The translations under genes were made by a program, and so were the position numbers. Shown in pieces: positions 1 through 64,000 of a stretch of DNA of 64,000 bases. The stretch is from assembly GCA_026994195.1 (NCBI GenBank), contig JALWRH010000088.1:1-64000 (forward strand), in the 5' to 3' direction. The notes beneath the pieces were generated by a model that did not search any database, had not been told where the DNA came from, and was given only the letters and a program-made list of their open reading frames with translations. This stretch comes from Sedimenticola sp. GTDB taxonomy: Bacteria; Pseudomonadota; Gammaproteobacteria; Chromatiales; Chromatiaceae. The stretch's first letter is position 1; every line of letters begins with the position of its first letter.

Positions 1-1182
1 ATAGGCCAGGGCGTCCTTGATTTCCGCCCGTTCGAAGAACCGCAGACCGCCATAGACCCGGTAGGGAATGCCCGCCTGGAGCAGGGCTTCCTCGAACACC
101 CGGGACTGGGCGGTGGTGCGGTAGAGTATGGCTGCCTCGGCGCGCAGATGGCCCTCGTCGATGAAGGCGCGAATGCGGTCCACCACGAAACGCGCCTCGT
201 CGGTTTCGTTGAAGGCGGCATAAATGCGGATAGGCTCACCCTCGCCGTCTTCCGTCCACAGCTCCTTGCCCAGGCGCCCCGGGCTGTTGGCGATAACCGC
301 GTTGGCGCCGCGCAGGATATTGCCCGTGGAGCGGTAGTTCTGCTCCAGCTTCACCAGCTGGGTATTGGGAAAATGGCGGGAAAAATCCTGGATGTTCTCC
401 ACCCGGGCGCCGCGCCAGCCATAGATGGACTGGTCGTCGTCCCCTACCACGAACAGGTTATCCCTGTCCCCGGCCAGCAGACGCAGCCAGGCATACTGAA
501 TGGCGTTGGTGTCCTGGAACTCGTCCACCAGTACATGCTGAAAACGTTGCTGGTAGTGTTGCAGCACATCCGGCCGGTCGCGCCACAGCTCATGGGCGCG
601 CAGCAGCAGCTCGGCAAAATCCACCGCCCCGGCTCGCTCGCAAGCCGCTTGGTAAGCGGTGTAGATGCGGATCATGTTGCGCCGCCAGTGATCGCCGCCA
701 TCCTCCAGATGCTGGGGCCGGCGGCCTTCATCCTTCTGCTCGTTGATGAACCACTGGGCCTGGCGGGGTGGCCATTTGCTGTCGTCCAGGTTGAGATCGC
801 GAATGACCCTTTTGACCAGGCGGAACTGGTCGTCGCTGTCGAGAATCTGGAAACCCTTGGGCAGCCCGGCCTCCTGCCAGTGGGCGCGCAGCAGGCGGTG
901 GGCCAGGCCGTGGAAAGTGCCCACCCACATGCCGCCCGCGGGATGCCCCAATAGCTCCTCGATGCGCTGGCGCATCTCCTTGGCCGCCTTGTTGGTGAAA
1001 GTCACCGCGAGCACGCCCCAGGGGGAAACCCCTTCCACCTGGATCAGCCAGGCGATACGGTGTACCAGCACCCGGGTTTTGCCCGAGCCGGCCCCGGCCA
1101 GCACCAGGGTGGAACAGGGCGGTGCGGAAACAGCATCGCGCTGGGCGGCATTCAGGCCATCGAGTATAGAGGAAACGTCCAT
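1..1182 (-). CDS. uvrD: DNA helicase II UvrD (5' part; C-terminus beyond window)
   Basis: Superfamily 1A 3'-5' DNA helicase acting in nucleotide excision and mismatch repair. The first 394 codons are present and the gene runs off the left edge. Visible motifs in order are the Q-motif LNAAQRDAV (about residue 10), Walker A AGAGSGKT (29-36), motif Ia VTFTNKAAKEM, Walker B VLVDEFQDTN, motif III DDDQSIYGWRGA and motif IV QNYRST. The start is the ATG at 1182, which gives the usual short UvrD N-terminus (MDVSSILDGLN). Rep and PcrA are close relatives, but the LDGLNAAQRDAV opening favours UvrD. It lies 81 bp downstream of pilU on the same strand. Confidence 0.93.
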   Translation of the reverse strand, partial: MDVSSILDGLNAAQRDAVSAPPCSTLVLAGAGSGKTRVLVHRIAWLIQVEGVSPWGVLAVTFTNKAAKEMRQRIEELLGHPAGGMWVGTFHGLAHRLLRAHWQEAGLPKGFQILDSDDQFRLVKRVIRDLNLDDSKWPPRQAQWFINEQKDEGRRPQHLEDGGDHWRRNMIRIYTAYQAACERAGAVDFAELLLRAHELWRDRPDVLQHYQQRFQHVLVDEFQDTNAIQYAWLRLLAGDRDNLFVVGDDDQSIYGWRGARVENIQDFSRHFPNTQLVKLEQNYRSTGNILRGANAVIANSPGRLGKELWTEDGEGEPIRIYAAFNETDEARFVVDRIRAFIDEGHLRAEAAILYRTTAQSRVFEEALLQAGIPYRVYGGLRFFERAEIKDALAY

Positions 1183-1263
1183 AGAACCATTGTATCAGCT
1201 ATTCTTTGAGATCTCTGGTGGACCCGGAAACTCTCAAGGTGTCCATGACCGGCCGCTCAGCAA

Positions 1264-2364
1264 TCAATCCCCAATCTGCGCATCGAGTTGCACCTCGCCT
1301 TCCCCCTTGTCCAGGCGGATACGCACGCCCAGGTTGGACTGGGATTCGGCATTCTCCATGGCCTTCTCTTCCGTAATATGACCCGCTTTGAACAACTCGA
1401 AAAGGGACTGATCGAAAGTCTGCATACCATTCTCGCTGCTCTTCTCCATGGCTTCACGCACCTCGTCCAGCTTGCCCTTGGATATGAGGTCACGAATCAG
1501 GGGAGTGATGAGCAGCACCTCCACCGCCGGCATGCGCCTGCCTTCATGATTGCGCACCAGGCGCTGGGAAACAATGGCTACAAGATTGTGCGCCAGGTCC
1601 ATGAACAGCTGGGCATGCATGTCCTTGGGAAAGAAGGTCATGATGCGCTGCAAAACATGAGAAGCATTGCTGCCATGCAAGGTGGACAGACATAAATGGC
1701 CGGTTTCGGCATAGGCGATAGCATGTTGCATGGTCGAACGTTCGCGGATCTCACCGATGAGAATCACATCCGGCGCTTCGCGCATGGCGTTCATCAGGGC
1801 GTCATCGTAGCTGTCCGTGTCGATGCCCACTTCCCGCTGGTTGACCACAGACTTGTGATAGCGGTGCACATACTCGATGGGATCTTCGATGGTGAGAATG
1901 TGGCTGCGGCTGTTGCGGTTGCGGTAGTCCAGCATGGAAGCCAGGGTGGTGGACTTCCCCGCGCCGGTAGCGCCCACGGCCAGAATCAGACCCCGGGGCT
2001 TCATCACCAGTTCTTCGAGGACAGGCGGCAGGTGCAGTTCCTCTATGCTAGGAATCCTGTCCTGCAGGTAGCGGATGACCATGGCCACATCACCACGCTG
2101 GCGGAAGATGTTCACGCGGAAGCGTCCATAGCGCTCCAGGGACAAGCCCAGATTCATTTCCGGACGTTCGGCAAAAGCCAGGCGCTGCTTGTCCGTCATG
2201 ATGCTGTGAGCCAGGGCAGCGACCCCCTTGCCGCTGAGCGGGGCATCTTTCACAGCAGACAGCTTGCCATCCACTTTCATATGCAAAGGCGACCCGGGAG
2301 AGAAGAAAAGGTCAGAAGCCTCATTCTTGACCATCAGTTTCAGAAAATCCGTTATTTCGGGCAT
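1264..2364 (-). CDS. pilU: Type IV pilus retraction-associated ATPase PilU
   Basis: Cytoplasmic hexameric ATPase of the PilT/PilU family, an accessory motor for type IV pilus retraction (twitching, DNA uptake). The 366 residues show the N-terminal PAS-like part with EASDLFFSPGSP, Walker A GATGAGKST (131-139), the Asp box LTIEDPIEYVH, Walker B VILIGEIR and the His box GHLCLSTLHGSNA. The length, the DLFFSPGSP segment and the long acidic C-terminal tail fit PilU better than PilT (about 345 aa). PilT usually sits directly upstream of pilU, but no pilT is present here, so the gene stands alone between uvrD and an unrelated secreted-protein pair. Confidence 0.88.
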   Translation of the reverse strand: MPEITDFLKLMVKNEASDLFFSPGSPLHMKVDGKLSAVKDAPLSGKGVAALAHSIMTDKQRLAFAERPEMNLGLSLERYGRFRVNIFRQRGDVAMVIRYLQDRIPSIEELHLPPVLEELVMKPRGLILAVGATGAGKSTTLASMLDYRNRNSRSHILTIEDPIEYVHRYHKSVVNQREVGIDTDSYDDALMNAMREAPDVILIGEIRERSTMQHAIAYAETGHLCLSTLHGSNASHVLQRIMTFFPKDMHAQLFMDLAHNLVAIVSQRLVRNHEGRRMPAVEVLLITPLIRDLISKGKLDEVREAMEKSSENGMQTFDQSLFELFKAGHITEEKAMENAESQSNLGVRIRLDKGEGEVQLDAQIGD

Positions 2365-2640
2365 GAATAATCTCCATTTCTTTCTTGGTGATAGTACGGA
2401 TCAATTGCACTACAGGACCACTGCATCACAGCTTGGACAAATCTTTCCTGTTAATCTTGTTCAAGCTCACAAAATCGCGGATTCAGCTAGAACTTTTATT
2501 AGCTAGTGTTGGAAAAAGCTTGTTTTTTCTACTATGCTTGGGCTTGTCTGCATTGTGGCGAGCATTGCCTGGCAGCTCTGTGCCCCGTGAAAACCGGGAC
2601 AAGCCGAGCGCCGCCATCAGCATCATTATGGAGGAATAAG
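2365..2640. other. Intergenic region, divergent promoters of pilU and the PPC pair
   Basis: These 276 bp separate the pilU start from the GTG start at 2641. No convincing gene is present; an open frame from 2506 runs into the downstream CDS but lacks a ribosome site at its start. A good Shine-Dalgarno sequence, GGAGGAATAAG, ends directly before the GTG at 2641 and decides that start. The stretch at 2575-2620 contains complementary segments (CCCCGTG...CGGGAC) but no recognisable riboswitch. Confidence 0.5.
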
Positions 2641-4074
2641 GTGAAGAATTCACTAAACAAGACCGCCCGCTGGTCAACCCTTGCCCTGGCATTGGGGATC
2701 ATGAGCGCTATCAGCGTGCAGGGCCTTGCCGCCATCAACTGGCCTGGTGGTGGCGGTAACAATGGCACCACCAAAAAATCCAAAGACTACAGGCGGGGCT
2801 ATAAACTTGCGCAGGAAGACTGCGTCAAAGCGCCCAAGGATTGCCAGGTACTGCTCGAAGACGTTGTCGCCAATCCAGGCTGGGGGGAGACCGAACCCAA
2901 CGACAATCCCGGTGCGGCTGACCGCTTGTTCCTGAACCGGTTCTACAAGGGCAACAGCCTGGACAAGTTTGACAAGGACTGGTACTACGTTGGCTCGCTC
3001 AAGCCCAACCAGAACCTGATCATCAACTTCCTCGGCGACCAGGCTGACTACACAGCAACAACTGGCTGGATTGTGAAAGTGCATGACAGCAACGGCAATG
3101 TCATTGCCGCTTTCGACAGCACTTCCACCGGCCCGGGAGATGTCTCCCGCCCGGGAGACAATCCTGATGATGTGATCAATCCTGATGATCCCATTCTGGC
3201 AAAAACTCCCCTGAGCGATGCCAAGATCATACTGGTTACCCTGGGCAACCCTGGCCGCTACTATATATCTGTAGAAACCAACGAGGACGATCTCGGAGCC
3301 AACCGCGGCTACCACATTGCGGCGATGATTTCTGAATCCGATCAGATTTCGCCCAACCCGGACACCAACTTCTCCGACGTGGAAACCGAAAGCAATGACA
3401 CCCAGGAAACCGCAGATCCTTTGCGTTCCAACGTGCATATGTTTGGCGTGTTCGGCCGCAAGATCGTCAATTTCTTTGTGCCCCCGGGCCCGCCGGAATA
3501 CGAGATCGGCTGGTTCTATGTCGGCTGTAACCCTCTGGATATCAGCACCATGCCTGTCGGCCTGGGCAGTTGTGAGTGTGATACGACTTCAGTAGACAAT
3601 AACGGAGACATCAATCCTCCCAATCCGAACAATGTTCCAAGCCAGTCTCCTTCAGATGCCTGCGAAGCCCGACAGGTTCAGGTGCCCGGCACAGGCACGG
3701 ATACCGGCACCTGGTTCTCAGCCTTCGATTATGACAATGACTGGTTCAAGTTCGTATCCAGTGGCAATGAGCAACTGAAGTTCGAGATGTGCGCCAAGGG
3801 CGCCTGTGATTTTGCCAGGGTTCACCTGAAAGTGATTTATGCCAATGAGTCTGAAATCCTCATCAACACCCCCATCACACCGGGCTGGACCTTCGATTTC
3901 GGCGTTGTACGCTCCGGCACTTACTTCTTTGAACTGTCTCCGGAGCCGGTGGATGGCGAAGGTGACAGCGCTGGCAACGTAGATCCAAACACTGGCATAC
4001 ATACCGTGGATGACCTTACCGGCCCCTACAACTTCGTGCTTCGCAGCACCAAACTGCCTCCCAATGGCAACTGA
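2641..4074 (+). CDS. Secreted PPC-domain protein, first tandem paralogue
   Basis: Exported protein of 477 aa, function unknown. GTG start at 2641 behind GGAGG; this start gives a clean signal peptide (basic MKNSLNKTAR, hydrophobic LALALGIMSAIS, cleavage near QGLA-A at about residue 30). The mature part has an ETEPNDNPGAAD motif followed by DKDWYYVG, then a second ETESNDTQETAD block. This is the signature of the pre-peptidase C-terminal (PPC, bacterial calcium-stabilised beta-sandwich) fold. A cysteine-rich segment (GCNPLD, GSCECDTTS, DACEAR) and a third beta module with EMCAKGACDF follow, so disulfides are likely. No protease or other catalytic domain is seen. It is 87 bp from a close paralogue, pointing to local duplication. 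Possible roles are surface or matrix binding. Confidence 0.72.
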   Translation: MKNSLNKTARWSTLALALGIMSAISVQGLAAINWPGGGGNNGTTKKSKDYRRGYKLAQEDCVKAPKDCQVLLEDVVANPGWGETEPNDNPGAADRLFLNRFYKGNSLDKFDKDWYYVGSLKPNQNLIINFLGDQADYTATTGWIVKVHDSNGNVIAAFDSTSTGPGDVSRPGDNPDDVINPDDPILAKTPLSDAKIILVTLGNPGRYYISVETNEDDLGANRGYHIAAMISESDQISPNPDTNFSDVETESNDTQETADPLRSNVHMFGVFGRKIVNFFVPPGPPEYEIGWFYVGCNPLDISTMPVGLGSCECDTTSVDNNGDINPPNPNNVPSQSPSDACEARQVQVPGTGTDTGTWFSAFDYDNDWFKFVSSGNEQLKFEMCAKGACDFARVHLKVIYANESEILINTPITPGWTFDFGVVRSGTYFFELSPEPVDGEGDSAGNVDPNTGIHTVDDLTGPYNFVLRSTKLPPNGN

Positions 4075-4161
4075 AGTGGGTATGCCACAGCCAATGGCCA
4101 GTAGAGACAGCATGATGCCTGCCACAGTGCAGGGTCCACAGTATTGTTACGGAGAGATACA

Positions 4162-5604
4162 GTGAAGAATTCACTAAAGACAACTAGCCGCTGGCCCATT
4201 TTCGGACTGGCCGCAGGAATCCTGAGCATATCAGCCTTCCAGGCCCAAGCCGCCATTTTCTGGCCTGGGCAGACGGGTGATGACCAGAAAAACAAGGATT
4301 TTACAGCGGGCTACGAAGATGGCCAGACCGACTGCCGGGAAGCTCCCCAACCCTGCGGGGTGAAGATCTACCCCATGACCAAAGATCAGGGGTTTGGCGA
4401 AACTGAACCCAACGACCATATTCTGAATGCCGATGGTCTGTTGCTGGGGCGCTTCTATCATGCCAACTCTCTTGGCGCTTATGACGAAGACTGGTACTAC
4501 ATCGTTACCGACAAGCGCAACCAGAAACTGACCCTGTATTTTCTCGGTGACGCCGGCAATTTTGCCCTCACCAAAGGCTGGCTGATCAAAGTCAGGGATC
4601 TCAATGGCAACATCATTGCCTCCTTTGATAGCGACAACGGACAGGGTGACAATGGGGGCGACAACAATGGTGGAAACGCTGACAATCAGGCACCGACAAC
4701 GCCGCTGGATTCCGTAAAAATCGCCGAAGTCACCCTACCCAAGGTGGGAACCTATTACATTTCCGTAGAATCCCAGAAAGGCGGTAGTGGCGGTGGCGGT
4801 AATGGCGGCGGCGATAACGGCGGTGGCGGCAATGGTGGTGGCGGCAACCTTGATACCGGCGAACTGAGGGGATACAACATCGCCGCCAATCTGGAGGATA
4901 CGAAACAGATTACTCCAGACCCTGACGGCACCTTCTTCGACACGGAAACCGAGCCCAATGACGACAAGCTGGAAGCTGACGTGCTCCGCTCCAATGTGCC
5001 CATGGTCGGTGTATTCGACCGTACGCTGGTAAAAACCTTCTATCCCCCCAAGCCAGGGATCACGGAAATCCAGTACTTTTACACGGGCTGCAGGGAAAAT
5101 GACACAAGCACCATTCCACTGGGCCTGACCAGTTGTGAATGCGATCTGACTTCAGTGGACAATAACGGAAACATCGATCCGCCCAACCCCAATACCGTAC
5201 CGAGCCAGGAGCCAAAAGACGCCTGCTATGCAACCGAGGTGAGCACTCCTGCCACGGATGGGGAATGGAAAGGCCGTTTTGTCTACGATGTCGATACCTA
5301 TGTTTTTCATTCCGAAGGCAATGAGCAGCTGCGTCTGCAGATCTGCACCCGAACCGACTGCGATTTTGAGGAAGTTCATCTCCGCGTGAACAAGGACAAC
5401 ACCAGCATCGTGGTCATGGAGGGTCCCGTTAAACCTGGCCAGACCATCGATCTTGGCGCTGCCCTGAAGGGAGACTACTACTTCGAGTTCAGTGCTCAGA
5501 AAACAGGCGTGGAACCTGACACAGGCAATCCTATAGAAACCGACTTGGTGGGACCCTACGACCTTCTGTTGATGAGCACCAAATTTTCTCCCCACGGCCA
5601 ATAG
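4162..5604 (+). CDS. Secreted PPC-domain protein, second tandem paralogue
   Basis: Exported protein of 480 aa, paralogous over its whole length to the gene just upstream. Shared blocks include the VKNSL start, AIxWPG after the signal peptide, ETEPND, FYxGC, SCECDxTSVDNNG and GPYxxxLxSTK. GTG start at 4162 behind GGAGAG. The two PPC-like ETEPND blocks and the conserved cysteines are kept. A glycine/asparagine-rich insert (about residues 212-232, repeats of GGGGNGG type) is unique to this copy and looks like a flexible linker or slippage-prone tract. It is followed by a strong intrinsic terminator, so the pair probably forms one transcript. Function unknown. Confidence 0.72.
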   Translation: MKNSLKTTSRWPIFGLAAGILSISAFQAQAAIFWPGQTGDDQKNKDFTAGYEDGQTDCREAPQPCGVKIYPMTKDQGFGETEPNDHILNADGLLLGRFYHANSLGAYDEDWYYIVTDKRNQKLTLYFLGDAGNFALTKGWLIKVRDLNGNIIASFDSDNGQGDNGGDNNGGNADNQAPTTPLDSVKIAEVTLPKVGTYYISVESQKGGSGGGGNGGGDNGGGGNGGGGNLDTGELRGYNIAANLEDTKQITPDPDGTFFDTETEPNDDKLEADVLRSNVPMVGVFDRTLVKTFYPPKPGITEIQYFYTGCRENDTSTIPLGLTSCECDLTSVDNNGNIDPPNPNTVPSQEPKDACYATEVSTPATDGEWKGRFVYDVDTYVFHSEGNEQLRLQICTRTDCDFEEVHLRVNKDNTSIVVMEGPVKPGQTIDLGAALKGDYYFEFSAQKTGVEPDTGNPIETDLVGPYDLLLMSTKFSPHGQ

Positions 5605-5623
5605 TCTATTGGGGCACAACGGC

Positions 5624-5650
5624 AAAAAGGGCAGCTTGGCTGCCCTTTTT
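5624..5650. terminator. Bidirectional intrinsic terminator
   Basis: Perfect 11-bp stem (AAAAAGGGCAG paired with CTGCCCTTTTT) with a 5-base loop CTTGG. The A-run on one side and the T-run on the other let it end both the plus-strand PPC pair and the minus-strand feo operon. Confidence 0.9.
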
Positions 5651-5707
5651 CATGCCGGCATATCATCAGAAACACGCCCGGCCAAACTCCATGGAAATTC
5701 CAGCGGT

Positions 5708-5971
5708 CTAGTGCAGATTGCATTGTGGCACAACGAACGGCTGTTGCCCCTTGGCGTCTCCCCACACATAGATTTCTGTCGTGGATGGATCGCACTGGGA
5801 GCAACTGCTGCCACAGGAGGGCGTAGCGGCAATGCGTTGCACCCTGCCCTTCTTCAGCCACAACTGCAGCATGTCCCGGGCCACATCGGGCGAGACGTCC
5901 AGGTACCGGGCAATATCCGCAAGGGACGCCTGTCCACGTTCCTGCAGATAGGTACGGATATCCGCAAGCAT
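5708..5971 (-). CDS. feoC: FeoC-like small winged-helix protein
   Basis: Third gene of the ferrous-iron uptake operon, 87 aa. The N-terminal 45 residues form a helix-turn-helix (SLADIARYLDVSPDVARDML). A CxxxCxxC cluster at residues 53, 57 and 60 (SCGSSCSQC) may bind an Fe-S cluster or metal, as proposed for FeoC proteins. A fourth cysteine lies near the C-terminus. Its ATG touches the feoB stop, so it is translationally coupled. In this family FeoC is thought to act as a FeoB-stabilising partner or a regulator; the sequence does not decide which. It ends just before the shared terminator at 5624-5650. Confidence 0.82.
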   Translation of the reverse strand: MLADIRTYLQERGQASLADIARYLDVSPDVARDMLQLWLKKGRVQRIAATPSCGSSCSQCDPSTTEIYVWGDAKGQQPFVVPQCNLH

Positions 5972-8328
5972 CAGCCCCGCTCCACCGCCGGTGTAACCAG
6001 TGACGGCTTGTCCCGGTTCACCCAGCGCTTGAGGCCCAGGATGATGATCAGGATGTAGCCCAGCAGCAGCGCGATGGCCAGGGCGGAACTGCCCGGGTGC
6101 TGACTCCAGGTGGCGGACTGATACCAGACGCTGGCGGTTACATAAGCGACGCTGGTGGTCCAGAAGGCCACGAAAGCCGCCCAGGGACCGCCCGCTTCGC
6201 GCTTGATGGCGCCTATGGTGGCCACGCAGGGGAAATAGAGCAGCACGAACAGCAGGTAGGCAAAGGCACCGACCTGGCCATCGAAGCGCGCCGCCATGGC
6301 GCCGAACACGTCCATGTTCACCTCCTGTTCCGCCGCCACTTCTGAAATATCCTGAATATCGGCAGCCCCCAGGCCCAGGGGATCTGTAAGCAGTTCACCC
6401 AGACCGGAAAGGTTTTCCGGCACCGTAGCCGCGGCATCCTTGAGTTCCTGCCAAAGATCAAAGGCCTGCTCTTCCGCCGGGGCGCCGGAGGCCTCTTCCG
6501 CCAGGCGGGTGTACAGGGTGTCCAGGGTGCCCACCACCACTTCCTTGGCCAGCACGCCGGACATGATGCCCACCACCGCCGGCCAGTTGTCCTGATGCAC
6601 CCCCATGGGCGCGAAGGCAGGCGTCAGGGCCTGGGCCGCCACACTGAGCACGGACTTGTCGGAATCTTCGTTGCCGAAGGAGCCGTCCGTGCCAATGGAA
6701 TTGAGCACATTCAGCACCAGCACCATGACCACGATGATCTTGCCCGCCTCGCGGATGAACAGCTTCACCCGGTCCCAGGTGCGCAGCAGAATGCCCTTGA
6801 GGGTGGGCAGGTGATAGGGGGGCAGTTCCATCATGAAGCCTGCGCTCTCCCCTTTGAGCAGGGTTTTTTTCATTATCAGGCCCGTGAGCACCGCTACCAC
6901 GATGCCTATGAGATACAGGCTGAACACCAGGTCCTGACCATTGTCCGGGAAGAAAGCCGCGGCAAACAGCACATACACTGGCAGGCGCGCGCCGCAGGAC
7001 ATGAAGGGATTCATAAGAATGGTGAGCTTGCGCTCGCGGATGTTTTCCAGGGTGCGGGTGGCCATGATGGCGGGGACGTTGCAGCCAAATCCCACGATGA
7101 GGGGCACGAAGGCTTTGCCCGGCAGACCGATGCTGCGCATGAAGCGGTCCATGACGAAAGCCGCCCGGGCCATGTAGCCCGAATCTTCCAGGGCGGACAG
7201 GAACAGGTACAGGCCGGAGATGATGGGAATGAAGGTGGCCACCACCTGCAGACCACCGCCGATTCCGTCCGCGAGCAGCACCCGCAACCAGTCCGGCGCG
7301 CCAACAGCGCTCAACAGCTCGCCCAGTCCATCCACGAAGAAAGCCCCCGCCACGCCATCGAAGAAATCCACGAAAGCGCCGCCGATATTGATGGTGAACA
7401 TGAACATGAGATACATCATGAACAGGAACACCGGCACCCCCAGCCAGCGGCTCAGCACCACGGAATCGATGCGGTCGGATACGGTGCGCCCCAGGCGTCC
7501 GCGCTCCTTTACTACCGTCTGGGCCAGGGCGTGGGCGTGGCTGAAGCGGGTGTCGCTGATATGGATGTCCGCTTCCTCGCCGCTGCGGTCCTCGATGGCC
7601 TTGCGCCAGTGGGCGACCGCCTGGCGCAGCGCCTCGCTGGCATGGGAAGGGATATGTTCATCGGATTCAAGCATCTTCAGGGCCAGCCAGTGGCGGTTGG
7701 CGGGATTCTCATCACCAAGATGGGTTTCCAGCTCCGCCACGGCCTGCTCCACCACCTCATCGTTGGCCAGGGCAAAGCCTCCGGATTCCGCCCCGGTGGC
7801 CACGGCCAGCATGCGCGCCTTGAGTTCGGCCGTGCCCTCACCCGTAGTGGCCACTACGGGCACCACGGGACAACCCAGCTCTTCGGCCAGCCTGTCCACA
7901 TCGATGAGGATGCCGCGCTTGCGCGCTACGTCCATCATGTTCAGGGCAATCACCATGGGCACGCCCATCTCCAGGAGTTGCACGGTGAAATACAGGTTGC
8001 GCTCCAGGTTGGAGGCATCCACCACGTTGATGATAAGGTCGGCTTCCCGGGACAGCAGATAATCCCGGGTGATCTCCTCGTCCATGGAAGAGGCATCCAG
8101 GCTGTAGATGCCGGGCAGGTCGATGAGCCTGACCTTGTACTGCTCCAGATCGAACTGGCCTTCCTTGCGATCCACGGTGACCCCCGGCCAGTTGCCGGTC
8201 TTCTGCCGGATACCCGTGAAGGTATTGAACAGAGCGGATTTACCGCAGTTGGGATTGCCTGCAATGGCAATGGTAAGGGAGAAATCCCCCCGCAAGGGGG
8301 CTGATGTTTCACAACACTGGCCACCCAT
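5971..8328 (-). CDS. feoB: Ferrous iron transporter FeoB
   Basis: Inner-membrane GTP-dependent Fe(II) permease of 785 aa. The N-terminal G domain shows G1 GNPNCGKS (24-31), G3 DLPG (in RLIDLPGIYSLD) and G4 NMMD. It is followed by the GDI-like helical region and a C-terminal membrane domain with Gate motifs (FGCNVPAIMATRTLE and the SCGARLPVYVLF segment). The very N-terminus carries a GGQCCE cysteine pair not essential to the G domain. The start ATG overlaps the feoA stop as ATGA, and the stop abuts feoC. Together with the Fur box upstream of feoA this is a standard Fur-regulated feoABC unit. Confidence 0.97.
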   Translation of the reverse strand: MGGQCCETSAPLRGDFSLTIAIAGNPNCGKSALFNTFTGIRQKTGNWPGVTVDRKEGQFDLEQYKVRLIDLPGIYSLDASSMDEEITRDYLLSREADLIINVVDASNLERNLYFTVQLLEMGVPMVIALNMMDVARKRGILIDVDRLAEELGCPVVPVVATTGEGTAELKARMLAVATGAESGGFALANDEVVEQAVAELETHLGDENPANRHWLALKMLESDEHIPSHASEALRQAVAHWRKAIEDRSGEEADIHISDTRFSHAHALAQTVVKERGRLGRTVSDRIDSVVLSRWLGVPVFLFMMYLMFMFTINIGGAFVDFFDGVAGAFFVDGLGELLSAVGAPDWLRVLLADGIGGGLQVVATFIPIISGLYLFLSALEDSGYMARAAFVMDRFMRSIGLPGKAFVPLIVGFGCNVPAIMATRTLENIRERKLTILMNPFMSCGARLPVYVLFAAAFFPDNGQDLVFSLYLIGIVVAVLTGLIMKKTLLKGESAGFMMELPPYHLPTLKGILLRTWDRVKLFIREAGKIIVVMVLVLNVLNSIGTDGSFGNEDSDKSVLSVAAQALTPAFAPMGVHQDNWPAVVGIMSGVLAKEVVVGTLDTLYTRLAEEASGAPAEEQAFDLWQELKDAAATVPENLSGLGELLTDPLGLGAADIQDISEVAAEQEVNMDVFGAMAARFDGQVGAFAYLLFVLLYFPCVATIGAIKREAGGPWAAFVAFWTTSVAYVTASVWYQSATWSQHPGSSALAIALLLGYILIIILGLKRWVNRDKPSLVTPAVERG

Positions 8329-8558
8329 CAGGAGAGCTCCTTGATGACCAGCCGGTCAGCGATATCATGACCCAAAGCCAGGCGGTTGCCACCGCGCCCC
8401 ACGACCACATCGCCATTGCGGCGGTGCAGAACTTCCACCTCATTGCCCACACTCAGGCCCAGGGCCAGCAGGCGGCGCGTAAGCACCCGGTCACCTTCGA
8501 TGGCGATCAGCTGCACCCGGTGACCGGGCAATACCTGGGACAATGTTGGCTGGCTCAT
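8328..8558 (-). CDS. feoA: Ferrous iron transport protein FeoA
   Basis: Small SH3-like cytoplasmic partner of FeoB, 76 aa from the ATG at 8558 (MSQPTLSQVLPG). A TTG three codons upstream (8567) is the only earlier option and gives MSIMSQPT; the ATG is preferred. Recognisable family blocks are LPGHRVQLIAI, RRLLALGLSVG and VVGRGGNRLALGHDIADRLVI. The stop is embedded in the feoB start (ATGA). Transcription most likely starts in the AT-rich stretch 8559-8600 that contains the Fur box. Confidence 0.92.
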   Translation of the reverse strand: MSQPTLSQVLPGHRVQLIAIEGDRVLTRRLLALGLSVGNEVEVLHRRNGDVVVGRGGNRLALGHDIADRLVIKELS

Positions 8559-8578
8559 AATGGACAATAAAAACTATT

Positions 8579-8597
8579 AATGCGAACGATTCTTATT
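8579..8597 (-). promoter_or_regulatory. Fur box upstream of feoA
   Basis: The 19-base site AATGCGAACGATTCTTATT matches the classic Fur operator AATGAGAATNATTCTCATT with few mismatches. It sits 21 bp ahead of the feoA ATG, where it would overlap the promoter. This predicts iron-dependent repression of feoABC. Confidence 0.8.
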
Positions 8598-8646
8598 ATT
8601 GCACACATCCGCTGCCATTGCACCCGGTAACCGGTCTGCCCCCCGT

Positions 8647-9420
8647 TCAAGGCTGGGGCCTCTTGAACACCCATTGTTTTTCATCGGAATCGGATTCCGA
8701 ATACCGGTAACCTTCCCTGTCGAATCCCTTGATCTCTTCCGAGGCCTCGATGCGATTGCGCAGGATGTAATCCGTCATCATGCCCCGGGCGCGCTTGGCG
8801 AATACGGCAATGACCCGGGCCTTGCCGTTCTTCTCTTCCTTGAAGGCGATATTCAGCAGGCGGCCTTGCAGCAGCCTGGGCTTCACCGCCCTGAAATATT
8901 CGTTGGAGGCCAGGTTCACCAGGGTGGGTTCTTTCTGCTTCTTGAGTTCCTCGTTGAGGCACAGAGTCAGGCGGTCCCCCCAGAACTGGTACAGGTTGTC
9001 GCCCCGGGGGTTCTTCAGCTTCGTCTTCATCTCCAGGCGGTAGGGCTGGATGAGATCCAGGGGACGCAGGCAACCGTACAGGCCGGAGAGCATGCGCAGG
9101 TGCTGCTGGGCGAACTCCAGATCTTGTGCGCTGTATTCTTCCACAGGAATGCCCCGATAGACATCGCCCTTGAACGCAAACAGGGCGGGCCGGGCGTTTT
9201 CCGGGGTAAAGGGCAGCGAGAAGCGCTGATAGCGCTCCACGTTGAGCCTGGCGATGTTCTCACTCACGTCCATGAGCTCGCGCAGCTGAGAAATCTTGTA
9301 CTGGCGCAGCTCCTCTATGAGGGCCAGAGAATCTTCCAGCATGGCCGGTACCGTGGCATTGTCCAGCACCACCGGAGTTTCGAAATCCTGGCCCTTGGAG
9401 GGTGAGAGAGTGATGATCAT
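8647..9420 (-). CDS. yaaA: Peroxide stress protein YaaA (UPF0246)
   Basis: Cytoplasmic protein of 257 aa in the YaaA family, which lowers free intracellular iron during peroxide stress and binds DNA in E. coli. The ATG at 9420 gives the canonical MIITLSPSKGQDFETP opening; an upstream in-frame ATG adds 18 unconserved residues and is rejected. The family blocks SGLYGCLRPLDLIQPYRLEM, NLASNEYFRAVKP and the FAKRARGMMTDYI segment are present. It lies just upstream of feoA on the same strand but with its own spacing (88 bp including the Fur box). The iron link to feo may be functional. Confidence 0.93.
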   Translation of the reverse strand: MIITLSPSKGQDFETPVVLDNATVPAMLEDSLALIEELRQYKISQLRELMDVSENIARLNVERYQRFSLPFTPENARPALFAFKGDVYRGIPVEEYSAQDLEFAQQHLRMLSGLYGCLRPLDLIQPYRLEMKTKLKNPRGDNLYQFWGDRLTLCLNEELKKQKEPTLVNLASNEYFRAVKPRLLQGRLLNIAFKEEKNGKARVIAVFAKRARGMMTDYILRNRIEASEEIKGFDREGYRYSESDSDEKQWVFKRPQP

Positions 9421-9573
9421 GGCGCAGCAATCTCCTGAGTAAACCGTATCATCCCGGCCCCGGTCGGCAACCAAAACCCGTAGCGACAGGTTCCGGGAAA
9501 CATATTAGAATATCATGTTTTTCTGCTTTCTCCACCTGCAGAGAATCCCTGCCCCTTTTCAGGAAAACCTTTC

Positions 9574-11145
9574 ATGTTCGACATCATTTCCCGGCATGCG
9601 CCCCACAATGCGCGCATCGATATCCTTTCCGGCCTCACCGTGGCCCTGGCCCTGGTGCCCGAAGCCGTGGCTTTTGCCTTCGTTGCCCACGTGGCACCCC
9701 TGGTTGGCCTTTACGCGGCCTTCATCATGGGCCTGGTGGCGGCCATCGTGGGGGGGCGGCCAGGCATGATTTCCGGCGCCACCGGCGCCATTGCCGTGGT
9801 CATCGTCTCCCTGGTTCTGGATCACGGCGTAGAATACCTGTTCGCCGCCGTTGTACTCATGGGAATCATACAGATCAGCTTTGGCGCACTGAAACTGGGC
9901 AAATTCATCCGCCTGGTGCCCCATCCGGTGTTTCTCGGTTTCGTCAACGGACTGGCCCTGGTGATCTTCCTGGCCCAACTGGATCACTTCAAGGTCCGGG
10001 ACGCCAGCGGCGCCATTCTCACCGATGCCGCCGGCCATCCTCAGTGGATCACCGGTCAGCCTTTGGTGATCATGCTGGTTCTCATCGCCCTGACCATGGC
10101 CATCATCGAGTTCTTCCCGCGCCTGACCAAGGCTGTGCCCTCCACCCTGGTGGCCATCGTCACCGGGAGCTTCCTGGCCCTGGGACTGGGTCTGGACACC
10201 CCCACCGTAGGGGACATGGCTTCCATCAAAGGCAGCCTGCCGGAGTTTCATATCCCGGCTATTCCTTTCGATCTGGAAACCCTGAAGATCGTCTTCCCCT
10301 ATGCCCTGATCATGGCCCTGGTGGGTCTCATCGAGAGCCTGCTGACCCTGAACCTGGTGGACGAACTCACGGAAACCCGCGGCCAGCCCAACCGGGAGTG
10401 CATCGGCCAGGGCGCCGCCAATATCACCACCGGCCTGTTCGGCGGCATGGGGGGCTGCGCCATGGTGGGCCAGAGCATCATCAACATCAAGTCCGGGGGC
10501 CGGGGACGCCTGTCCGGCATCAGCGCCGCCCTGTTCCTGTTGTCCTTCATCCTGGTGGGCTCTTCCCTCATCGAGCGTATTCCCATTGCCGTGCTGGTGG
10601 GGGTCATGTTCATGGTGGTCATCGGCACCTTCGAATGGTGCAGCTTCCGTCTCATTGGCAAGATCCCCCCGGCGGACACCCTCATCGGCATCTCCGTGGC
10701 CGTGATCACCGTCTTCTCGGATCTGGCCATTGCGGTCATCGTCGGCGTGATCCTGTCCGCCCTGGTGTTTGCCTGGCAACATGCCAAACACATCAATGCC
10801 AGCGTCAGCACCAACCGTATGGGGGGCAAGGTGTACGAGTTGAACGGGCCGTTGTTCTTTGCCTCGGCGCATCATTTCCAGGAGATCTTCGACCCCAAGA
10901 ACGACCCGGACGACGTGGTGGTGGACTTCAAGAACTCCCGGGTGGCGGATCATTCTGCCATCGAGGCAATCGACAAACTCGCGGAACGCTACCTGAAAGA
11001 ACACAAGCGCCTGCATCTCAAGCATCTGGCCCCGGAATGCCGCCAGCTGCTCAGGACAGCGGGGGATCTGGTGGAAGTAAACGTGGTGGAAGACCCCAAT
11101 TACCACCTGGCCGTGAACAAGGAGGATTTCCAGGCCCGCAGTTGA
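9574..11145 (+). CDS. SulP family anion transporter with STAS domain
   Basis: Inner-membrane SLC26/SulP-type transporter of 523 aa. Residues 1 to about 410 are hydrophobic with the family opening DILSGLTVALALVPEAVAFA and the GISGATGAIAVV-like segment. The C-terminal 90 residues form a STAS domain (VYELNGPLFFASA...VVVDFKNSRVADHSAIEAI) that faces the cytoplasm and regulates transport. The substrate may be sulfate, bicarbonate or another anion; sequence alone does not tell. It stands alone, divergent from yaaA, with no sulfate-assimilation or carboxysome gene nearby. Confidence 0.85.
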   Translation: MFDIISRHAPHNARIDILSGLTVALALVPEAVAFAFVAHVAPLVGLYAAFIMGLVAAIVGGRPGMISGATGAIAVVIVSLVLDHGVEYLFAAVVLMGIIQISFGALKLGKFIRLVPHPVFLGFVNGLALVIFLAQLDHFKVRDASGAILTDAAGHPQWITGQPLVIMLVLIALTMAIIEFFPRLTKAVPSTLVAIVTGSFLALGLGLDTPTVGDMASIKGSLPEFHIPAIPFDLETLKIVFPYALIMALVGLIESLLTLNLVDELTETRGQPNRECIGQGAANITTGLFGGMGGCAMVGQSIINIKSGGRGRLSGISAALFLLSFILVGSSLIERIPIAVLVGVMFMVVIGTFEWCSFRLIGKIPPADTLIGISVAVITVFSDLAIAVIVGVILSALVFAWQHAKHINASVSTNRMGGKVYELNGPLFFASAHHFQEIFDPKNDPDDVVVDFKNSRVADHSAIEAIDKLAERYLKEHKRLHLKHLAPECRQLLRTAGDLVEVNVVEDPNYHLAVNKEDFQARS

Positions 11146-11220
11146 TGCCCCCCCAGTTTTCCCTCCCCCATGCGCTGGGGCGGGTTGCGTTCTTTCGGCG
11201 TGTTCATGAATATGGATGCC

Positions 11221-11309
11221 TCCCTCCCCCGTGTGCGGGGGAGGGTTGGGGAAGGGGTGTACGATTTATATCCCCCTCACCCTAACCCTCTCCCCCGGGG
11301 GAGAGGGGA
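11221..11309. repeat. Paired GC-rich inverted repeats (REPIN/MITE-like)
   Basis: Two imperfect copies in opposite orientation, at 11221-11258 and 11271-11309, each centred on its own hairpin. In the first CCTCCCCCG pairs with CGGGGGAGG. In the second CCCTCTCCCCC is followed directly by its complement. The CCCTCACCCTAACCCTCTCCC type of intergenic repeat is common in many proteobacterial genomes. The element lies between the converging sulP and modC genes and could also serve as a transcription barrier. Confidence 0.7.
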
Positions 11310-11330
11310 CTGTGCGCTGTCTTTCTTCCT

Positions 11331-12398
11331 TCACAAGAGCAGGGCGACGCTTTTCACCTGTACGAACACTTTTTTACCAGGTACCAGTTCCAGGTCTGCT
11401 GCTGACTTGCGCGTAACCCGGCATAGCAGGGGCTGCTTCCCCAGCATCAGGCGCACCATGACCTTGGCCTTGTCATCCTCGGCCAGGGCCTCCACGACGG
11501 CAGGAAAGATATTCAGGATACTGGTGTCCTGCTGGCGCGCCAGGGTGATACTCACATCGTTGGCCTTCACCTGCAGGCGCACCGGGCTGCCTTCGGGAAG
11601 GTGATTACGGGCCAGCAGGAAGCGTCCCCCGGAAAAATCCAGCCAGCTCAACTCGTACTCCGGATCATGCCCCGCGACGCGGCCCTGGATGATGGTTTCT
11701 GCATCCGGCTGATGAGCCAGAGGCAGATCCAGACGGGCGAACAGTTGGTCCACTGGGCCGGCAGCACGTAAACGCCCCTCTTCCAGCAACAGCAGGTAAT
11801 CCGCCAGCCGGGCCACCTCATCCCGGGAATGACTCACATAAAGCACGGGGATGGCCAACGCCCGGTGCAGGGTTTCCAGCCAGGGCAGGATCTCCGCCTT
11901 GCGCGCCTCGTCCAGGGCCGCCAGGGGTTCATCCAGAAGCAGCATGGCCGGATTCACCGCCAGCGCCCGGGCAATGGCCACCCGCTGCTGCTCACCACCG
12001 GAAAGCTGGTGAGGTTTGCGTTCCAGCAACTTCTCCAGCCCCAACAGGGCCACAGCCCGCTCCAGGGAAGGCCTTTCGGCATGCCGGGGCAGGCGGCGCA
12101 GGCCATATTCGATATTGCGCCGCACATTCAGGTGGGCAAACAGGCTCGGTTCCTGAAACACATAGCCCAGGGAACGGCGATGGGGCGGCAGAGAAAAAGC
12201 GCCATCCTGCCATATGGCATCACCCACTTTAAGATATCCCCGGGCCTGGGGCTCCAGGCCCGCCAGGGTTCGCAGCAGGGAGGTCTTGCCACAGCCGGAG
12301 GGACCGAACAGGGCCGTCACCCCCCGCCCCGGCAAAGTAAATTCCACGGCCAGGGAGAAACTTTCCCGCACCAGGGAGAGACGCGCCTCTACCGCCAT
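11331..12398 (-). CDS. modC: Molybdate ABC transporter ATP-binding protein ModC
   Basis: ATPase subunit of the ModABC molybdate importer, 355 aa from the ATG at 12398, which overlaps the modB stop by 10 bp. Walker A GPSGCGKT is at residues 32-39, the signature LSGGEQQR and Walker [14 protein letters not shown] follow. The C-terminal quarter ([16 protein letters not shown] and onward) is the molybdate-binding MOP/TOBE domain typical of ModC. Oxyanion specificity is inferred from this domain and the operon. An earlier in-frame ATG (12416) would add six residues only. Confidence 0.95.
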
Positions 12399-13075
12399 GA
12401 CGCCGCTCCGGACCATCGCCGGTTCAGGCCGTACACAGCCAGCAGCAATACAAAAGAGAACAGCAGCAGGCCTGCCGCTATCCCGTGGGCGCTTCCATAC
12501 TCCAGCGCCTCCACGTGGTCATAGATTGCAATGGAGATCACCTGGGTGCGGCCAGGAATATTGCCGCCGATCATTAGCACCACGCCAAACTCCCCCAGGG
12601 TATGGGCAAATCCCAGTACTGCCGCTGTCAGGAATCCGGGCCGCGCCAGGGGCAGGGCTACGCTGAAAAAGCGATCCATGGGAGAGGCTCCCAGGGTAGC
12701 CGCCACTTCCATGGGCCGCTGCCCTATGGACTGAAAGGCATTCTGCAGGGGTTGCACCACGAATGGCAGGGAATAGAGCACGGAACCCACCACCAGCCCG
12801 GCGAAGGTAAAGGCCAGGGGACCGCCCCCCAGGGACTGCATGAGCTGTCCCACAGGACCCTCAGGCCCCAGGGCCACCAGCAGATAAAATCCCAGCACCG
12901 TGGGGGGCAGCACCAGAGGCAAGGCGACCAGGGCTTCCAGGACAAACCTGTAGCGCCAGCGGCTGCGCGCCAGCCACCAGGCCAGAGGCGTACCCAGGAG
13001 CAGCAGGATAAGAGTGGTCAGGCTGGCCAGCTTCAGGGACAGCCACAAGGCTTGCAGATCCTGTTCCACAAACAT
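12389..13075 (-). CDS. modB: Molybdate ABC transporter permease ModB
   Basis: Inner-membrane permease of 228 aa with about five to six hydrophobic segments. The EAA loop that contacts ModC is seen as [21 protein letters not shown], here slightly shortened in quotation to [15 protein letters not shown]. The family blocks [15 protein letters not shown] and [20 protein letters not shown] are clear. Its start touches the modA stop (both at 13075-13077) and its stop overlaps modC, so the three genes are translationally coupled. Confidence 0.95.
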
Positions 13076-13815
13076 CAGGGCACCTCGTAGCCGTTGGCGC
13101 GAATGATAGCCCGTCCTGCTTCACTGGCTGCAAAAGCGAGGAAAGCCCGGGCCGCCTCTTCGTCGCGCAACAGCACTGCCTGCTGTTCTATGGGGCCATG
13201 CAGATCCGCTGGAAGCAGCCAGAAAGAACCCTTCTCAGTCCTGCTCCTGCCCAGCACCTGGGATGCCGCAACCAAGCCCAGCTCGGCATTGCCCGTCTTC
13301 ACAAACTGGTAAGTCTGACCAATGTTCTCCCCCCGCACCAGACGGTTCTGCAGGATCTGCCACAGCCCCAGTTTCTCCAGGGCCTGGCGGGCGGCAAGTC
13401 CATAAGGCGCCAGGCGTGGATTGGCCAGGGCCAGATGGCGGAAATCACCCCGGCGCAGAACCTCTCCCTCATCATCCACCAGCCCAAGCTGCGGACTCCA
13501 CAACACCAGCCGCCCCCGGGCATAGGTGAAACGGCTGCCAGGAACGATGCGCCCAGCTTCCTCCAACCGCATGGGCCGATACGCATCCGCAGCAAACCAG
13601 GCATGAAAAGGGGCGCCATGAAGGATCTGGGCATACTGTTTTCCTGTAGATCCAAAAGAAAGCTTCACCTGGTGGCCGGTTTCTTTTTCAAACCGGGAAG
13701 CAAGCTGGCGTACCGCCGGCGCAAAGTTACTGGCCACGGCGACCTGTATCTCATCCGCTGGGGAGGAAGATCCCCAGCCGACAAGAAGCAATGCAAGCCA
13801 GAATATCAACTTCAT
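13075..13815 (-). CDS. modA: Molybdate-binding periplasmic protein ModA
   Basis: Periplasmic molybdate/tungstate-binding protein of 246 aa. The ATG at 13815 gives a signal peptide ([20 protein letters not shown]) followed by [19 protein letters not shown], the usual ModA start. Further upstream in-frame ATGs would run into the preceding regulator gene and destroy the signal peptide. Ligand-loop residues [12 protein letters not shown] and [15 protein letters not shown] fit the oxyanion-binding family. It starts one base after the end of the regulator gene. Confidence 0.94.
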
Positions 13816-13816
13816 C

Positions 13817-14158
13817 CTACAGGTCCAACTGCCGACTCCGTTGGGCCAGGAAATCCCTGAAATCACCATAGGCAGCCCAGAAGGCAGCCACGGCCTTTTC
13901 ACCGGCCTCAGTGAGTATGGCGCCACCACCGCCCCTGCCCCCGGTACTCTTCTCCACTACCACTTCGCGGCTCTGACGGTTCATGGAATCCACCAGTTTC
14001 CAGGCATGGCGATAAGACATCTGCATGGAACGGGCCGCTGCGCTGATAGAGCCATGCTCGCGGATACGTTCCAACAGCACCACCCGTCCATACCCAAGAA
14101 AAGTGCCATCAGGTCCCTCTATCCAGACCCTGCCGCGTAAACGGTAAGCTTTCGCCAC
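13817..14158 (-). CDS. modE: ModE-like molybdate-responsive regulator, DNA-binding domain only
   Basis: Winged helix-turn-helix protein of 113 aa (GRVVLLERIREHGSISAAAR, then MSYRHAWKLVDSMNR and GGRGGGGAILTEAG) equivalent to the N-terminal half of ModE. The C-terminal molybdate-binding MOP/TOBE domains of full ModE (about 260 aa) are absent, so molybdate cannot be sensed by the usual domain. The gene heads the mod operon and faces an inverted repeat at 14192-14217 that resembles a ModE operator. Short ModE-like regulators are known as a separate group; how this one senses its signal is open. Confidence 0.85.
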   Translation of the reverse strand: MAKAYRLRGRVWIEGPDGTFLGYGRVVLLERIREHGSISAAARSMQMSYRHAWKLVDSMNRQSREVVVEKSTGGRGGGGAILTEAGEKAVAAFWAAYGDFRDFLAQRSRQLDL

Positions 14159-14191
14159 TATTGAACTCTCCGGACAAACTTATGAAACAAA

Positions 14192-14217
14192 GCGTAATGT
14201 ATCACTAAACATAACGC
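14192..14217 (-). promoter_or_regulatory. ModE-like operator
   Basis: Inverted repeat GCGTAATGT ... ACATAACGC with an 8-base spacer, 34 bp upstream of the modE start. The halves and spacing resemble the E. coli ModE box (CGTTATATA-N6-TATATAACG). Autoregulation of the modEABC operon is the likely role. Confidence 0.65.
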
Positions 14218-14489
14218 AATGTGCCGCACTTCTGGTGAATGACAGAGGCCCTGTTCCCATCTCCTGGACTACCCATTTTTTCACTACTGGTCTGGTTGAC
14301 CGGGTTCTAGTCAGGTACTAACCTGCTTAAGGGATCTGCTTACAGACTCTCGAACAAACCACCCAGCAGGACATGGTGATGAGCAATGGATGCGTTACAC
14401 CGGTTCGTCCCGGCGTACCCACGCACCATGCCCACCCCATCTCCCTCGGGCAAATTAAAACCAAACCAGCAATATACGCGGGGAATATC

Positions 14490-14897
14490 ATGGGAATGCT
14501 TTCAGAGTTCAAGGAGTTTGCCGTCAAAGGCAACATGGTCGACATGGCCGTTGGTATCATCATTGGCGGCGCCTTCGGCACCATCGTCAAGTCATTGGTT
14601 TCCGATGTCATCATGCCCCCCATCGGCTATGTGACGGGAGGACTGGACTTTTCCAACCTGGCCCTATCCCTGGGCAAGGGCTTGGATGGTAAGGAAGTGC
14701 TTATCAAGTACGGTTCATTTCTCAATGCGGTCATCGCATTCTTGATCGTCGCTTTCGTACTCTTCCTGGTCATCAAAGGCATCAACCGCGCTAAAGAAGC
14801 CATGGAAACTGAAAAGAAAGAAGAAGAAGCCGCAGCACCTCCCAAGCAGGAAGTGCTTCTCGAAGAAATACGCGACCTTCTCAAAGAAAAAGCCTGA
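14490..14897 (+). CDS. mscL: Large-conductance mechanosensitive channel MscL
   Basis: Homopentameric inner-membrane channel that opens on hypo-osmotic shock, 135 aa. The ATG at 14490 follows a GGGGA ribosome site and gives [20 protein letters not shown], the canonical N-terminus. TM1 ([20 protein letters not shown]) with its glycine-rich gate and TM2 ([20 protein letters not shown]) are clear, and the C-terminal amphipathic helix [10 protein letters not shown] is present. A longer open frame from 14373 is not conserved and is rejected. Single-gene transcript with no partner nearby. Confidence 0.95.
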
Positions 14898-15260
14898 CCA
14901 ATCAGCCAAAATCCAGGCTGGAGAGCGACAAAGTTTGGTTGCCGGGTCCACAATGACCCGGCAATCCGGTATATTCCCTGAGATCATCCACCGGGATTTG
15001 CATCACGGCGTAGTGGGCTGGCAAAGCCCTATAACGCCGATCCCTGTACAGTTGCCTCCCGCCTTTCAGCCTTCCTCACCCTGAACCAGCACAGTCAAGA
15101 GCGCGGCATTCTCGCCGCATCGACAGTTCCTCAAATATCCCCAGCACAAGCCATCATTCTTCGTTTATTCGACCGGTAGCAGGATCAGGCATTCATCCAG
15201 GTCTTGAATTGAGGCCCCATCAGCCTCATATCCGTTGCATCCACGATTGAGGAGCGCGAG
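14898..15260. other. 363-bp gap with two hairpins, no gene seen
   Basis: No convincing ORF. A perfect 9-bp hairpin at 14939-14964 (TTGCCGGGT / ACCCGGCAA, loop of 8) lies 41 bp after mscL and may act as its terminator, although the T-run is weak. A second, longer imperfect hairpin is at 15006-15039 (CGGCGT...ACGCCG with inner GGGCT/AGCCC). The promoter of the downstream S30AE-sigma gene must lie in 15040-15255. GAGGAG at 15249-15254 is its ribosome site. Confidence 0.5.
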
Positions 15261-16379
15261 ATGAACATCCGGTTTTCATACAGAAGAATCGACGACAACG
15301 AAAAGAAACAGCTCAAGGAGACGGTCAACAAGGACAGCAACGGCATCAGGGAAGTTCTGGGGAAGTTCGATAGCGATGCTGTGCGCCTGGAAGGCGCCGT
15401 AGAGAAGCATGGAAGTAAAGCTCTGTACAGGGCAAGACTGAAGCTGCACCTGCCGGGCAAAACCCTGGTAGCACTGGAAGAAGCCGGCAACGGCAATGCC
15501 GCCATACGCCAGGCATTTGCCGAGCTTCGCCGCCAGGTCAAGCGTTTCAAACACCTAGCAAAGAATGACTATTTGTGGAAGCGTCCAAAGCGCCGAGTGG
15601 AGCTGCGAAGCCAACTTAGCGGGAGCGCCGATTTAGACCGGGAGCAGTACAAGGAGTACGCCGATCTGGTGAAGCCTCACCTGCCCGAAGTGTATCATTT
15701 CATCCGCCGGGAACTCGCCTACCATCAGTCCCTGGGGGAACTGTCACCCGCAGACATACGGGCAGAAGAGGTGCTGGACGCCGTGGTCGCCCGGGGTCTG
15801 GAAGGCCTCAGCAACAGACCCCGGCACCTGGAAATCCTTCCCTGGCTGACGGGCATGGCCCTGGAAATCATTCAGGAAGAAATGCACGCTAGCCGTATTC
15901 GCCGCCGCCGGGTATCTACAGAAGATCTTGCGCCAACAGATCCCATGGACATCAGCGACGACGAAGACACCCGGATGTACGAGTTCTACCAGCCGGATGA
16001 GATCATCCGCATGGAAGACATCATTCCGAATCCAGAAAGCAACAACCCGGAAGAGGCAGAAGCCATTCGGGAGCGCGCTTTACTGGTTCATCATGCCCTT
16101 TCTCTGCTACCTCCCCCCTGGAGACATACTCTGGTGCTGGCAGACGTACATGGCATGAAAATGTCGGAGCTGGCCGAAATCCTCCATGAAACGCCTGAAC
16201 AGTTGCAGCAGTTACGAACCTGCGCAGAAGCCTTCATGCGAGACTGGCTGGGCCAGCACATGGTTCAGGATGACCTGGAGCAGACAACCACCAGGGAGTT
16301 GCTGGGATCGCCCCTGAGGGAACCACTGCCGGAAGAGCTGCAGGCCGAGATTCTGGAAAAAATCATACCCTTGGAGTAG
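15261..16379 (+). CDS. S30AE (HPF/RaiA) ribosome-hibernation domain fused to sigma-70-like regions
   Basis: Protein of 372 aa with an unusual architecture. Residues 1-105 match the S30AE ribosome-binding fold of HPF/RaiA (VRLEGAVEKHGSKALYRARL, HLPGKTLVALEEAGNGNAAI, AELRRQVKRFK). Residues 135-217 resemble sigma region 2 (HLPEVYHFIRREL, then PWLTGMALEIIQEEM and a basic RIRRRR). An acidic linker (about 220-268) leads to a region 4-like helix-turn-helix at 275-331 (LSLLPPPWRHTLVLADVHGM, MSELAEILHETPEQLQQLR). The ATG at 15261 follows GAGGAG. Family knowledge suggests the first part binds the 30S decoding region. Whether the second part still binds RNA polymerase or DNA is unknown. Monocistronic. 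Confidence 0.8.
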   Translation: MNIRFSYRRIDDNEKKQLKETVNKDSNGIREVLGKFDSDAVRLEGAVEKHGSKALYRARLKLHLPGKTLVALEEAGNGNAAIRQAFAELRRQVKRFKHLAKNDYLWKRPKRRVELRSQLSGSADLDREQYKEYADLVKPHLPEVYHFIRRELAYHQSLGELSPADIRAEEVLDAVVARGLEGLSNRPRHLEILPWLTGMALEIIQEEMHASRIRRRRVSTEDLAPTDPMDISDDEDTRMYEFYQPDEIIRMEDIIPNPESNNPEEAEAIRERALLVHHALSLLPPPWRHTLVLADVHGMKMSELAEILHETPEQLQQLRTCAEAFMRDWLGQHMVQDDLEQTTTRELLGSPLREPLPEELQAEILEKIIPLE

Positions 16380-16542
16380 GCATCTGGCCCGGATGTTTCA
16401 CAGGAATCCGGTATTTTTCTGGAGAGATTCCTGCTCAGATCGTTAGAAAAAAAGTCGATGGTTTTCTGGTGATACATACAGGCCAGCCCCTCTGTCATTG
16501 CCAATGAGAGCTCCGCATCCGGACAATGGGGGCTTCCATTTG

Positions 16543-17235
16543 CTATGCCTGCTTTTTTCTTTTGCCACCAGGCAATTTTCCTTGCCAGCCAAAAACAATC
16601 AGCAGTGCCACACAAATCATCCAGACTACACTTATGACATTGCCAAGAAGATGGTCTGAATTCGAACATAAGTCATGTTCAAGGCAATTTCTTGACAAGA
16701 ATTTATCCACAACAAATATAACGAACACAAACAAAATAATATTGTACATCAGTATTATGAGCGTTCTTTTCATCTTAGATGGGTAAACATATCCGCTCTC
16801 TTCTATTATTCTTTCAGTCAAGGCCTCTTCACTTGGCAGCCCATCTGATGATTTATTTATAACTATTGAACCAGTTAAGTAATCGTGTATTGCCTGGTGT
16901 TTTTTGGATGTCAAGACAACGACAAATGAAAGCCAACCAAGAAGTGCTTTAACAATGAATCTTATTGATGCAAGAACGATATTTATATTGTTATTTGTCC
17001 TGCTATTTACTACTTTTAGGCCAATAACGTGATGACCTATGGTTCCCCCTGTCAATGAAACGAGACCTGGCTCCAAGATTAATAGAGGCAAAAACAGGGC
17101 TGCTATTTTTACATATATATTTTCAACGCCAAACACATTAACCAATAGTAGTACCACAAGAAGCACAACAGGAATAATAATAGAGTCAACCAATACAGCC
17201 TGCACTCTTCTCAACAGACGGGGGTATGTATTCAT
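16543..17235 (-). CDS. RDD family membrane protein
   Basis: Integral membrane protein of 230 aa with an RDD domain in the first 125 residues (PRLLRRVQAVLVDSIIIPVV, GGTIGHHVIGLKVV, KKHQAIHDYLTGSIVI). Two further hydrophobic segments lie in the C-terminal half. RDD proteins are often associated with transport or Na+/H+ antiport, but no function can be assigned here. Codon use is AT-rich (many AAT, ATA, TTA, AAC runs) in contrast to the GC-rich neighbours, which suggests recent acquisition. It follows glmS on the same strand with a 42-bp gap. Confidence 0.8.
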   Translation of the reverse strand: MNTYPRLLRRVQAVLVDSIIIPVVLLVVLLLVNVFGVENIYVKIAALFLPLLILEPGLVSLTGGTIGHHVIGLKVVNSRTNNNINIVLASIRFIVKALLGWLSFVVVLTSKKHQAIHDYLTGSIVINKSSDGLPSEEALTERIIEESGYVYPSKMKRTLIILMYNIILFVFVIFVVDKFLSRNCLEHDLCSNSDHLLGNVISVVWMICVALLIVFGWQGKLPGGKRKKQA

Positions 17236-17277
17236 GTTTTCTTCTTATGAACCAGAAATATCGAGCAATGAGTCCCG

Positions 17278-19104
<1,827 letters not shown>

Positions 19105-19105
19105 G

Positions 19106-20467
19106 TCATGCTCCCTTTTTGGGCCGTTTCCAGCCCTTGATGGTTACCTGCTTGCCCCTGGCCAGGGTGAGTTCACCGGCGGGCGCATCCTTGGCGATTA
19201 CCGACCCCGCCCCTATGGTGGCGTCTTCACCCACGGTCACCGGCGCCACCAGGGCGGTGTTGGAGCCGATGAAGGCCTTGTCTTCGATGGTGGTGCGGTG
19301 TTTGTAGGCGCCATCATAGTTACAGGTGATAGTGCCCGCGCCAATATTCACCCCCGCCCCCATGAGCGTATCGCCGATATAGGTGAGGTGATTGACCTTG
19401 GAACCCAGGCCAATGCTGGAGTTCTTGATCTCCACGAAATTGCCCACGTGCGCTCCGCCCACCAGCTCGGTGCCGGGACGGATACGGGAGAAGGGGCCGA
19501 TGGCGCTGTCCGGCCCAAGAATCGCCTCTTCGATGACACAGTTCTCGCGGATCAATACATTGTCCCCCACCCGCACGTTGCGCAGCACGGTGTTGGCACC
19601 CACGCTCACATTGTCCCCCAGGCTCACATCGCCCTCGATGAGCACATTGACGTCCAGACTGACATCCATGCCGGCGGTCAGGCTTCCGCGCAGATCGAAC
19701 CGGGAGGGATCCTTCAGGGTAACGCCATCGCGCATCAGAGCTTCCGCCTGCCAGCGCTGATACACCCGCTCCAGAGCGGCAAGCTGCAGACGGTCATTGA
19801 CGCCTTCGGCTTCCACGGCCTCAGCAGGCTGGGCCACGGCGATCTCCACCCCCTGCGCCACCGCCAGGGCAACGATGTCGGTAAGATAGTATTCGCCCTG
19901 AGCATTTTTCGGCGTGATCTGTTCCAGCCAGGCCTCCAGCGAACGGGCATCCACCAACATGATACCGGTGTTGACTTCACATATCTGCAACTGTTCAGGG
20001 GTGGCGTCCTTCTGCTCCACGATGCCCTGCACCTGACCCTGCTCATTGCGCAGAATGCGTCCGTAGCCGGTGGGATCATTCAGGTTCATGGTCATCAGGC
20101 CAAAACCGGAACCGGCTTTGGCGACCAGGGACTGCAGGCTCTTCCGGCGCATGAGGGGTACATCGCCATACAGGATCAGCACCCGGTCCAGGTCTTTCAG
20201 GGCAGGAAGCGCCTGTTGCACGGCGTGCCCGGTGCCCAACTGCTCCGCCTGTTCCACCCATTGCAGTCCCGGCGCATCCAATGCTTCGCGCACCTGCTCA
20301 CCGCCATGCCCGTACACCACCACCATGCTGTCCGGTTCCAGAGATGAGGCCGTATCCATCACGTGCGCCAGCAAAGGCTTGCCGGCCAGAGGATGAAGAA
20401 CTTTGGGCAGGCGGGATTTCATTCGCGTTCCCTGCCCTGCCGCCAGTATCACGATACCGAGTTTCAT
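19106..20467 (-). CDS. glmU: Bifunctional UDP-GlcNAc pyrophosphorylase / GlcN-1-P acetyltransferase GlmU
   Basis: Cytoplasmic trimeric enzyme of 453 aa that acetylates GlcN-1-P and then makes UDP-GlcNAc. The N-terminal nucleotidyltransferase domain has [20 protein letters not shown] and the YGDVPLM metal site. The C-terminal left-handed beta helix shows hexapeptide repeats ([27 protein letters not shown]) and the acetyl-CoA-site block [10 protein letters not shown]. Forms an operon with glmS, and the pair sits next to the atp operon as in many gammaproteobacteria. Confidence 0.98.
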
Positions 20468-20489
20468 CCCCTTTCCTCCCTGAGTGGTG

Positions 20490-20990
20490 TCAATTGATGG
20501 TCATGGACCCTGGCGCCTGCGCCGAATGAATGCCGCTGGTACGCTCCTCGCCCGGCTGAGCATCCCGTACTTCCAGTATTTTCACATGAACCTTCAGCGT
20601 CTTACCCGCCAGGGGATGATTGCCGTCAATGGTGACTTTGCCATCCTCTATCCTGGATATATAAAAAGTCTTGGTGTCACCCGCCTCGTTCTGCATCTGC
20701 ACTTCAGCCCCTACATGGCGGAACTGGGGCGGTACGTTCTCCAGATCATCGGTGAAGGTCAGATCCGGATCATGCTCGCCAAAGGTTTCCTGGGGCGGAA
20801 GATCCACTTCCACTTCATCCCCCGCCGCCTTGCCGGCAATGGCCTGATCCATGCCGCCGATAAGCTCGGTATCAGAGCCATAGACAAAGCCGATGGGCAG
20901 ATCATGCTGCTCCACGACATTGCCATCATCATCACGGATAGTGTAGCTGATGGAAACATACTTTCCAGGTTTTACGATTTCTTTGCTCAT
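20490..20990 (-). CDS. FKBP-type peptidyl-prolyl isomerase, SlyD-like
   Basis: Prolyl isomerase/chaperone of 166 aa. The split FKBP fold ([40 protein letters not shown], then [20 protein letters not shown]) surrounds an insert-in-flap domain ([20 protein letters not shown]), as in SlyD/SlpA. No signal peptide, so cytoplasmic. The metal-binding His/Cys tail of E. coli SlyD is missing; the tail is short and carries one histidine only. It lies between glmU and the atp terminator on the same strand and has its own 5' region. Confidence 0.87.
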
Positions 20991-21002
20991 GGTTTCAATT
21001 CT

Positions 21003-21043
21003 ACAAAAAACGAACAGCCCTGACAGCGTTTACTGCCAGGGCT
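21003..21043 (-). terminator. Intrinsic terminator of the atp operon
   Basis: Stem AGCCCTGACAG / CTGCCAGGGCT (21016-21026 with 21033-21043, one mismatch) and a six-base loop. Read on the minus strand it is followed by GTTCGTTTTTTG. It sits 57 bp after the atpC stop and ahead of the FKBP gene. Confidence 0.8.
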
Positions 21044-21100
21044 CTCATGGGATTCAAATGCACCGACAGAGCAGCGCCTGCGGCACTACTACCGGCACGG

Positions 21101-21523
21101 TTATTTCATTTTGCGCAGTTTCTCTATGGTGCGCAGCTGGGCCATGGCTTCGGCCAGTTCGGCCTGGGCCTTGGCCAGTTCCATCTTGCCGCTGTTGTTG
21201 GCCAGGGCTTCTTCGGCACGGCGTTTGGCTTCGGCGGCGGCGGCTTCATCCAGATCCGTAGCACGCACCCCGGTGTCTGCCATAACCGTCACCTTGAAGG
21301 GCTGCACCTCGATGATCCCCCCGGAAACGTAGAAATGTTCCATGGGTTTGCCCTGTCCGGGATCGACGCGCACGTCTCCGGGCTTGAGGCGGGTCACCAA
21401 AGGCGCATGGCGCGGCGCGATGCCGATCTCACCCATTATCGCGGGTGCATAGATCATCTCGCCCTGACCGGAAAACAGGCTGCCTTCCGCGCTGACGATA
21501 TCTACATGCACTGTCATGGCCAT
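21101..21523 (-). CDS. atpC: ATP synthase epsilon subunit
   Basis: Central-stalk subunit of F1, 140 aa, that couples rotation and inhibits ATP hydrolysis. The N-terminal beta-sandwich (MTVHVDIVSAEGSLFSGQ, GEIGIAPRHAPLVTRLKPG) and the C-terminal helical pair (ATDLDEAAAAEAKRRAEEAL) are complete. Last gene of the atp operon; the terminator follows at 21003-21043. Start at 21523 gives MAMTVHV; ATG two codons later is possible. Confidence 0.97.
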   Translation of the reverse strand: MAMTVHVDIVSAEGSLFSGQGEMIYAPAIMGEIGIAPRHAPLVTRLKPGDVRVDPGQGKPMEHFYVSGGIIEVQPFKVTVMADTGVRATDLDEAAAAEAKRRAEEALANNSGKMELAKAQAELAEAMAQLRTIEKLRKMK

Positions 21524-21543
21524 GATTTACTCTCCGTCCGGAC

Positions 21544-22941
<1,398 letters not shown>

Positions 22942-22988
22942 TCAATGTTCACGCCGCGGGAAGCGGCAAAATACAAAAGTTAAATTCG

Positions 22989-23864
22989 TTATACCGCGGC
23001 CGCACCACTGACGATCTCGGAAATCTCCTGAGTGATCGCCGCCTGGCGCGCCTTGTTGTAAACCAGTTCCAGTTCGTCGATGAGACTGCCGGCGTTGTCC
23101 GAGGCTGCCTTCATGGCCACCATGCGCGCGGACTGTTCACAGGCGCCGTTCTCCACCACGGCCTGGTAAGCCAGGGACTCGACATAGCGGGCCAGCAGGT
23201 CACCAAGAACTACGTCTGCATCCGGCTCGTAGATGTAATCCCAGTGACTGCGCAGCTTGGCTGCCTCCTCTTCGTCTTCCGCCGCCTCCGGCAGGGGCAC
23301 CAGCTGCTCCACCAGGGGTTCCTGGGTCATGGTGTTGACGAAGCGGTTGTAGGCCACGCGGATCTCGTCCACCTTGCCATCCACGTAGGCATCCAGCATG
23401 ACCTTGACAGTGCCCACCAGGTCTTCCATGTGGGCGGATTCGCCGATCTGGGTCACCTGGGCCAGCACTTCGCCACCCACGCGGCTGAAAAAGGCCACGG
23501 CCTTGCTGCCCACCAGGCAGTAGCGCACATCGATGTTGGCCTCATGCAGTTTCTGCACGTCTTTCACCAGGCGCCGGAACATGTTGTTGTTCAGGCCGCC
23601 GCACAAACCCCGGTCGGAAGAGACGATGATATAGCCTACGGATTTGACTTCCCGCTTATCCATGAAGGGGTGCTTCACCTGGGGATGCGCCATAGCCAGG
23701 TGGCCGATAACCGTGCGCATCTTTTCCGCATAGGGCCGGGATGCATGCATGCGATCCTGGGCCTTGCGCATCTTGGCTGCAGCAACCATTTCCATCGCCC
23801 GCGTGATCTTCTGCGTGCTCTTGATGGAAGCGATCTGTGTGCGTATCTCTTTAGCGCCTGCCAT
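22989..23864 (-). CDS. atpG: ATP synthase gamma subunit
   Basis: Rotor shaft of F1, 291 aa. The N-terminal helix ([34 protein letters not shown]) and the C-terminal helix ([20 protein letters not shown]) that form the coiled coil are present, as is the Rossmann-like centre [15 protein letters not shown]. Position between atpA and atpD is canonical. Confidence 0.98.
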
Positions 23865-23902
23865 GTTTCAGTCCTGATTCCGGTTGCGTCTCGACTCGTG
23901 TC

Positions 23903-25444
23903 TTACCAGCTGTAATTTGCCTTGAAGTCCTTCAGGGCGTCATGGAAGGCATTCTCGATCTCATCGTTCCAGTCGCCACTTTCGTTGACTTTGTCCATGA
24001 GTTCAGACTGGTTGCTGTTCATGTAGGACAGCAGAGCGGCTTCGAAATCCACCACTTTCTCAGCGTCCACGTCATCGAGATAGCCTTCGTTGGCCGCAAA
24101 AAGGGAGATGGCCATTTCTGCGATGGACAGGGGAGAATACTGCCCCTGCTTCATCAGTTCTGTCACCCGCCGGCCACGATCCAGCTGTTTGCGCGTGGCT
24201 TCGTCCAGGTCCGAGGCGAACTGGGAGAAAGCCGCCAGTTCCCGGTACTGGGCCAGGGCCAGGCGCACGCCGCCACCGAGCTTCTTGATGATCTTGGTCT
24301 GGGCCGAACCGCCCACTCGGGATACGGACAGGCCCGCGTTGATAGCAGGTCGCACGCCGGCATTGAACAGGTCGGACTCCAGGAAGATCTGACCATCGGT
24401 AATGGAAATAACGTTGGTCGGTACGAAGGCAGATACGTCGCCAGCCTGGGTCTCGATAATAGGCAGGGCGGTCAGAGAACCGGTCTTGCCTTTCACCTCA
24501 CCGTTGGTGCGCTTCTCCACTTCTGCCTCATTGATGCGCGCAGAGCGCTCCAGCAGACGGGAGTGCAGATAGAACACATCACCAGGATAGGCTTCACGGC
24601 CAGGGGGACGGCGCAGCAGCAAGGATACCTGGCGATAGGCCCAGGCCTGCTTGGTCAGGTCGTCATAGATGATCAAGGCGTCTTCACCCCGATCACGGAA
24701 ATATTCACCCATGGTGCAGCCGGCATAGGGCGCCAGAAACTGCATGGCAGCAGAATCAGCGGCAGGAGCGGCAACGATGATGGTGTGCTCCATGGCATCG
24801 TGCTCTTCGAGCTTGCGCACCAACTGGGCGATAGTCGAGTTCTTCTGACCCACCGCCACATAGATACACTTGATGCCGGTACCCTTCTGATTGATGATGG
24901 CATCGATGGCGATGGCGGACTTGCCGGTCTGGCGGTCGCCAATGATCAGCTCGCGCTGACCGCGGCCGATAGGCACCATGGAATCAATGGCCTTGATGCC
25001 GGTCTGCACAGGCTGATCCACGGATTTCCGTGCGATAACGCCCGGCGCAATCTGCTCCATGGCTGCGGTGAGCTTGGTGTCAACCGGCCCCTTGCCATCC
25101 AGAGGATTGCCCAGGGTATCCACCACCCGGCCCAGCAGTTCAGGACCGATGGGTACTTCCAGCACCTTGCCGGTGCACTTTACGGTGTCACCTTCGGTAA
25201 TATGCTTGTAGTCACCCAGAACCACGGCACCCACGGTGTCGCGCTCCAGGTTCAGCGCCAAGCCGTAGGTGTTGCCGGGAAATTCCAGCATTTCATAGGA
25301 CATGACATCTGCCAGTCCATGGATCTGCACGATACCGTCGGTTACTGCGGTAACCGTACCTTCATTGTGAGCTTCGGATTTCAGATCGAATTTTTCGATT
25401 CTGCTCTTGATCAGCTCGCTGATTTCAGAGGGATTGAGTTGCAT
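23903..25444 (-). CDS. atpA: ATP synthase alpha subunit
   Basis: Non-catalytic nucleotide-binding F1 subunit, 513 aa. Walker A GDRQTGKS, the [18 protein letters not shown] block, [16 protein letters not shown] and the family signature [17 protein letters not shown] are intact. The start [16 protein letters not shown] is canonical. It lies 13 bp after atpH. Confidence 0.99.
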
Positions 25445-25457
25445 GTCGCTTACCCGT

Positions 25458-25997
25458 TTAAATTCCTAATTCGTTGGCCAGCTGGGACAAGGCCCCAGCC
25501 ACTGAACCGTCTATGACCATATCGCCTGCACGTATCTTTACGCCACCTATGAGGGACGGGTCCTTGCGGCTGCTGATATGCACTTCCTTGCCCAGCTTCT
25601 GTTTCAGCGCAGCCGCCAGTTCCTTTTCCAGCTCCGGCTTGAGGGCATAGGCTGACACCACTTCCACATCGATGGCGCCGTCATGCTCGCTCTTCATCTG
25701 CTGGTACAGGCTGGCGATATCCGGCAACACGGCCAATCGGTCGTTTTCCACCAGCAGGCGCACCAGATTCTGTGCTTCTTCTGACAGGCGGCCTTCGCCA
25801 ATACTCAGCAACAGGGCGACCTTGCGGTCATGATCCGCTGCCGGATTGGCGATGATATCCGCTACGGCCTCATGGCCCGCTACGGCGGCGAGAAACTCCA
25901 GGGTTTCCGCCCATTCATCGAGCTTTCCGGTTTCATCCGCCCGGGCGAATACAGCTTCGGCATACGGCCTGGCAATGGTTGTCAATTCCTGGGGCAT
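25458..25997 (-). CDS. atpH: ATP synthase delta subunit
   Basis: Peripheral-stalk subunit joining F1 to the b dimer, 179 aa. Recognised by [20 protein letters not shown] at the start, the central [20 protein letters not shown], and the C-terminal [20 protein letters not shown] motif. It is 8 bp downstream of atpF. Confidence 0.97.
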
Positions 25998-26005
25998 GAT
26001 GCGGC

Positions 26006-26476
26006 CTAAATCTGCTTGGCCAGGGAATCAACGATGTCCTTGTGGGCATCAGCATTGATTTCCTTGCGCAGTATCTTCTCCGCGCCAAGCACGGCCAACT
26101 CCGCAACCTTGGCGCGCAAGGCTTCGCGGGTTTTGTTGGCTTCCTGTTCGATTTCCGCCTGGGCCGCCGCAAGCAGGCGTTCGCCTTCGGCCCGCGCCTG
26201 GTCTTTGGCTTCATCGACGATTTCCGCCGCGCGCTTTTCTGCCCGGGAAACGATTTCCGCCGACTGCTGCTTGGCTTCGTGCAGCTTTTCCAGAGCCGCC
26301 TTCTTGGCCAGCTCCTGCTCGTGAACGCCTCTTTCAGCCGCGGCCAGACCATCGGCAATCTTGGCCTTGCGGTCCTCCATGGCCTTGACCATGGGCGGCC
26401 AGACATATTTCATGGTGAACCACACGAACACCGCAAAAGATATCAGCTGAGCGATAAGAGTCAGATTGATATTCAT
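26006..26476 (-). CDS. atpF: ATP synthase b subunit
   Basis: Fo stator subunit of 156 aa. One N-terminal membrane helix ([20 protein letters not shown]) with the usual VWPP turn leads into a long charged coiled coil rich in Ala, Lys and Glu that dimerises and reaches F1. Single copy, with no b' gene, as in non-photosynthetic gammaproteobacteria. Confidence 0.97.
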
Positions 26477-26522
26477 CCCGCTACCCCGTTAAGACGAGAG
26501 GTTGGAAAGTTCACCCAAGGTC

Positions 26523-26771
<249 letters not shown>

Positions 26772-26810
26772 TCAATAAAGATAAAAATAAAAGTTAAACA
26801 AATTCTGTTA

Positions 26811-28071
<1,261 letters not shown>

Positions 28072-28114
28072 GAATTCACCCGCTGATCACCATACCTCCC
28101 CGCAAAGCCCGGCA

Positions 28115-28143
28115 AGTATAAGCATTCACTCATATAAGGTCAA
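28115..28143 (-). promoter_or_regulatory. Promoter of the atp operon
   Basis: On the minus strand TTGACC (28138-28143) and TATACT (28115-28120) are separated by exactly 17 bp, close to the sigma-70 consensus. A further extended -10 element TGGTATAAT occurs slightly upstream (around 28160-28168). Confidence 0.7.
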
Positions 28144-28181
28144 CCGATGCAGGGATTAAATTATACCATAATTTAGATATC

Positions 28182-28203
28182 GTCCATGCGATTTCGCATG
28201 GAC
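28182..28203 (-). terminator. Hairpin at the end of parB
   Basis: Perfect 9-bp stem GTCCATGCG / CGCATGGAC with a 4-base loop, starting on the last base of the parB stop codon. The following minus-strand bases (GATATCTAAATT) hold only a weak T-run, so termination may be partial and atp may receive some parAB read-through. Confidence 0.5.
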
Positions 28204-29084
28204 TACTGGATATGCTCCATAATGCCTTCAAGTTCATCCAGGCTGTTGTAGCTGATAATCAGCTTGCCCTTGCCCCCGCTGGCCTGTTTGAGCTGCACTG
28301 GTGCGCCCAGCCTGTCCGTGAGCGACTGCATCAGGCGGCGCACATCCGGGTCTTCCTCAGCTGCTGGAGCCTTTGTACGCTGAGGCACGCCGCCATGCTC
28401 CTTGAAGCGCCGTACCAGCGCTTCGGTCTCGCGTACGGACAATCCCTTTTTCGCCACGACCCTCGCAGCCTCGCTCTGCAGATCGCCCTCGAGAGGCAGC
28501 AATGCCCGGGCATGACCCATTTCCAGGCTGCCGGCATCCACCAACTGCTTCACATCAGGATTGAGCTCCAGCAGGCGCATGAGATTGGTCACGGTGGTGC
28601 GTGACTTGCCCACGGCCTGGGCGATCTCCTGGTGAGTGAGCTCGAATTCTTCCAGCAGCCGGTGCAGCGCCTGCGCCTCTTCCAGGGGGTTGAGGTCGTC
28701 CCGCTGGATATTCTCGATAAGCCCCATGGCCATGGCGGTCTGGTCATCGACGTTCTGCAGCACCGCGGGGATTTCCGCCAACCCCGCAAGCTGGGCTGCG
28801 CGCCAGCGGCGTTCGCCGGCGATGAGCTCGTACTTGCCGTCACTCACCTCGCGCACCACCACGGGCTGCACCACGCCCTGGGCGGCGATGGAGTCCGCCA
28901 GTTCACGCAGCTTGTCTTCGTCAAAATGCCGCCGGGGCTGAAAACGCCCGCGCTGCAGCAGGTCCACCGCCAGCATCATTGGGGCACCGCCTGCTGCCGG
29001 CTGTTCTTCCCTGGAACTGCGCGCACCGCCCTGGCCACCGCCCAGCAGCGCATCCAGTCCCCTGCCTAATCCACGTTTTGCCAT
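28203..29084 (-). CDS. parB: Chromosome partitioning protein ParB
   Basis: Centromere-binding CTPase of 293 aa. The start [17 protein letters not shown] binds ParA. The CTP-binding blocks [14 protein letters not shown] and [20 protein letters not shown], the parS-binding HTH ([20 protein letters not shown]) and the C-terminal dimer domain are complete. Overlap-free pair with parA, 8 bp apart. No parS (TGTTTCACGTGAAACA type) was noticed in this window. Confidence 0.97.
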
Positions 29085-29092
29085 ATTGCTCG

Positions 29093-29869
29093 TTATCCGG
29101 GTTGTGATTCGTGCCGCCGCACCAGTTCGCTGGCCAGCGCCATATAGCTGACCGCACCGCGCGAGTACCTATCATACAGCAGAACCGACTGGCCATGACT
29201 CGGGGCTTCGGCCACGCGCACATTGCGCGGAATGATGGTGCGGAATACAGTATCGCCGAAATGATCGATGAGCTGCCGGGAAACCTCCGCCGACAACCGG
29301 TTGCGCATATCGTGCATGGTGCGCAGTATGCCTTCCAGCTTGAGACGGGAATTGTAAAATTCCCGGATTTGCTCGATGGTAGTAAGCAGTCCGCTCAGGC
29401 CTTCAAGAGCATAGTACTCGGTCTGCAGAGGCACCAGAACGCCATCACTGGCCACCAGGGCATTGATGGTGAGCATGCTCAAAGAAGGGGGGCAGTCGAT
29501 AAGAATATAGTCGTATTCGTCCTGCAGGGGCTTGAGGGCCAGGGCCAGACGCCGCTCGCGCATGGAATGATTCATCAGCCCGACTTCCGCCGCCGTCAGA
29601 TCGGTATTGGAAGGCAGCACATCGAACTGGTCTTCCGCGCTGCGCTGCAGAACCTTGCGTGGCGGCACGTTTTCCAGCAGAACATCACAGGTGCTCTGCT
29701 CCAGCTCGTGCTTGTCCACCCCGCAACCCATGGTGGCATTTCCCTGGGGATCGAGATCTACCAGCAGCACCCGCTTGCGCACCCCCGCCAACGCCGAAGC
29801 AAGATTGACTGCCGTAGTGGTCTTGCCAACGCCGCCCTTCTGGTTGGCAATACTGATGATGCGCACCAT
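29093..29869 (-). CDS. parA: Chromosome partitioning ATPase ParA (Soj)
   Basis: Walker-type ATPase of 258 aa that moves ParB-parS complexes. Deviant Walker A KGGVGKTTTAVNLA is at residues 11-24, with A' DLDPQGNATMG and Walker B YDYILIDCPPSLSMLT. No N-terminal HTH, so it is the chromosomal Soj type. In most gammaproteobacteria rsmG precedes it directly; here an unknown gene intervenes. Confidence 0.97.
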   Translation of the reverse strand: MVRIISIANQKGGVGKTTTAVNLASALAGVRKRVLLVDLDPQGNATMGCGVDKHELEQSTCDVLLENVPPRKVLQRSAEDQFDVLPSNTDLTAAEVGLMNHSMRERRLALALKPLQDEYDYILIDCPPSLSMLTINALVASDGVLVPLQTEYYALEGLSGLLTTIEQIREFYNSRLKLEGILRTMHDMRNRLSAEVSRQLIDHFGDTVFRTIIPRNVRVAEAPSHGQSVLLYDRYSRGAVSYMALASELVRRHESQPG

Positions 29870-29978
29870 TGACTATTCTTCAACGCCGATAGGGAAAGGC
29901 CTGAGTTTACCAGCCTGGGCCAGATGTTTCACCGCCTTCGGCAGCCCCCCCAATTCAGCTCTTAATGGAACTCCAGGA

Positions 29979-31436
29979 TCAGAACCCCGCAAGCCCCGTA
30001 CCGGGGAACATCCCGCTGAGCATACCGCCCTGGGGCAGGACAGCCGTCACGGAGCCGGATTCCTCCTCAGCCTTACTCTCCTCCGCCTGCCCGCTAGAGC
30101 TGTTACCAACCCGCACCACGACCTGGTCACTCTCTGGCAACAGGATTCCCTGCATGTAAATACGCAGCCGCATCTGCCACTTGCCAGGCCTTGGGGCATT
30201 CCAGCGGGCGAGAATTCCCAGTACATTCTGCTCATGGGGAAGATACCGGAACTGACCGCTGTCTTCCGGGCAATGCCGGACACGATTTCCCTGGCGATCC
30301 ATGACCGTGAAGCTGTTCAGCAGGGGGCGCCACTTCAAACCGTCGTCACTGACCTCCACGATATAGCTGTACCCTGCCATGGGCACCCCCTGAATGATGA
30401 TTTCATCATCTTCCCGCTCATCGAGATAGAGTTCGGCCACATGCATCTCCCGCGCAGACCGTCCACCCACCAGAGCAATCTGCCCGGCGCCCGCTGTCAC
30501 AACTGGCGGAATAGTGAGGCAGGCCCCAGCGGTTCTGAAGAATTCCTGGTTCTCGGCCACTGCCGTTCTTTTCTTGAGCGGTTCAGCAGAAAGCACCAGC
30601 CTTACCCTGAGTGGGGTACCGCTCTCCGCGCAGGCCCAGCGGCAGTCCAGCAGATCCAGGGGCAGGCTGAACACCTGCTCGGCGCGATCGTGGGACAGGG
30701 CCACAGTTCCCAGGCAACAATCCGGGGCAGTGCCCCCATCACCTTCCAGCCAGAAGCTCAGATGGCGGAAACGCCGGGAATCAAGATCTTCCCGGGTCAG
30801 GCGGACCACAGCCAGCATGCCGCCATCCTGCTCTCCACTCAGGCCCGCGGCCAGCACGGGTGCTTCTTCCCGGGAGACCGCCTCTGAGGCGGCGGGAAAA
30901 ACCTTCTCATAGATATCCCCAAACACGGGCTTCCAGTCCGGGCTATCAGGGGGAGGGAAGTCCTCCCAGGCCAGAATCACGCGCACCATGACATCAGCCC
31001 CTTGCAGTTCTTCGGCGGACAGCAGGGGTTCCAGGGAAACTGCATGATGGCGGTCGCCATCTCCCGGGGCATTTTCGACTTCCGCCGAAACCACGCCCTG
31101 ATCCTGCCAGTGCCTGCCGCCATCGAGGGAAATATAAAAACGCAGGTATTCCGGCGCCCGGGGCATGCGCGTGCCCCCTGCATAGCCGCTGGACTGATGC
31201 AGGGCAATGATCGCCGCCATGAGATGGGCTTTCCGGTCCCAGGCCACGCAGGAAATCTCCTCGTAGTAGCGGTTGCAGCAGATGGGGGTTTTTGCCGGCA
31301 GCAGGGTGTCGGCGCGGGTGCCGAAATAGTTGGCATTGCTCTGCAACAACAGGCGGAACATGCGCCGCTCTCTGAGACAGGGTCCCTCTCCCACGCTCCG
31401 GCTCCTGGCTGACTGGCTGCTCATATTCTGTTCCAT
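29979..31436 (-). CDS. Unknown protein inserted between rsmG and parA
   Basis: Protein of about 485 aa, function unknown, no signal peptide or membrane helix. The N-terminal half carries a motif series NANYFG, YYEEISCVAWD, SSGYAGGT, APEYLRFYISLDGGRHW that I recall from a widespread family of uncharacterised proteins. The family has no established function. The C-terminal half looks like beta-sandwich modules (LSFWLEGDGGTAPD, YSYIVEVSDDGLKWRPL). The ATG at 31436 is preferred for the GGGATCGGGAAT ribosome site; an earlier ATG at 31544 lies in a palindrome and adds 36 residues of poor quality. The Gly/Phe-rich C-terminus (GGMLSGMFPGTGLAGF) is odd. Confidence 0.6.
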   Translation of the reverse strand: MEQNMSSQSARSRSVGEGPCLRERRMFRLLLQSNANYFGTRADTLLPAKTPICCNRYYEEISCVAWDRKAHLMAAIIALHQSSGYAGGTRMPRAPEYLRFYISLDGGRHWQDQGVVSAEVENAPGDGDRHHAVSLEPLLSAEELQGADVMVRVILAWEDFPPPDSPDWKPVFGDIYEKVFPAASEAVSREEAPVLAAGLSGEQDGGMLAVVRLTREDLDSRRFRHLSFWLEGDGGTAPDCCLGTVALSHDRAEQVFSLPLDLLDCRWACAESGTPLRVRLVLSAEPLKKRTAVAENQEFFRTAGACLTIPPVVTAGAGQIALVGGRSAREMHVAELYLDEREDDEIIIQGVPMAGYSYIVEVSDDGLKWRPLLNSFTVMDRQGNRVRHCPEDSGQFRYLPHEQNVLGILARWNAPRPGKWQMRLRIYMQGILLPESDQVVVRVGNSSSGQAEESKAEEESGSVTAVLPQGGMLSGMFPGTGLAGF

Positions 31437-31541
31437 ATTCCCGATCCCCTGTTGCTGGATATCATTGGCGCCGGGATGTTCCCGGTAATACAGAATATAG
31501 CCGGGTCTGACTGGAGCCGTATATAGCCGGATCCCCGTATT

Positions 31542-31563
31542 CATGTAGGAAGTTTCCTACATG
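31542..31563. repeat. Inverted repeat at the rsmG stop codon
   Basis: A 10-bp stem CATGTAGGAA / TTCCTACATG with a 2-base loop covers the rsmG stop codon and the alternative ATG (31544) of the next gene. There is no T-run, so it is a weak terminator candidate or a chance palindrome. Confidence 0.45.
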
Positions 31564-32192
31564 ATTTGGCGCAGGCACAACTCCACCGCGTGGCGCTGCC
31601 CGGCTTCTCCGGGAACCTGCAGGGCATGGATCTGAATATGCAGGGCATAGTCCAGGGCGTCGATTTCCTCTACAGGCACAGCCCCCTTCATGGCCAGCCA
31701 GCAGCCGTCCCCGGAGAGCAGATGGCGGGTCAGTTCCAGCATCAGGGGCAGGGATGAAAATGCCCGGGAAACAATGGTTTGAAAAGGCTGTGACGCCATA
31801 TAGGTTTCCACCCTGGCCTGCTCCACCTGAACATTTTCCAGCCCCAGCTCCAGCTTTGCCTGACGCAGGAAGCGCGCCTTCTTGCCATTGGTATCCATGA
31901 GCGTAAAACAGCGCCCGGGATCCATAATGGCCAAGGGAATACCCGGGAGGCCTGCGCCGCTGCCCACGTCCAGCACTCGCTCACCACGCAACAGGGAGAG
32001 GATGGACAGACTGTCCAGCAACTGCCGGGAAACCATGATTTCAGGATCCCGTACGGCGGTGAGATTGAAAGACCGGTTCCATTTCTGCAACAGTTGCAGG
32101 TAGTCCAGCAACAGGGTCTGCTGCGAGGAAGACGCTGTCAGACCCATTTGCGCCAGCCCATCCGCCAGTTGTTCCTGCCACAAGTCCCGCAT
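31557..32192 (-). CDS. rsmG: 16S rRNA (guanine527-N7)-methyltransferase RsmG
   Basis: SAM-dependent methyltransferase of 211 aa modifying G527 of 16S rRNA. The ATG at 32192 (MRDLWQEQLADG) overlaps the DAHP synthase stop as ATGA. SAM-binding motif VLDVGSGAGLPGIPLAI and the NLTAVRDPEIMVSRQLLDSL block are diagnostic. An upstream in-frame start would overlap the neighbour and is rejected. The usual upstream partner mnmG (gidA) is missing; DAHP synthase takes its place. Confidence 0.95.
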   Translation of the reverse strand: MRDLWQEQLADGLAQMGLTASSSQQTLLLDYLQLLQKWNRSFNLTAVRDPEIMVSRQLLDSLSILSLLRGERVLDVGSGAGLPGIPLAIMDPGRCFTLMDTNGKKARFLRQAKLELGLENVQVEQARVETYMASQPFQTIVSRAFSSLPLMLELTRHLLSGDGCWLAMKGAVPVEEIDALDYALHIQIHALQVPGEAGQRHAVELCLRQIM

Positions 32193-33244
32193 CAGGCCAG
32201 TCCGGCATACAGCTCCCGCAACAGGGAATCCGTAGTGTCCCATCCCATGCAGGCATCGGTCACGGACTGGCCGTAGCGCAGTTGGCTCTTGTTCTCGGGG
32301 ATCGGCTGATTCCCGCCATGCAGGTGACTTTCCAGCATGATGCCCATGATGGATTGGTTGCCTGCCTGGATCTGCTGCAACACGTCCAGCGCCACGGCAG
32401 GCTGATGATCGGGGTTCTTGGCCGAGTTGCCGTGGCTGCAGTCCACCATGATATTCAGAGGCAGACCGGCTTTGTCCAGAGCCTGTTCGCAGCGGGATAC
32501 ATGCTCCCTGGAATAGTTGGGCTGCCCGCCGCCACCCCGCAGGATCACATGCCCGCAGGCATTACCCCGGGTGCGGATGATGGCGGTGCGGCCTTCGGGA
32601 TTGATGCCCAAAAAACTGTGAGGGGCAGACACGGCATGCAGGGCGTTGATGGCCACATCCAGACTGCCATCGGTGCCATTCTTGAAGCCCACGGGCATGG
32701 ACAGGCCGGAAGCCATCTCCCTGTGGGTCTGGGACTCGGTGGTGCGGGCGCCGATGGCCGCCCAGGAGAACAAGTCCGCCAGGTACTGGGGACTGATGGG
32801 GTCCAGGGCCTCCGTGGCCACAGGCAAACCCATTTCCGCCAGATCGATAAGCAATTGGCGGGCGATATGCAAACCCTCTTCCAGGCGGAAACTGTCATCC
32901 ATGTACGGATCATTGATCAGACCCTTCCAGCCCACGGTGGTGCGGGGCTTTTCGAAATACACCCGCATAAGGATCAGGAGCCTGGAACCCAGTTCCCGGC
33001 GCAGGCCGGTGAGGCGCCGGGCATAGTCCAGAGCAGCTTCTGGATCATGTATGGAACAAGGCCCCACCACCACCAGCAGGCGGGAATCCTCTCCCTGCAA
33101 CACCCTTTTCACCGCTTCCCGGCCCCGAGCCACGGTTTCCCGGGCGGCATCGGACAGGGGCAGTTTGCGACGCAGTTCCACTGGACTGAGAATGACCTGC
33201 TCTTCCAGTACGTTGGTATTGGCAAGATGCACTTTCTTATCCAT
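32192..33244 (-). CDS. 3-deoxy-7-phosphoheptulonate synthase (class I DAHP synthase)
   Basis: First enzyme of the shikimate pathway: PEP plus erythrose-4-phosphate to DAHP. 350 aa from the ATG at 33244 behind GGGAG. Family blocks LLVVVGPCSIHDP, VYFEKPRTTVGWKGL, GARTTESQTHREMASGL and the metal-site regions VDCSHGNSAKNP and MLESHLHGGNQPI place it in the AroF/AroG/AroH type. Which allosteric form (Phe, Tyr or Trp) cannot be told. Its start overlaps the previous gene by 8 bp and its stop overlaps rsmG. Confidence 0.93.
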   Translation of the reverse strand: MDKKVHLANTNVLEEQVILSPVELRRKLPLSDAARETVARGREAVKRVLQGEDSRLLVVVGPCSIHDPEAALDYARRLTGLRRELGSRLLILMRVYFEKPRTTVGWKGLINDPYMDDSFRLEEGLHIARQLLIDLAEMGLPVATEALDPISPQYLADLFSWAAIGARTTESQTHREMASGLSMPVGFKNGTDGSLDVAINALHAVSAPHSFLGINPEGRTAIIRTRGNACGHVILRGGGGQPNYSREHVSRCEQALDKAGLPLNIMVDCSHGNSAKNPDHQPAVALDVLQQIQAGNQSIMGIMLESHLHGGNQPIPENKSQLRYGQSVTDACMGWDTTDSLLRELYAGLA

Positions 33245-33821
33245 TGCTGAACTCCCGCACATTGTCTATCACCTGCTGACTGATGGTTCTGGCATCATAG
33301 ATGCCTTGGGCATCCAGCTCCCCGACCAGATCCTGGCGGATCTTCACCGTGAGCAGAGCCAGGGCGGAAGAGATGGCGTCGCCTTCATCTTTGTCCAGGG
33401 CTTCGTCCCGGGTGGAGCGATTGAATACCTGCAGGAACTGTTCATACTGTTCCAGAACAGCCGGGCTGGCGACCATGGCCAGTTTGTGGGTGAGGAACTG
33501 CAGGCGCACATGATCTTCCTCCGTCACGGACTTTTCCAGCATCAGCTGTTCCATGTGGCCGATGAAATCCATGTAGATTTCCGATTTCAGCTCAATGAAC
33601 TTGATGCTCTGCTCCTTCTTCAACTCCACTTCTGTCTGCTTGTTGAGGAGCATGGCGGTAATCAGCACAGTGGCCACCGTACCCAGAATGATGAGCACGA
33701 TTTCCTGGGTGAAGGGCGCCTTGTCCATGACCCGGTAGGAATAACGCAGAAAAGCATAGCCGCCCACCACGACCACTGCTGTGAGGAACAGATACAACAG
33801 ATTTTCCTGAACCGTTTTCAT
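33237..33821 (-). CDS. Small membrane protein with cytoplasmic coil, unknown
   Basis: Protein of 194 aa, function unknown. Two membrane helices near the N-terminus (about 8-24, LYLFLTAVVVVGGYAFL, and 40-58, IVLIILGTVATVLITAMLL) are followed by a charged helical domain (KKEQSIKFIELKSEIYMDFI and onward). No known enzymatic motif. It overlaps the DAHP synthase start by 8 bp and follows the alpha/beta hydrolase by 23 bp, so it belongs to the long minus-strand transcript. Confidence 0.6.
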   Translation of the reverse strand: MKTVQENLLYLFLTAVVVVGGYAFLRYSYRVMDKAPFTQEIVLIILGTVATVLITAMLLNKQTEVELKKEQSIKFIELKSEIYMDFIGHMEQLMLEKSVTEEDHVRLQFLTHKLAMVASPAVLEQYEQFLQVFNRSTRDEALDKDEGDAISSALALLTVKIRQDLVGELDAQGIYDARTISQQVIDNVREFSNG

Positions 33822-33844
33822 GGGTCACTCCCGCCGGGTGCCGG

Positions 33845-35269
33845 CTATTCAAACCCGTCCGTAAAAAATGCCACCAGGGTCAGGGTGAAATACCCTCGCC
33901 GGCTCCACACGCCCGGCCGTTGCGCACTGTCGGCCTTTATCCACCACACATAGCGGCTGTCCCGGGGAAGCGCCTGGGCGGGCTGGTACTGGCAATAGGC
34001 CACTTCATCCCCGCAGCCTGCGTCTCCAGGGGTAATGCCCCCCACGCCAAAGCTGGTACCCCAGTCCGGTTCCCCGTGGTCCAGCAGGGGCCGTATCTGC
34101 AGATAATAACTTTCCGCTGTGATCACCGGCTCCCAGACGAACAGGGGGCTGGCCGCATCCGTAAGCCTGTGCTTGACCGGCTGCTGTAGCACCGCTGCAG
34201 GCAGTTCATCATCATAGTCGGCGCAGTGGGTACGGCGGGGATTGCCGGAATAGTCACAAGGGTAGTCATAAACCTTGCCGGGAATCGGGCGCGGATCGTC
34301 CGTGGACACCAGATCTCGCAGCGCCCCCATCTCGATTTGCTCATCCGCGCCATTGCCCAGGGCCACCTGCCAGGCTTGCGCGCTGCCGGTAAAGCTGTAG
34401 TCGGCCAGGGCTTCGAGGATACGGAACACCCCGTAATCATCCATGGCGTCGAAAACCCCGTAGTTGCCGTCCCCCGTGGCGATCACGCGATGATCCGCCA
34501 GATAATCATAGCCTCCCACGCTCACCGGGCGCAGCATGATGAATTCCTTCTCGGAATCAGGAATGGGCAGAGGCTCAAACTGCTGGATATAGGTGCGCAT
34601 GTCCGTGCTCGTATCATCCTCATAAGTATGCACGATGAGCTTTACCTCCTGGGGGAAGTCCGCCAGCATGGCATCCGTCATGTCAAAATCGATCCAGGGC
34701 GCCGACGAAAAGATGAATACGCCGTTCCCGCCCCAGTTCCGGTTACGCACCAGATCATAGGTCAGGGAACCCAACAGCCCCGCCCCGGAGGAATGTCCCG
34801 CCAGACCGATGCGGCTGGTGTCTATAAGATCCGGATAGCGGTTGGCCGCTTCCATGAAAGCATCCCTGAGCTGAGCGCCAATGACGCCGATATCTGTATG
34901 GTATTCGTCACAGACCGCCACATACCCCTTGCTGGCGAGAAAGTTGAACAACTCAGCATAGGCCGGACAGGGTATATTCCACCCAGGGGCAAAAAACACC
35001 GCAGGCGCTGCAGCCGCCTGATTCTCCGGGTGGTAGATACTCACTCTGTTGACATAGCCCTGGGTCGTGAAATCAAAAGACAAAGGAAGCGCCACGACCT
35101 CATCGCCCCAGCTCCCGTACCCGGAAACCGGCGGCTGCACCGGCCCCTGGTGGGGCGCTGCGGACAGCCCCCCCGTCCCGGCAAGCAAAAGGCCGGAAAG
35201 GAGGCATCTGCGCAGAAAAAACACTATCAATCCATGAACAAGGCCATCAAACATCGGGGGCCTCCCCAA
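33845..35269 (-). CDS. Secreted alpha/beta hydrolase, PAF-acetylhydrolase/chlorophyllase-like
   Basis: Exported protein of 474 aa. A signal anchor or signal peptide (GLIVFFLRRCLLSGLLLAG) is followed by an alpha/beta hydrolase fold with oxyanion loop FFAPGW, a serine elbow GLAGHSSGAG (nucleophile Ser in GHSSG) and a later Asp/His region (DDTSTD, HRVIATGDGNYG). Distribution of these motifs resembles bacterial lipases/esterases of the PAF-acetylhydrolase group. The C-terminal third is a beta domain (SPLFVWEPVITAESYYLQIR, SRYVWWIKADS) ending in FFTDGFE, a tail type seen in many exported proteins of related bacteria. The true substrate is not known. Start ambiguity: the second Met (MFDGL) is equally possible. 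Confidence 0.7.
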   Translation of the reverse strand: MGRPPMFDGLVHGLIVFFLRRCLLSGLLLAGTGGLSAAPHQGPVQPPVSGYGSWGDEVVALPLSFDFTTQGYVNRVSIYHPENQAAAAPAVFFAPGWNIPCPAYAELFNFLASKGYVAVCDEYHTDIGVIGAQLRDAFMEAANRYPDLIDTSRIGLAGHSSGAGLLGSLTYDLVRNRNWGGNGVFIFSSAPWIDFDMTDAMLADFPQEVKLIVHTYEDDTSTDMRTYIQQFEPLPIPDSEKEFIMLRPVSVGGYDYLADHRVIATGDGNYGVFDAMDDYGVFRILEALADYSFTGSAQAWQVALGNGADEQIEMGALRDLVSTDDPRPIPGKVYDYPCDYSGNPRRTHCADYDDELPAAVLQQPVKHRLTDAASPLFVWEPVITAESYYLQIRPLLDHGEPDWGTSFGVGGITPGDAGCGDEVAYCQYQPAQALPRDSRYVWWIKADSAQRPGVWSRRGYFTLTLVAFFTDGFE

Positions 35270-35308
35270 ACCAGTGGAAAACAGAACAACAGAGCAGCGG
35301 GGCCGCCT

Positions 35309-36523
35309 TCACAGCTCCCTCAAACCTTCGGAAGGCTCTACCCGGGCTGCCCGGGTGCCCGCCAGTATAGCAGCCAGCAGAGCCGCGCCCAGAGTGATGC
35401 CCAGGGCAATGAGATAATGCTCAGGAAGCAGGCGGCAGATCTTCTGCGCCTTTTCCAGCTGGGGCGCCAGCATGGCGTTGATGCTCCAGGCCGCCACCAG
35501 GTAGATGCCACAGGCCAGTATCCAGCCGAACAGGGCCGTGTACAGGCTCTGCACCAGGGGAAAGAGCACGATCTCCCCGGTGCGGAAACCCACCAGGCGC
35601 AGAACAGACAGTTCCTTGCGCTTGCGGTCCACGTTGGCCCACAGGCTGGCGCCCAGGGACAGGGAGAAGCCTCCCAGGCCGATGAGGGCAATGGCCCAGT
35701 AGATGGCCGACAGGGTATTGTCCATGCGCCGCACGGTTTCTATATCCGCGGCCTGGGTGCGCACCTCGATGCCACTGCGAATGAAACTGTCCTCCAGGGC
35801 CGACACGTCATAAATGGATCGGGCATAGAGCCTGAAGCCCGTGTAACTGCGCTGCCCCACGTCTGCCGCACCCTCCCAGCCCAGGGCCGGTACCGCGTGA
35901 CCGTCCCGGAAATCCTCCAGAGCCTCCACCAGCATCACGGAGGCAAACAGGCCATCACGCTTGAACCCTGTGGCCGGGGCAATGGCGACCACCTTCAAAG
36001 GCAACACCATGCGTTCCTTGCGTCCCTGCCAGGTGCGCACCAGACTGCCTTCCATTTCATCACCGGCGCTCACCATCAGTTTCCTTGCGGCGCTGGCGGA
36101 CAAGACCACTTTGTCCAGGCCATCCGGCATGGGCAGGGAAGCATCGAGCAAAGGGTCGCCCGGCGCTGAGGGTATGACTTCCAGATGCAGGATGCGGCTG
36201 CTGGACGGGCTCTGCACCGACAGGCTGGAGGCGATACTGCGAATGCGCGGCACGATGAAGGCAACATCATCCCGCTTGCGCAGCTTGTCCATCCATACTC
36301 GGTCATAGTGGCCGCTGCCCACGGGACGGATCTCGCGTTTCACCGGATCTTCCACGAGCTCCTCTATCATGCTGCCCACAATGCCGAACTTGAGGCCGAA
36401 CAACACCATCATGGGGCCAAGCACCGCGGCCAGGGCAAGAACGAAGCAAACCGAAATCTGCCATTCATGAAAATAATCCCTGCTGGCCAGGGCCAGGATC
36501 TGCCGCTTCTGACGGAACATCAT
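35309..36523 (-). CDS. FtsX-type ABC transporter permease
   Basis: Inner-membrane permease of 404 aa with LolE/MacB-like topology. TM1 (about 22-43) is followed by a long periplasmic domain, then three helices near 265-290, 315-340 and 370-390. The cytoplasmic loop RKRKELSVLRLVGFRTGEIV and the C-terminal ARVEPSEGLREL are diagnostic. Its ATG overlaps the stop of the ATPase gene (ATGA). Together they form a mechanotransmission-type ABC transporter, which normally moves lipoproteins or works on periplasmic partners. The VWA and SEL1 proteins encoded just upstream are the probable partners. Confidence 0.83.
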   Translation of the reverse strand: MMFRQKRQILALASRDYFHEWQISVCFVLALAAVLGPMMVLFGLKFGIVGSMIEELVEDPVKREIRPVGSGHYDRVWMDKLRKRDDVAFIVPRIRSIASSLSVQSPSSSRILHLEVIPSAPGDPLLDASLPMPDGLDKVVLSASAARKLMVSAGDEMEGSLVRTWQGRKERMVLPLKVVAIAPATGFKRDGLFASVMLVEALEDFRDGHAVPALGWEGAADVGQRSYTGFRLYARSIYDVSALEDSFIRSGIEVRTQAADIETVRRMDNTLSAIYWAIALIGLGGFSLSLGASLWANVDRKRKELSVLRLVGFRTGEIVLFPLVQSLYTALFGWILACGIYLVAAWSINAMLAPQLEKAQKICRLLPEHYLIALGITLGAALLAAILAGTRAARVEPSEGLREL

Positions 36524-37260
36524 CCGCTGACCACGGTTTCCGTCATGCGCCCGTTGGGTGACTTGCGCGTGTGGTGGGCCAGGCGGCGCAGGCCCAGCTG
36601 CTTGATATGCCGCCAGGCATGGCTGGCCACGATGACGGTAATGTTCATCTCTTCCACCATGTTGATGAAAAGAGACATGATCTTTTCCGCAGCAAAGGGA
36701 TCCACCGAAGCCGTGGGCTCATCGGCAATGACAATGGCGGGGCGGTGCGCCAGGGCGCGGCCAATGGCCACCCGCTGGCGCTCCCCGGTGGACAGGGCCG
36801 ATGGCAGCTTGTGCAGATGGCGGCTCAACCCCAGTTCCCGGGCCAGAGTCTGCACGGTGCCATCGTCTTCCATGCCCAACATACGCCGGGACAGGTTGAT
36901 GTTGTCGAACACGCTCAGGTAGGGCAGCAAGCCGCCGGTCTGCATCACGTAACCCAGGTGCGCCTTGCGTAGGGCGGCCAGCCGGTTGCGCCGGCGTTTT
37001 TTCCAGGCCTCTCCGATATCCACGCTGGTACTGCCATCGGCGTGAAAACTGAAATTTTCCATGTCCGTGGGGCGCAGAATGAAAGCCAGCATGTCCAACA
37101 GGGTGGATTTGCCACAGCCGCTCTCGCCGATAAGGGCGATCTTCTCACCGCGCTGAATGCGCAGGGAAGGCACACGCAGGCTGAAGGCGTAGCCATTGCT
37201 TTCACGCACCCTGGCCACGTTCTTCAGCTGGTAGATGGTCTCCGCGGGGGCTTCCTGCAT
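36520..37260 (-). CDS. ABC transporter ATPase, LolD/MacB type
   Basis: ATPase subunit of 246 aa. Walker A GESGCGKST, Q-loop VMQTGGLLPYLSVFDN, signature LSTGERQRVAIGRALAHRP and Walker B IVIADEPTASVDP are intact. The signature Ser-Thr-Gly-Glu replaces the common LSGGE. The ATG at 37260 overlaps the VWA gene stop as ATGA, and an upstream ATG giving 24 more residues is rejected for that reason. The C-terminus reads TRKSPNGRMTETVVSG. Pairs with the FtsX-type permease next to it. The TagT ATPase of the T6SS Tag pathway is a possible relative. Confidence 0.85.
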   Translation of the reverse strand: MQEAPAETIYQLKNVARVRESNGYAFSLRVPSLRIQRGEKIALIGESGCGKSTLLDMLAFILRPTDMENFSFHADGSTSVDIGEAWKKRRRNRLAALRKAHLGYVMQTGGLLPYLSVFDNINLSRRMLGMEDDGTVQTLARELGLSRHLHKLPSALSTGERQRVAIGRALAHRPAIVIADEPTASVDPFAAEKIMSLFINMVEEMNITVIVASHAWRHIKQLGLRRLAHHTRKSPNGRMTETVVSG

Positions 37261-39203
37261 CAGGGCAGCATTTCCAGGGGCAGGGGAAACACCGAATCGC
37301 CGTTCACCGGTCCTTTGTCCAGGCTGATCCACAAATCTGTGTTGTCATGCAGGGCGCGATAATAGGCAATTTTGTCTTCCAGGCGGCGCAGAAAATCCAC
37401 CTGGCGGCGCACAGGCCAGCTCTGCCAGTCGTCCAGGGACAGAGACATGACCTCGCCGGTATAGGGCAGGCCTTCGATGTACTCGCCGATGAAGCCCATG
37501 TCCACCAGGCTGTTGCCCTCTCCCGCCGTGGTGGCGGTGGTGCGACCCAACTCCTCGGGGTTGCGGCTGATGGTGGCGGCCAGGCTCTTGAGTTCATCGA
37601 GGAAGGTCTGGGGTGACAGCAATCCATCTTCTGCCGTGCGCAATACCTGCTGCAGAACATCATGCAGGTCAGAAAGCTGGTCGCGGGTGAGCAGCACTCG
37701 CACATTCACCACCGGGCGCGCCGGCTCCCGGATATCGTGATCCAGCATCCAGGCATCGAACACCCGGGGCAGCCTACCCCCCTTGTGTTGTTGCAGATAC
37801 TGCATACGCAGGGCATAACCCAGTTTTTCCACCTTGCCCTGGAGTTCCGCGAGGCGGGGATTGTTCTTCACCACCGGGCTGTCAGATTCAGGTTTGTTGA
37901 CACCCTGGGCCACCTGGGCGGAGATCTGTCCCGCCAGGCTGTCCAGTACCGTGCCGAATTCTGCCACATCCCCTGTAGGCACCCCATAATAAAGACTGCC
38001 AATACCCGGGAAATCCGATAACTCCTGGTACTGGGCTTCCGCTGCCTGATGATCTGCCATCTTTGCTGGAGTTTTCAGGTGCAGGACGAAAATGGCGATA
38101 CCGTTGTTCTGCGCCAGCTGGCGCACCTCGTCCGTGGACAGACCGGTTGTGGACAAGGGATCGTCCCCCTCCCGGGCGCCGGCATCCGTGATGAGCACGA
38201 TATAACGGGCGTCGTGGCCCTGCCAGTTCATACCCTCAATGGCCTGTTGCAGCCCGGCATAGGCATCCTCACGGAAATCCCGGCTGGACACTTTAGCTGC
38301 CGACAACTGATCCACTTTTTCCAGGAAGGCGCCGGGGTTGCGGCCTTCTTCCAGAGTGACCCAGGTCCTGGCCGTGTAGTCCAGACCAGGAACCGAGCCG
38401 GCATTGTCACGAAAAGCCACCAGGCCGAAATCCACCTTGCCCAGTTGACCGGCGTCCCCAAGCTGGTCGTAGATTTTCATCACCGCTTCGCGGGTGCGCT
38501 CGATATATTCATCCATGGACAGGCTGGCGTCGATGACGAAAACCAGGCCCGCTGTATAGTCATCGTTCTGCGCCGCTGCCAACGGTTTGTCCGGGCTTTC
38601 CAGGGGTACGCTGGCAATCTTCAGCATGCGCGCCTGTTCGCTGCCCAGCCAGGTATCCTGGAAATCCAGGATGGGCACCAGATAGAAATCCTTGCGGATA
38701 TCGATATGTCCGGCAGGCTGGATGGCAATCACTGGCGAATCCGCCGGCAGCTCCCCCTGCACCGCCTGGCGGTAGAGCCGGTCGTAGTTTTCATCGGCGC
38801 CTGCCTTTGCCAGGGATTTCAAAGCCGCCTTGTTCTTGAACATCAGCACCCGGTCATGTCCGGCTGGATCTCTGAACTCCACGGTCAGGCCCTGATTCCA
38901 GGCGATGCTGTCCCGGGCCGGCATCCAGCCGCTCAGGCTGCCATGACGGTCCGTGCCCAGAAGCAGCCATTCCCGGCCATCCAGCTGCCGGCGCTCATAC
39001 ACGTAGAAAGCGCTGAAGGGCGTGACTTCGACACCCTGGGAATCTCCCGGCTGATCTGCCAGACGGGCTTCGGGAATGGACAGCACGCGCTGGTACAGAG
39101 AGGTCTTGCCGGGTATCAGCAGGGGTTTCTGCCCGTCCGCCGGCACCGGAGCCAGCCAGAGCAGCAGGCAAAGCGCCACAACAATCTTCTTCATCACGTT
39201 CAT
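37260..39203 (-). CDS. Periplasmic VWA-domain protein, PpkA C-terminal-like
   Basis: Exported protein of 647 aa. The ATG at 39203 overlaps the SEL1 gene stop (ATGA) and begins a signal peptide (MKKIVVALCLLLWLAPVPADG). Residues about 30-105 look like an SH3-type beta domain (TSLYQRVLSIPEA...GSLSGWMPARDS). A von Willebrand A domain spans about 218-430, with an intact MIDAS DASLS (225-229) in VFVIDASLSMDEYIERTREA. The C-terminal 200 residues are helical and unassigned. From memory this layout resembles the periplasmic portion of the T6SS kinase PpkA, but no kinase domain or T6SS gene is seen here. The protein probably signals to, or works with, the ABC transporter encoded downstream. Confidence 0.75.
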   Translation of the reverse strand: MNVMKKIVVALCLLLWLAPVPADGQKPLLIPGKTSLYQRVLSIPEARLADQPGDSQGVEVTPFSAFYVYERRQLDGREWLLLGTDRHGSLSGWMPARDSIAWNQGLTVEFRDPAGHDRVLMFKNKAALKSLAKAGADENYDRLYRQAVQGELPADSPVIAIQPAGHIDIRKDFYLVPILDFQDTWLGSEQARMLKIASVPLESPDKPLAAAQNDDYTAGLVFVIDASLSMDEYIERTREAVMKIYDQLGDAGQLGKVDFGLVAFRDNAGSVPGLDYTARTWVTLEEGRNPGAFLEKVDQLSAAKVSSRDFREDAYAGLQQAIEGMNWQGHDARYIVLITDAGAREGDDPLSTTGLSTDEVRQLAQNNGIAIFVLHLKTPAKMADHQAAEAQYQELSDFPGIGSLYYGVPTGDVAEFGTVLDSLAGQISAQVAQGVNKPESDSPVVKNNPRLAELQGKVEKLGYALRMQYLQQHKGGRLPRVFDAWMLDHDIREPARPVVNVRVLLTRDQLSDLHDVLQQVLRTAEDGLLSPQTFLDELKSLAATISRNPEELGRTTATTAGEGNSLVDMGFIGEYIEGLPYTGEVMSLSLDDWQSWPVRRQVDFLRRLEDKIAYYRALHDNTDLWISLDKGPVNGDSVFPLPLEMLP

Positions 39204-39811
39204 TTCCATTTTGCCAGCAACATCTGTGCCTGGTGATCCCCGCCAGCCGCCGCCTTGCGCAGTTGTTCCAATAGTTGATCCAGGCGTTTTTCCGCCTCCT
39301 GGCTGCCATTGCGTCTGGCCTGCAGATACCATTTGTGCGCCTGAACCAGATCAGGCTCATCCAGCAGGCTCTGGCCAGGATCAAAATACGCCGGATCAGC
39401 CTGTTCCGCCAGGGCCATGGCCGCGGGAGCGTTTCCATCCCGGGCCGCCTTGAAATACAGCAGCCAGGCGTCCGCCATACGTCCTTCCTGTCGGAATGCC
39501 TGAGCGCGCTGAAAAACCGATTCAGCGTCCAGATCCGGTGATTCGTTCAGAAACTTTCTTGCCGCCTCGCCCTCGCCCAGCTCCCGGCCCGCCTCAGGCG
39601 TCGCCACCGGAGCCGGAGAAGACAGGGTTTGCTCCTGCCCTGACGGCGCAGGCTGCGGATCAGGTGCCGTGGGCAGGGGAATATCCTGCGCCGGCTTCTT
39701 GCCGTCAGGCACCATGAACACTGCCGCCAGAGTCACAGCCATAACAGCACTGAGAATCAACCACAGGCGGTTGCTCGCGGTTGTCGATGCCTTTTTTTCT
39801 GTGTCTTCCAT
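39200..39811 (-). CDS. Membrane-anchored SEL1/TPR-like protein
   Basis: Protein of 203 aa. A single N-terminal membrane helix (LWLILSAVMAVTLAAVFMV, residues 17-35) is followed by a Pro/Ala-rich linker and, from about residue 95, helical SEL1-like repeats (ADAWLLYFKAARDGNAPAAM, VQAHKWYLQARRNGSQEAEK, AAAGGDHQAQMLLAK). It should be periplasmic and serve protein-protein contacts. First gene of the ATGA-coupled chain SEL1-VWA-ATPase-permease. Divergent from endA, with the shared promoter region at 39812-39896. Confidence 0.75.
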   Translation of the reverse strand: MEDTEKKASTTASNRLWLILSAVMAVTLAAVFMVPDGKKPAQDIPLPTAPDPQPAPSGQEQTLSSPAPVATPEAGRELGEGEAARKFLNESPDLDAESVFQRAQAFRQEGRMADAWLLYFKAARDGNAPAAMALAEQADPAYFDPGQSLLDEPDLVQAHKWYLQARRNGSQEAEKRLDQLLEQLRKAAAGGDHQAQMLLAKWK

Positions 39812-39896
39812 AGTATTCCAGTGACAGATTGTGGTGAGCAGACGGAATCGAGGATATTATCGCAATTCCCCAGCAACTGAAATGTGCCGAATATCC

Positions 39897-40517
39897 ATGA
39901 ACACGAGATTTTTCCTGTCTTTTGCCCTGGGCGTTGCCCTGTGGAGCACCAGCGCCTGCTCACGTCAGCCTGACAGAAACTACCTGGACAGCCTGCGGGA
40001 CTACTGGCAGAACGTCTACCCCCGGGGTGGAGAAACCCTGTACTGCGGCAAACACTTCCGCCCTTTCGATCGCACAGTCAACGTGGAACATGTCTATCCC
40101 ATGAGCTGGGTGACCAAGAAGCTGCGCTGCGGCAAACGCGAACAGTGCCGCCACAACAGCCCGCGCTTCAACCTTATTGAATCCGACATGCACAACATGT
40201 ACGCGGCGCGCAAGGATGTGAACCAAACGCGCAGCTCCATGCCCTTTGGGATCATCCCCGGCGAGGATCACTACTATAAGAACTGTGATTTCGAGGTGGA
40301 TTTCCGCAAGCACCGGGTGGAACCGCGCCCGGAGGCCCGGGGACGTATTGCCCGGGCCATGCTCTACATGTCTGATGAGTACGGCCTGGATCTGTACCGC
40401 AAGCAGCGCAAGCTGCTGGAAAAATGGAACCGCCAGTATCCCCCCGACCAGGAAGAAAAGCGCCATAACCGGGCCGTGGCCAAAATCCAGGGCAAACCCA
40501 ACCCCTGGATCAAGTAG
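39897..40517 (+). CDS. endA: Endonuclease I (EndA-like secreted nuclease)
   Basis: Secreted or periplasmic non-specific DNase of 206 aa in the endonuclease I family (Vvn/EndA). The ATG at 39897 gives a signal peptide ending in STSAC-S, possibly a lipobox, though Leu is missing at -3. The His-metal active site is VNVEHVYPMSW, followed by HNSPRFNLIESDMHNMYAA and SMPFGIIPGED. Four cysteines in CGKH, RCGKREQC and NCDF fit conserved disulfides. An in-frame start at 39831 would destroy the signal peptide. Role: DNA degradation for nutrients or extracellular DNA control. Confidence 0.9.
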   Translation: MNTRFFLSFALGVALWSTSACSRQPDRNYLDSLRDYWQNVYPRGGETLYCGKHFRPFDRTVNVEHVYPMSWVTKKLRCGKREQCRHNSPRFNLIESDMHNMYAARKDVNQTRSSMPFGIIPGEDHYYKNCDFEVDFRKHRVEPRPEARGRIARAMLYMSDEYGLDLYRKQRKLLEKWNRQYPPDQEEKRHNRAVAKIQGKPNPWIK

Positions 40518-40545
40518 CACATAAACACCGCTGCGCCCCGTGTGA

Positions 40546-40616
40546 CCGTAGATCGGGCTTCAGCCCGACAACAACAACCACAATAGAGCGATGTCGGACT
40601 GAAGTCCAACCCACGG
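40546..40616. repeat. REPIN-like doublet of inverted repeats
   Basis: Two 24-base copies in opposite orientation (40546-40569 and 40593-40616). Each carries its own small palindrome (TCGGGCTTCAGCCCGA in the first, TCGGACTGAAGTCCAA in the second), separated by an AACAACAACCACAATAGAGCG spacer, shown here only by its position 40570-40592. They differ at about six places. Such pairs are moved by RAYT transposases encoded elsewhere. Located between the converging endA and cytochrome genes. Confidence 0.7.
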
Positions 40617-40654
40617 ATACGGTTTTCCCTGGCTCGGGGTGTGAGCCGCGTCCA

Positions 40655-41491
40655 TCAGTCTCCGGAGAGCAGGCGCCGCATGCGGCTCTGCAGGCGATGG
40701 ATGGCGTGGCAATCGGCGCACACGCCAACAGCAAATTCACCCAGGTAACGGGCTGCCTGTCGCTTATCCCCGGCGTTCAGCCCCTGGCGCACATGAGCCA
40801 GTGAAGCCTTCGCCTTCTCGCCCAGGATGATCTCACGGGTGCTTTCCTGCTTATGGCAAGCCGAACAACTTCCTCCCAGATCCGCCAGACGCTGTTCCAG
40901 CTGATCCAAGGCGTCCAGCGCTGCTTTCCTGCGCTCATCTTCTCCGGCGATCTTCACCCGGTTTAGAAGCAGACTCAGACGGGACATGACCCGGCTGTAA
41001 TCTTCCTCTTCCAGGGTCTCTTCAGATTCCACTTTCACCCGGGCGAAATCCGGCGTCCGATAACGCAGAGCGGCAGTAAGCTTGTACTCCGAGTGACATG
41101 ACTGGCAGGACTTGCGCAGCTTGCGCTGCACCCGGGCCAGGCCCTCCTGATCTCCGGCGGCGGCCCTGGCGCGCATCTTTTCCAGCAGTTCTGTTTCCAG
41201 TTCATCCTGCCATTCCGGCACCATCTTACCGATGGACAGGTAGTCTTTTTCCAGCTTGTCCAGCCATTTTTTCAGGCGGGACGGGTCTTCCAAAGCGGAA
41301 TACTCGGAAACCGCCTGCATCTCCCTGCGCAGACGGAACATGGTGTGCAGCCACACATCGTGTTTGTTGACCGGGCGATACCATTTTTCCAGAGATGCCG
41401 GAGGCAGTTGCAGGGTGAGGGTCTGCTCCTCTTCCGCAGCCATGAGGGATTCACCGGCGATGATCGCCAGCACAAGAAACCATCGGATCAT
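40655..41491 (-). CDS. Three-haem c-type cytochrome
   Basis: Periplasmic cytochrome of 278 aa. The ATG at 41491 gives the signal peptide MIRWFLVLAIIAGESLMA; an earlier start at 41653 adds a non-conserved stretch and is rejected. Three CxxCH haem sites lie about 65-90 residues apart: CQSCH, CSACH and CADCH. Each follows a helical segment as in cytochrome c'/c556 bundles, so the protein may be three shortened domains in tandem. Electron transfer in an unidentified respiratory chain is inferred. It is 2 bp downstream of a DUF5063-like gene and probably co-transcribed. Confidence 0.8.
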   Translation of the reverse strand: MIRWFLVLAIIAGESLMAAEEEQTLTLQLPPASLEKWYRPVNKHDVWLHTMFRLRREMQAVSEYSALEDPSRLKKWLDKLEKDYLSIGKMVPEWQDELETELLEKMRARAAAGDQEGLARVQRKLRKSCQSCHSEYKLTAALRYRTPDFARVKVESEETLEEEDYSRVMSRLSLLLNRVKIAGEDERRKAALDALDQLEQRLADLGGSCSACHKQESTREIILGEKAKASLAHVRQGLNAGDKRQAARYLGEFAVGVCADCHAIHRLQSRMRRLLSGD

Positions 41492-41493
41492 GT

Positions 41494-41970
41494 TCAGATA
41501 CGTCCCCGGGATGAAAGATCGTAGAGATGCCGCTCTGCATCCACCAGATGCTTGCCCCAGTGGATACGGTAGCCGGCCCGCCAGTTGCGCAGAATGCCAT
41601 CCGGATCGGATGGGTCTTCTTCCAGCATCATCAGTCCCTGCTTCAGTTCGCAATAGATGTCCGTAAGATCATCCGCCAGGCTGCCACTGCGGCATTCCTT
41701 GTGCCCCAGGTCATACTCCATCCAGTAAGGGTCTTTCTCCCCCAGGAGCTGGTGCAGCTTGGTGAACAGGGAAAAACGCAGCTCCAGGTTGGCTTCCACC
41801 GGGTGCCCGCCGGCGCTCTCCTGCTCCAGCATCACCGCAATGGCCGCATGCAGCTGGGGAAGCAGCTTGAACACCTGCTTCAGCCAATCGGACCGGTCCT
41901 CTCCCACCGATTCGATGATGTGGCAGTATTCACTGGCAATCTTGCGCAGATTTTCAAATTTGTCAGTCAT
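41494..41970 (-). CDS. DUF5063-like protein
   Basis: Cytoplasmic, mostly helical protein of 158 aa. Motifs KFENLRKIASEYCHIIES, KLLPQLHAAI, LADDLTDIYCELKQGLMMLE and WRAGYRIHWGKHLVDAERHL resemble the DUF5063 family, whose function is not known. The conserved HWGxHxxDAxRxLxxL ending supports the assignment. Its stop lies 2 bp ahead of the multihaem cytochrome start. Divergent from thiD with a 145-bp shared upstream region. Confidence 0.6.
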   Translation of the reverse strand: MTDKFENLRKIASEYCHIIESVGEDRSDWLKQVFKLLPQLHAAIAVMLEQESAGGHPVEANLELRFSLFTKLHQLLGEKDPYWMEYDLGHKECRSGSLADDLTDIYCELKQGLMMLEEDPSDPDGILRNWRAGYRIHWGKHLVDAERHLYDLSSRGRI

Positions 41971-42115
41971 AAGTTCACCTGTCCGGGATCACATGCACCC
42001 GAAAGAAATGCTCGAAAATCAATAGGGGTCGAGATAAAGCCTCTTGTTCGTGGGTTAATTGTAGACCATGTTCCGGCACTCTGCCTGCCAGGGTCTGCTG
42101 GAGTATACTTGCGCC

Positions 42116-42892
42116 ATGAAACCCGCCCCATCCAGACCCACCGTATTGTGCATCTCCGGCCATGATCCCAGCGGCGGTGCAGGCATCCAGGCGGATATCG
42201 AAACCCTGGCCGCCCATTGCTGCCATACCGTCACCCTGCTCAGCTGCCTCACGGAACAAGACAGCAGCCGCGTATACCGCATTCATCCGGTAGCGCCGGA
42301 GATTCTGTGGCAGCAGGCCCGGCGCATTGTGGACGACTTTGCCATTGCCGCCATCAAGGTGGGCCTGGTAGGCGATCTGCGCATTGCCCAGGAGATCCGC
42401 CGCATTCACCAAGCCCTGCCCGGCGTTCCCCTGGTGCTGGACACGGTGCTGGCCTCAGGGGGAGGCCAGGCCATGAGCAGCACCGGCATTGTCCACCCTC
42501 TTCTCGACCGGGCCAGTCTGATCACCCCCAACCGACGGGAAGCCCGGCAACTGAGCGGCCAGACCGAGCCTGCCGACTGCGCCCGCAGCCTGCTGGACTT
42601 GGGCTGTGGCGCCGTCCTCATCACCGGCGCGGATGAATCCAGCCATGGCCAGGTAACCAACAGCCTGTACCAGGAACAACAGACCCGCCACTGGCAGTGG
42701 CCCAAGCTCCCCGGCAGCTATCATGGTTCCGGCTGCACCCTGGCTTCAGCCATTGCGGCCAATCTGGCTGGAGGACACCCCCTGGAAGAGGCTGTGGACA
42801 GGGCCCAACACTATACCTGGCACACCCTGGAAAAGGCTTTCAAACCAGGCCGGGGACAATGGCTGCCAGGAAGATCCAAATGCCGGGACTGA
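42116..42892 (+). CDS. thiD: Hydroxymethylpyrimidine/phosphomethylpyrimidine kinase ThiD
   Basis: Kinase of 258 aa phosphorylating HMP and HMP-P in thiamine biosynthesis. The ATG at 42116 gives MKPAPSRPTVLCISGHDPSG; the family motif SGHDPSGGAGIQADIETLAA is complete, as are IKVGLVGD, LVLDTVLASGGG and the anion-hole/catalytic GSYHGSGCTLASAIAANLA. No TPP riboswitch is visible upstream. Overlaps thiE by 13 bp. Confidence 0.95.
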   Translation: MKPAPSRPTVLCISGHDPSGGAGIQADIETLAAHCCHTVTLLSCLTEQDSSRVYRIHPVAPEILWQQARRIVDDFAIAAIKVGLVGDLRIAQEIRRIHQALPGVPLVLDTVLASGGGQAMSSTGIVHPLLDRASLITPNRREARQLSGQTEPADCARSLLDLGCGAVLITGADESSHGQVTNSLYQEQQTRHWQWPKLPGSYHGSGCTLASAIAANLAGGHPLEEAVDRAQHYTWHTLEKAFKPGRGQWLPGRSKCRD

Positions 42893-43515
42893 CAGGACTG
42901 TACGCCATCACGCCCCAGGATCTGCATGGTCAGGCGCTGCTGGAGCAGGTGCAAGCTGTACTACAGGGCGGCTGCCGCATTGTCCAATATCGGGACAAGT
43001 CCACAGACTCCCGCCGGCGCCAGAAAGAAGCCCAAGCGTTGCGGACCCTGTGCGAACACCACCAGGCCCTGCTGATCATCAACGACGACATCGCCCTGTG
43101 CCGGAACAGCGGCGCCCACGGCGTCCACCTGGGCGAGACCGACAGCAGCCTGGAACAAGCCCGCGCTACCCTCGGCCCCAACAGGGTGATCGGTATTTCC
43201 TGCTACAACGACCTGGCCCGTGCGCACCACGCCGCCAGCCGGGGTGCTGACTATCTCGCTTTTGGCGCGGTGTTTTCTTCATCCACCAAACCCCAGGCTC
43301 GCCGGGCCGGGCTGGATCTGCTGCGCCAGGCGCGCAGGGAACTCAGCCTGCCTCTGGTTGCCATCGGCGGCATAACCCCGGAAAATGCGCCATCGGTCAT
43401 CGAAACCGGCGTGGACATGGTGGCCATGATCCAGGGGCTGTTCACCCAGCCGGATCTGGAAGAAGCCGCACGCCGTATCGATCAAACTTTCAAAGCTTTT
43501 CGAGGAAATCCATGA
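42880..43515 (+). CDS. thiE: Thiamine-phosphate synthase ThiE
   Basis: TIM-barrel enzyme of 211 aa joining HMP-PP and thiazole phosphate. The ATG at 42880 behind GGAAG gives [12 protein letters not shown] and the normal length; ATG 42859 is an alternative seven codons longer. Markers are [44 protein letters not shown] and [11 protein letters not shown]. Its stop overlaps the hemL start as ATGA. Confidence 0.95.
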
Positions 43516-44798
43516 GCACATCCCACGACCTGTTCACAAAAGCCCAGCAACACATTCCCGGCGGGGTGAACTCCCCTGTGCGCGCCTTCAAGGGCGTGGG
43601 CGGCGATCCGGTGTTCATCGACCACGCCAGTGGCCCCTACATCTTCGACAGTGAAGGCCGCCGTTACATCGATTACGTGGGTTCCTGGGGCCCCATGATT
43701 CTGGGCCATGCCCACCCCGAGGTCATCGAGGCCGTGCAGCAGGCCGTACCCCGGGGTCTGTCCTTTGGCGCGCCGACTGAACTGGAGATACGCATCGCCG
43801 ACAAGGTCTGCGATCTGGTGCCTTCCATCGAAATGGTGCGCATGGTGTCTTCCGGCACCGAGGCCACCATGTCTGCCATCCGCCTGGCCCGGGGTTACAC
43901 GGGACGGGACAAGATCGTGAAGTTCGAAGGCTGTTACCACGGTCACTCGGACTCCCTGCTGGTGAAGGCCGGCTCCGGCGCTTTGACCCTGGGTGAGCCA
44001 TCCTCTCCCGGCGTACCCGCCTGCCTGGCGGAACAGACCATCACCCTGGACTACAACAACCTGGAACAGGTACAGGAAGCCTTCAGCCAGATCGGTGAGG
44101 AAGTCGCCTGCATCATCGTCGAGCCCGTGGCGGGCAACATGAACTGCATCCCTCCGGTGCCGGGTTTCCTGGAAGGCCTGCGCCAGGTCTGCGACCAGTA
44201 CGGCGCCGTACTCATCTTCGATGAAGTCATGACCGGTTTCCGCGTGGGTCTGGGCGGGGTACAGGGTCTGTATGGCATCCGCCCCGACCTCACCACCCTG
44301 GGCAAGGTCATCGGTGGCGGCATGCCCGTGGGTGCCTTTGGCGGCAGGCGTGAGATTATGGAGAAGATCGCTCCCCTGGGCCCCGTGTACCAGGCTGGCA
44401 CTCTGTCCGGCAACCCGGTGGCCATGGCCGCAGGCCTCAAGACTCTGGAACTGATCGCCGCTCCCGGTTTCTTCGAGGACCTGGGGCGCAAGACGGAAGC
44501 CCTCATTCGCGGCCTGGTGGCTGCCGGAAGGGAAGCGGGCATTGCGGTCACGGAAAATCACGTGGGCGGCATGTTCGGCCTGTTCTTCAGTGCAGCAGAC
44601 CAGGTTACCGACTTCCAGGGCTCCATGGCCTGCAACCAGGAGCAGTTCAAAGCCTTCTTCCATGGCATGCTGGACGAAGGCGTGTACCTGGCGCCTTCCG
44701 CCTTCGAGGCAGGCTTTGTCTCCGCCGCTCACGAACAGGCGGACCTGGACGCCACCCTGGAAGCGGCCCGCAAGGTCTTTGCCGGCCTGAAGCCATGA
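43512..44798 (+). CDS. hemL: Glutamate-1-semialdehyde 2,1-aminomutase HemL
   Basis: PLP enzyme of 428 aa making 5-aminolevulinate in the C5 pathway of haem synthesis. The start [20 protein letters not shown], the [17 protein letters not shown] block, [13 protein letters not shown], and the PLP-lysine segment [18 protein letters not shown] are canonical. Coupled by ATGA to thiE. The thiD-thiE-hemL order recurs in other gammaproteobacteria. Confidence 0.98.
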
Positions 44799-44823
44799 GG
44801 CGCACAGGCTCTTCATACGCCAT

Positions 44824-44859
44824 CCACAGGAGACGGCCGGGCTAAGGCCCGGCCTGTGG
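44824..44859 (+). other. Hairpin directly before the DedA gene start
   Basis: Inner stem GGCCGGGC / GCCCGGCC (44835-44842 with 44847-44854) and outer CCACA / TGTGG. It ends one base ahead of the GTG at 44861 and would bury any ribosome site. It could also be a terminator for hemL, but no T-run follows. Confidence 0.5.
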
Positions 44860-44860
44860 T

Positions 44861-46822
44861 GTGGCGGAAGCCTTCCGGCAACTCCTGGAATGGGTAAGCG
44901 CCAACCCCGGCTGGGCCGGGGTGGTGATCTTTCTCATGGCTTTTGCCGAATCCCTGGCTGTGGTGGGCATCGTGGTGCCCGGCGTGGCGGTGATGTTCGC
45001 CGTGGGCGCGCTCATTGGCGCCGGCGCCCTGGATTTCTGGTTCATGGTCCTTTGGGCCGCGCTGGGCGCCGTGGCGGGTGATGGGCTGAGTTTCTGGCTG
45101 GGCAAGCGCTACCAGCAACAGCTCACCGGCCTCTGGCCTTTCAGGAATCATCCCGCCATGCTGGAAAAGGGCATGGACTTTTTCCGCCGCTACGGTGGCA
45201 AGAGCGTCGCCATTGGCCGATTCTTTGGTCCGGTACGGGCAGTGATTCCCCTGGTGGCAGGAATGATGAACATGCCACCCCCAGCCTTCCTCGCCGCCAA
45301 CATCCTTTCCGCCCTGGTCTGGGCTCCGGCCTACCTGCTCCCCGGCATGGCCTTTGGCGCCTCCATGGAAGTGGCTTCGGAAGTGGCCCTGCGCCTAGTG
45401 ATTCTGCTGGTGGTGCTGGTGGGCAGTTTGTGGTTTCTCGGCTGGCTGTCCCATCGCCTGTTCCTGCTCATTCAGCCCCACAGCAGGGATCTGGTGCAAT
45501 GGGTGCTGGGTTTTGGCGAACGCCACCCGAAACTGAACCGCATTGCCCGCGCCCTGGGCGATCCCGGGCACCCCGAATCCGCCGGTCTGGCCATGCTCGC
45601 CGGACTGCTGGTGCTGTCCAGCCTGGTGCTGGTCATCATCGCCCTGCTGCCTGCCGCGCCGCTGCTGGTGGCGGACAACGCCTTGCACCTGGGCCTGAAA
45701 AGCCTGGCCAATCCCACCGGGGATCACATCATGCTGGCCATTTCCGCCATGGCAGGCAAAAGCGCCACCCTGGCCATGTTGCTGGTGGTCTCCCTGGTGC
45801 TGTGGATTGCCGGACACCGCCGCGCCACCCGGCACTGGCTGGCGGCCTGCGGCAGTGTATGGCTGTTGAGCATCGGCCTGGAAGCCCTGTTGCGCCACAA
45901 CCCAGGCCTGATGGCCGTATTGCCCGACGTGTTCGTACTGCGCGCCACGGTATTCTTCGGCATGGCAGCGGTACTGGTCACTACTCCCATGTCCCATGTA
46001 CGCCGCTGGCGCATCTATTCCACCGCCAGCATACTGGTGATGGCGGTGATGCTGTCCCAGCTCTACCTGGGATCGGGCTTGCTGGCGGTGCTGCATGCCC
46101 TGGGAGGCGGTATTCTGTGGAGCACTGCCATGGGCCTGGCCTACCGTACCCACGTTCAGGATCATCCTCTAGCCGGCAGGCTGGCCCTGGTCACGGGATT
46201 GAGCGTGATTCTGTTGGGCGTGGCGTCCAGCCTTGACGTGGAAGCGCCACCGCCACGCCCTTTCACCCTGCAGATCGAGGGCAGCATGAGCCTGCAGGAA
46301 TGGCAGAATGAGGGATGGCGCAAGCTTCCGGCCTGGCGCAAGGATATTCTGGAAAGAAAAGACCGCCCCCTGAATCTGCAATACGCCGGACCGGTGCAGT
46401 CACTGGTTACTCGTCTGGAGCAACAAGGATGGCACAGGGAAACCCCCGTGCATGGCCTGGAATGGCTCAAGATGCTGACAACCGGAAGGAAGCTGTCTGA
46501 GCTGCCTCTGCTGCCTCACAGCCATGGCGGACGAATGTCGCCGTTGGTGCTGGCCAAGCCCATGGGAGAGCAGAGAACAGTTCTCTATCTCTGGCCCGGC
46601 AACTGGCTCATCGAAGAAACGGGGCAACCTCTGTGGCTGGGAGAAGCCACCGAACAGAGAAAAAGGCAGTGGCTGGGACTGCTGACATGGCCAGGAAACA
46701 GCCGGAATGGACAAACCGCCCTGAACAGGCTAAAAATGGATATCGATACGATGAATATGAAGCATCGCGATGTCAGGGATGGACAACTGCTGCTGGTCTG
46801 GCACAAACTCCCTCATCAATAA
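44861..46822 (+). CDS. DedA / PAP2-like / LssY C-terminal fusion membrane protein
   Basis: Membrane protein of 653 aa, GTG start. Residues 1-200 are a DedA flippase-type domain (AFAESLAVVGIVVPGV, GRFFGPVRAVIPLVAGMMNM). Residues about 235-435 align with a PAP2 lipid phosphatase region by layout, but its catalytic residues look lost. The PSGH position reads LRATVFFG (360-367), and the SRxxxxxHxxxD site reads SQLYLGSGLLAV (399-410), with Gln, Gly and Val at the Arg, His and Asp places. Residues about 460-653 form an LssY C-terminal domain. The layout matches Legionella-type LssY proteins. Probable role in undecaprenyl or phospholipid handling; phosphatase activity is doubtful. Confidence 0.8.
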   Translation: MAEAFRQLLEWVSANPGWAGVVIFLMAFAESLAVVGIVVPGVAVMFAVGALIGAGALDFWFMVLWAALGAVAGDGLSFWLGKRYQQQLTGLWPFRNHPAMLEKGMDFFRRYGGKSVAIGRFFGPVRAVIPLVAGMMNMPPPAFLAANILSALVWAPAYLLPGMAFGASMEVASEVALRLVILLVVLVGSLWFLGWLSHRLFLLIQPHSRDLVQWVLGFGERHPKLNRIARALGDPGHPESAGLAMLAGLLVLSSLVLVIIALLPAAPLLVADNALHLGLKSLANPTGDHIMLAISAMAGKSATLAMLLVVSLVLWIAGHRRATRHWLAACGSVWLLSIGLEALLRHNPGLMAVLPDVFVLRATVFFGMAAVLVTTPMSHVRRWRIYSTASILVMAVMLSQLYLGSGLLAVLHALGGGILWSTAMGLAYRTHVQDHPLAGRLALVTGLSVILLGVASSLDVEAPPPRPFTLQIEGSMSLQEWQNEGWRKLPAWRKDILERKDRPLNLQYAGPVQSLVTRLEQQGWHRETPVHGLEWLKMLTTGRKLSELPLLPHSHGGRMSPLVLAKPMGEQRTVLYLWPGNWLIEETGQPLWLGEATEQRKRQWLGLLTWPGNSRNGQTALNRLKMDIDTMNMKHRDVRDGQLLLVWHKLPHQ

Positions 46823-46924
46823 AATGTATTCACCGGTTTCACATTTTCACGCATGCGCGGATGGCCAGACCGCCGTCTTGTAGTATAAATGTTCCGGTTC
46901 CCAGCACCCAAAACGGAGACAATA

Positions 46925-47866
46925 ATGAAGGTACTACTGGTTGATGATTCCAAGGCTGCGCGTTTTGCCATGGGAAAACTGCTCAAGGACCAGGGCTTGG
47001 AGGTCGAAATGGCGGCTTCCGGGGAAGAAGCCCTGGACAAGATTGCCACAGAAGACATCAACATCGTGTTCATGGATCAGTCCATGCCGGGCATGGGCGG
47101 TATTGCCGCCACCACCGCCATTACCAGCAATGAGAAGACTTCACATATCCCCGTCGTCCTTTGTACCGGCAACGAGGGAGACAAGCTGGAGGAGATGGCC
47201 AGAGAAGCAGGCGCCATCGGCGTGCTCACCAAGCCCCCACAAGCAGATAAGTTGCATGAAGTTCTTGCTACCATTAACGTGGACACAGTTACCGAAGAAA
47301 CCCCGGAACCCGAAGAACAGCCCCCTGCCGAAGCGCCCTCCGGCTTCGATATGGATGCCATCATGGGCAAGGTAGAGGGATTGCTGAAAACCGTGCGGGA
47401 AGAGGTCTCCTCCGTAGAACAGAAACTCAAGCAACAACTGGCAGAAGCGGTCAAGTCCAGTGAAGCAAAACTGCAGCCCCTGCACGACGGTCTGAAGAAA
47501 GTGGACGAGCGCATCGCCTCCCAGGTCAAGGAGCAGATCTCCATGGACGCGGGCAACCACCGCATCCAGCTGGAAGCCCTGCGCCAGCAGGTGGAAACCG
47601 GCCTGGATGACATCAAGGAACAAGAGAATCGCCTGCGCGAAGACCTCATCAGTGACGTCAGCGTGAAGATGGACGATCTTCTCAACGAGCGTCTGGCAGA
47701 CCTCAAGGACAGCGTCAAGGCAACCCAGGAGGGAGTTGAAACCAGCCTCAAGGAAATGGAGAAAAAAGTCTCCGGCCTGGGAGGCAGCCTGCTCATGAAG
47801 TCCGCCCTCATTTCCATTATCTCTGCCGGTGCAGCCTTTGCCGCCGCCTACTTCATGTTCAAGTAG
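46925..47866 (+). CDS. Receiver domain fused to coiled coil and C-terminal membrane anchor
   Basis: Protein of 313 aa. Residues 1-120 are an intact response-regulator receiver (acidic pair D7/D8 in LLVDDSK, phosphoacceptor D51 in VFMDQSMPG, T81 in LCTGN, K103 in LTKPP). A Glu/Pro-rich linker follows (about 125-150), then a long coiled coil (about 150-290, e.g. VREEVSSVEQKLKQQLAEAV). One hydrophobic helix ends the protein (SALISIISAGAAFAAAYFMF, about 293-312). There is no HTH, GGDEF or other output domain. A phosphorylation-controlled scaffold on the inner membrane is inferred. The ATG at 46925 follows ACGGAG. No kinase gene is adjacent. Confidence 0.82.
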   Translation: MKVLLVDDSKAARFAMGKLLKDQGLEVEMAASGEEALDKIATEDINIVFMDQSMPGMGGIAATTAITSNEKTSHIPVVLCTGNEGDKLEEMAREAGAIGVLTKPPQADKLHEVLATINVDTVTEETPEPEEQPPAEAPSGFDMDAIMGKVEGLLKTVREEVSSVEQKLKQQLAEAVKSSEAKLQPLHDGLKKVDERIASQVKEQISMDAGNHRIQLEALRQQVETGLDDIKEQENRLREDLISDVSVKMDDLLNERLADLKDSVKATQEGVETSLKEMEKKVSGLGGSLLMKSALISIISAGAAFAAAYFMFK

Positions 47867-47903
47867 ACCGACAGGATGCTGAACAGTCCATGGAGGGACT
47901 GTT

Positions 47904-48518
47904 TCAAGGCTGACCTGCTCCCCAGCGAGGCAGCAGGTCATGCGCCACTTCCAGGTGATCGAGAATCCTCGCCACCATGAAATCCACCAGATCCTCCACT
48001 TTCTCCGGGCGGTAATAGAACCCCGGATTGGCCGGCATCACCACCGCGCCGGCCCGGGTCACCGCCAGCATGTTCTCCAGGTGAATGGCCGAGAAGGGCG
48101 TCTCCCGCACCACCAGGATCAGTTTGCGCCGCTCCTTGAGCATGACATCCGCCGCCCGGTCGATGAGATCGTCGCTGATGCCATGGGCAATGGAGGCCAG
48201 GGTGCCCGTAGTGCAGGGACACACCACCAGGGCATCCGGCGGATTGGAGCCACTGGCCACAGGAGCCGTCCATTGCTGACGCCCAAAGACCTGCAGGCGT
48301 TCCGGGGCAACGCCAAAGTGCTCGCGCAGGGCCGTCCCCGCCTGTTCCGCCGATGAGGGCAGTTCCAGGTTCATTTCCATGCGTGCCACCACCTGGGCCG
48401 CCTGGGAATACAGCAGTTGCACATCCCTGTCCGCCCGGAGCAGGCATTCCACCAGGCGCAGGCCATAGGCGATACCCGAAGCCCCCGTGAGCGCCACGGC
48501 AACAGGCCGGCCACTCAT
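47904..48518 (-). CDS. ubiX: Flavin prenyltransferase UbiX
   Basis: Makes prenylated FMN, the cofactor of the UbiD decarboxylase in ubiquinone synthesis. 204 aa with VALTGASGIAYGLRLVECLL, the CPCTTGTLASIAHGISDDLI block and the EETPFS-equivalent VVRETPFSAIHLENMLAVTR, plus the ANPGFYYRPEKVEDLVDFMV end. Start overlaps the mpl stop (ATGA). No ubiD is in the window. Confidence 0.95.
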   Translation of the reverse strand: MSGRPVAVALTGASGIAYGLRLVECLLRADRDVQLLYSQAAQVVARMEMNLELPSSAEQAGTALREHFGVAPERLQVFGRQQWTAPVASGSNPPDALVVCPCTTGTLASIAHGISDDLIDRAADVMLKERRKLILVVRETPFSAIHLENMLAVTRAGAVVMPANPGFYYRPEKVEDLVDFMVARILDHLEVAHDLLPRWGAGQP

Positions 48519-49879
48519 GTGCGTTCCTCCAGCATCTTCAGGATGCGCTCGTGGATGCCTTCAAATCCGCCGTTGCTCATCACCAGCAGGGTATCGCCCG
48601 GCTGTACCTCGGTGCGCAGCCGCCTGATGATGGCATCCGTAGTGGCCAGCACCTGGCAGCGGTCGCCCAATGGCGCCATGACCGTTTCTGCATCCCAGTC
48701 CAGGGTCTCCGGCGCGAACAGCAGCACCTGGTCCGCTTTTTCCAAGGAAGCCGCCAGACTGTCGGCGTGTATGCCCATACGCATGGTGTTGGAACGCGGT
48801 TCCAGAATGGCGATGATACGCTTGTCCCCCACTTGGTTGCGCAATCCCGCCAGGGTGGTCTGTATGGCCGTGGGATGATGGGCGAAGTCGTCGAATACCC
48901 GGATATCGTCCACTTCACCACGCAGCTCCATGCGCCGCTTGACGTTTTTAAACCGGGCCAGGGCTTCGATGCCCGTTTGCACCGGAACCCCGGCATGGCG
49001 GGCGGCAGCCAGCGCTGCGAGGGCATTGTTCACATTGTGTTCACCGGTCAGGGACCATTCCAGGCGCCCTGCCTCCTTCCCTACGCAGAACACGTCGAAG
49101 GCGCTGCCGTCCGCCGTGGCATCAGACGCTCTCCAGGCCGCCTCCCCAGTGGCGGAGAAGGTTTCCACCGGCGTCCAGCATCCCATCTCCAGCACTTTGT
49201 TCAGGTTGCGGTCATCGGCAGGGACGATGATCAGCCCGCTGCCGGGCACGGTGCGCACCAGGTGATGGAACTGGCGCTGGATCTGCGCCAGATTATCGAA
49301 GATATCCGCATGATCGAACTCCAGGTTGTTCATCACCAGAGTACGAGGATGGTAGTGGACGAACTTGCTGCGCTTGTCGAAAAACGCCGTGTCATATTCA
49401 TCCGCCTCCACCACGAAGAAGGGCGTTTCTCCCAGGCGCGCCGAATGACCGAAATTGCGCGGCACACCTCCAATGAGGAACCCTGGCGTCATACCGGCAT
49501 GTTCCAGAATCCAGGCCAGCATGGAGGCCGTGGTGGTCTTTCCGTGGGTACCCGCCACCGCCAGCACCCAGCGCCCCTGCAACACATGCTCCGCCAACCA
49601 CTGGGGGCCGGAGGTGTAGGGAAGGCCGCGATCCAGGATGTATTCCACCATGGGATTACCCCGGGACAGGGCATTGCCCACCACGACCATGTCAGGTTCA
49701 GGCTGCAGATGGGCGGGGTCCCAGCCTTCCATGAGATCAATCCCCGCAGCCTCCAACTGGGTGCTCATGGGGGGATAGACCCCGGCGTCAGAACCCGTGA
49801 CCCGGTGCCCGAGGGCTGTGGCAATCTGGGCGATACCTCCCATGAAGGTGCCACAGATGCCCAGAATGTGAATATGCAT
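48515..49879 (-). CDS. mpl: UDP-MurNAc:L-Ala-gamma-D-Glu-meso-Dap ligase Mpl
   Basis: Peptidoglycan recycling ligase of 454 aa attaching recovered tripeptide to UDP-MurNAc. The ATG at 49879 gives MHIHILGICGTFMGGIA, the canonical opening. Mur-ligase motifs: AVAGTHGKTTTASMLAWILE (ATP loop), VEADEYDTAFFDKRSKFVHY, LTGEHNVNNALAALAAA and FDDFAHHPTAI. Divergent from rnd with 67 bp between the starts. Confidence 0.96.
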   Translation of the reverse strand: MHIHILGICGTFMGGIAQIATALGHRVTGSDAGVYPPMSTQLEAAGIDLMEGWDPAHLQPEPDMVVVGNALSRGNPMVEYILDRGLPYTSGPQWLAEHVLQGRWVLAVAGTHGKTTTASMLAWILEHAGMTPGFLIGGVPRNFGHSARLGETPFFVVEADEYDTAFFDKRSKFVHYHPRTLVMNNLEFDHADIFDNLAQIQRQFHHLVRTVPGSGLIIVPADDRNLNKVLEMGCWTPVETFSATGEAAWRASDATADGSAFDVFCVGKEAGRLEWSLTGEHNVNNALAALAAARHAGVPVQTGIEALARFKNVKRRMELRGEVDDIRVFDDFAHHPTAIQTTLAGLRNQVGDKRIIAILEPRSNTMRMGIHADSLAASLEKADQVLLFAPETLDWDAETVMAPLGDRCQVLATTDAIIRRLRTEVQPGDTLLVMSNGGFEGIHERILKMLEERT

Positions 49880-49946
49880 AAAGCTCCTGCTGTTGCGCGT
49901 TATGCGGGTATCATACCTCATCCCTTTTGCCACTTATCACTCCAGC

Positions 49947-51104
49947 ATGCAGGAATTGTTCATAGAAACACCACAACAGCTTCAGGATTTCGTCGACCAG
50001 GTAAAACACAGCCCATGGCTGGCCGTGGACACGGAATTCATCCGCGAACGCACCTACTATCCGCGCCTGTGTTTGATTCAGGTGGCTGACGTTCATACCG
50101 CTGCAGCCATCGACCCCCTGGCCCTGAAGGATCTCGCGCCCCTGCGGGATCTGCTCCTGAATCCCCATGTCGAAAAAGTATTCCATGCTGCCCGCCAGGA
50201 TCAGGAGATCTTTCTCAACGAATGGGGCAGCCTGCCCGCACCGGTGTTCGATACCCAGCCCGCCGCCGCCCTCCTTGGATATGGCGACCAGGTGGGCTAT
50301 GGCAAGCTCATCCAGCAGGTCCTCAAAGTGGAACTGGCCAAGGATTATTCCCGCACCGACTGGTCCCGGCGTCCACTGGACAAAGCACAGCTGCGCTATG
50401 CCCTGGACGACGTGATCTATCTGGGCAAAGCCTACCTGAAGATGAAGCAGGCCCTGGAGCAGCAGGAGCGGCTGGAATGGCTGAAACCCGAGTTTGAGTC
50501 ACTGACAGCGAAAGCCACCTATGCGCTCAATCCCATGGACATGTGGAAGAAAGTCAAGGGCCGCCAGCATCTCAAAGGCGTGAAGCTGGCCGTGTTGCAG
50601 GCAGCCGCCGCCTGGCGCGAGGAGCAGGCCCTGGCGCGCAACCTGCCCCGGCGCTGGATTCTCAAGGACGACGTGCTCCTGGAAATCGCCCGGCGCGCAC
50701 CCACCAACGCCCGTGACCTGGAAAAAATCCGCGGCGTGGACGGCAACTTCATCAAGCACAATGCCAGCGCCATCACTCAACGCATACAGGAAGCCCTGGA
50801 AATCCCCAGGGATCAGTGGCCCAAGGACAAATTCCGCGCCAACCGCCCCACACCGGAACAGGAAGCGGTCCTCGACGTGCTCAGCGCCGCCCTGCGCCTC
50901 ATCGCCCGGCAAGCCGGCCTTTCCCCTCAGGCCATCGGCAGCCGCAAGGACCTGGCAGCCCTGCTCAACAACGAGGAACAGTCCCCCCTGCTGCAGGGAT
51001 GGCGCCACCAGGTCGCAGGCGTTCCCCTGCAGGAACTGCTTGCAGGCAAACGCCAGTTGCTGCTGGATCAGGGGAGGGTCACGCTCAAGGTCCCCGCAGA
51101 CTGA
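49947..51104 (+). CDS. rnd: Ribonuclease D
   Basis: 3'-5' exoribonuclease of 385 aa for tRNA and small RNA 3' maturation. DEDDy residues in LAVDTEFIRERTYYPRLCLI, VFHAARQDQEIF and LRYALDDVIYL are intact. Two HRDC-type domains follow (WREEQALARNLPRRWILKDD and TPEQEAVLDVLSAALRLIAR). The ATG at 49947 (MQELFIETPQQL) is the conserved start; an earlier ATG at 49893 lies upstream in the divergent promoter. Confidence 0.95.
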   Translation: MQELFIETPQQLQDFVDQVKHSPWLAVDTEFIRERTYYPRLCLIQVADVHTAAAIDPLALKDLAPLRDLLLNPHVEKVFHAARQDQEIFLNEWGSLPAPVFDTQPAAALLGYGDQVGYGKLIQQVLKVELAKDYSRTDWSRRPLDKAQLRYALDDVIYLGKAYLKMKQALEQQERLEWLKPEFESLTAKATYALNPMDMWKKVKGRQHLKGVKLAVLQAAAAWREEQALARNLPRRWILKDDVLLEIARRAPTNARDLEKIRGVDGNFIKHNASAITQRIQEALEIPRDQWPKDKFRANRPTPEQEAVLDVLSAALRLIARQAGLSPQAIGSRKDLAALLNNEEQSPLLQGWRHQVAGVPLQELLAGKRQLLLDQGRVTLKVPAD

Positions 51105-51160
51105 TGACGCCCCCAAAGGAAAAAGAAGCCATCATGATCCGGGGGCGATCTATAACGCAT

Positions 51161-51188
51161 AAAAAAAAAGGCGCCACCAGGGCGCCTT
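51161..51188 (-). terminator. Intrinsic terminator of the dsrC/tusE-like gene
   Basis: Stem AAGGCGCC / GGCGCCTT (51168-51175 with 51181-51188, loop ACCAG). On the minus strand it is followed by a run of at least nine T. It may also limit rnd read-through from the other side, but lacks a T-run there. Confidence 0.88.
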
Positions 51189-51213
51189 ATTCACTGCACT
51201 TCAGTCCAACCGG

Positions 51214-51513
51214 TCAGACACAACCCGTGGGTTTGGGCAGGCCGCCATACTTGCTGATGGGCTTCATGGGGCCAGTCATCCATTGCTTGAACAGCTCTTT
51301 CTTGTCCACATCGATGTACTTGGAAAATTTACGGATGGGCGGTACCACATTGTGCTGCTCGTAGTACTCCCGCGCTTTCAGAACCTGCTCCCAGCGATCA
51401 TCCGTCATTTCGAAACCATCGGCTTCCGCCATGGCTTTACCAATCTCTGGCGTCCATTCGTTCATGTCCAGAAGATAACCATCTCCATCGCGGGGGGGAA
51501 TTTGAATACTCAT
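51214..51513 (-). CDS. DsrC/TusE-family sulfur carrier protein
   Basis: Small sulfur-relay protein of 99 aa. The C-terminal arm ends GGLPKPTGCV with the conserved penultimate cysteine; the second cysteine of true DsrC, ten residues earlier, is absent. Core blocks DGYLLDMNEWTPEIGKAMAE, LKAREYYEQHNVVPPIRKF and KKELFKQWMTGPMKPISKYG are typical. This places it with TusE or single-cysteine DsrC-like proteins: tRNA 2-thiolation or another sulfur-transfer role. A GTG three codons upstream (51522) is possible but sits too close to AGAGG. No dsrAB or tusBCD in the window. Confidence 0.85.
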   Translation of the reverse strand: MSIQIPPRDGDGYLLDMNEWTPEIGKAMAEADGFEMTDDRWEQVLKAREYYEQHNVVPPIRKFSKYIDVDKKELFKQWMTGPMKPISKYGGLPKPTGCV

Positions 51514-51657
51514 GTTGCTCACTTACCTCTATATAACCTAGTGTTTTACTGTGTTTTTATTTGTATCATACAGGGGATGAGGCGAATATCTACCCCAAGC
51601 TTTGTTTGGTAATAGAGAAACATGCGAAAAATGCGGACTGCCCCGGAAACTGCACCC

Positions 51658-51685
51658 TTGATTCCAAAGCCACAGCCCGTATACT
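51658..51685 (+). promoter_or_regulatory. Promoter of tRNA-Thr
   Basis: TTGATT (51658-51663) and TATACT (51680-51685) with a 16-bp spacer, 13 bp before the tRNA start. GC-rich bases follow the -10 element (GCGCAGG), as in stringently controlled stable RNA promoters. Confidence 0.65.
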
Positions 51686-51698
51686 GCGCAGGTTAAAT

Positions 51699-51774
<76 letters not shown>

Positions 51775-51811
51775 TACCCCCACCACACCTTTGTTCCCTG
51801 AAAAACCGGAG

Positions 51812-52477
51812 CTACGGACGTTTCCTGGCAGAAACTGAAGCAACCATGCCGTTCAGGGACATTGCTGTCTCACAGCACTCGAAACCTACAGCATCCAGCA
51901 GGCCCTTGACCTCAGCAATGCTGATCTTGGGTGCATTCCTGTGCCAGGCAGCAAGAGCCGCTTTGGAGAATCCGGTGACTTCCAGGCCAGCCAGGCACAG
52001 ACAGAAGTCTTCATCGGTAAAACCTTCAACAGGAAACAGAACAGTGATCCGCCCTCCGGGCTTGCACACCCGCAGTATCTGCCGCGCAAATGCCGCCGGG
52101 TCCGGCAACAGGTTGACCAAAGATGCGGAATAAACCATATCGAAACACTTCTCCCGGAACGGCAGAGCACCGGCGTCCGCAGCGGCATAAACGATCTCTG
52201 GTCTTCTCTGGCGCGCCTGTTTCAGCATACGCTGGGACAGATCCACTCCCGCAATCTCATAGCCCCGGTCAAAGACATGTTCCGTAAGTCGGCCGGTGGC
52301 GCATCCAATCTCTAAAACTCGACATCCGGTTTCTGGTAGATTTTCTGCCAACCAGTCCTGCAGGGTATTCCTGTACCAGTCCAACCGGCCTATTCTGTCA
52401 AACAGGGTGATTGGTGAGAATATCAGCAACCACCTTATCTGCAGCGCATAAAGCCAATCCTGCAGGCGCATGCTCAT
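51812..52477 (-). CDS. Class I SAM-dependent methyltransferase
   Basis: Protein of 221 aa. The ATG at 52477 overlaps the upstream membrane gene stop (ATGA) and gives MSMRLQDWLYALQIRW. SAM motif VLEIGCATGRLTEHVFDRGY, followed by VDLSQRMLKQARQRRP and the post-motif FDMVYSASLVNLLPDP. UbiE/Bud23-like small-molecule methyltransferase fold; substrate not known. Part of a two-gene unit divergent from an HxlR regulator. Confidence 0.75.
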   Translation of the reverse strand: MSMRLQDWLYALQIRWLLIFSPITLFDRIGRLDWYRNTLQDWLAENLPETGCRVLEIGCATGRLTEHVFDRGYEIAGVDLSQRMLKQARQRRPEIVYAAADAGALPFREKCFDMVYSASLVNLLPDPAAFARQILRVCKPGGRITVLFPVEGFTDEDFCLCLAGLEVTGFSKAALAAWHRNAPKISIAEVKGLLDAVGFECCETAMSLNGMVASVSARKRP

Positions 52478-52860
52478 GTGTTTTCTTTCTTCGGCATCCA
52501 CAGCAACATAAGGACAATAATCCACGCCGCATTGAACATGGGGAAACCTGACAGCGCCAGACCTACCGTACCCAGGGATGTATAGAACACACCGGCTCCC
52601 AGGTCCATGATCTGGATAAGCACCATCACGTACATCCACAAACGGTGCTGCTGCGGATTACCGGATATATACAACAATGCCAGACCATAGGCGATAAACC
52701 TGGAGGCCAGCATCGCCAGGGGATAGTGCAGGTCTGCATCAGGCAGGGTATGCCCCATGAATTGCAAGAGGGTGTCCGGGGCCAGGAGATAGAATCCTCC
52801 CAGAATGATCTGTATGGTTCCAACCACCCGCAATAGCCAAGATGTCTTTTTCATATTCAC
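52474..52860 (-). CDS. Four-helix membrane protein, unknown
   Basis: Protein of 128 aa with four predicted membrane helices (VVGTIQIILGGFYLLAP, YPLAMLASRFIAYGLALLYI, LWMYVMVLIQIMDLGAGVFY, FNAAWIIVLMLLWM). No motif of known function; the size and layout are seen in small DoxX- or DUF4345-like families. ATGA-coupled to the methyltransferase gene. Divergent from hxlR-like, with candidate operators in between. Confidence 0.65.
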   Translation of the reverse strand: MNMKKTSWLLRVVGTIQIILGGFYLLAPDTLLQFMGHTLPDADLHYPLAMLASRFIAYGLALLYISGNPQQHRLWMYVMVLIQIMDLGAGVFYTSLGTVGLALSGFPMFNAAWIIVLMLLWMPKKENT

Positions 52861-52916
52861 TTCCTCTGGTTTTCAGTCGTTGACGCAGTATAGGGAAGTC
52901 AGTATATTTTATGAAG

Positions 52917-52934
52917 TAGTTACCAATTAGTTAC
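52917..52934. promoter_or_regulatory. Direct repeat, candidate HxlR operator
   Basis: Two copies of TAGTTAC at 52917-52923 and 52928-52934, exactly 11 bp apart, between the divergent membrane-protein and HxlR-type genes. One-turn direct repeats are used by some HxlR-family regulators. Confidence 0.45.
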
Positions 52935-52945
52935 TTAGGTGCAAT

Positions 52946-53287
52946 TTGAATAGTATTGAGCAGAACCAGCCCTGCGAGGATCAGTGCCCGGTCAAGATCA
53001 CCGCTGACATCATTGGCAGCAAATGGACGACCCTGGTCATCCGTGAATTGTTGACAGGCAAAAAACGTTACAGCGAAATCCAGAAAGCCCTTGCCGGCAT
53101 CAGTCCCAAAATGCTTACCGCCAGACTCCGGTTGCTGGAGAGCCGAAAGCTGGTAACCAGAACCGCCTTTCCCACCATCCCCCCCACCACGGAGTATGAA
53201 CTCACAGCAACCGGGAGAAAGCTGGAAAAGGTACTGGGCGAAATGGCCATATTTGGCAATGAGCTGAAGAAACTGGATCAAGATTGA
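52946..53287 (+). CDS. HxlR family transcriptional regulator
   Basis: Winged-helix regulator of 113 aa. CPVKITADIIGSKWTTLVIR and ELLTGKKRYSEIQKALAGIS are the HxlR signature, followed by PKMLTARLRLLESRKLV. Cysteines at 10 and 14 (CEDQC) could serve redox sensing, as in some members. The only start is TTG at 52946 behind AGGTG, so translation may be weak. It probably controls the divergent membrane protein and methyltransferase. Confidence 0.85.
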   Translation: MNSIEQNQPCEDQCPVKITADIIGSKWTTLVIRELLTGKKRYSEIQKALAGISPKMLTARLRLLESRKLVTRTAFPTIPPTTEYELTATGRKLEKVLGEMAIFGNELKKLDQD

Positions 53288-53309
53288 GGTCTGAGGGGCA
53301 TAGCCCTCT

Positions 53310-55406
53310 TCACACCCGGGCATACCGGGTATTTCTCCCCAGCCAACGCTGCACCAGGGGCTGTACCACTTCTGGATGCCGGGCCAGTATCCGGTCAGCC
53401 GCCTCCCGTGCCAGATCCAGCATGGCCTGGTCGCGCAGGATATCGGCGATGCGGAACTGCATCTCCCCGGTCTGGCGCACTCCCAGCACCTCCCCCGGCC
53501 CCCTAAGCTCCAGATCCTTGCGGGCAATCACGAAACCGTCGCTGCTGTCCCGCAACACCGCCAGGCGCTCCCGGGCAGTTTCACCCAGGGGAGGGTGATA
53601 GAGCAGCACACAATGGCTTTCCACCGTGCCCCGCCCTACCCGGCCCCGCAGCTGATGGAGTTGGGACAGCCCCAGGCGTTCGGGATTCTCGATGATCATC
53701 AGGCTGGCATTGGGCACATCCACGCCGACTTCGATGACCGTGGTGGCCACCAGCAGGTGAATTTCCCCCGCCTTGAACGCCTGCATGACCTGTTCCTTCT
53801 CCTGCGGCGACAGGCGCCCGTGCACCAGCCCCACTTGCAGACCCTGCAGTTCCTCCTGCAGTTCTGCAGCCACGTCTTCCGCCGCCTGGCATTGCAGCGC
53901 TTCAGATTCTTCGATAAGAGTGCATACCCAGTACGCTTGGCGTCCCTGGGCGCAGGCAGCGCGCACCCGTTCGATGATCTGATCCCGGCGCTGGTCAGAG
54001 ACCACCACGGTGGTCACCGGGGTCCGCCCCGGGGGCAGTTCATCGATGACAGACAGATCCAGGTCGGCATACGCCGTCATGGCCAGGCTACGGGGAATGG
54101 GCGTGGCGGTCATGATGAGCTGGTGAGGATACAGGCCGCTCCCGGCGCCTTTCTCCCGCAGAGCCAGGCGCTGGTGCACGCCAAAACGGTGTTGCTCGTC
54201 CACGATCACCAGGCCCAGGGAATGGTATTGCACATCCTCCTGAAACAGAGCCTGGGTGCCGACCAGCACCCCCGTTCGCCCGGCGTGCAGCTCTTCCAGA
54301 AGCAGTTGACGGGCCTTGCCTTTGACGCTGCCGGACAACCAGCCCACGGGTATCTGCAACGGCTCCAGCCACTGCCGGAAGCTCTTCAGATGCTGCTCGG
54401 CAAGCAGCTCCGTAGGCGCCATGAGGGCCACCTGATAACCGCTGGCCACGGCCTGCAAAGCAGCCATGGCGGCCACAACGGTCTTTCCTGATCCCACATC
54501 TCCCTGCACCAGCCTCAGCATGGGCTGGCGCTGGACCATGTCCGTACAGATTTCATCCAACACCCGTTGCTGGGCGGTCGTGAGGGAAAAGGGCAGGTTT
54601 GCGGCCAGAGCCTCCTGCAGGCTCTTGCCGCCGTCGAGAACCGGCCCCTGATGGCTGCGGTGCAGCTGCCGCGCCTGACGCAGGCTGAGCTGGTGCGCCA
54701 CCAGTTCCTCGAAAGCCAGGCGCTGCTGGGCAGGATGCTGACCTTCCAGAAGCTGTAACTGGGGCGCATCGGGAGGCGGACGGTGCAGGTAGCTGATGGC
54801 CTCGCTCAAAGGCATGAGCCGGTATTCCTCCAGCAGATCTGCCGGCAGCCATTCCTGGAGCCCGGCGCTGCTGTTGCGCAGCATTGCCAGGGCCTTTTCC
54901 GTGAGATCCCGCCAACTGAGCTGATGCATGCCTTCAGTGGTGGGATAGACGGGGGTGAGGCTGGCCGCCTCCGCAGGCGCTTCGTCCTCCGCCACCGGCC
55001 GGTACTCGGGATGCACCAGTTCCAGGCAGGCCGGGCCGTTGCGCACTTCGCCAAAACAGCGCAGGCGTAAACCGGGCTTCAGGGCGTTCTTTTGCGCCGC
55101 GCTGAAATGAAAAAAACGCAGAATGACACGTCCACTGCCATCATTCAGGTGCACCAGCAAAGAACGGCGGCGGCCAAAGCGAATCTCCGCATGCTCGATC
55201 TCTCCTTCGATCGCCGCTTCCCCGCCACTGTGCAACTGTCCCATGGGCACGATACGGGTACGATCCTGATAGCGCAGGGGAAGATGAAACAGCACATCCT
55301 GCACTGTCTCTATGTCCAGGCGGGCGAGGCGCTCGGCACTTTTGGGCCCCACGCCCTTGAGAACGGTTACCGGCAGGCGGGAAAGCTCGTCAGGACTCGC
55401 AGTCAA
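53310..55406 (-). CDS. recG: ATP-dependent DNA helicase RecG
   Basis: Branch-migrating helicase of 698 aa that rescues stalled forks. The wedge/OB domain is followed by helicase motifs: Walker A GDVGSGKT, DEQH box IVDEQHRFGVHQR, TATPIPRSLAMTAYADLDLS and the C-terminal QLRGRVGRG motif VI. The start is TTG at 55406 behind AAGGAG (10-base spacing); no ATG gives a better N-terminus, and the LPVTVLKGVGPKSAERL block follows at once. Divergent from the sulfotransferase-like gene. Confidence 0.96.
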   Translation of the reverse strand: MTASPDELSRLPVTVLKGVGPKSAERLARLDIETVQDVLFHLPLRYQDRTRIVPMGQLHSGGEAAIEGEIEHAEIRFGRRRSLLVHLNDGSGRVILRFFHFSAAQKNALKPGLRLRCFGEVRNGPACLELVHPEYRPVAEDEAPAEAASLTPVYPTTEGMHQLSWRDLTEKALAMLRNSSAGLQEWLPADLLEEYRLMPLSEAISYLHRPPPDAPQLQLLEGQHPAQQRLAFEELVAHQLSLRQARQLHRSHQGPVLDGGKSLQEALAANLPFSLTTAQQRVLDEICTDMVQRQPMLRLVQGDVGSGKTVVAAMAALQAVASGYQVALMAPTELLAEQHLKSFRQWLEPLQIPVGWLSGSVKGKARQLLLEELHAGRTGVLVGTQALFQEDVQYHSLGLVIVDEQHRFGVHQRLALREKGAGSGLYPHQLIMTATPIPRSLAMTAYADLDLSVIDELPPGRTPVTTVVVSDQRRDQIIERVRAACAQGRQAYWVCTLIEESEALQCQAAEDVAAELQEELQGLQVGLVHGRLSPQEKEQVMQAFKAGEIHLLVATTVIEVGVDVPNASLMIIENPERLGLSQLHQLRGRVGRGTVESHCVLLYHPPLGETARERLAVLRDSSDGFVIARKDLELRGPGEVLGVRQTGEMQFRIADILRDQAMLDLAREAADRILARHPEVVQPLVQRWLGRNTRYARV

Positions 55407-55495
55407 ATCGTGGATTCTCCTTGGGCACTGGCAACAGGCCAGTCAACAGCCTACAATCCTCCGCATTGTAACCCGTAGCAACCCCAACCACAGCC

Positions 55496-56419
55496 GTGCA
55501 CCTGCTTCCCAGAGTCATACGCCGCAAACTCGAATCCCGCCGCCTGGAGAAAGAAAAACAGGAAGACCTGCGGGCTTGCCAAACCATTGACATATCCCAA
55601 CTGCGCACGGTCTGCCTGGCCCTGGGGCCTTACCGGAATCTCACTACCCTGACGGCTTCCATTCTGTTCCTGCATCCCCACTGCCAGGTACTCAACCACG
55701 GTGGCGCACGCATCTTCGAAGACCCGGAGCTGGATTTCCTGTTGCACCCGGACAGGAAAACAACCGATAACTTCCTGCGGTATGCCATACAGATCTCCAC
55801 CAAGGGCCAGCGGGGCAAGACCGGCGGCTCCATCGTGCACTCCCACGCTTTCGATGAAAAACACAAGCTGGGGCGGCTGTACAGGGAGCATTTCGGCGAC
55901 CGGCTCATCAAGGATGAAATCCATTCCCTGTTCTGGAAGGAATCCCTGCGCACTTCCCTGCACCTGCGCAAGCACAGTATCGATCTGGAACAACTGTTCT
56001 TTACCGAGCCCCGCCTGCGCTTTCTGCTGCCCATCCGCAACCCCCTGGACAGCGCCACCTCCAACCTGCGCACGGGACATGCCAAACTGTTTGGGTTGGG
56101 GAAATCTCCGGATATCACCCGCGTGCTGGATGCCATTCTCGATGAGATTCTGTGGGTAATGGAAAAGCAGGACCAATATCCGGCGCGTTTTTTCCACTTT
56201 CTGGAAAACGATTTCGGTTCGGAGCAGGCCCAGGCCCTGGCCGCATTTCTGGATCTAGACGCCAACCCGGCCTGGGTGAGCGTGGTGCAGGAAGCCTTCG
56301 ACATCGACAAACACTACAGCCATCCAAAGGAGCTGACCCAGCACTACACTGTTGCTGTGCAGCAGCGCTTTTCCCCCTGGCCCAGACTCCAGGAGAAGCT
56401 CCTGGCATTTGCCGGATAA
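55496..56419 (+). CDS. Sulfotransferase-like protein
   Basis: Protein of 307 aa with a likely P-loop sulfotransferase fold. The 5'-PSB loop equivalent is ALGPYRNLTTLTASILFLHP, and the 3'-phosphate site may be LLPIRNPLDSATSNL. The usual Thr/Ser of the PSB loop is present but the lysine of the KTGT motif is replaced, so PAPS binding is uncertain. GTG start. It stands between recG and polA with no sugar- or lipid-synthesis neighbour. Target not known. Confidence 0.55.
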   Translation: MHLLPRVIRRKLESRRLEKEKQEDLRACQTIDISQLRTVCLALGPYRNLTTLTASILFLHPHCQVLNHGGARIFEDPELDFLLHPDRKTTDNFLRYAIQISTKGQRGKTGGSIVHSHAFDEKHKLGRLYREHFGDRLIKDEIHSLFWKESLRTSLHLRKHSIDLEQLFFTEPRLRFLLPIRNPLDSATSNLRTGHAKLFGLGKSPDITRVLDAILDEILWVMEKQDQYPARFFHFLENDFGSEQAQALAAFLDLDANPAWVSVVQEAFDIDKHYSHPKELTQHYTVAVQQRFSPWPRLQEKLLAFAG

Positions 56420-56463
56420 GAAGACAAGAGCCGTACTGCGTTTGCCTGTATTGACGGCTGCCT

Positions 56464-59169
56464 TCAGTGGGCCTCCTCCCAGTTATCCCCCACGCCCACG
56501 TCCACCACCAGGGGTACGGCCAGTTCCGCCGCACCTTCCATGATGGCGCGCACCTTGTCCGTCACCGCCGGCACCTGCTCCTCCTGCACTTCGAACACCA
56601 GCTCATCGTGCACCTGCATGATCATGCGCACGGGCGGTTCTTTCTCCCGCAGCCAGGCGTCCATACGGTTCATGGCGCGCTTGATGATGTCTGCAGCCGT
56701 GCCCTGCATGGGCGCGTTGATAGCGGTGCGTTCGGCGGCGGCGCGGCGCATGCCGTTGCGGGAATTGATCTCGGGCAGGTAGAGCCGCCGACCGAACAGA
56801 GTTTCTACATAGCCGTCTTCATGGGCCTGCTCACGGATATTGTCCATGAAGGCTTTCACACCGGGGTAGCGGTTGAAATACAGCTCCACGTATTCCTGTG
56901 CTTCCTGGCGGCCTATGCCCAACTGCCTGGCCAGGCCGAAAGCGGACATGCCATAGATGAGGCCGAAATTGATGGCCTTGGCCCGGCGCCGGGCCTCGGC
57001 GTCCACGGCCTCGGGAGAGTCGAAGCCAAACACCTCCGCCGCCGTGGCCCGGTGGATGTCCAGTCCCTGGGCAAAAGCTTTGCGCAGACCTTCGTCCCCC
57101 GACAAATGCGCCATGATGCGCAACTCGATCTGGGAATAGTCCGCCGCCAGCATCTTGCAGCCCGTCTCGGGCACGAAGGCCTTGCGGATGCGCCGGCCCT
57201 CCTCGGTACGCACGGGAATGTTCTGCAGGTTGGGATCCGAGGAACTCAGTCGTCCGGTAGCCGCCACGGCCTGGTGATAACTGGTATGCACCCTTCCTGT
57301 ATCCGGATCCACCATTTCAGGCAGCTTGTCCACGTAGGTGGATTTGAGCTTGGCCAGACCCCGGTGTTCCAGAATCACCGCCGGCAGTTCCTCCCCCTTG
57401 TCGGCGAGTATCTGCAACACTTCCTCGGAAGTGGACGGCGCCCCCTTGGGGGTTTTCTTTACCACTTCCATGCCCAGCTCTTCAAAAAAGACATGGCCGA
57501 TCTGTTTGGGCGAGCCCAGGTTGAAAGTATGACCCGCAATCTCATAGGCGCGTTGTTCCAGGTCGTGGAGCTTGCGCGCCAGTTCGGCACTCTGTTTTTC
57601 CAGCAGAGCGGTGTCGATGCGCACCCCAGTGCGTTCCATGCGAGAGAGCACCGGCACCAGGGGCATTTCGATCTCCCGGAACACCCGGCAGGGACCTTCC
57701 TCCTTTTCCAGACGGGGCCAGAGGATCTCGTGCAGACGCAAGGTGACATCCGCATCCTCGGCAGCATAGGGCGCGGCCTGCTCCAGGTCGATCTGGTTGA
57801 AGGTCAGCTGCTTGGCCCCCTTGCCGGCAATATCCGTGAAGCTGATGGTGTCGTGGCCCAGGTATTTCCTGGCCAGGGAGTCCATGTCATGGCGGGTGGC
57901 GGTGGAATCCAGCACATAGGATTCCAGCATGGTGTCGAAAGCGATACCGTCCATCTCTATGCCGTAGCGGGCGAGAATGCTCATATCGTACTTGAGATTC
58001 TGCCCCAGCTTGGCCTGGCCGGCGTCTTCGAGCAGCGGCCGCAACTGGGCCAGCACCCAGTCCCGTTCCAGCTGCACCGGCGCGCCGGGATAGTCGTGAG
58101 CCACGGGAACATAGGCCGCTTCCCCCGCTTTCACCGCAAAAGACAAGCCCACCAGTTCCGCCTGCATGTAGTCCAGGCTGGTGGTTTCCGTGTCGAAGGC
58201 AAACAGCACAGATTCTTTCAGGCGCTTCAGCCAGTCCTCAAAGATCTTCCTGTCCAGGATCAGGGCATAATCGGTGTCCGGAGCGGCTGGCGTGGCTTCG
58301 GGAGCAGCGCCGCTCTCCTCCTCCAGAGCCGCCAGCAGGCGGTTGGCCTCGATGTGCTCGTAGAGTTTCCGCAGTGCCTCGACGTCCGGCTTACCCGGCT
58401 TGAGATCCTCGGGGCGCAGATCCAGGGGCACATCGGTCTTGATGGTGGTGAGCTGCCGGGACAGGGGCAGTTGTTCCAGACTGGCGCGCAGGCTCTCGCC
58501 GATCTTGCCCTTGATCTCGTCGGCATGGGCCACCAGTCCGTCCAGAGAATCATATTGCCCCAGCCACTTGGCCGCCGTCTTGGGTCCGCACTTGGGCACC
58601 CCGGGAATGTTGTCCGAAGCATCCCCCATGAGGGCCAGGTAATCGATGATCTGCTCCGGCTTCACACCGAACTTCTCCACCACCCCTTCGGCATCCAGGT
58701 AGCGGTTGCTCATGGTGTCGATGAGGCTGACGTGATCATTCACCAGCTGGGCCATGTCCTTGTCCCCCGTGGATACCAGGGTGGTCATGCCCTGCTCCGC
58801 CGCCTGGCGCGCCAAGGTGCCGATGACATCATCCGCCTCCACGCCGTCTACCACCAGCACTGGCAGCCCCATGGCACGCACGATCTCGTGCAGACGGTCG
58901 ATCTGCGCTTTCAGATCCTCCGGCGCGGGAGGGCGGTTGGCTTTGTACTGGTCATAGAGGTCATCCCGAAACGTCTTGCCCGGCGCATCAAACACCACCG
59001 CCATGTACTTGGGCTGGTAGTCCTTGATGAGCTTGCGCAGCATGTTCACCACCCCCACGATGGCCCCGGTGGGCTCGCCCCGGGAATTGGTCAGGGGCGG
59101 CAGGGCGTGGTAGGCGCGAAACAGGTAGGACGAGCCGTCCACCAGGATGAGATCAGGCTTTTCAGACAT
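56464..59169 (-). CDS. polA: DNA polymerase I
   Basis: Full three-domain Pol I of 901 aa: 5' nuclease (LVDGSSYLFRAYHALPPLTN, GVEADDVIGTLA), proofreading 3'-5' exonuclease with intact DxE in FAFDTETTSLDY, and polymerase (LAADYSQIELRIMAHLSGDE, AINFGLIYGMSAFGLARQLG, MQVHDELVFEV). Fills gaps after excision repair and removes RNA primers. Divergent from the ankyrin-repeat gene with 216 bp between. Confidence 0.99.
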   Translation of the reverse strand: MSEKPDLILVDGSSYLFRAYHALPPLTNSRGEPTGAIVGVVNMLRKLIKDYQPKYMAVVFDAPGKTFRDDLYDQYKANRPPAPEDLKAQIDRLHEIVRAMGLPVLVVDGVEADDVIGTLARQAAEQGMTTLVSTGDKDMAQLVNDHVSLIDTMSNRYLDAEGVVEKFGVKPEQIIDYLALMGDASDNIPGVPKCGPKTAAKWLGQYDSLDGLVAHADEIKGKIGESLRASLEQLPLSRQLTTIKTDVPLDLRPEDLKPGKPDVEALRKLYEHIEANRLLAALEEESGAAPEATPAAPDTDYALILDRKIFEDWLKRLKESVLFAFDTETTSLDYMQAELVGLSFAVKAGEAAYVPVAHDYPGAPVQLERDWVLAQLRPLLEDAGQAKLGQNLKYDMSILARYGIEMDGIAFDTMLESYVLDSTATRHDMDSLARKYLGHDTISFTDIAGKGAKQLTFNQIDLEQAAPYAAEDADVTLRLHEILWPRLEKEEGPCRVFREIEMPLVPVLSRMERTGVRIDTALLEKQSAELARKLHDLEQRAYEIAGHTFNLGSPKQIGHVFFEELGMEVVKKTPKGAPSTSEEVLQILADKGEELPAVILEHRGLAKLKSTYVDKLPEMVDPDTGRVHTSYHQAVAATGRLSSSDPNLQNIPVRTEEGRRIRKAFVPETGCKMLAADYSQIELRIMAHLSGDEGLRKAFAQGLDIHRATAAEVFGFDSPEAVDAEARRRAKAINFGLIYGMSAFGLARQLGIGRQEAQEYVELYFNRYPGVKAFMDNIREQAHEDGYVETLFGRRLYLPEINSRNGMRRAAAERTAINAPMQGTAADIIKRAMNRMDAWLREKEPPVRMIMQVHDELVFEVQEEQVPAVTDKVRAIMEGAAELAVPLVVDVGVGDNWEEAH

Positions 59170-59385
59170 GGAAAGAGGACTGGAATGGGATGAAATACTG
59201 TTGGCAGTTTAGCACTTTCAGAAGAAGGGGTGTTTGGGTCTGAAGTTATTAACCCGGCACCAATATAGGTGATGCTCAGGGCTGTGTTCTCAGGGAGAAA
59301 GCCCTCTGGGCATATTGGATACTGGGCGGCTCTCCATTGTATTCTTGTGGCACTCAAATCCCTTTGCGCCCAAGTAAGAATAACG

Positions 59386-61023
59386 ATGTCTGAAATCTAC
59401 TGTGAAATCATGCTTTACCATGAAAATGCAGAGGCAGTCGAAGCATTGCGAGACAGCCTCTCTCCTTCTGGCAAGGACCAGGAGCGCCCGTTTGGCTCCT
59501 ACACCGTGGAAAGCGGCATGGTGGACGATCATGTCATCATTGCATCCATCGCAGGATTGCTGGACATAGATCTGCTGATGGTCGAGTTGACGACAACGGA
59601 TCCCGACTGGCTCTATGTCACGATTTTCGATTCCAAAACCGGTCATGAAGAAGCCTGGTGTTTCCGCAAGGGCAAGAAGAAAACCACGCTGAAAACCCTT
59701 AGCAATGCGATACGCAAGAAGTCCAGGGCGGCGGATCTCTATTTTGCGATAGCCGACCAGGAAAAGGACAAGCTCGCCAGTTTTCTGAAAGACAAAACCC
59801 TTTCCCTGGATATGGTGATCGATGGGGCGCCACTGTTGTACCACATCCTGGCCATGGGAAGCCTGCGTCTCATGAAACTGGCGGTGCAACACGATCTGAA
59901 CTTGCATGAAAAGGTTGCGCAAACCCGTTGGATCGAAAGTCGGCATGGCGCTTTCCAGACCTTTGAGGCCGTCAGGGGCATGAACCTGTTGAGCATCGCG
60001 GTGCTGCTGCAGGCAGCGCCAATGGTCAAGTTTCTTGTTGAACAGGGTCTCGACGTCAACGCGGAAGACGAAAACGGCAACACGCCGCTGTGCCTGGCCG
60101 CGGAAGAACGGACCATGCACAAGCTCATCGAGCCCCTGATCGAGGCGGGCGCGGATATCAATCATCAGAACCATAAGGGATACACCCCCCTGATGATTCT
60201 GCTGGAAGGTAACGAATACAACGCCAAGAAGACCATTGCCGTGGCGGAAAAATGGATAGCGCTTGGCGCGGATATCAAGCGGGTGTGCCCGGATGGCACC
60301 AATGCGCTGTGGCTGGTCATGAACAAGGATCAGGCGCTCATCGATTTTGTGCAATCGAAAGGCGTGACCGAATACATCGTACCGGAAGGTCTCTATGATG
60401 ACATGCCCCTGGCGGCAAAACTTGAACGCGCCTTGTGGAAAAATGACGTCCCCTCGTTCAAAAGCTACCTGAAACCCGATGACCTGAGCAGACAGGAGCA
60501 GGCGGAACTGCTCCACAAGGCCGCCGCACAGGGCCGGCTGAAGATTATCAGGATACTGATTGAGCAGGGTGTACCCCCCTATCTGATGCGGCGAGGATTT
60601 TTCGCTCACCAGATTGCGAGCCATGAACGGCAGCGGGAAGCGGCGCACTATCTGAAAGAACAGATGGATGATTTCTTTGCCCGGCAGAAAGAAGGCATCG
60701 CTGCGGCGCGACCGTGGTTCGACAAGCTGATGACCACACTTACCGATATCGGGAATCAGGTGGCCACAGCTGGAGCCTCAAAATCCGTGGACCTGTCGGC
60801 ACTGAAGCCGTTCGAAGGAGATCCTTTCATGCGCAAATTCACCCCCGAACAGCTGACGCACTGGGCGTATGCATCCACCCTCTACCAGAACAAGCGCTTA
60901 TCGAGCTGGATGGATGATAAATTCAACATCTATTTCCAGAAGGGGGAATTGCCGGAAGGAATGACCGTCAAAATCAGTGTGGAAGAAAATCCACAGGTTT
61001 TGGATATCGGAAAAGATATCTGA
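59386..61023 (+). CDS. Ankyrin-repeat protein
   Basis: Protein of 545 aa. The N-terminal 150 residues are unassigned (MSEIYCEIMLYHENAEAVEA). Ankyrin repeats cover about 165-310, e.g. NLLSIAVLLQAAPMVKFLVE, DENGNTPLCLAAEER, HKGYTPLMILLEG, with one more at about 400-430 (QAELLHKAAAQGRLKIIRIL). The C-terminal 100 residues are helical and unassigned. ATG at 59386; an earlier in-frame ATG (59269) adds 39 residues with no ribosome site. No signal peptide. A protein-binding role is likely. Confidence 0.75.
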   Translation: MSEIYCEIMLYHENAEAVEALRDSLSPSGKDQERPFGSYTVESGMVDDHVIIASIAGLLDIDLLMVELTTTDPDWLYVTIFDSKTGHEEAWCFRKGKKKTTLKTLSNAIRKKSRAADLYFAIADQEKDKLASFLKDKTLSLDMVIDGAPLLYHILAMGSLRLMKLAVQHDLNLHEKVAQTRWIESRHGAFQTFEAVRGMNLLSIAVLLQAAPMVKFLVEQGLDVNAEDENGNTPLCLAAEERTMHKLIEPLIEAGADINHQNHKGYTPLMILLEGNEYNAKKTIAVAEKWIALGADIKRVCPDGTNALWLVMNKDQALIDFVQSKGVTEYIVPEGLYDDMPLAAKLERALWKNDVPSFKSYLKPDDLSRQEQAELLHKAAAQGRLKIIRILIEQGVPPYLMRRGFFAHQIASHERQREAAHYLKEQMDDFFARQKEGIAAARPWFDKLMTTLTDIGNQVATAGASKSVDLSALKPFEGDPFMRKFTPEQLTHWAYASTLYQNKRLSSWMDDKFNIYFQKGELPEGMTVKISVEENPQVLDIGKDI

Positions 61024-61132
61024 CCACTCACCCGGTAGTCATACACTTCTCGTAAGGAAAGGGCGTCAAACTACTCCAAATCGTCGATCATCAGTTGACT
61101 CGGCCCTTACGGATTGGGTGTAAAATCCCCCC

Positions 61133-61603
61133 ATGAAGATCCACCTCATCGCCGTGGGCGACAAGATGCCCCGCTGGATACAGGACGGCTACGCGGAATA
61201 CGCGGGACGCATGCCGCCGGAATGCCGCTTGCAGCTGGTGGAGATCAGCGCCAGGCACCGGGGAAAGAATGCTGATATCGCCCGCATCACCCGGGACGAA
61301 GGCAGAACCATGCTCGATGCCATTCCCCGCGGCAGCCGTATCATCGCCCTGGAGGTGAAGGGCCGCGCCTGGAGCACAGAGGACCTGGCCCGGCAGTTGG
61401 ACAACTGGATGGCTTCAGGGCAGGATGCGAGCCTGCTGGTGGGCGGGCCGGAAGGGCTGGCCCCCGAGTGCAGGGAGCAGGCCGATCAACTGTGGTCTCT
61501 GTCCCCCCTGACTCTGCCCCATCCCCTGGTGCGGGTAGTGGTGGCGGAACAGCTTTACCGGGCCTGGAGTATTCTACGCAATCACCCTTATCATAGGGGC
61601 TGA
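61133..61603 (+). CDS. rlmH: 23S rRNA pseudouridine1915 N3-methyltransferase RlmH
   Basis: SPOUT-class methyltransferase of 156 aa. Start [20 protein letters not shown], the SAM knot [18 protein letters not shown], and the end [10 protein letters not shown] are canonical. In many genomes rsfS lies directly upstream; here it does not. The following mltF starts 32 bp later, so the two may be co-transcribed. Confidence 0.97.
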
Positions 61604-61635
61604 TTTCAGTCATCAGTCAGGGAGTACCGGAGCCC

Positions 61636-63117
61636 ATGTCATTTCTTCGAAACCGTTCTGCCAAAGCCTCCTCCGTTTCTGTTTCCAGCCACAGGCTGAC
61701 TGGGCTTTACTTCCTCATACTGGGCGCACTGCTGCTGGTATTTTGGCAGCCCCTTGCCCATGGCAACGAAGTCGATATATCCGCGTTGGAGAAACCCTAT
61801 ACCGGGGATCTTGCAGAACTGAAGAAACGCCGCCTGATTCGCGCGCTAGTGGTGTACAGCCCAACGGATTTCTTTTTCGTCAAAGGAAAACCCAGCGGCA
61901 TGCAGGTGGAACTGCTCAAGGAATATGAGAAACAGCTGAATGCCGGCATCAAGCGCGAGAGCGACCGGATCAATATTGTTTTCATCCCCGTGCCCTTTGC
62001 CGATCTCATCCCCAGACTTCAGGCGGGCAAGGGCGATATTGCGGCACATTTCCTCACGGAAACACCGGAACGCCGGAAAAACCTGCGCTTCGTATCCGCA
62101 AAACGGGTGAAGGTATCCGAACTGGTGGTGGCGAGCAAGGATACTCCCCTGCCCGGCGACTTGGATGGCCTGGCGGGGCTCACCTTGAAAGTCCTGCCCA
62201 ACAGCAGTTACCTGGAACACCTGAAAGCCTTGAACCAGGATTTTTCCCGGCGTGGACTCAAGCCCATGGATATCCAGACGGTCGATCCGCAACTAAGCAG
62301 CGAGGACATCCTGGAAATGGTAAATGCCGGGGTGATAAAAATGACGGTGATAGATGGCTACAAAGCAAAGCTTTGGAAAAAGGTTCTGCCAGACATCCAG
62401 GTCGGAGATAACCTGGCTGTCAGCCGGGACAACTACCTGGGTTGGGCCGTGCGGGCCAACAACCCGGAACTGGCCGCAGACCTGCAGCGTTTCTGGAAAA
62501 AGGTGAGAAAAGGCACCCTGCTGGGCAATATGCTCATCAAGCGCTATTACAAGACCACCCGCTGGATCAAGAACCCTGCCCAGGAACAGGCCAGAGACAA
62601 GTTCTCGCAGCTCCTCCGCTTGTTCAAGAAGTACGGTGACAAATACGGTTTTGATGCCCTGGCCCTGGCCGCCCAGGGGTTTCAGGAATCCGAACTGGAT
62701 CAGAGCCGCCGCAGTCACCGGGGCGCCATCGGCATTATGCAATTGCTGCCTTCCACCGCAGCGGACAAGAACATAGGTATCCCGGACATTTCCACCGAGG
62801 AGAACAACATACACGCCGGTGCGCGTTACATGGCTTTCCTGCGTGACCGGTATTTTTCCGACCCGGCCATCGCTCCTGTAGATCGGATGGCCTTCTCCTG
62901 GGCCGCTTACAATGCCGGACCGGCAAAGGTGCGAAAAATGCGTGCCAAGGCACAAGAAATGGGGCTGGATCCCAACCGCTGGTTCGGGAACGTGGAAGTG
63001 GCGGCAGCCAGGATCGTCGGACGCGAGACTGTACGTTATGTGGCCAACATCTACAAGTACTACACCGCCTACAAATATCTGATGCAGGCGGAGGGGATAA
63101 AACCCAGCGCCTCATGA
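61636..63117 (+). CDS. mltF: Membrane-bound lytic transglycosylase F-like protein
   Basis: Periplasmic peptidoglycan lytic transglycosylase of 493 aa. Signal anchor (LTGLYFLILGALLLVFWQPL, about residues 22-41), then a solute-binding (SBP_bac_3-type) domain at about 65-310, then an SLT domain from about 325 with the catalytic Glu in LAAQGFQESELDQSRRS and the GAIGIMQLLPSTAA, AGARYMAFLRDRYF and AYNAGPAKVRKMR motifs. The stop overlaps the maf start (ATGA). No lipobox is evident, unlike E. coli MltF. Confidence 0.88.
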   Translation: MSFLRNRSAKASSVSVSSHRLTGLYFLILGALLLVFWQPLAHGNEVDISALEKPYTGDLAELKKRRLIRALVVYSPTDFFFVKGKPSGMQVELLKEYEKQLNAGIKRESDRINIVFIPVPFADLIPRLQAGKGDIAAHFLTETPERRKNLRFVSAKRVKVSELVVASKDTPLPGDLDGLAGLTLKVLPNSSYLEHLKALNQDFSRRGLKPMDIQTVDPQLSSEDILEMVNAGVIKMTVIDGYKAKLWKKVLPDIQVGDNLAVSRDNYLGWAVRANNPELAADLQRFWKKVRKGTLLGNMLIKRYYKTTRWIKNPAQEQARDKFSQLLRLFKKYGDKYGFDALALAAQGFQESELDQSRRSHRGAIGIMQLLPSTAADKNIGIPDISTEENNIHAGARYMAFLRDRYFSDPAIAPVDRMAFSWAAYNAGPAKVRKMRAKAQEMGLDPNRWFGNVEVAAARIVGRETVRYVANIYKYYTAYKYLMQAEGIKPSAS

Positions 63118-63677
63118 TCGTCCTGGCATCGCAATCCCCCCGTCGTAGCGAACTGCTGGCCCAGATCGGGATAGAACACAGCATTTCTCCGGTGGACATT
63201 GATGAAACCCCGGGAATCGATGAAGCCGCAGAAGCCTTCGTGCAACGGATCACCTGGGAAAAGGCTTCCGTGGGACGCGCCCTGCATCCCGGCAAAGCCG
63301 TACTCGCAGCGGACACCTGCGTGGTGCTGGATGGCCAGCTTCTGGGCAAGCCCCGCCACGAGGAACATGCCGTGGAGATGCTCCTGAGTCTTGCCGGCCG
63401 CAGCCACGAGGTGCTTAGCGGCGTGGCCCTGTTCTCCGGCCAGGGTGAGAGTTACCGCCTGAGCCGCAGCCAGGTGCGCTTCCGCCCTGTCAGCAAAGCA
63501 GAAGCCCGGCGCTACTGGTCCACCGGAGAGCCCGCCGACAAAGCCGGAGGCTACGCGATTCAGGGACGAGGCGCATTGTTCATCGAGCACATCGCTGGCA
63601 GCTATTCCGGCGTCATGGGATTACCCCTGTTCGAAACCGGAGAATTACTCGCCGAAGCCGGTCTGCTGAAGGTGTAA
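63114..63677 (+). CDS. maf: Maf family nucleotide pyrophosphatase (dTTP/UTP type)
   Basis: House-cleaning nucleotide pyrophosphatase of 187 aa. Start IVLASQSPRRSELLAQIG, substrate/metal residues AADTCVVLDGQLLGKPRHEE and the C-terminal AGGYAIQGRGALFIEHIAGS are the YhdE-type signature. Coupled to mltF by ATGA and followed by rng, a conserved pair. Confidence 0.95.
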   Translation: MIVLASQSPRRSELLAQIGIEHSISPVDIDETPGIDEAAEAFVQRITWEKASVGRALHPGKAVLAADTCVVLDGQLLGKPRHEEHAVEMLLSLAGRSHEVLSGVALFSGQGESYRLSRSQVRFRPVSKAEARRYWSTGEPADKAGGYAIQGRGALFIEHIAGSYSGVMGLPLFETGELLAEAGLLKV

Positions 63678-63686
63678 CATAGAAAG

Positions 63687-64000
63687 ATGAGCGAGGAGAT
63701 CCTTATCAATGTCACACCACCAGAGACCCGGGTCGCCCTGATCGAGAATGGCGTTGTCCAGGAAGTGCTCATCGAGCGCACCGCCAACCGGGGACTGGTG
63801 GGAAACATCTACAAGGGCAAGGTGTGCCGGGTACTGCCGGGCATGCAGGCTGCCTTCGTGGATGCCGGACTCTCCCGGGCAGCTTTTCTGCATGCCGCGG
63901 ATATCAGCAACAGCACGGGGGACAAATCCACAGACATCACCCAGCTGGTGCAGGAAGGCAGCTACATCGTGGTGCAGGTGGTGAAAGACCCCCTGGGGTC
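63687..64000 (+). CDS. rng: Ribonuclease G (5' part; continues beyond window)
   Basis: First 104 codons of RNase G/CafA. ATG at 63687 gives MSEEILINVTPPETRVALIE, then the S1 domain start GLVGNIYKGKVCRVLPGMQA and AFVDAGLSRAAFLHAADI. RNase E shares this region but would have a different leader; the maf-rng order supports RNase G. Confidence 0.92.
   Translation, partial: MSEEILINVTPPETRVALIENGVVQEVLIERTANRGLVGNIYKGKVCRVLPGMQAAFVDAGLSRAAFLHAADISNSTGDKSTDITQLVQEGSYIVVQVVKDPLG

Follow-up and report, generated by a model that had tools for sequence, protein, structure and literature searches.

Ribosome-hibernation factors of the HPF/RaiA (YfiA) type, including long HPF and RafH (PF02482), carry an N-terminal S30AE fold, and in long HPF and RafH the C-terminal part dimerises, blocks or stabilises ribosomes. 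A working sigma factor conserves its DNA-contact helices. The anti-anti-sigma factor PhyR is a sigma mimic that combines an ECF-derived sigma2-sigma4 fold, devoid of DNA-contact residues, with a receiver domain. A further hibernation system centres on Balon, an aeRF1-type protein whose operon partners include alternative sigma70 factors, RaiA, Hsp20 and HdeD (PMC10901736). Finally, the tLST island (also LHR or TLPQC) confers heat and chlorine tolerance and is widespread among bacteria from food and hospitals; E. coli, Klebsiella and many other bacteria carry such islands. The function of its gene orf11 was reported as unknown (PMC8290217), and the orf11 of LHR2 was reported as interrupted by an insertion (PMC5383660).

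Here, we analysed a gene in a 64,000-nucleotide stretch of DNA (hereafter the window) from a Sedimenticola MAG (contig JALWRH010000088.1) whose product carries an S30AE fold and a sigma fold in one protein, and of whose family the orf11 protein of the heat-resistance island is one member. Like Balon operons, the loci of this family are stress operons that combine hibernation factors with Hsp20, HdeD and alternative sigma70 genes. However, whereas Balon is of the aeRF1 type, the hibernation domain of the fusion is an S30AE domain covalently joined to the sigma module. The open-access literature that we searched held no description of such a protein, although it may have been described elsewhere; as far as searchable papers show, this is the first protein described to link a ribosome-hibernation fold with the fold of a sigma factor.

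Architecture of the fusion protein

The S30AE-sigma-mimic fusion gene is an intact open reading frame of 372 aa on the forward strand (15261-16379), with a ribosome-binding site, AGGAG, read from the sequence 6 nt before the ATG (15250-15254, forward strand, as are all features below unless stated). The S30AE (HPF/RaiA-like) domain occupies residues 1-105 (15261-15575). Pfam model PF02482 matched residues 17-98 of the window protein (E 2.6e-5; 25.3 bits against a gathering cut-off of 23.7) and 16 of 18 family members at E up to 1. The AlphaFold model showed the predicted S30AE topology, beta-alpha-beta-beta-beta-alpha. As this model was built from a five-sequence alignment and reached a mean pLDDT of 72.6 and a pTM of 0.58, its domain folds are usable, but the mutual placement of the domains is not. 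The modelled domain matched several RaiA/HPF chains and superposed on RaiA of P. urativorans (8rd8_D) with a Z score of 14.8 and an rmsd of 1.9 Å over 99 residues. Given that the S30AE probability from hhalign was modest (50-58%, E about 1e-4), it is this structural match that carries the S30AE half. Nevertheless, Pfam, topology and superposition agree, and the original prediction of an S30AE fold at residues 1-105 was borne out.

Comparison with 27 canonical HPFs revealed that the fusion shares the basic positions of HPF/RaiA in part, with basic character retained at K53, R57, R91 and R95. In contrast to HPF/RaiA, it is without the helix-1 basic positions, and the canonical basic positions 25, 28, 31, 32 and 88 are lost in the fusion family. 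It also adds a basic hinge, [KR]R..RR (residues 104-117, 15570-15611), kept in 33 of 34 members, in which K107, R108, R111 and R112 are gained, nearly invariant basic residues. Residues 1-118 together have a net charge of +14 and a pI of 10.5. Judged from these residues, RNA binding by the S30AE part is plausible. The window's genome also encodes a canonical rpoN-linked hpf, as do most of its relatives.

HPF/RaiA proteins also differ from the fusion in the C-terminal part, which here is sigma-derived. HMM, profile comparison and model concur that residues ~127-335 form an ECF-type sigma2-linker-sigma4 unit: NCBIfam TIGR02937 matched residues 133-324 (E 3e-11; 43.2 bits, just above the cut-off of 42.9), hhalign against four ECF sigmas of the same genome gave E 5e-12 over residues 128-332, and the best structural match was RpoE/EcfG bound to NepR (5uxx_C; Z 15.7, rmsd 2.7 Å, 161 residues). 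The unit consists of a sigma region 2-like domain (residues 127-220, 15639-15920), a linker that occupies the place of the sigma 3.2 finger (residues 221-262, 15921-16046) and a sigma region 4-like domain (residues 263-331, 16047-16253), and is followed by a weakly conserved acidic tail (residues 332-372, 16254-16376). The linker has a net charge of -12 and a pI of 4.1. Both the region 2- and 4-like segments and the strongly acidic linker between them had been predicted originally and were recovered here. The Pfam models named with that prediction fared unevenly: S30AE was found, as described above; Sigma70_r4_2 (PF08281) was sub-threshold in the window protein alone but matched all 18 family members; and Sigma70_r2 (PF04542) matched none of the 18 at E up to 1.

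To characterise the sigma-like half further, we compared 34 family members with 26 control sigmas, almost all ECF-type, in one alignment. The sigma scaffold was retained in the family. However, the region 2.2 glutamine (DLVQE) was missing in all 34 members, with an invariant aspartate (D173 in the window protein) in its place. The 2.3-2.4 helix had a mean net charge of -0.9 compared to +3.5 in the controls (p 4e-10), and the region 4 recognition helix one of -1.2 compared to +4.0 (p 5e-11); these p values overstate the evidence because the sequences are related, but the shift is large nonetheless. No such charge shift was seen in the helices that served as internal controls, namely the 2.2 helix and the first helix of the HTH. 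Conservation is instead concentrated in the linker, where the motif E[FY][YWH]QPDE..R.ED is present in 34/34 members; the 12 most conserved residues of the entire protein lie there (FYQPDEIIRMED, 3.27 bits), within the window's motif YEFYQPDEIIRMEDI (residues 240-254, 15978-16022). A conserved linker motif in place of conserved DNA-contact helices is what would be expected of a mimic or docking module.

This suggests that the sigma part probably does not read promoters and resembles a PhyR-type mimic. In common with PhyR, it has an ECF-derived sigma2-sigma4 fold, matches to PhyR models, no Pfam match for region 2 and no DNA-contact residues. Unlike PhyR, it has an S30AE domain instead of a receiver domain (no Pfam receiver match was found in the window protein or in the 18 family members), carries the conserved QPDE linker motif and occurs largely outside the NepR/EcfG setting. 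Of the two roles originally envisaged, a reprogramming of RNA polymerase by an active sigma is therefore not supported, as the sigma2 and sigma4 residues that grip promoter DNA are lost across 34 members; a repurposed sigma part is the better fit.

Distribution and genomic neighbourhood

The architecture is conserved among homologues: 34 proteins of alpha-, beta- and gammaproteobacterial origin have it. Full-length orthologues were present in 9 of 15 genus genomes, counting the window's own, and the other eight were 53-78% identical to it. In a class sample of 370 genomes, profile searches recovered 13 other genomes with a full-length fusion and, at a contig edge, one fragment; a phylum sample of 397 genomes gave two with a full-length fusion and a single copy truncated at its 5' end. 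With tblastn, relatives were found in 301 plasmids, chiefly of Klebsiella, Enterobacter, Acinetobacter and Escherichia. The family occurs on plasmids and chromosomes across three classes. Since the architecture is kept across many bacterial families, it is no accident; an assembly artefact or accidental fusion is ruled out by its occurrence in the genus genomes and in other families, and chance resemblance by the matches that both halves gave in HMM, profile-profile and structure comparisons, together with the conservation in 34 proteins. The fusion of an S30AE domain with a sigma-like domain is real.

The window protein and orf11 of tLST/LHR are homologous over their full length, as supported by the family alignment and by tblastn (26% over residues 1-338, E 4e-11). 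On the E. coli plasmid examined, the gene is annotated as 'hypothetical protein' and lies between hdeD-GI and trx-GI of the tLST/LHR island, a place that identifies it as orf11 of the published gene order. Among 5,426 complete E. coli genomes, orf11 was found in 152, at 156 chromosomal places and 44 on plasmids. Identity between the tLST protein and chromosomal members is 38-39%; one of these members (L012) is above the S30AE cut-off with E 1.3e-6. The one IMG/VR match (L097, IMGVR_UViG_3300045950_000267), though listed as viral, encodes a ClpB/ClpK-type ATPase, the fusion protein, a rhomboid, a ClpP-like protein and a thioredoxin. It resembles a stress island of a bacterium or plasmid, and a viral origin was rejected.

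Outside the genus, relatives are mostly located in protein-quality-control islands with ClpK, FtsH, Hsp20, YfdX, HdeD, Trx, KefB and DnaK/GroEL. At least one protein-quality-control or stress neighbour (FtsH, Hsp20, YfdX, CbpA/DnaJ, HtpX, PsiE, Trx, KefB, DegP or DnaK) was present at 11 of 16 further loci, with some of the remaining five on short contigs. On an Acinetobacter plasmid, the fusion gene follows hdeD-GI; the Burkholderia copy is followed by groES-groEL-dnaK and the Cupriavidus copy by hsp20, dnaK, groEL and groES open reading frames, named by inspecting their translations; and for alphaproteobacterial copies the gene order is ClpK-type ATPase, fusion, hdeD. The annotated neighbours at the plasmid loci included no anti-sigma gene.

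In contrast to orf11, the window copy is a lone chromosomal gene outside any island, next to glmS. The copies of L015 and L017 are likewise lone chromosomal genes, and synteny with glmS and the surrounding genes is conserved among the three. In the window, the fusion and glmS are separated by a gene for a putative membrane protein that looks RDD-like on inspection (16543-17235, reverse strand). This gene seems to be a local insertion, as in L015 and L017 the fusion is followed almost immediately by glmS. The window's genome also encodes two YfdX-family genes away from the fusion (G000:C40:17541-17957 and G000:C105:35146-35628) and may thus hold dispersed parts of a tLST-like stress repertoire.

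Stand-alone sigma-like relatives without an S30AE domain also carry the QPDE linker motif. On the Azospirillum brasilense plasmid NZ_CP059451.1 (L026:4543-6817), such a gene, with the motif WYQPDE, lies in a stress island, flanked on one side by DUF5335 and on the other by a baeRF family 10 gene (E 5.8e-12), which encodes an aeRF1-type protein, as Balon is. This link of the sigma-like module to hibernation in trans is a single instance and only supportive. In Phenylobacterium (L142), DUF5335 and a sigma-like gene occur without baeRF. That the sigma-like module regularly has baeRF as a partner in trans was rejected, as this held for Azospirillum alone and the stand-alone relatives of Phenylobacterium and G479 had no baeRF match beside them. 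The window's genome likewise gave no match to baeRF family 10.

Promoter region

A sigma-32 (RpoH) type promoter, CTTGAA-N15-CCTCATAT, is present as an exact pattern at 15203-15231, where it ends 29 nt before the fusion ATG; 0.09 such sites would be expected in the window. Alignment of the upstream regions of nine genus orthologues revealed a single conserved block, CTTGAA-N14/15-C[CG][TG]CATNT, and the window gene likewise has the RpoH-type pattern CTTGAA-N13/15-C..CAT.T. The promoter is kept before 9/9 of these orthologues, at a spacing to the ATG of 29-36 nt in eight and 169 nt in the ninth. In pattern searches, on which all of these statistics are based, the genome contained seven occurrences compared to one for a reversed control. 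One of them lies 93 nt before a lon gene (named from its translation), and the dnaK promoter of the same genome is of the same type (GTTGAA-N14-CCCCATCT). Both lon and dnaK are classical RpoH targets. Taken together, the conserved site and its counterparts at lon and dnaK suggest that the fusion gene is most likely under heat-shock control, and stress-linked expression, as in HPF/RaiA, is to be expected. A sigma-70 type promoter was also considered, but the only candidate was a 9/12 match near 14947, and the conserved site is the RpoH-type one.

The gene had been thought to have its own long leader. The intergenic gap is indeed long (363 bp), but with a promoter that ends 29 nt before the ATG, the predicted leader is short, about 20-25 nt. 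No Rfam match to an RNA element was found in the gap. The groES gene, tried as another promoter control, was set aside because it has no RpoH-type site but a CIRCE-type inverted repeat in its upstream region (TTAGCACTC...GAGTGCTAA; L141, G000:C5). This suggests HrcA control of groES, with dnaK and lon having sigma-32-type promoters instead.

Possible function of the fusion

We tentatively propose, giving the whole explanation a little under an even chance, that the protein is a heat-shock-type hibernation factor that forms a ribosome-docked, DNA-blind sigma platform for a universal partner, likeliest core RNA polymerase. Under heat or oxidative stress, RpoH would turn on the fusion gene, and the basic S30AE part would dock on idle ribosomes by analogy with RaiA/HPF. 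The DNA-blind sigma module with its QPDE motif would then bind a partner found in all hosts, most likely core RNA polymerase, which would be occupied without starting transcription. Ribosome and polymerase could thus be parked together and protected until the stress is over. The partner should be universal: the family has spread among alpha-, beta- and gammaproteobacteria with no anti-sigma gene consistently beside it, and a gene that is kept when it moves from one class to another should bind something present in every host.

In favour of this proposal, we count the S30AE and sigma folds, the lost DNA-contact residues, the conserved linker motif, the RpoH-type promoter before all nine orthologues (with lon and dnaK as positive controls), the stress-island context and the occurrence in three classes, as well as the Azospirillum module beside baeRF and the sigma70 genes among the operon partners of Balon. 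The lost basic positions of HPF and the uncertain domain placement count against it. The region 2.2 change from glutamine to aspartate could also weaken polymerase binding. Furthermore, the deletions reported to lower heat or chlorine resistance do not include that of orf11, although the assay is blind to stasis and recovery (PMC8407380). For the unexplained orf11 of tLST, the analysis provides a concrete domain architecture and a testable mechanism. The broader idea of a new regulator class that physically links both halves of gene expression, in which a mobile heat-induced protein, spread between species in heat-resistance islands, would hold a promoter-blind sigma mimic on hibernating ribosomes and park core polymerase there during stress, is more doubtful.

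The loss of DNA-contact residues would also suit two other roles. If the sigma-derived half were a purely ribosomal module, that is, an extension that dimerises, blocks or stabilises ribosomes off the transcription machinery, the fusion would be comparable to other S30AE proteins with C-terminal extensions, and its model does match the S30AE part of such chains. However, the sigma fold is retained end to end, and the linker motif in stand-alone relatives that lack an S30AE domain indicates that the sigma module has its own job, so that we consider a purely ribosomal role unlikely. Alternatively, the sigma mimic might bind an anti-sigma factor and thereby free a true stress sigma, with the S30AE domain coupling this PhyR-like partner switch to the state of the ribosome. 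The PhyR sigma-like model PF22233 matched 9 of 18 members (best 1.5e-8) and NF006623 matched 17 of 18, PhyR chains aligned with the fusion model at Z 9.6-10.5, and the structure that the sigma part matches best is a sigma in complex with the anti-sigma NepR. Yet the fusion is without a receiver domain, the plasmid loci showed no annotated anti-sigma neighbour, and mobility across classes speaks against a lineage-specific partner; such a switch seems improbable to us.

Compared with the proposed ribosome-docked platform and these two alternatives, a true ECF-like sigma with an S30AE sensor domain and unusual promoter recognition is very unlikely. It would account for the TIGR02937 match, and a 'sigma 24 like' factor was named a hallmark of the M. 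flagellatus island (PMC8290217). However, it is at odds with the complete lack of PF04542 matches in the 18-member set and with the loss of basic residues from both DNA-contact helices across 34 members. Many records annotate family members as sigma-70, sigma-28 or FliA, which would also fit a true sigma, but these names are probably misleading.
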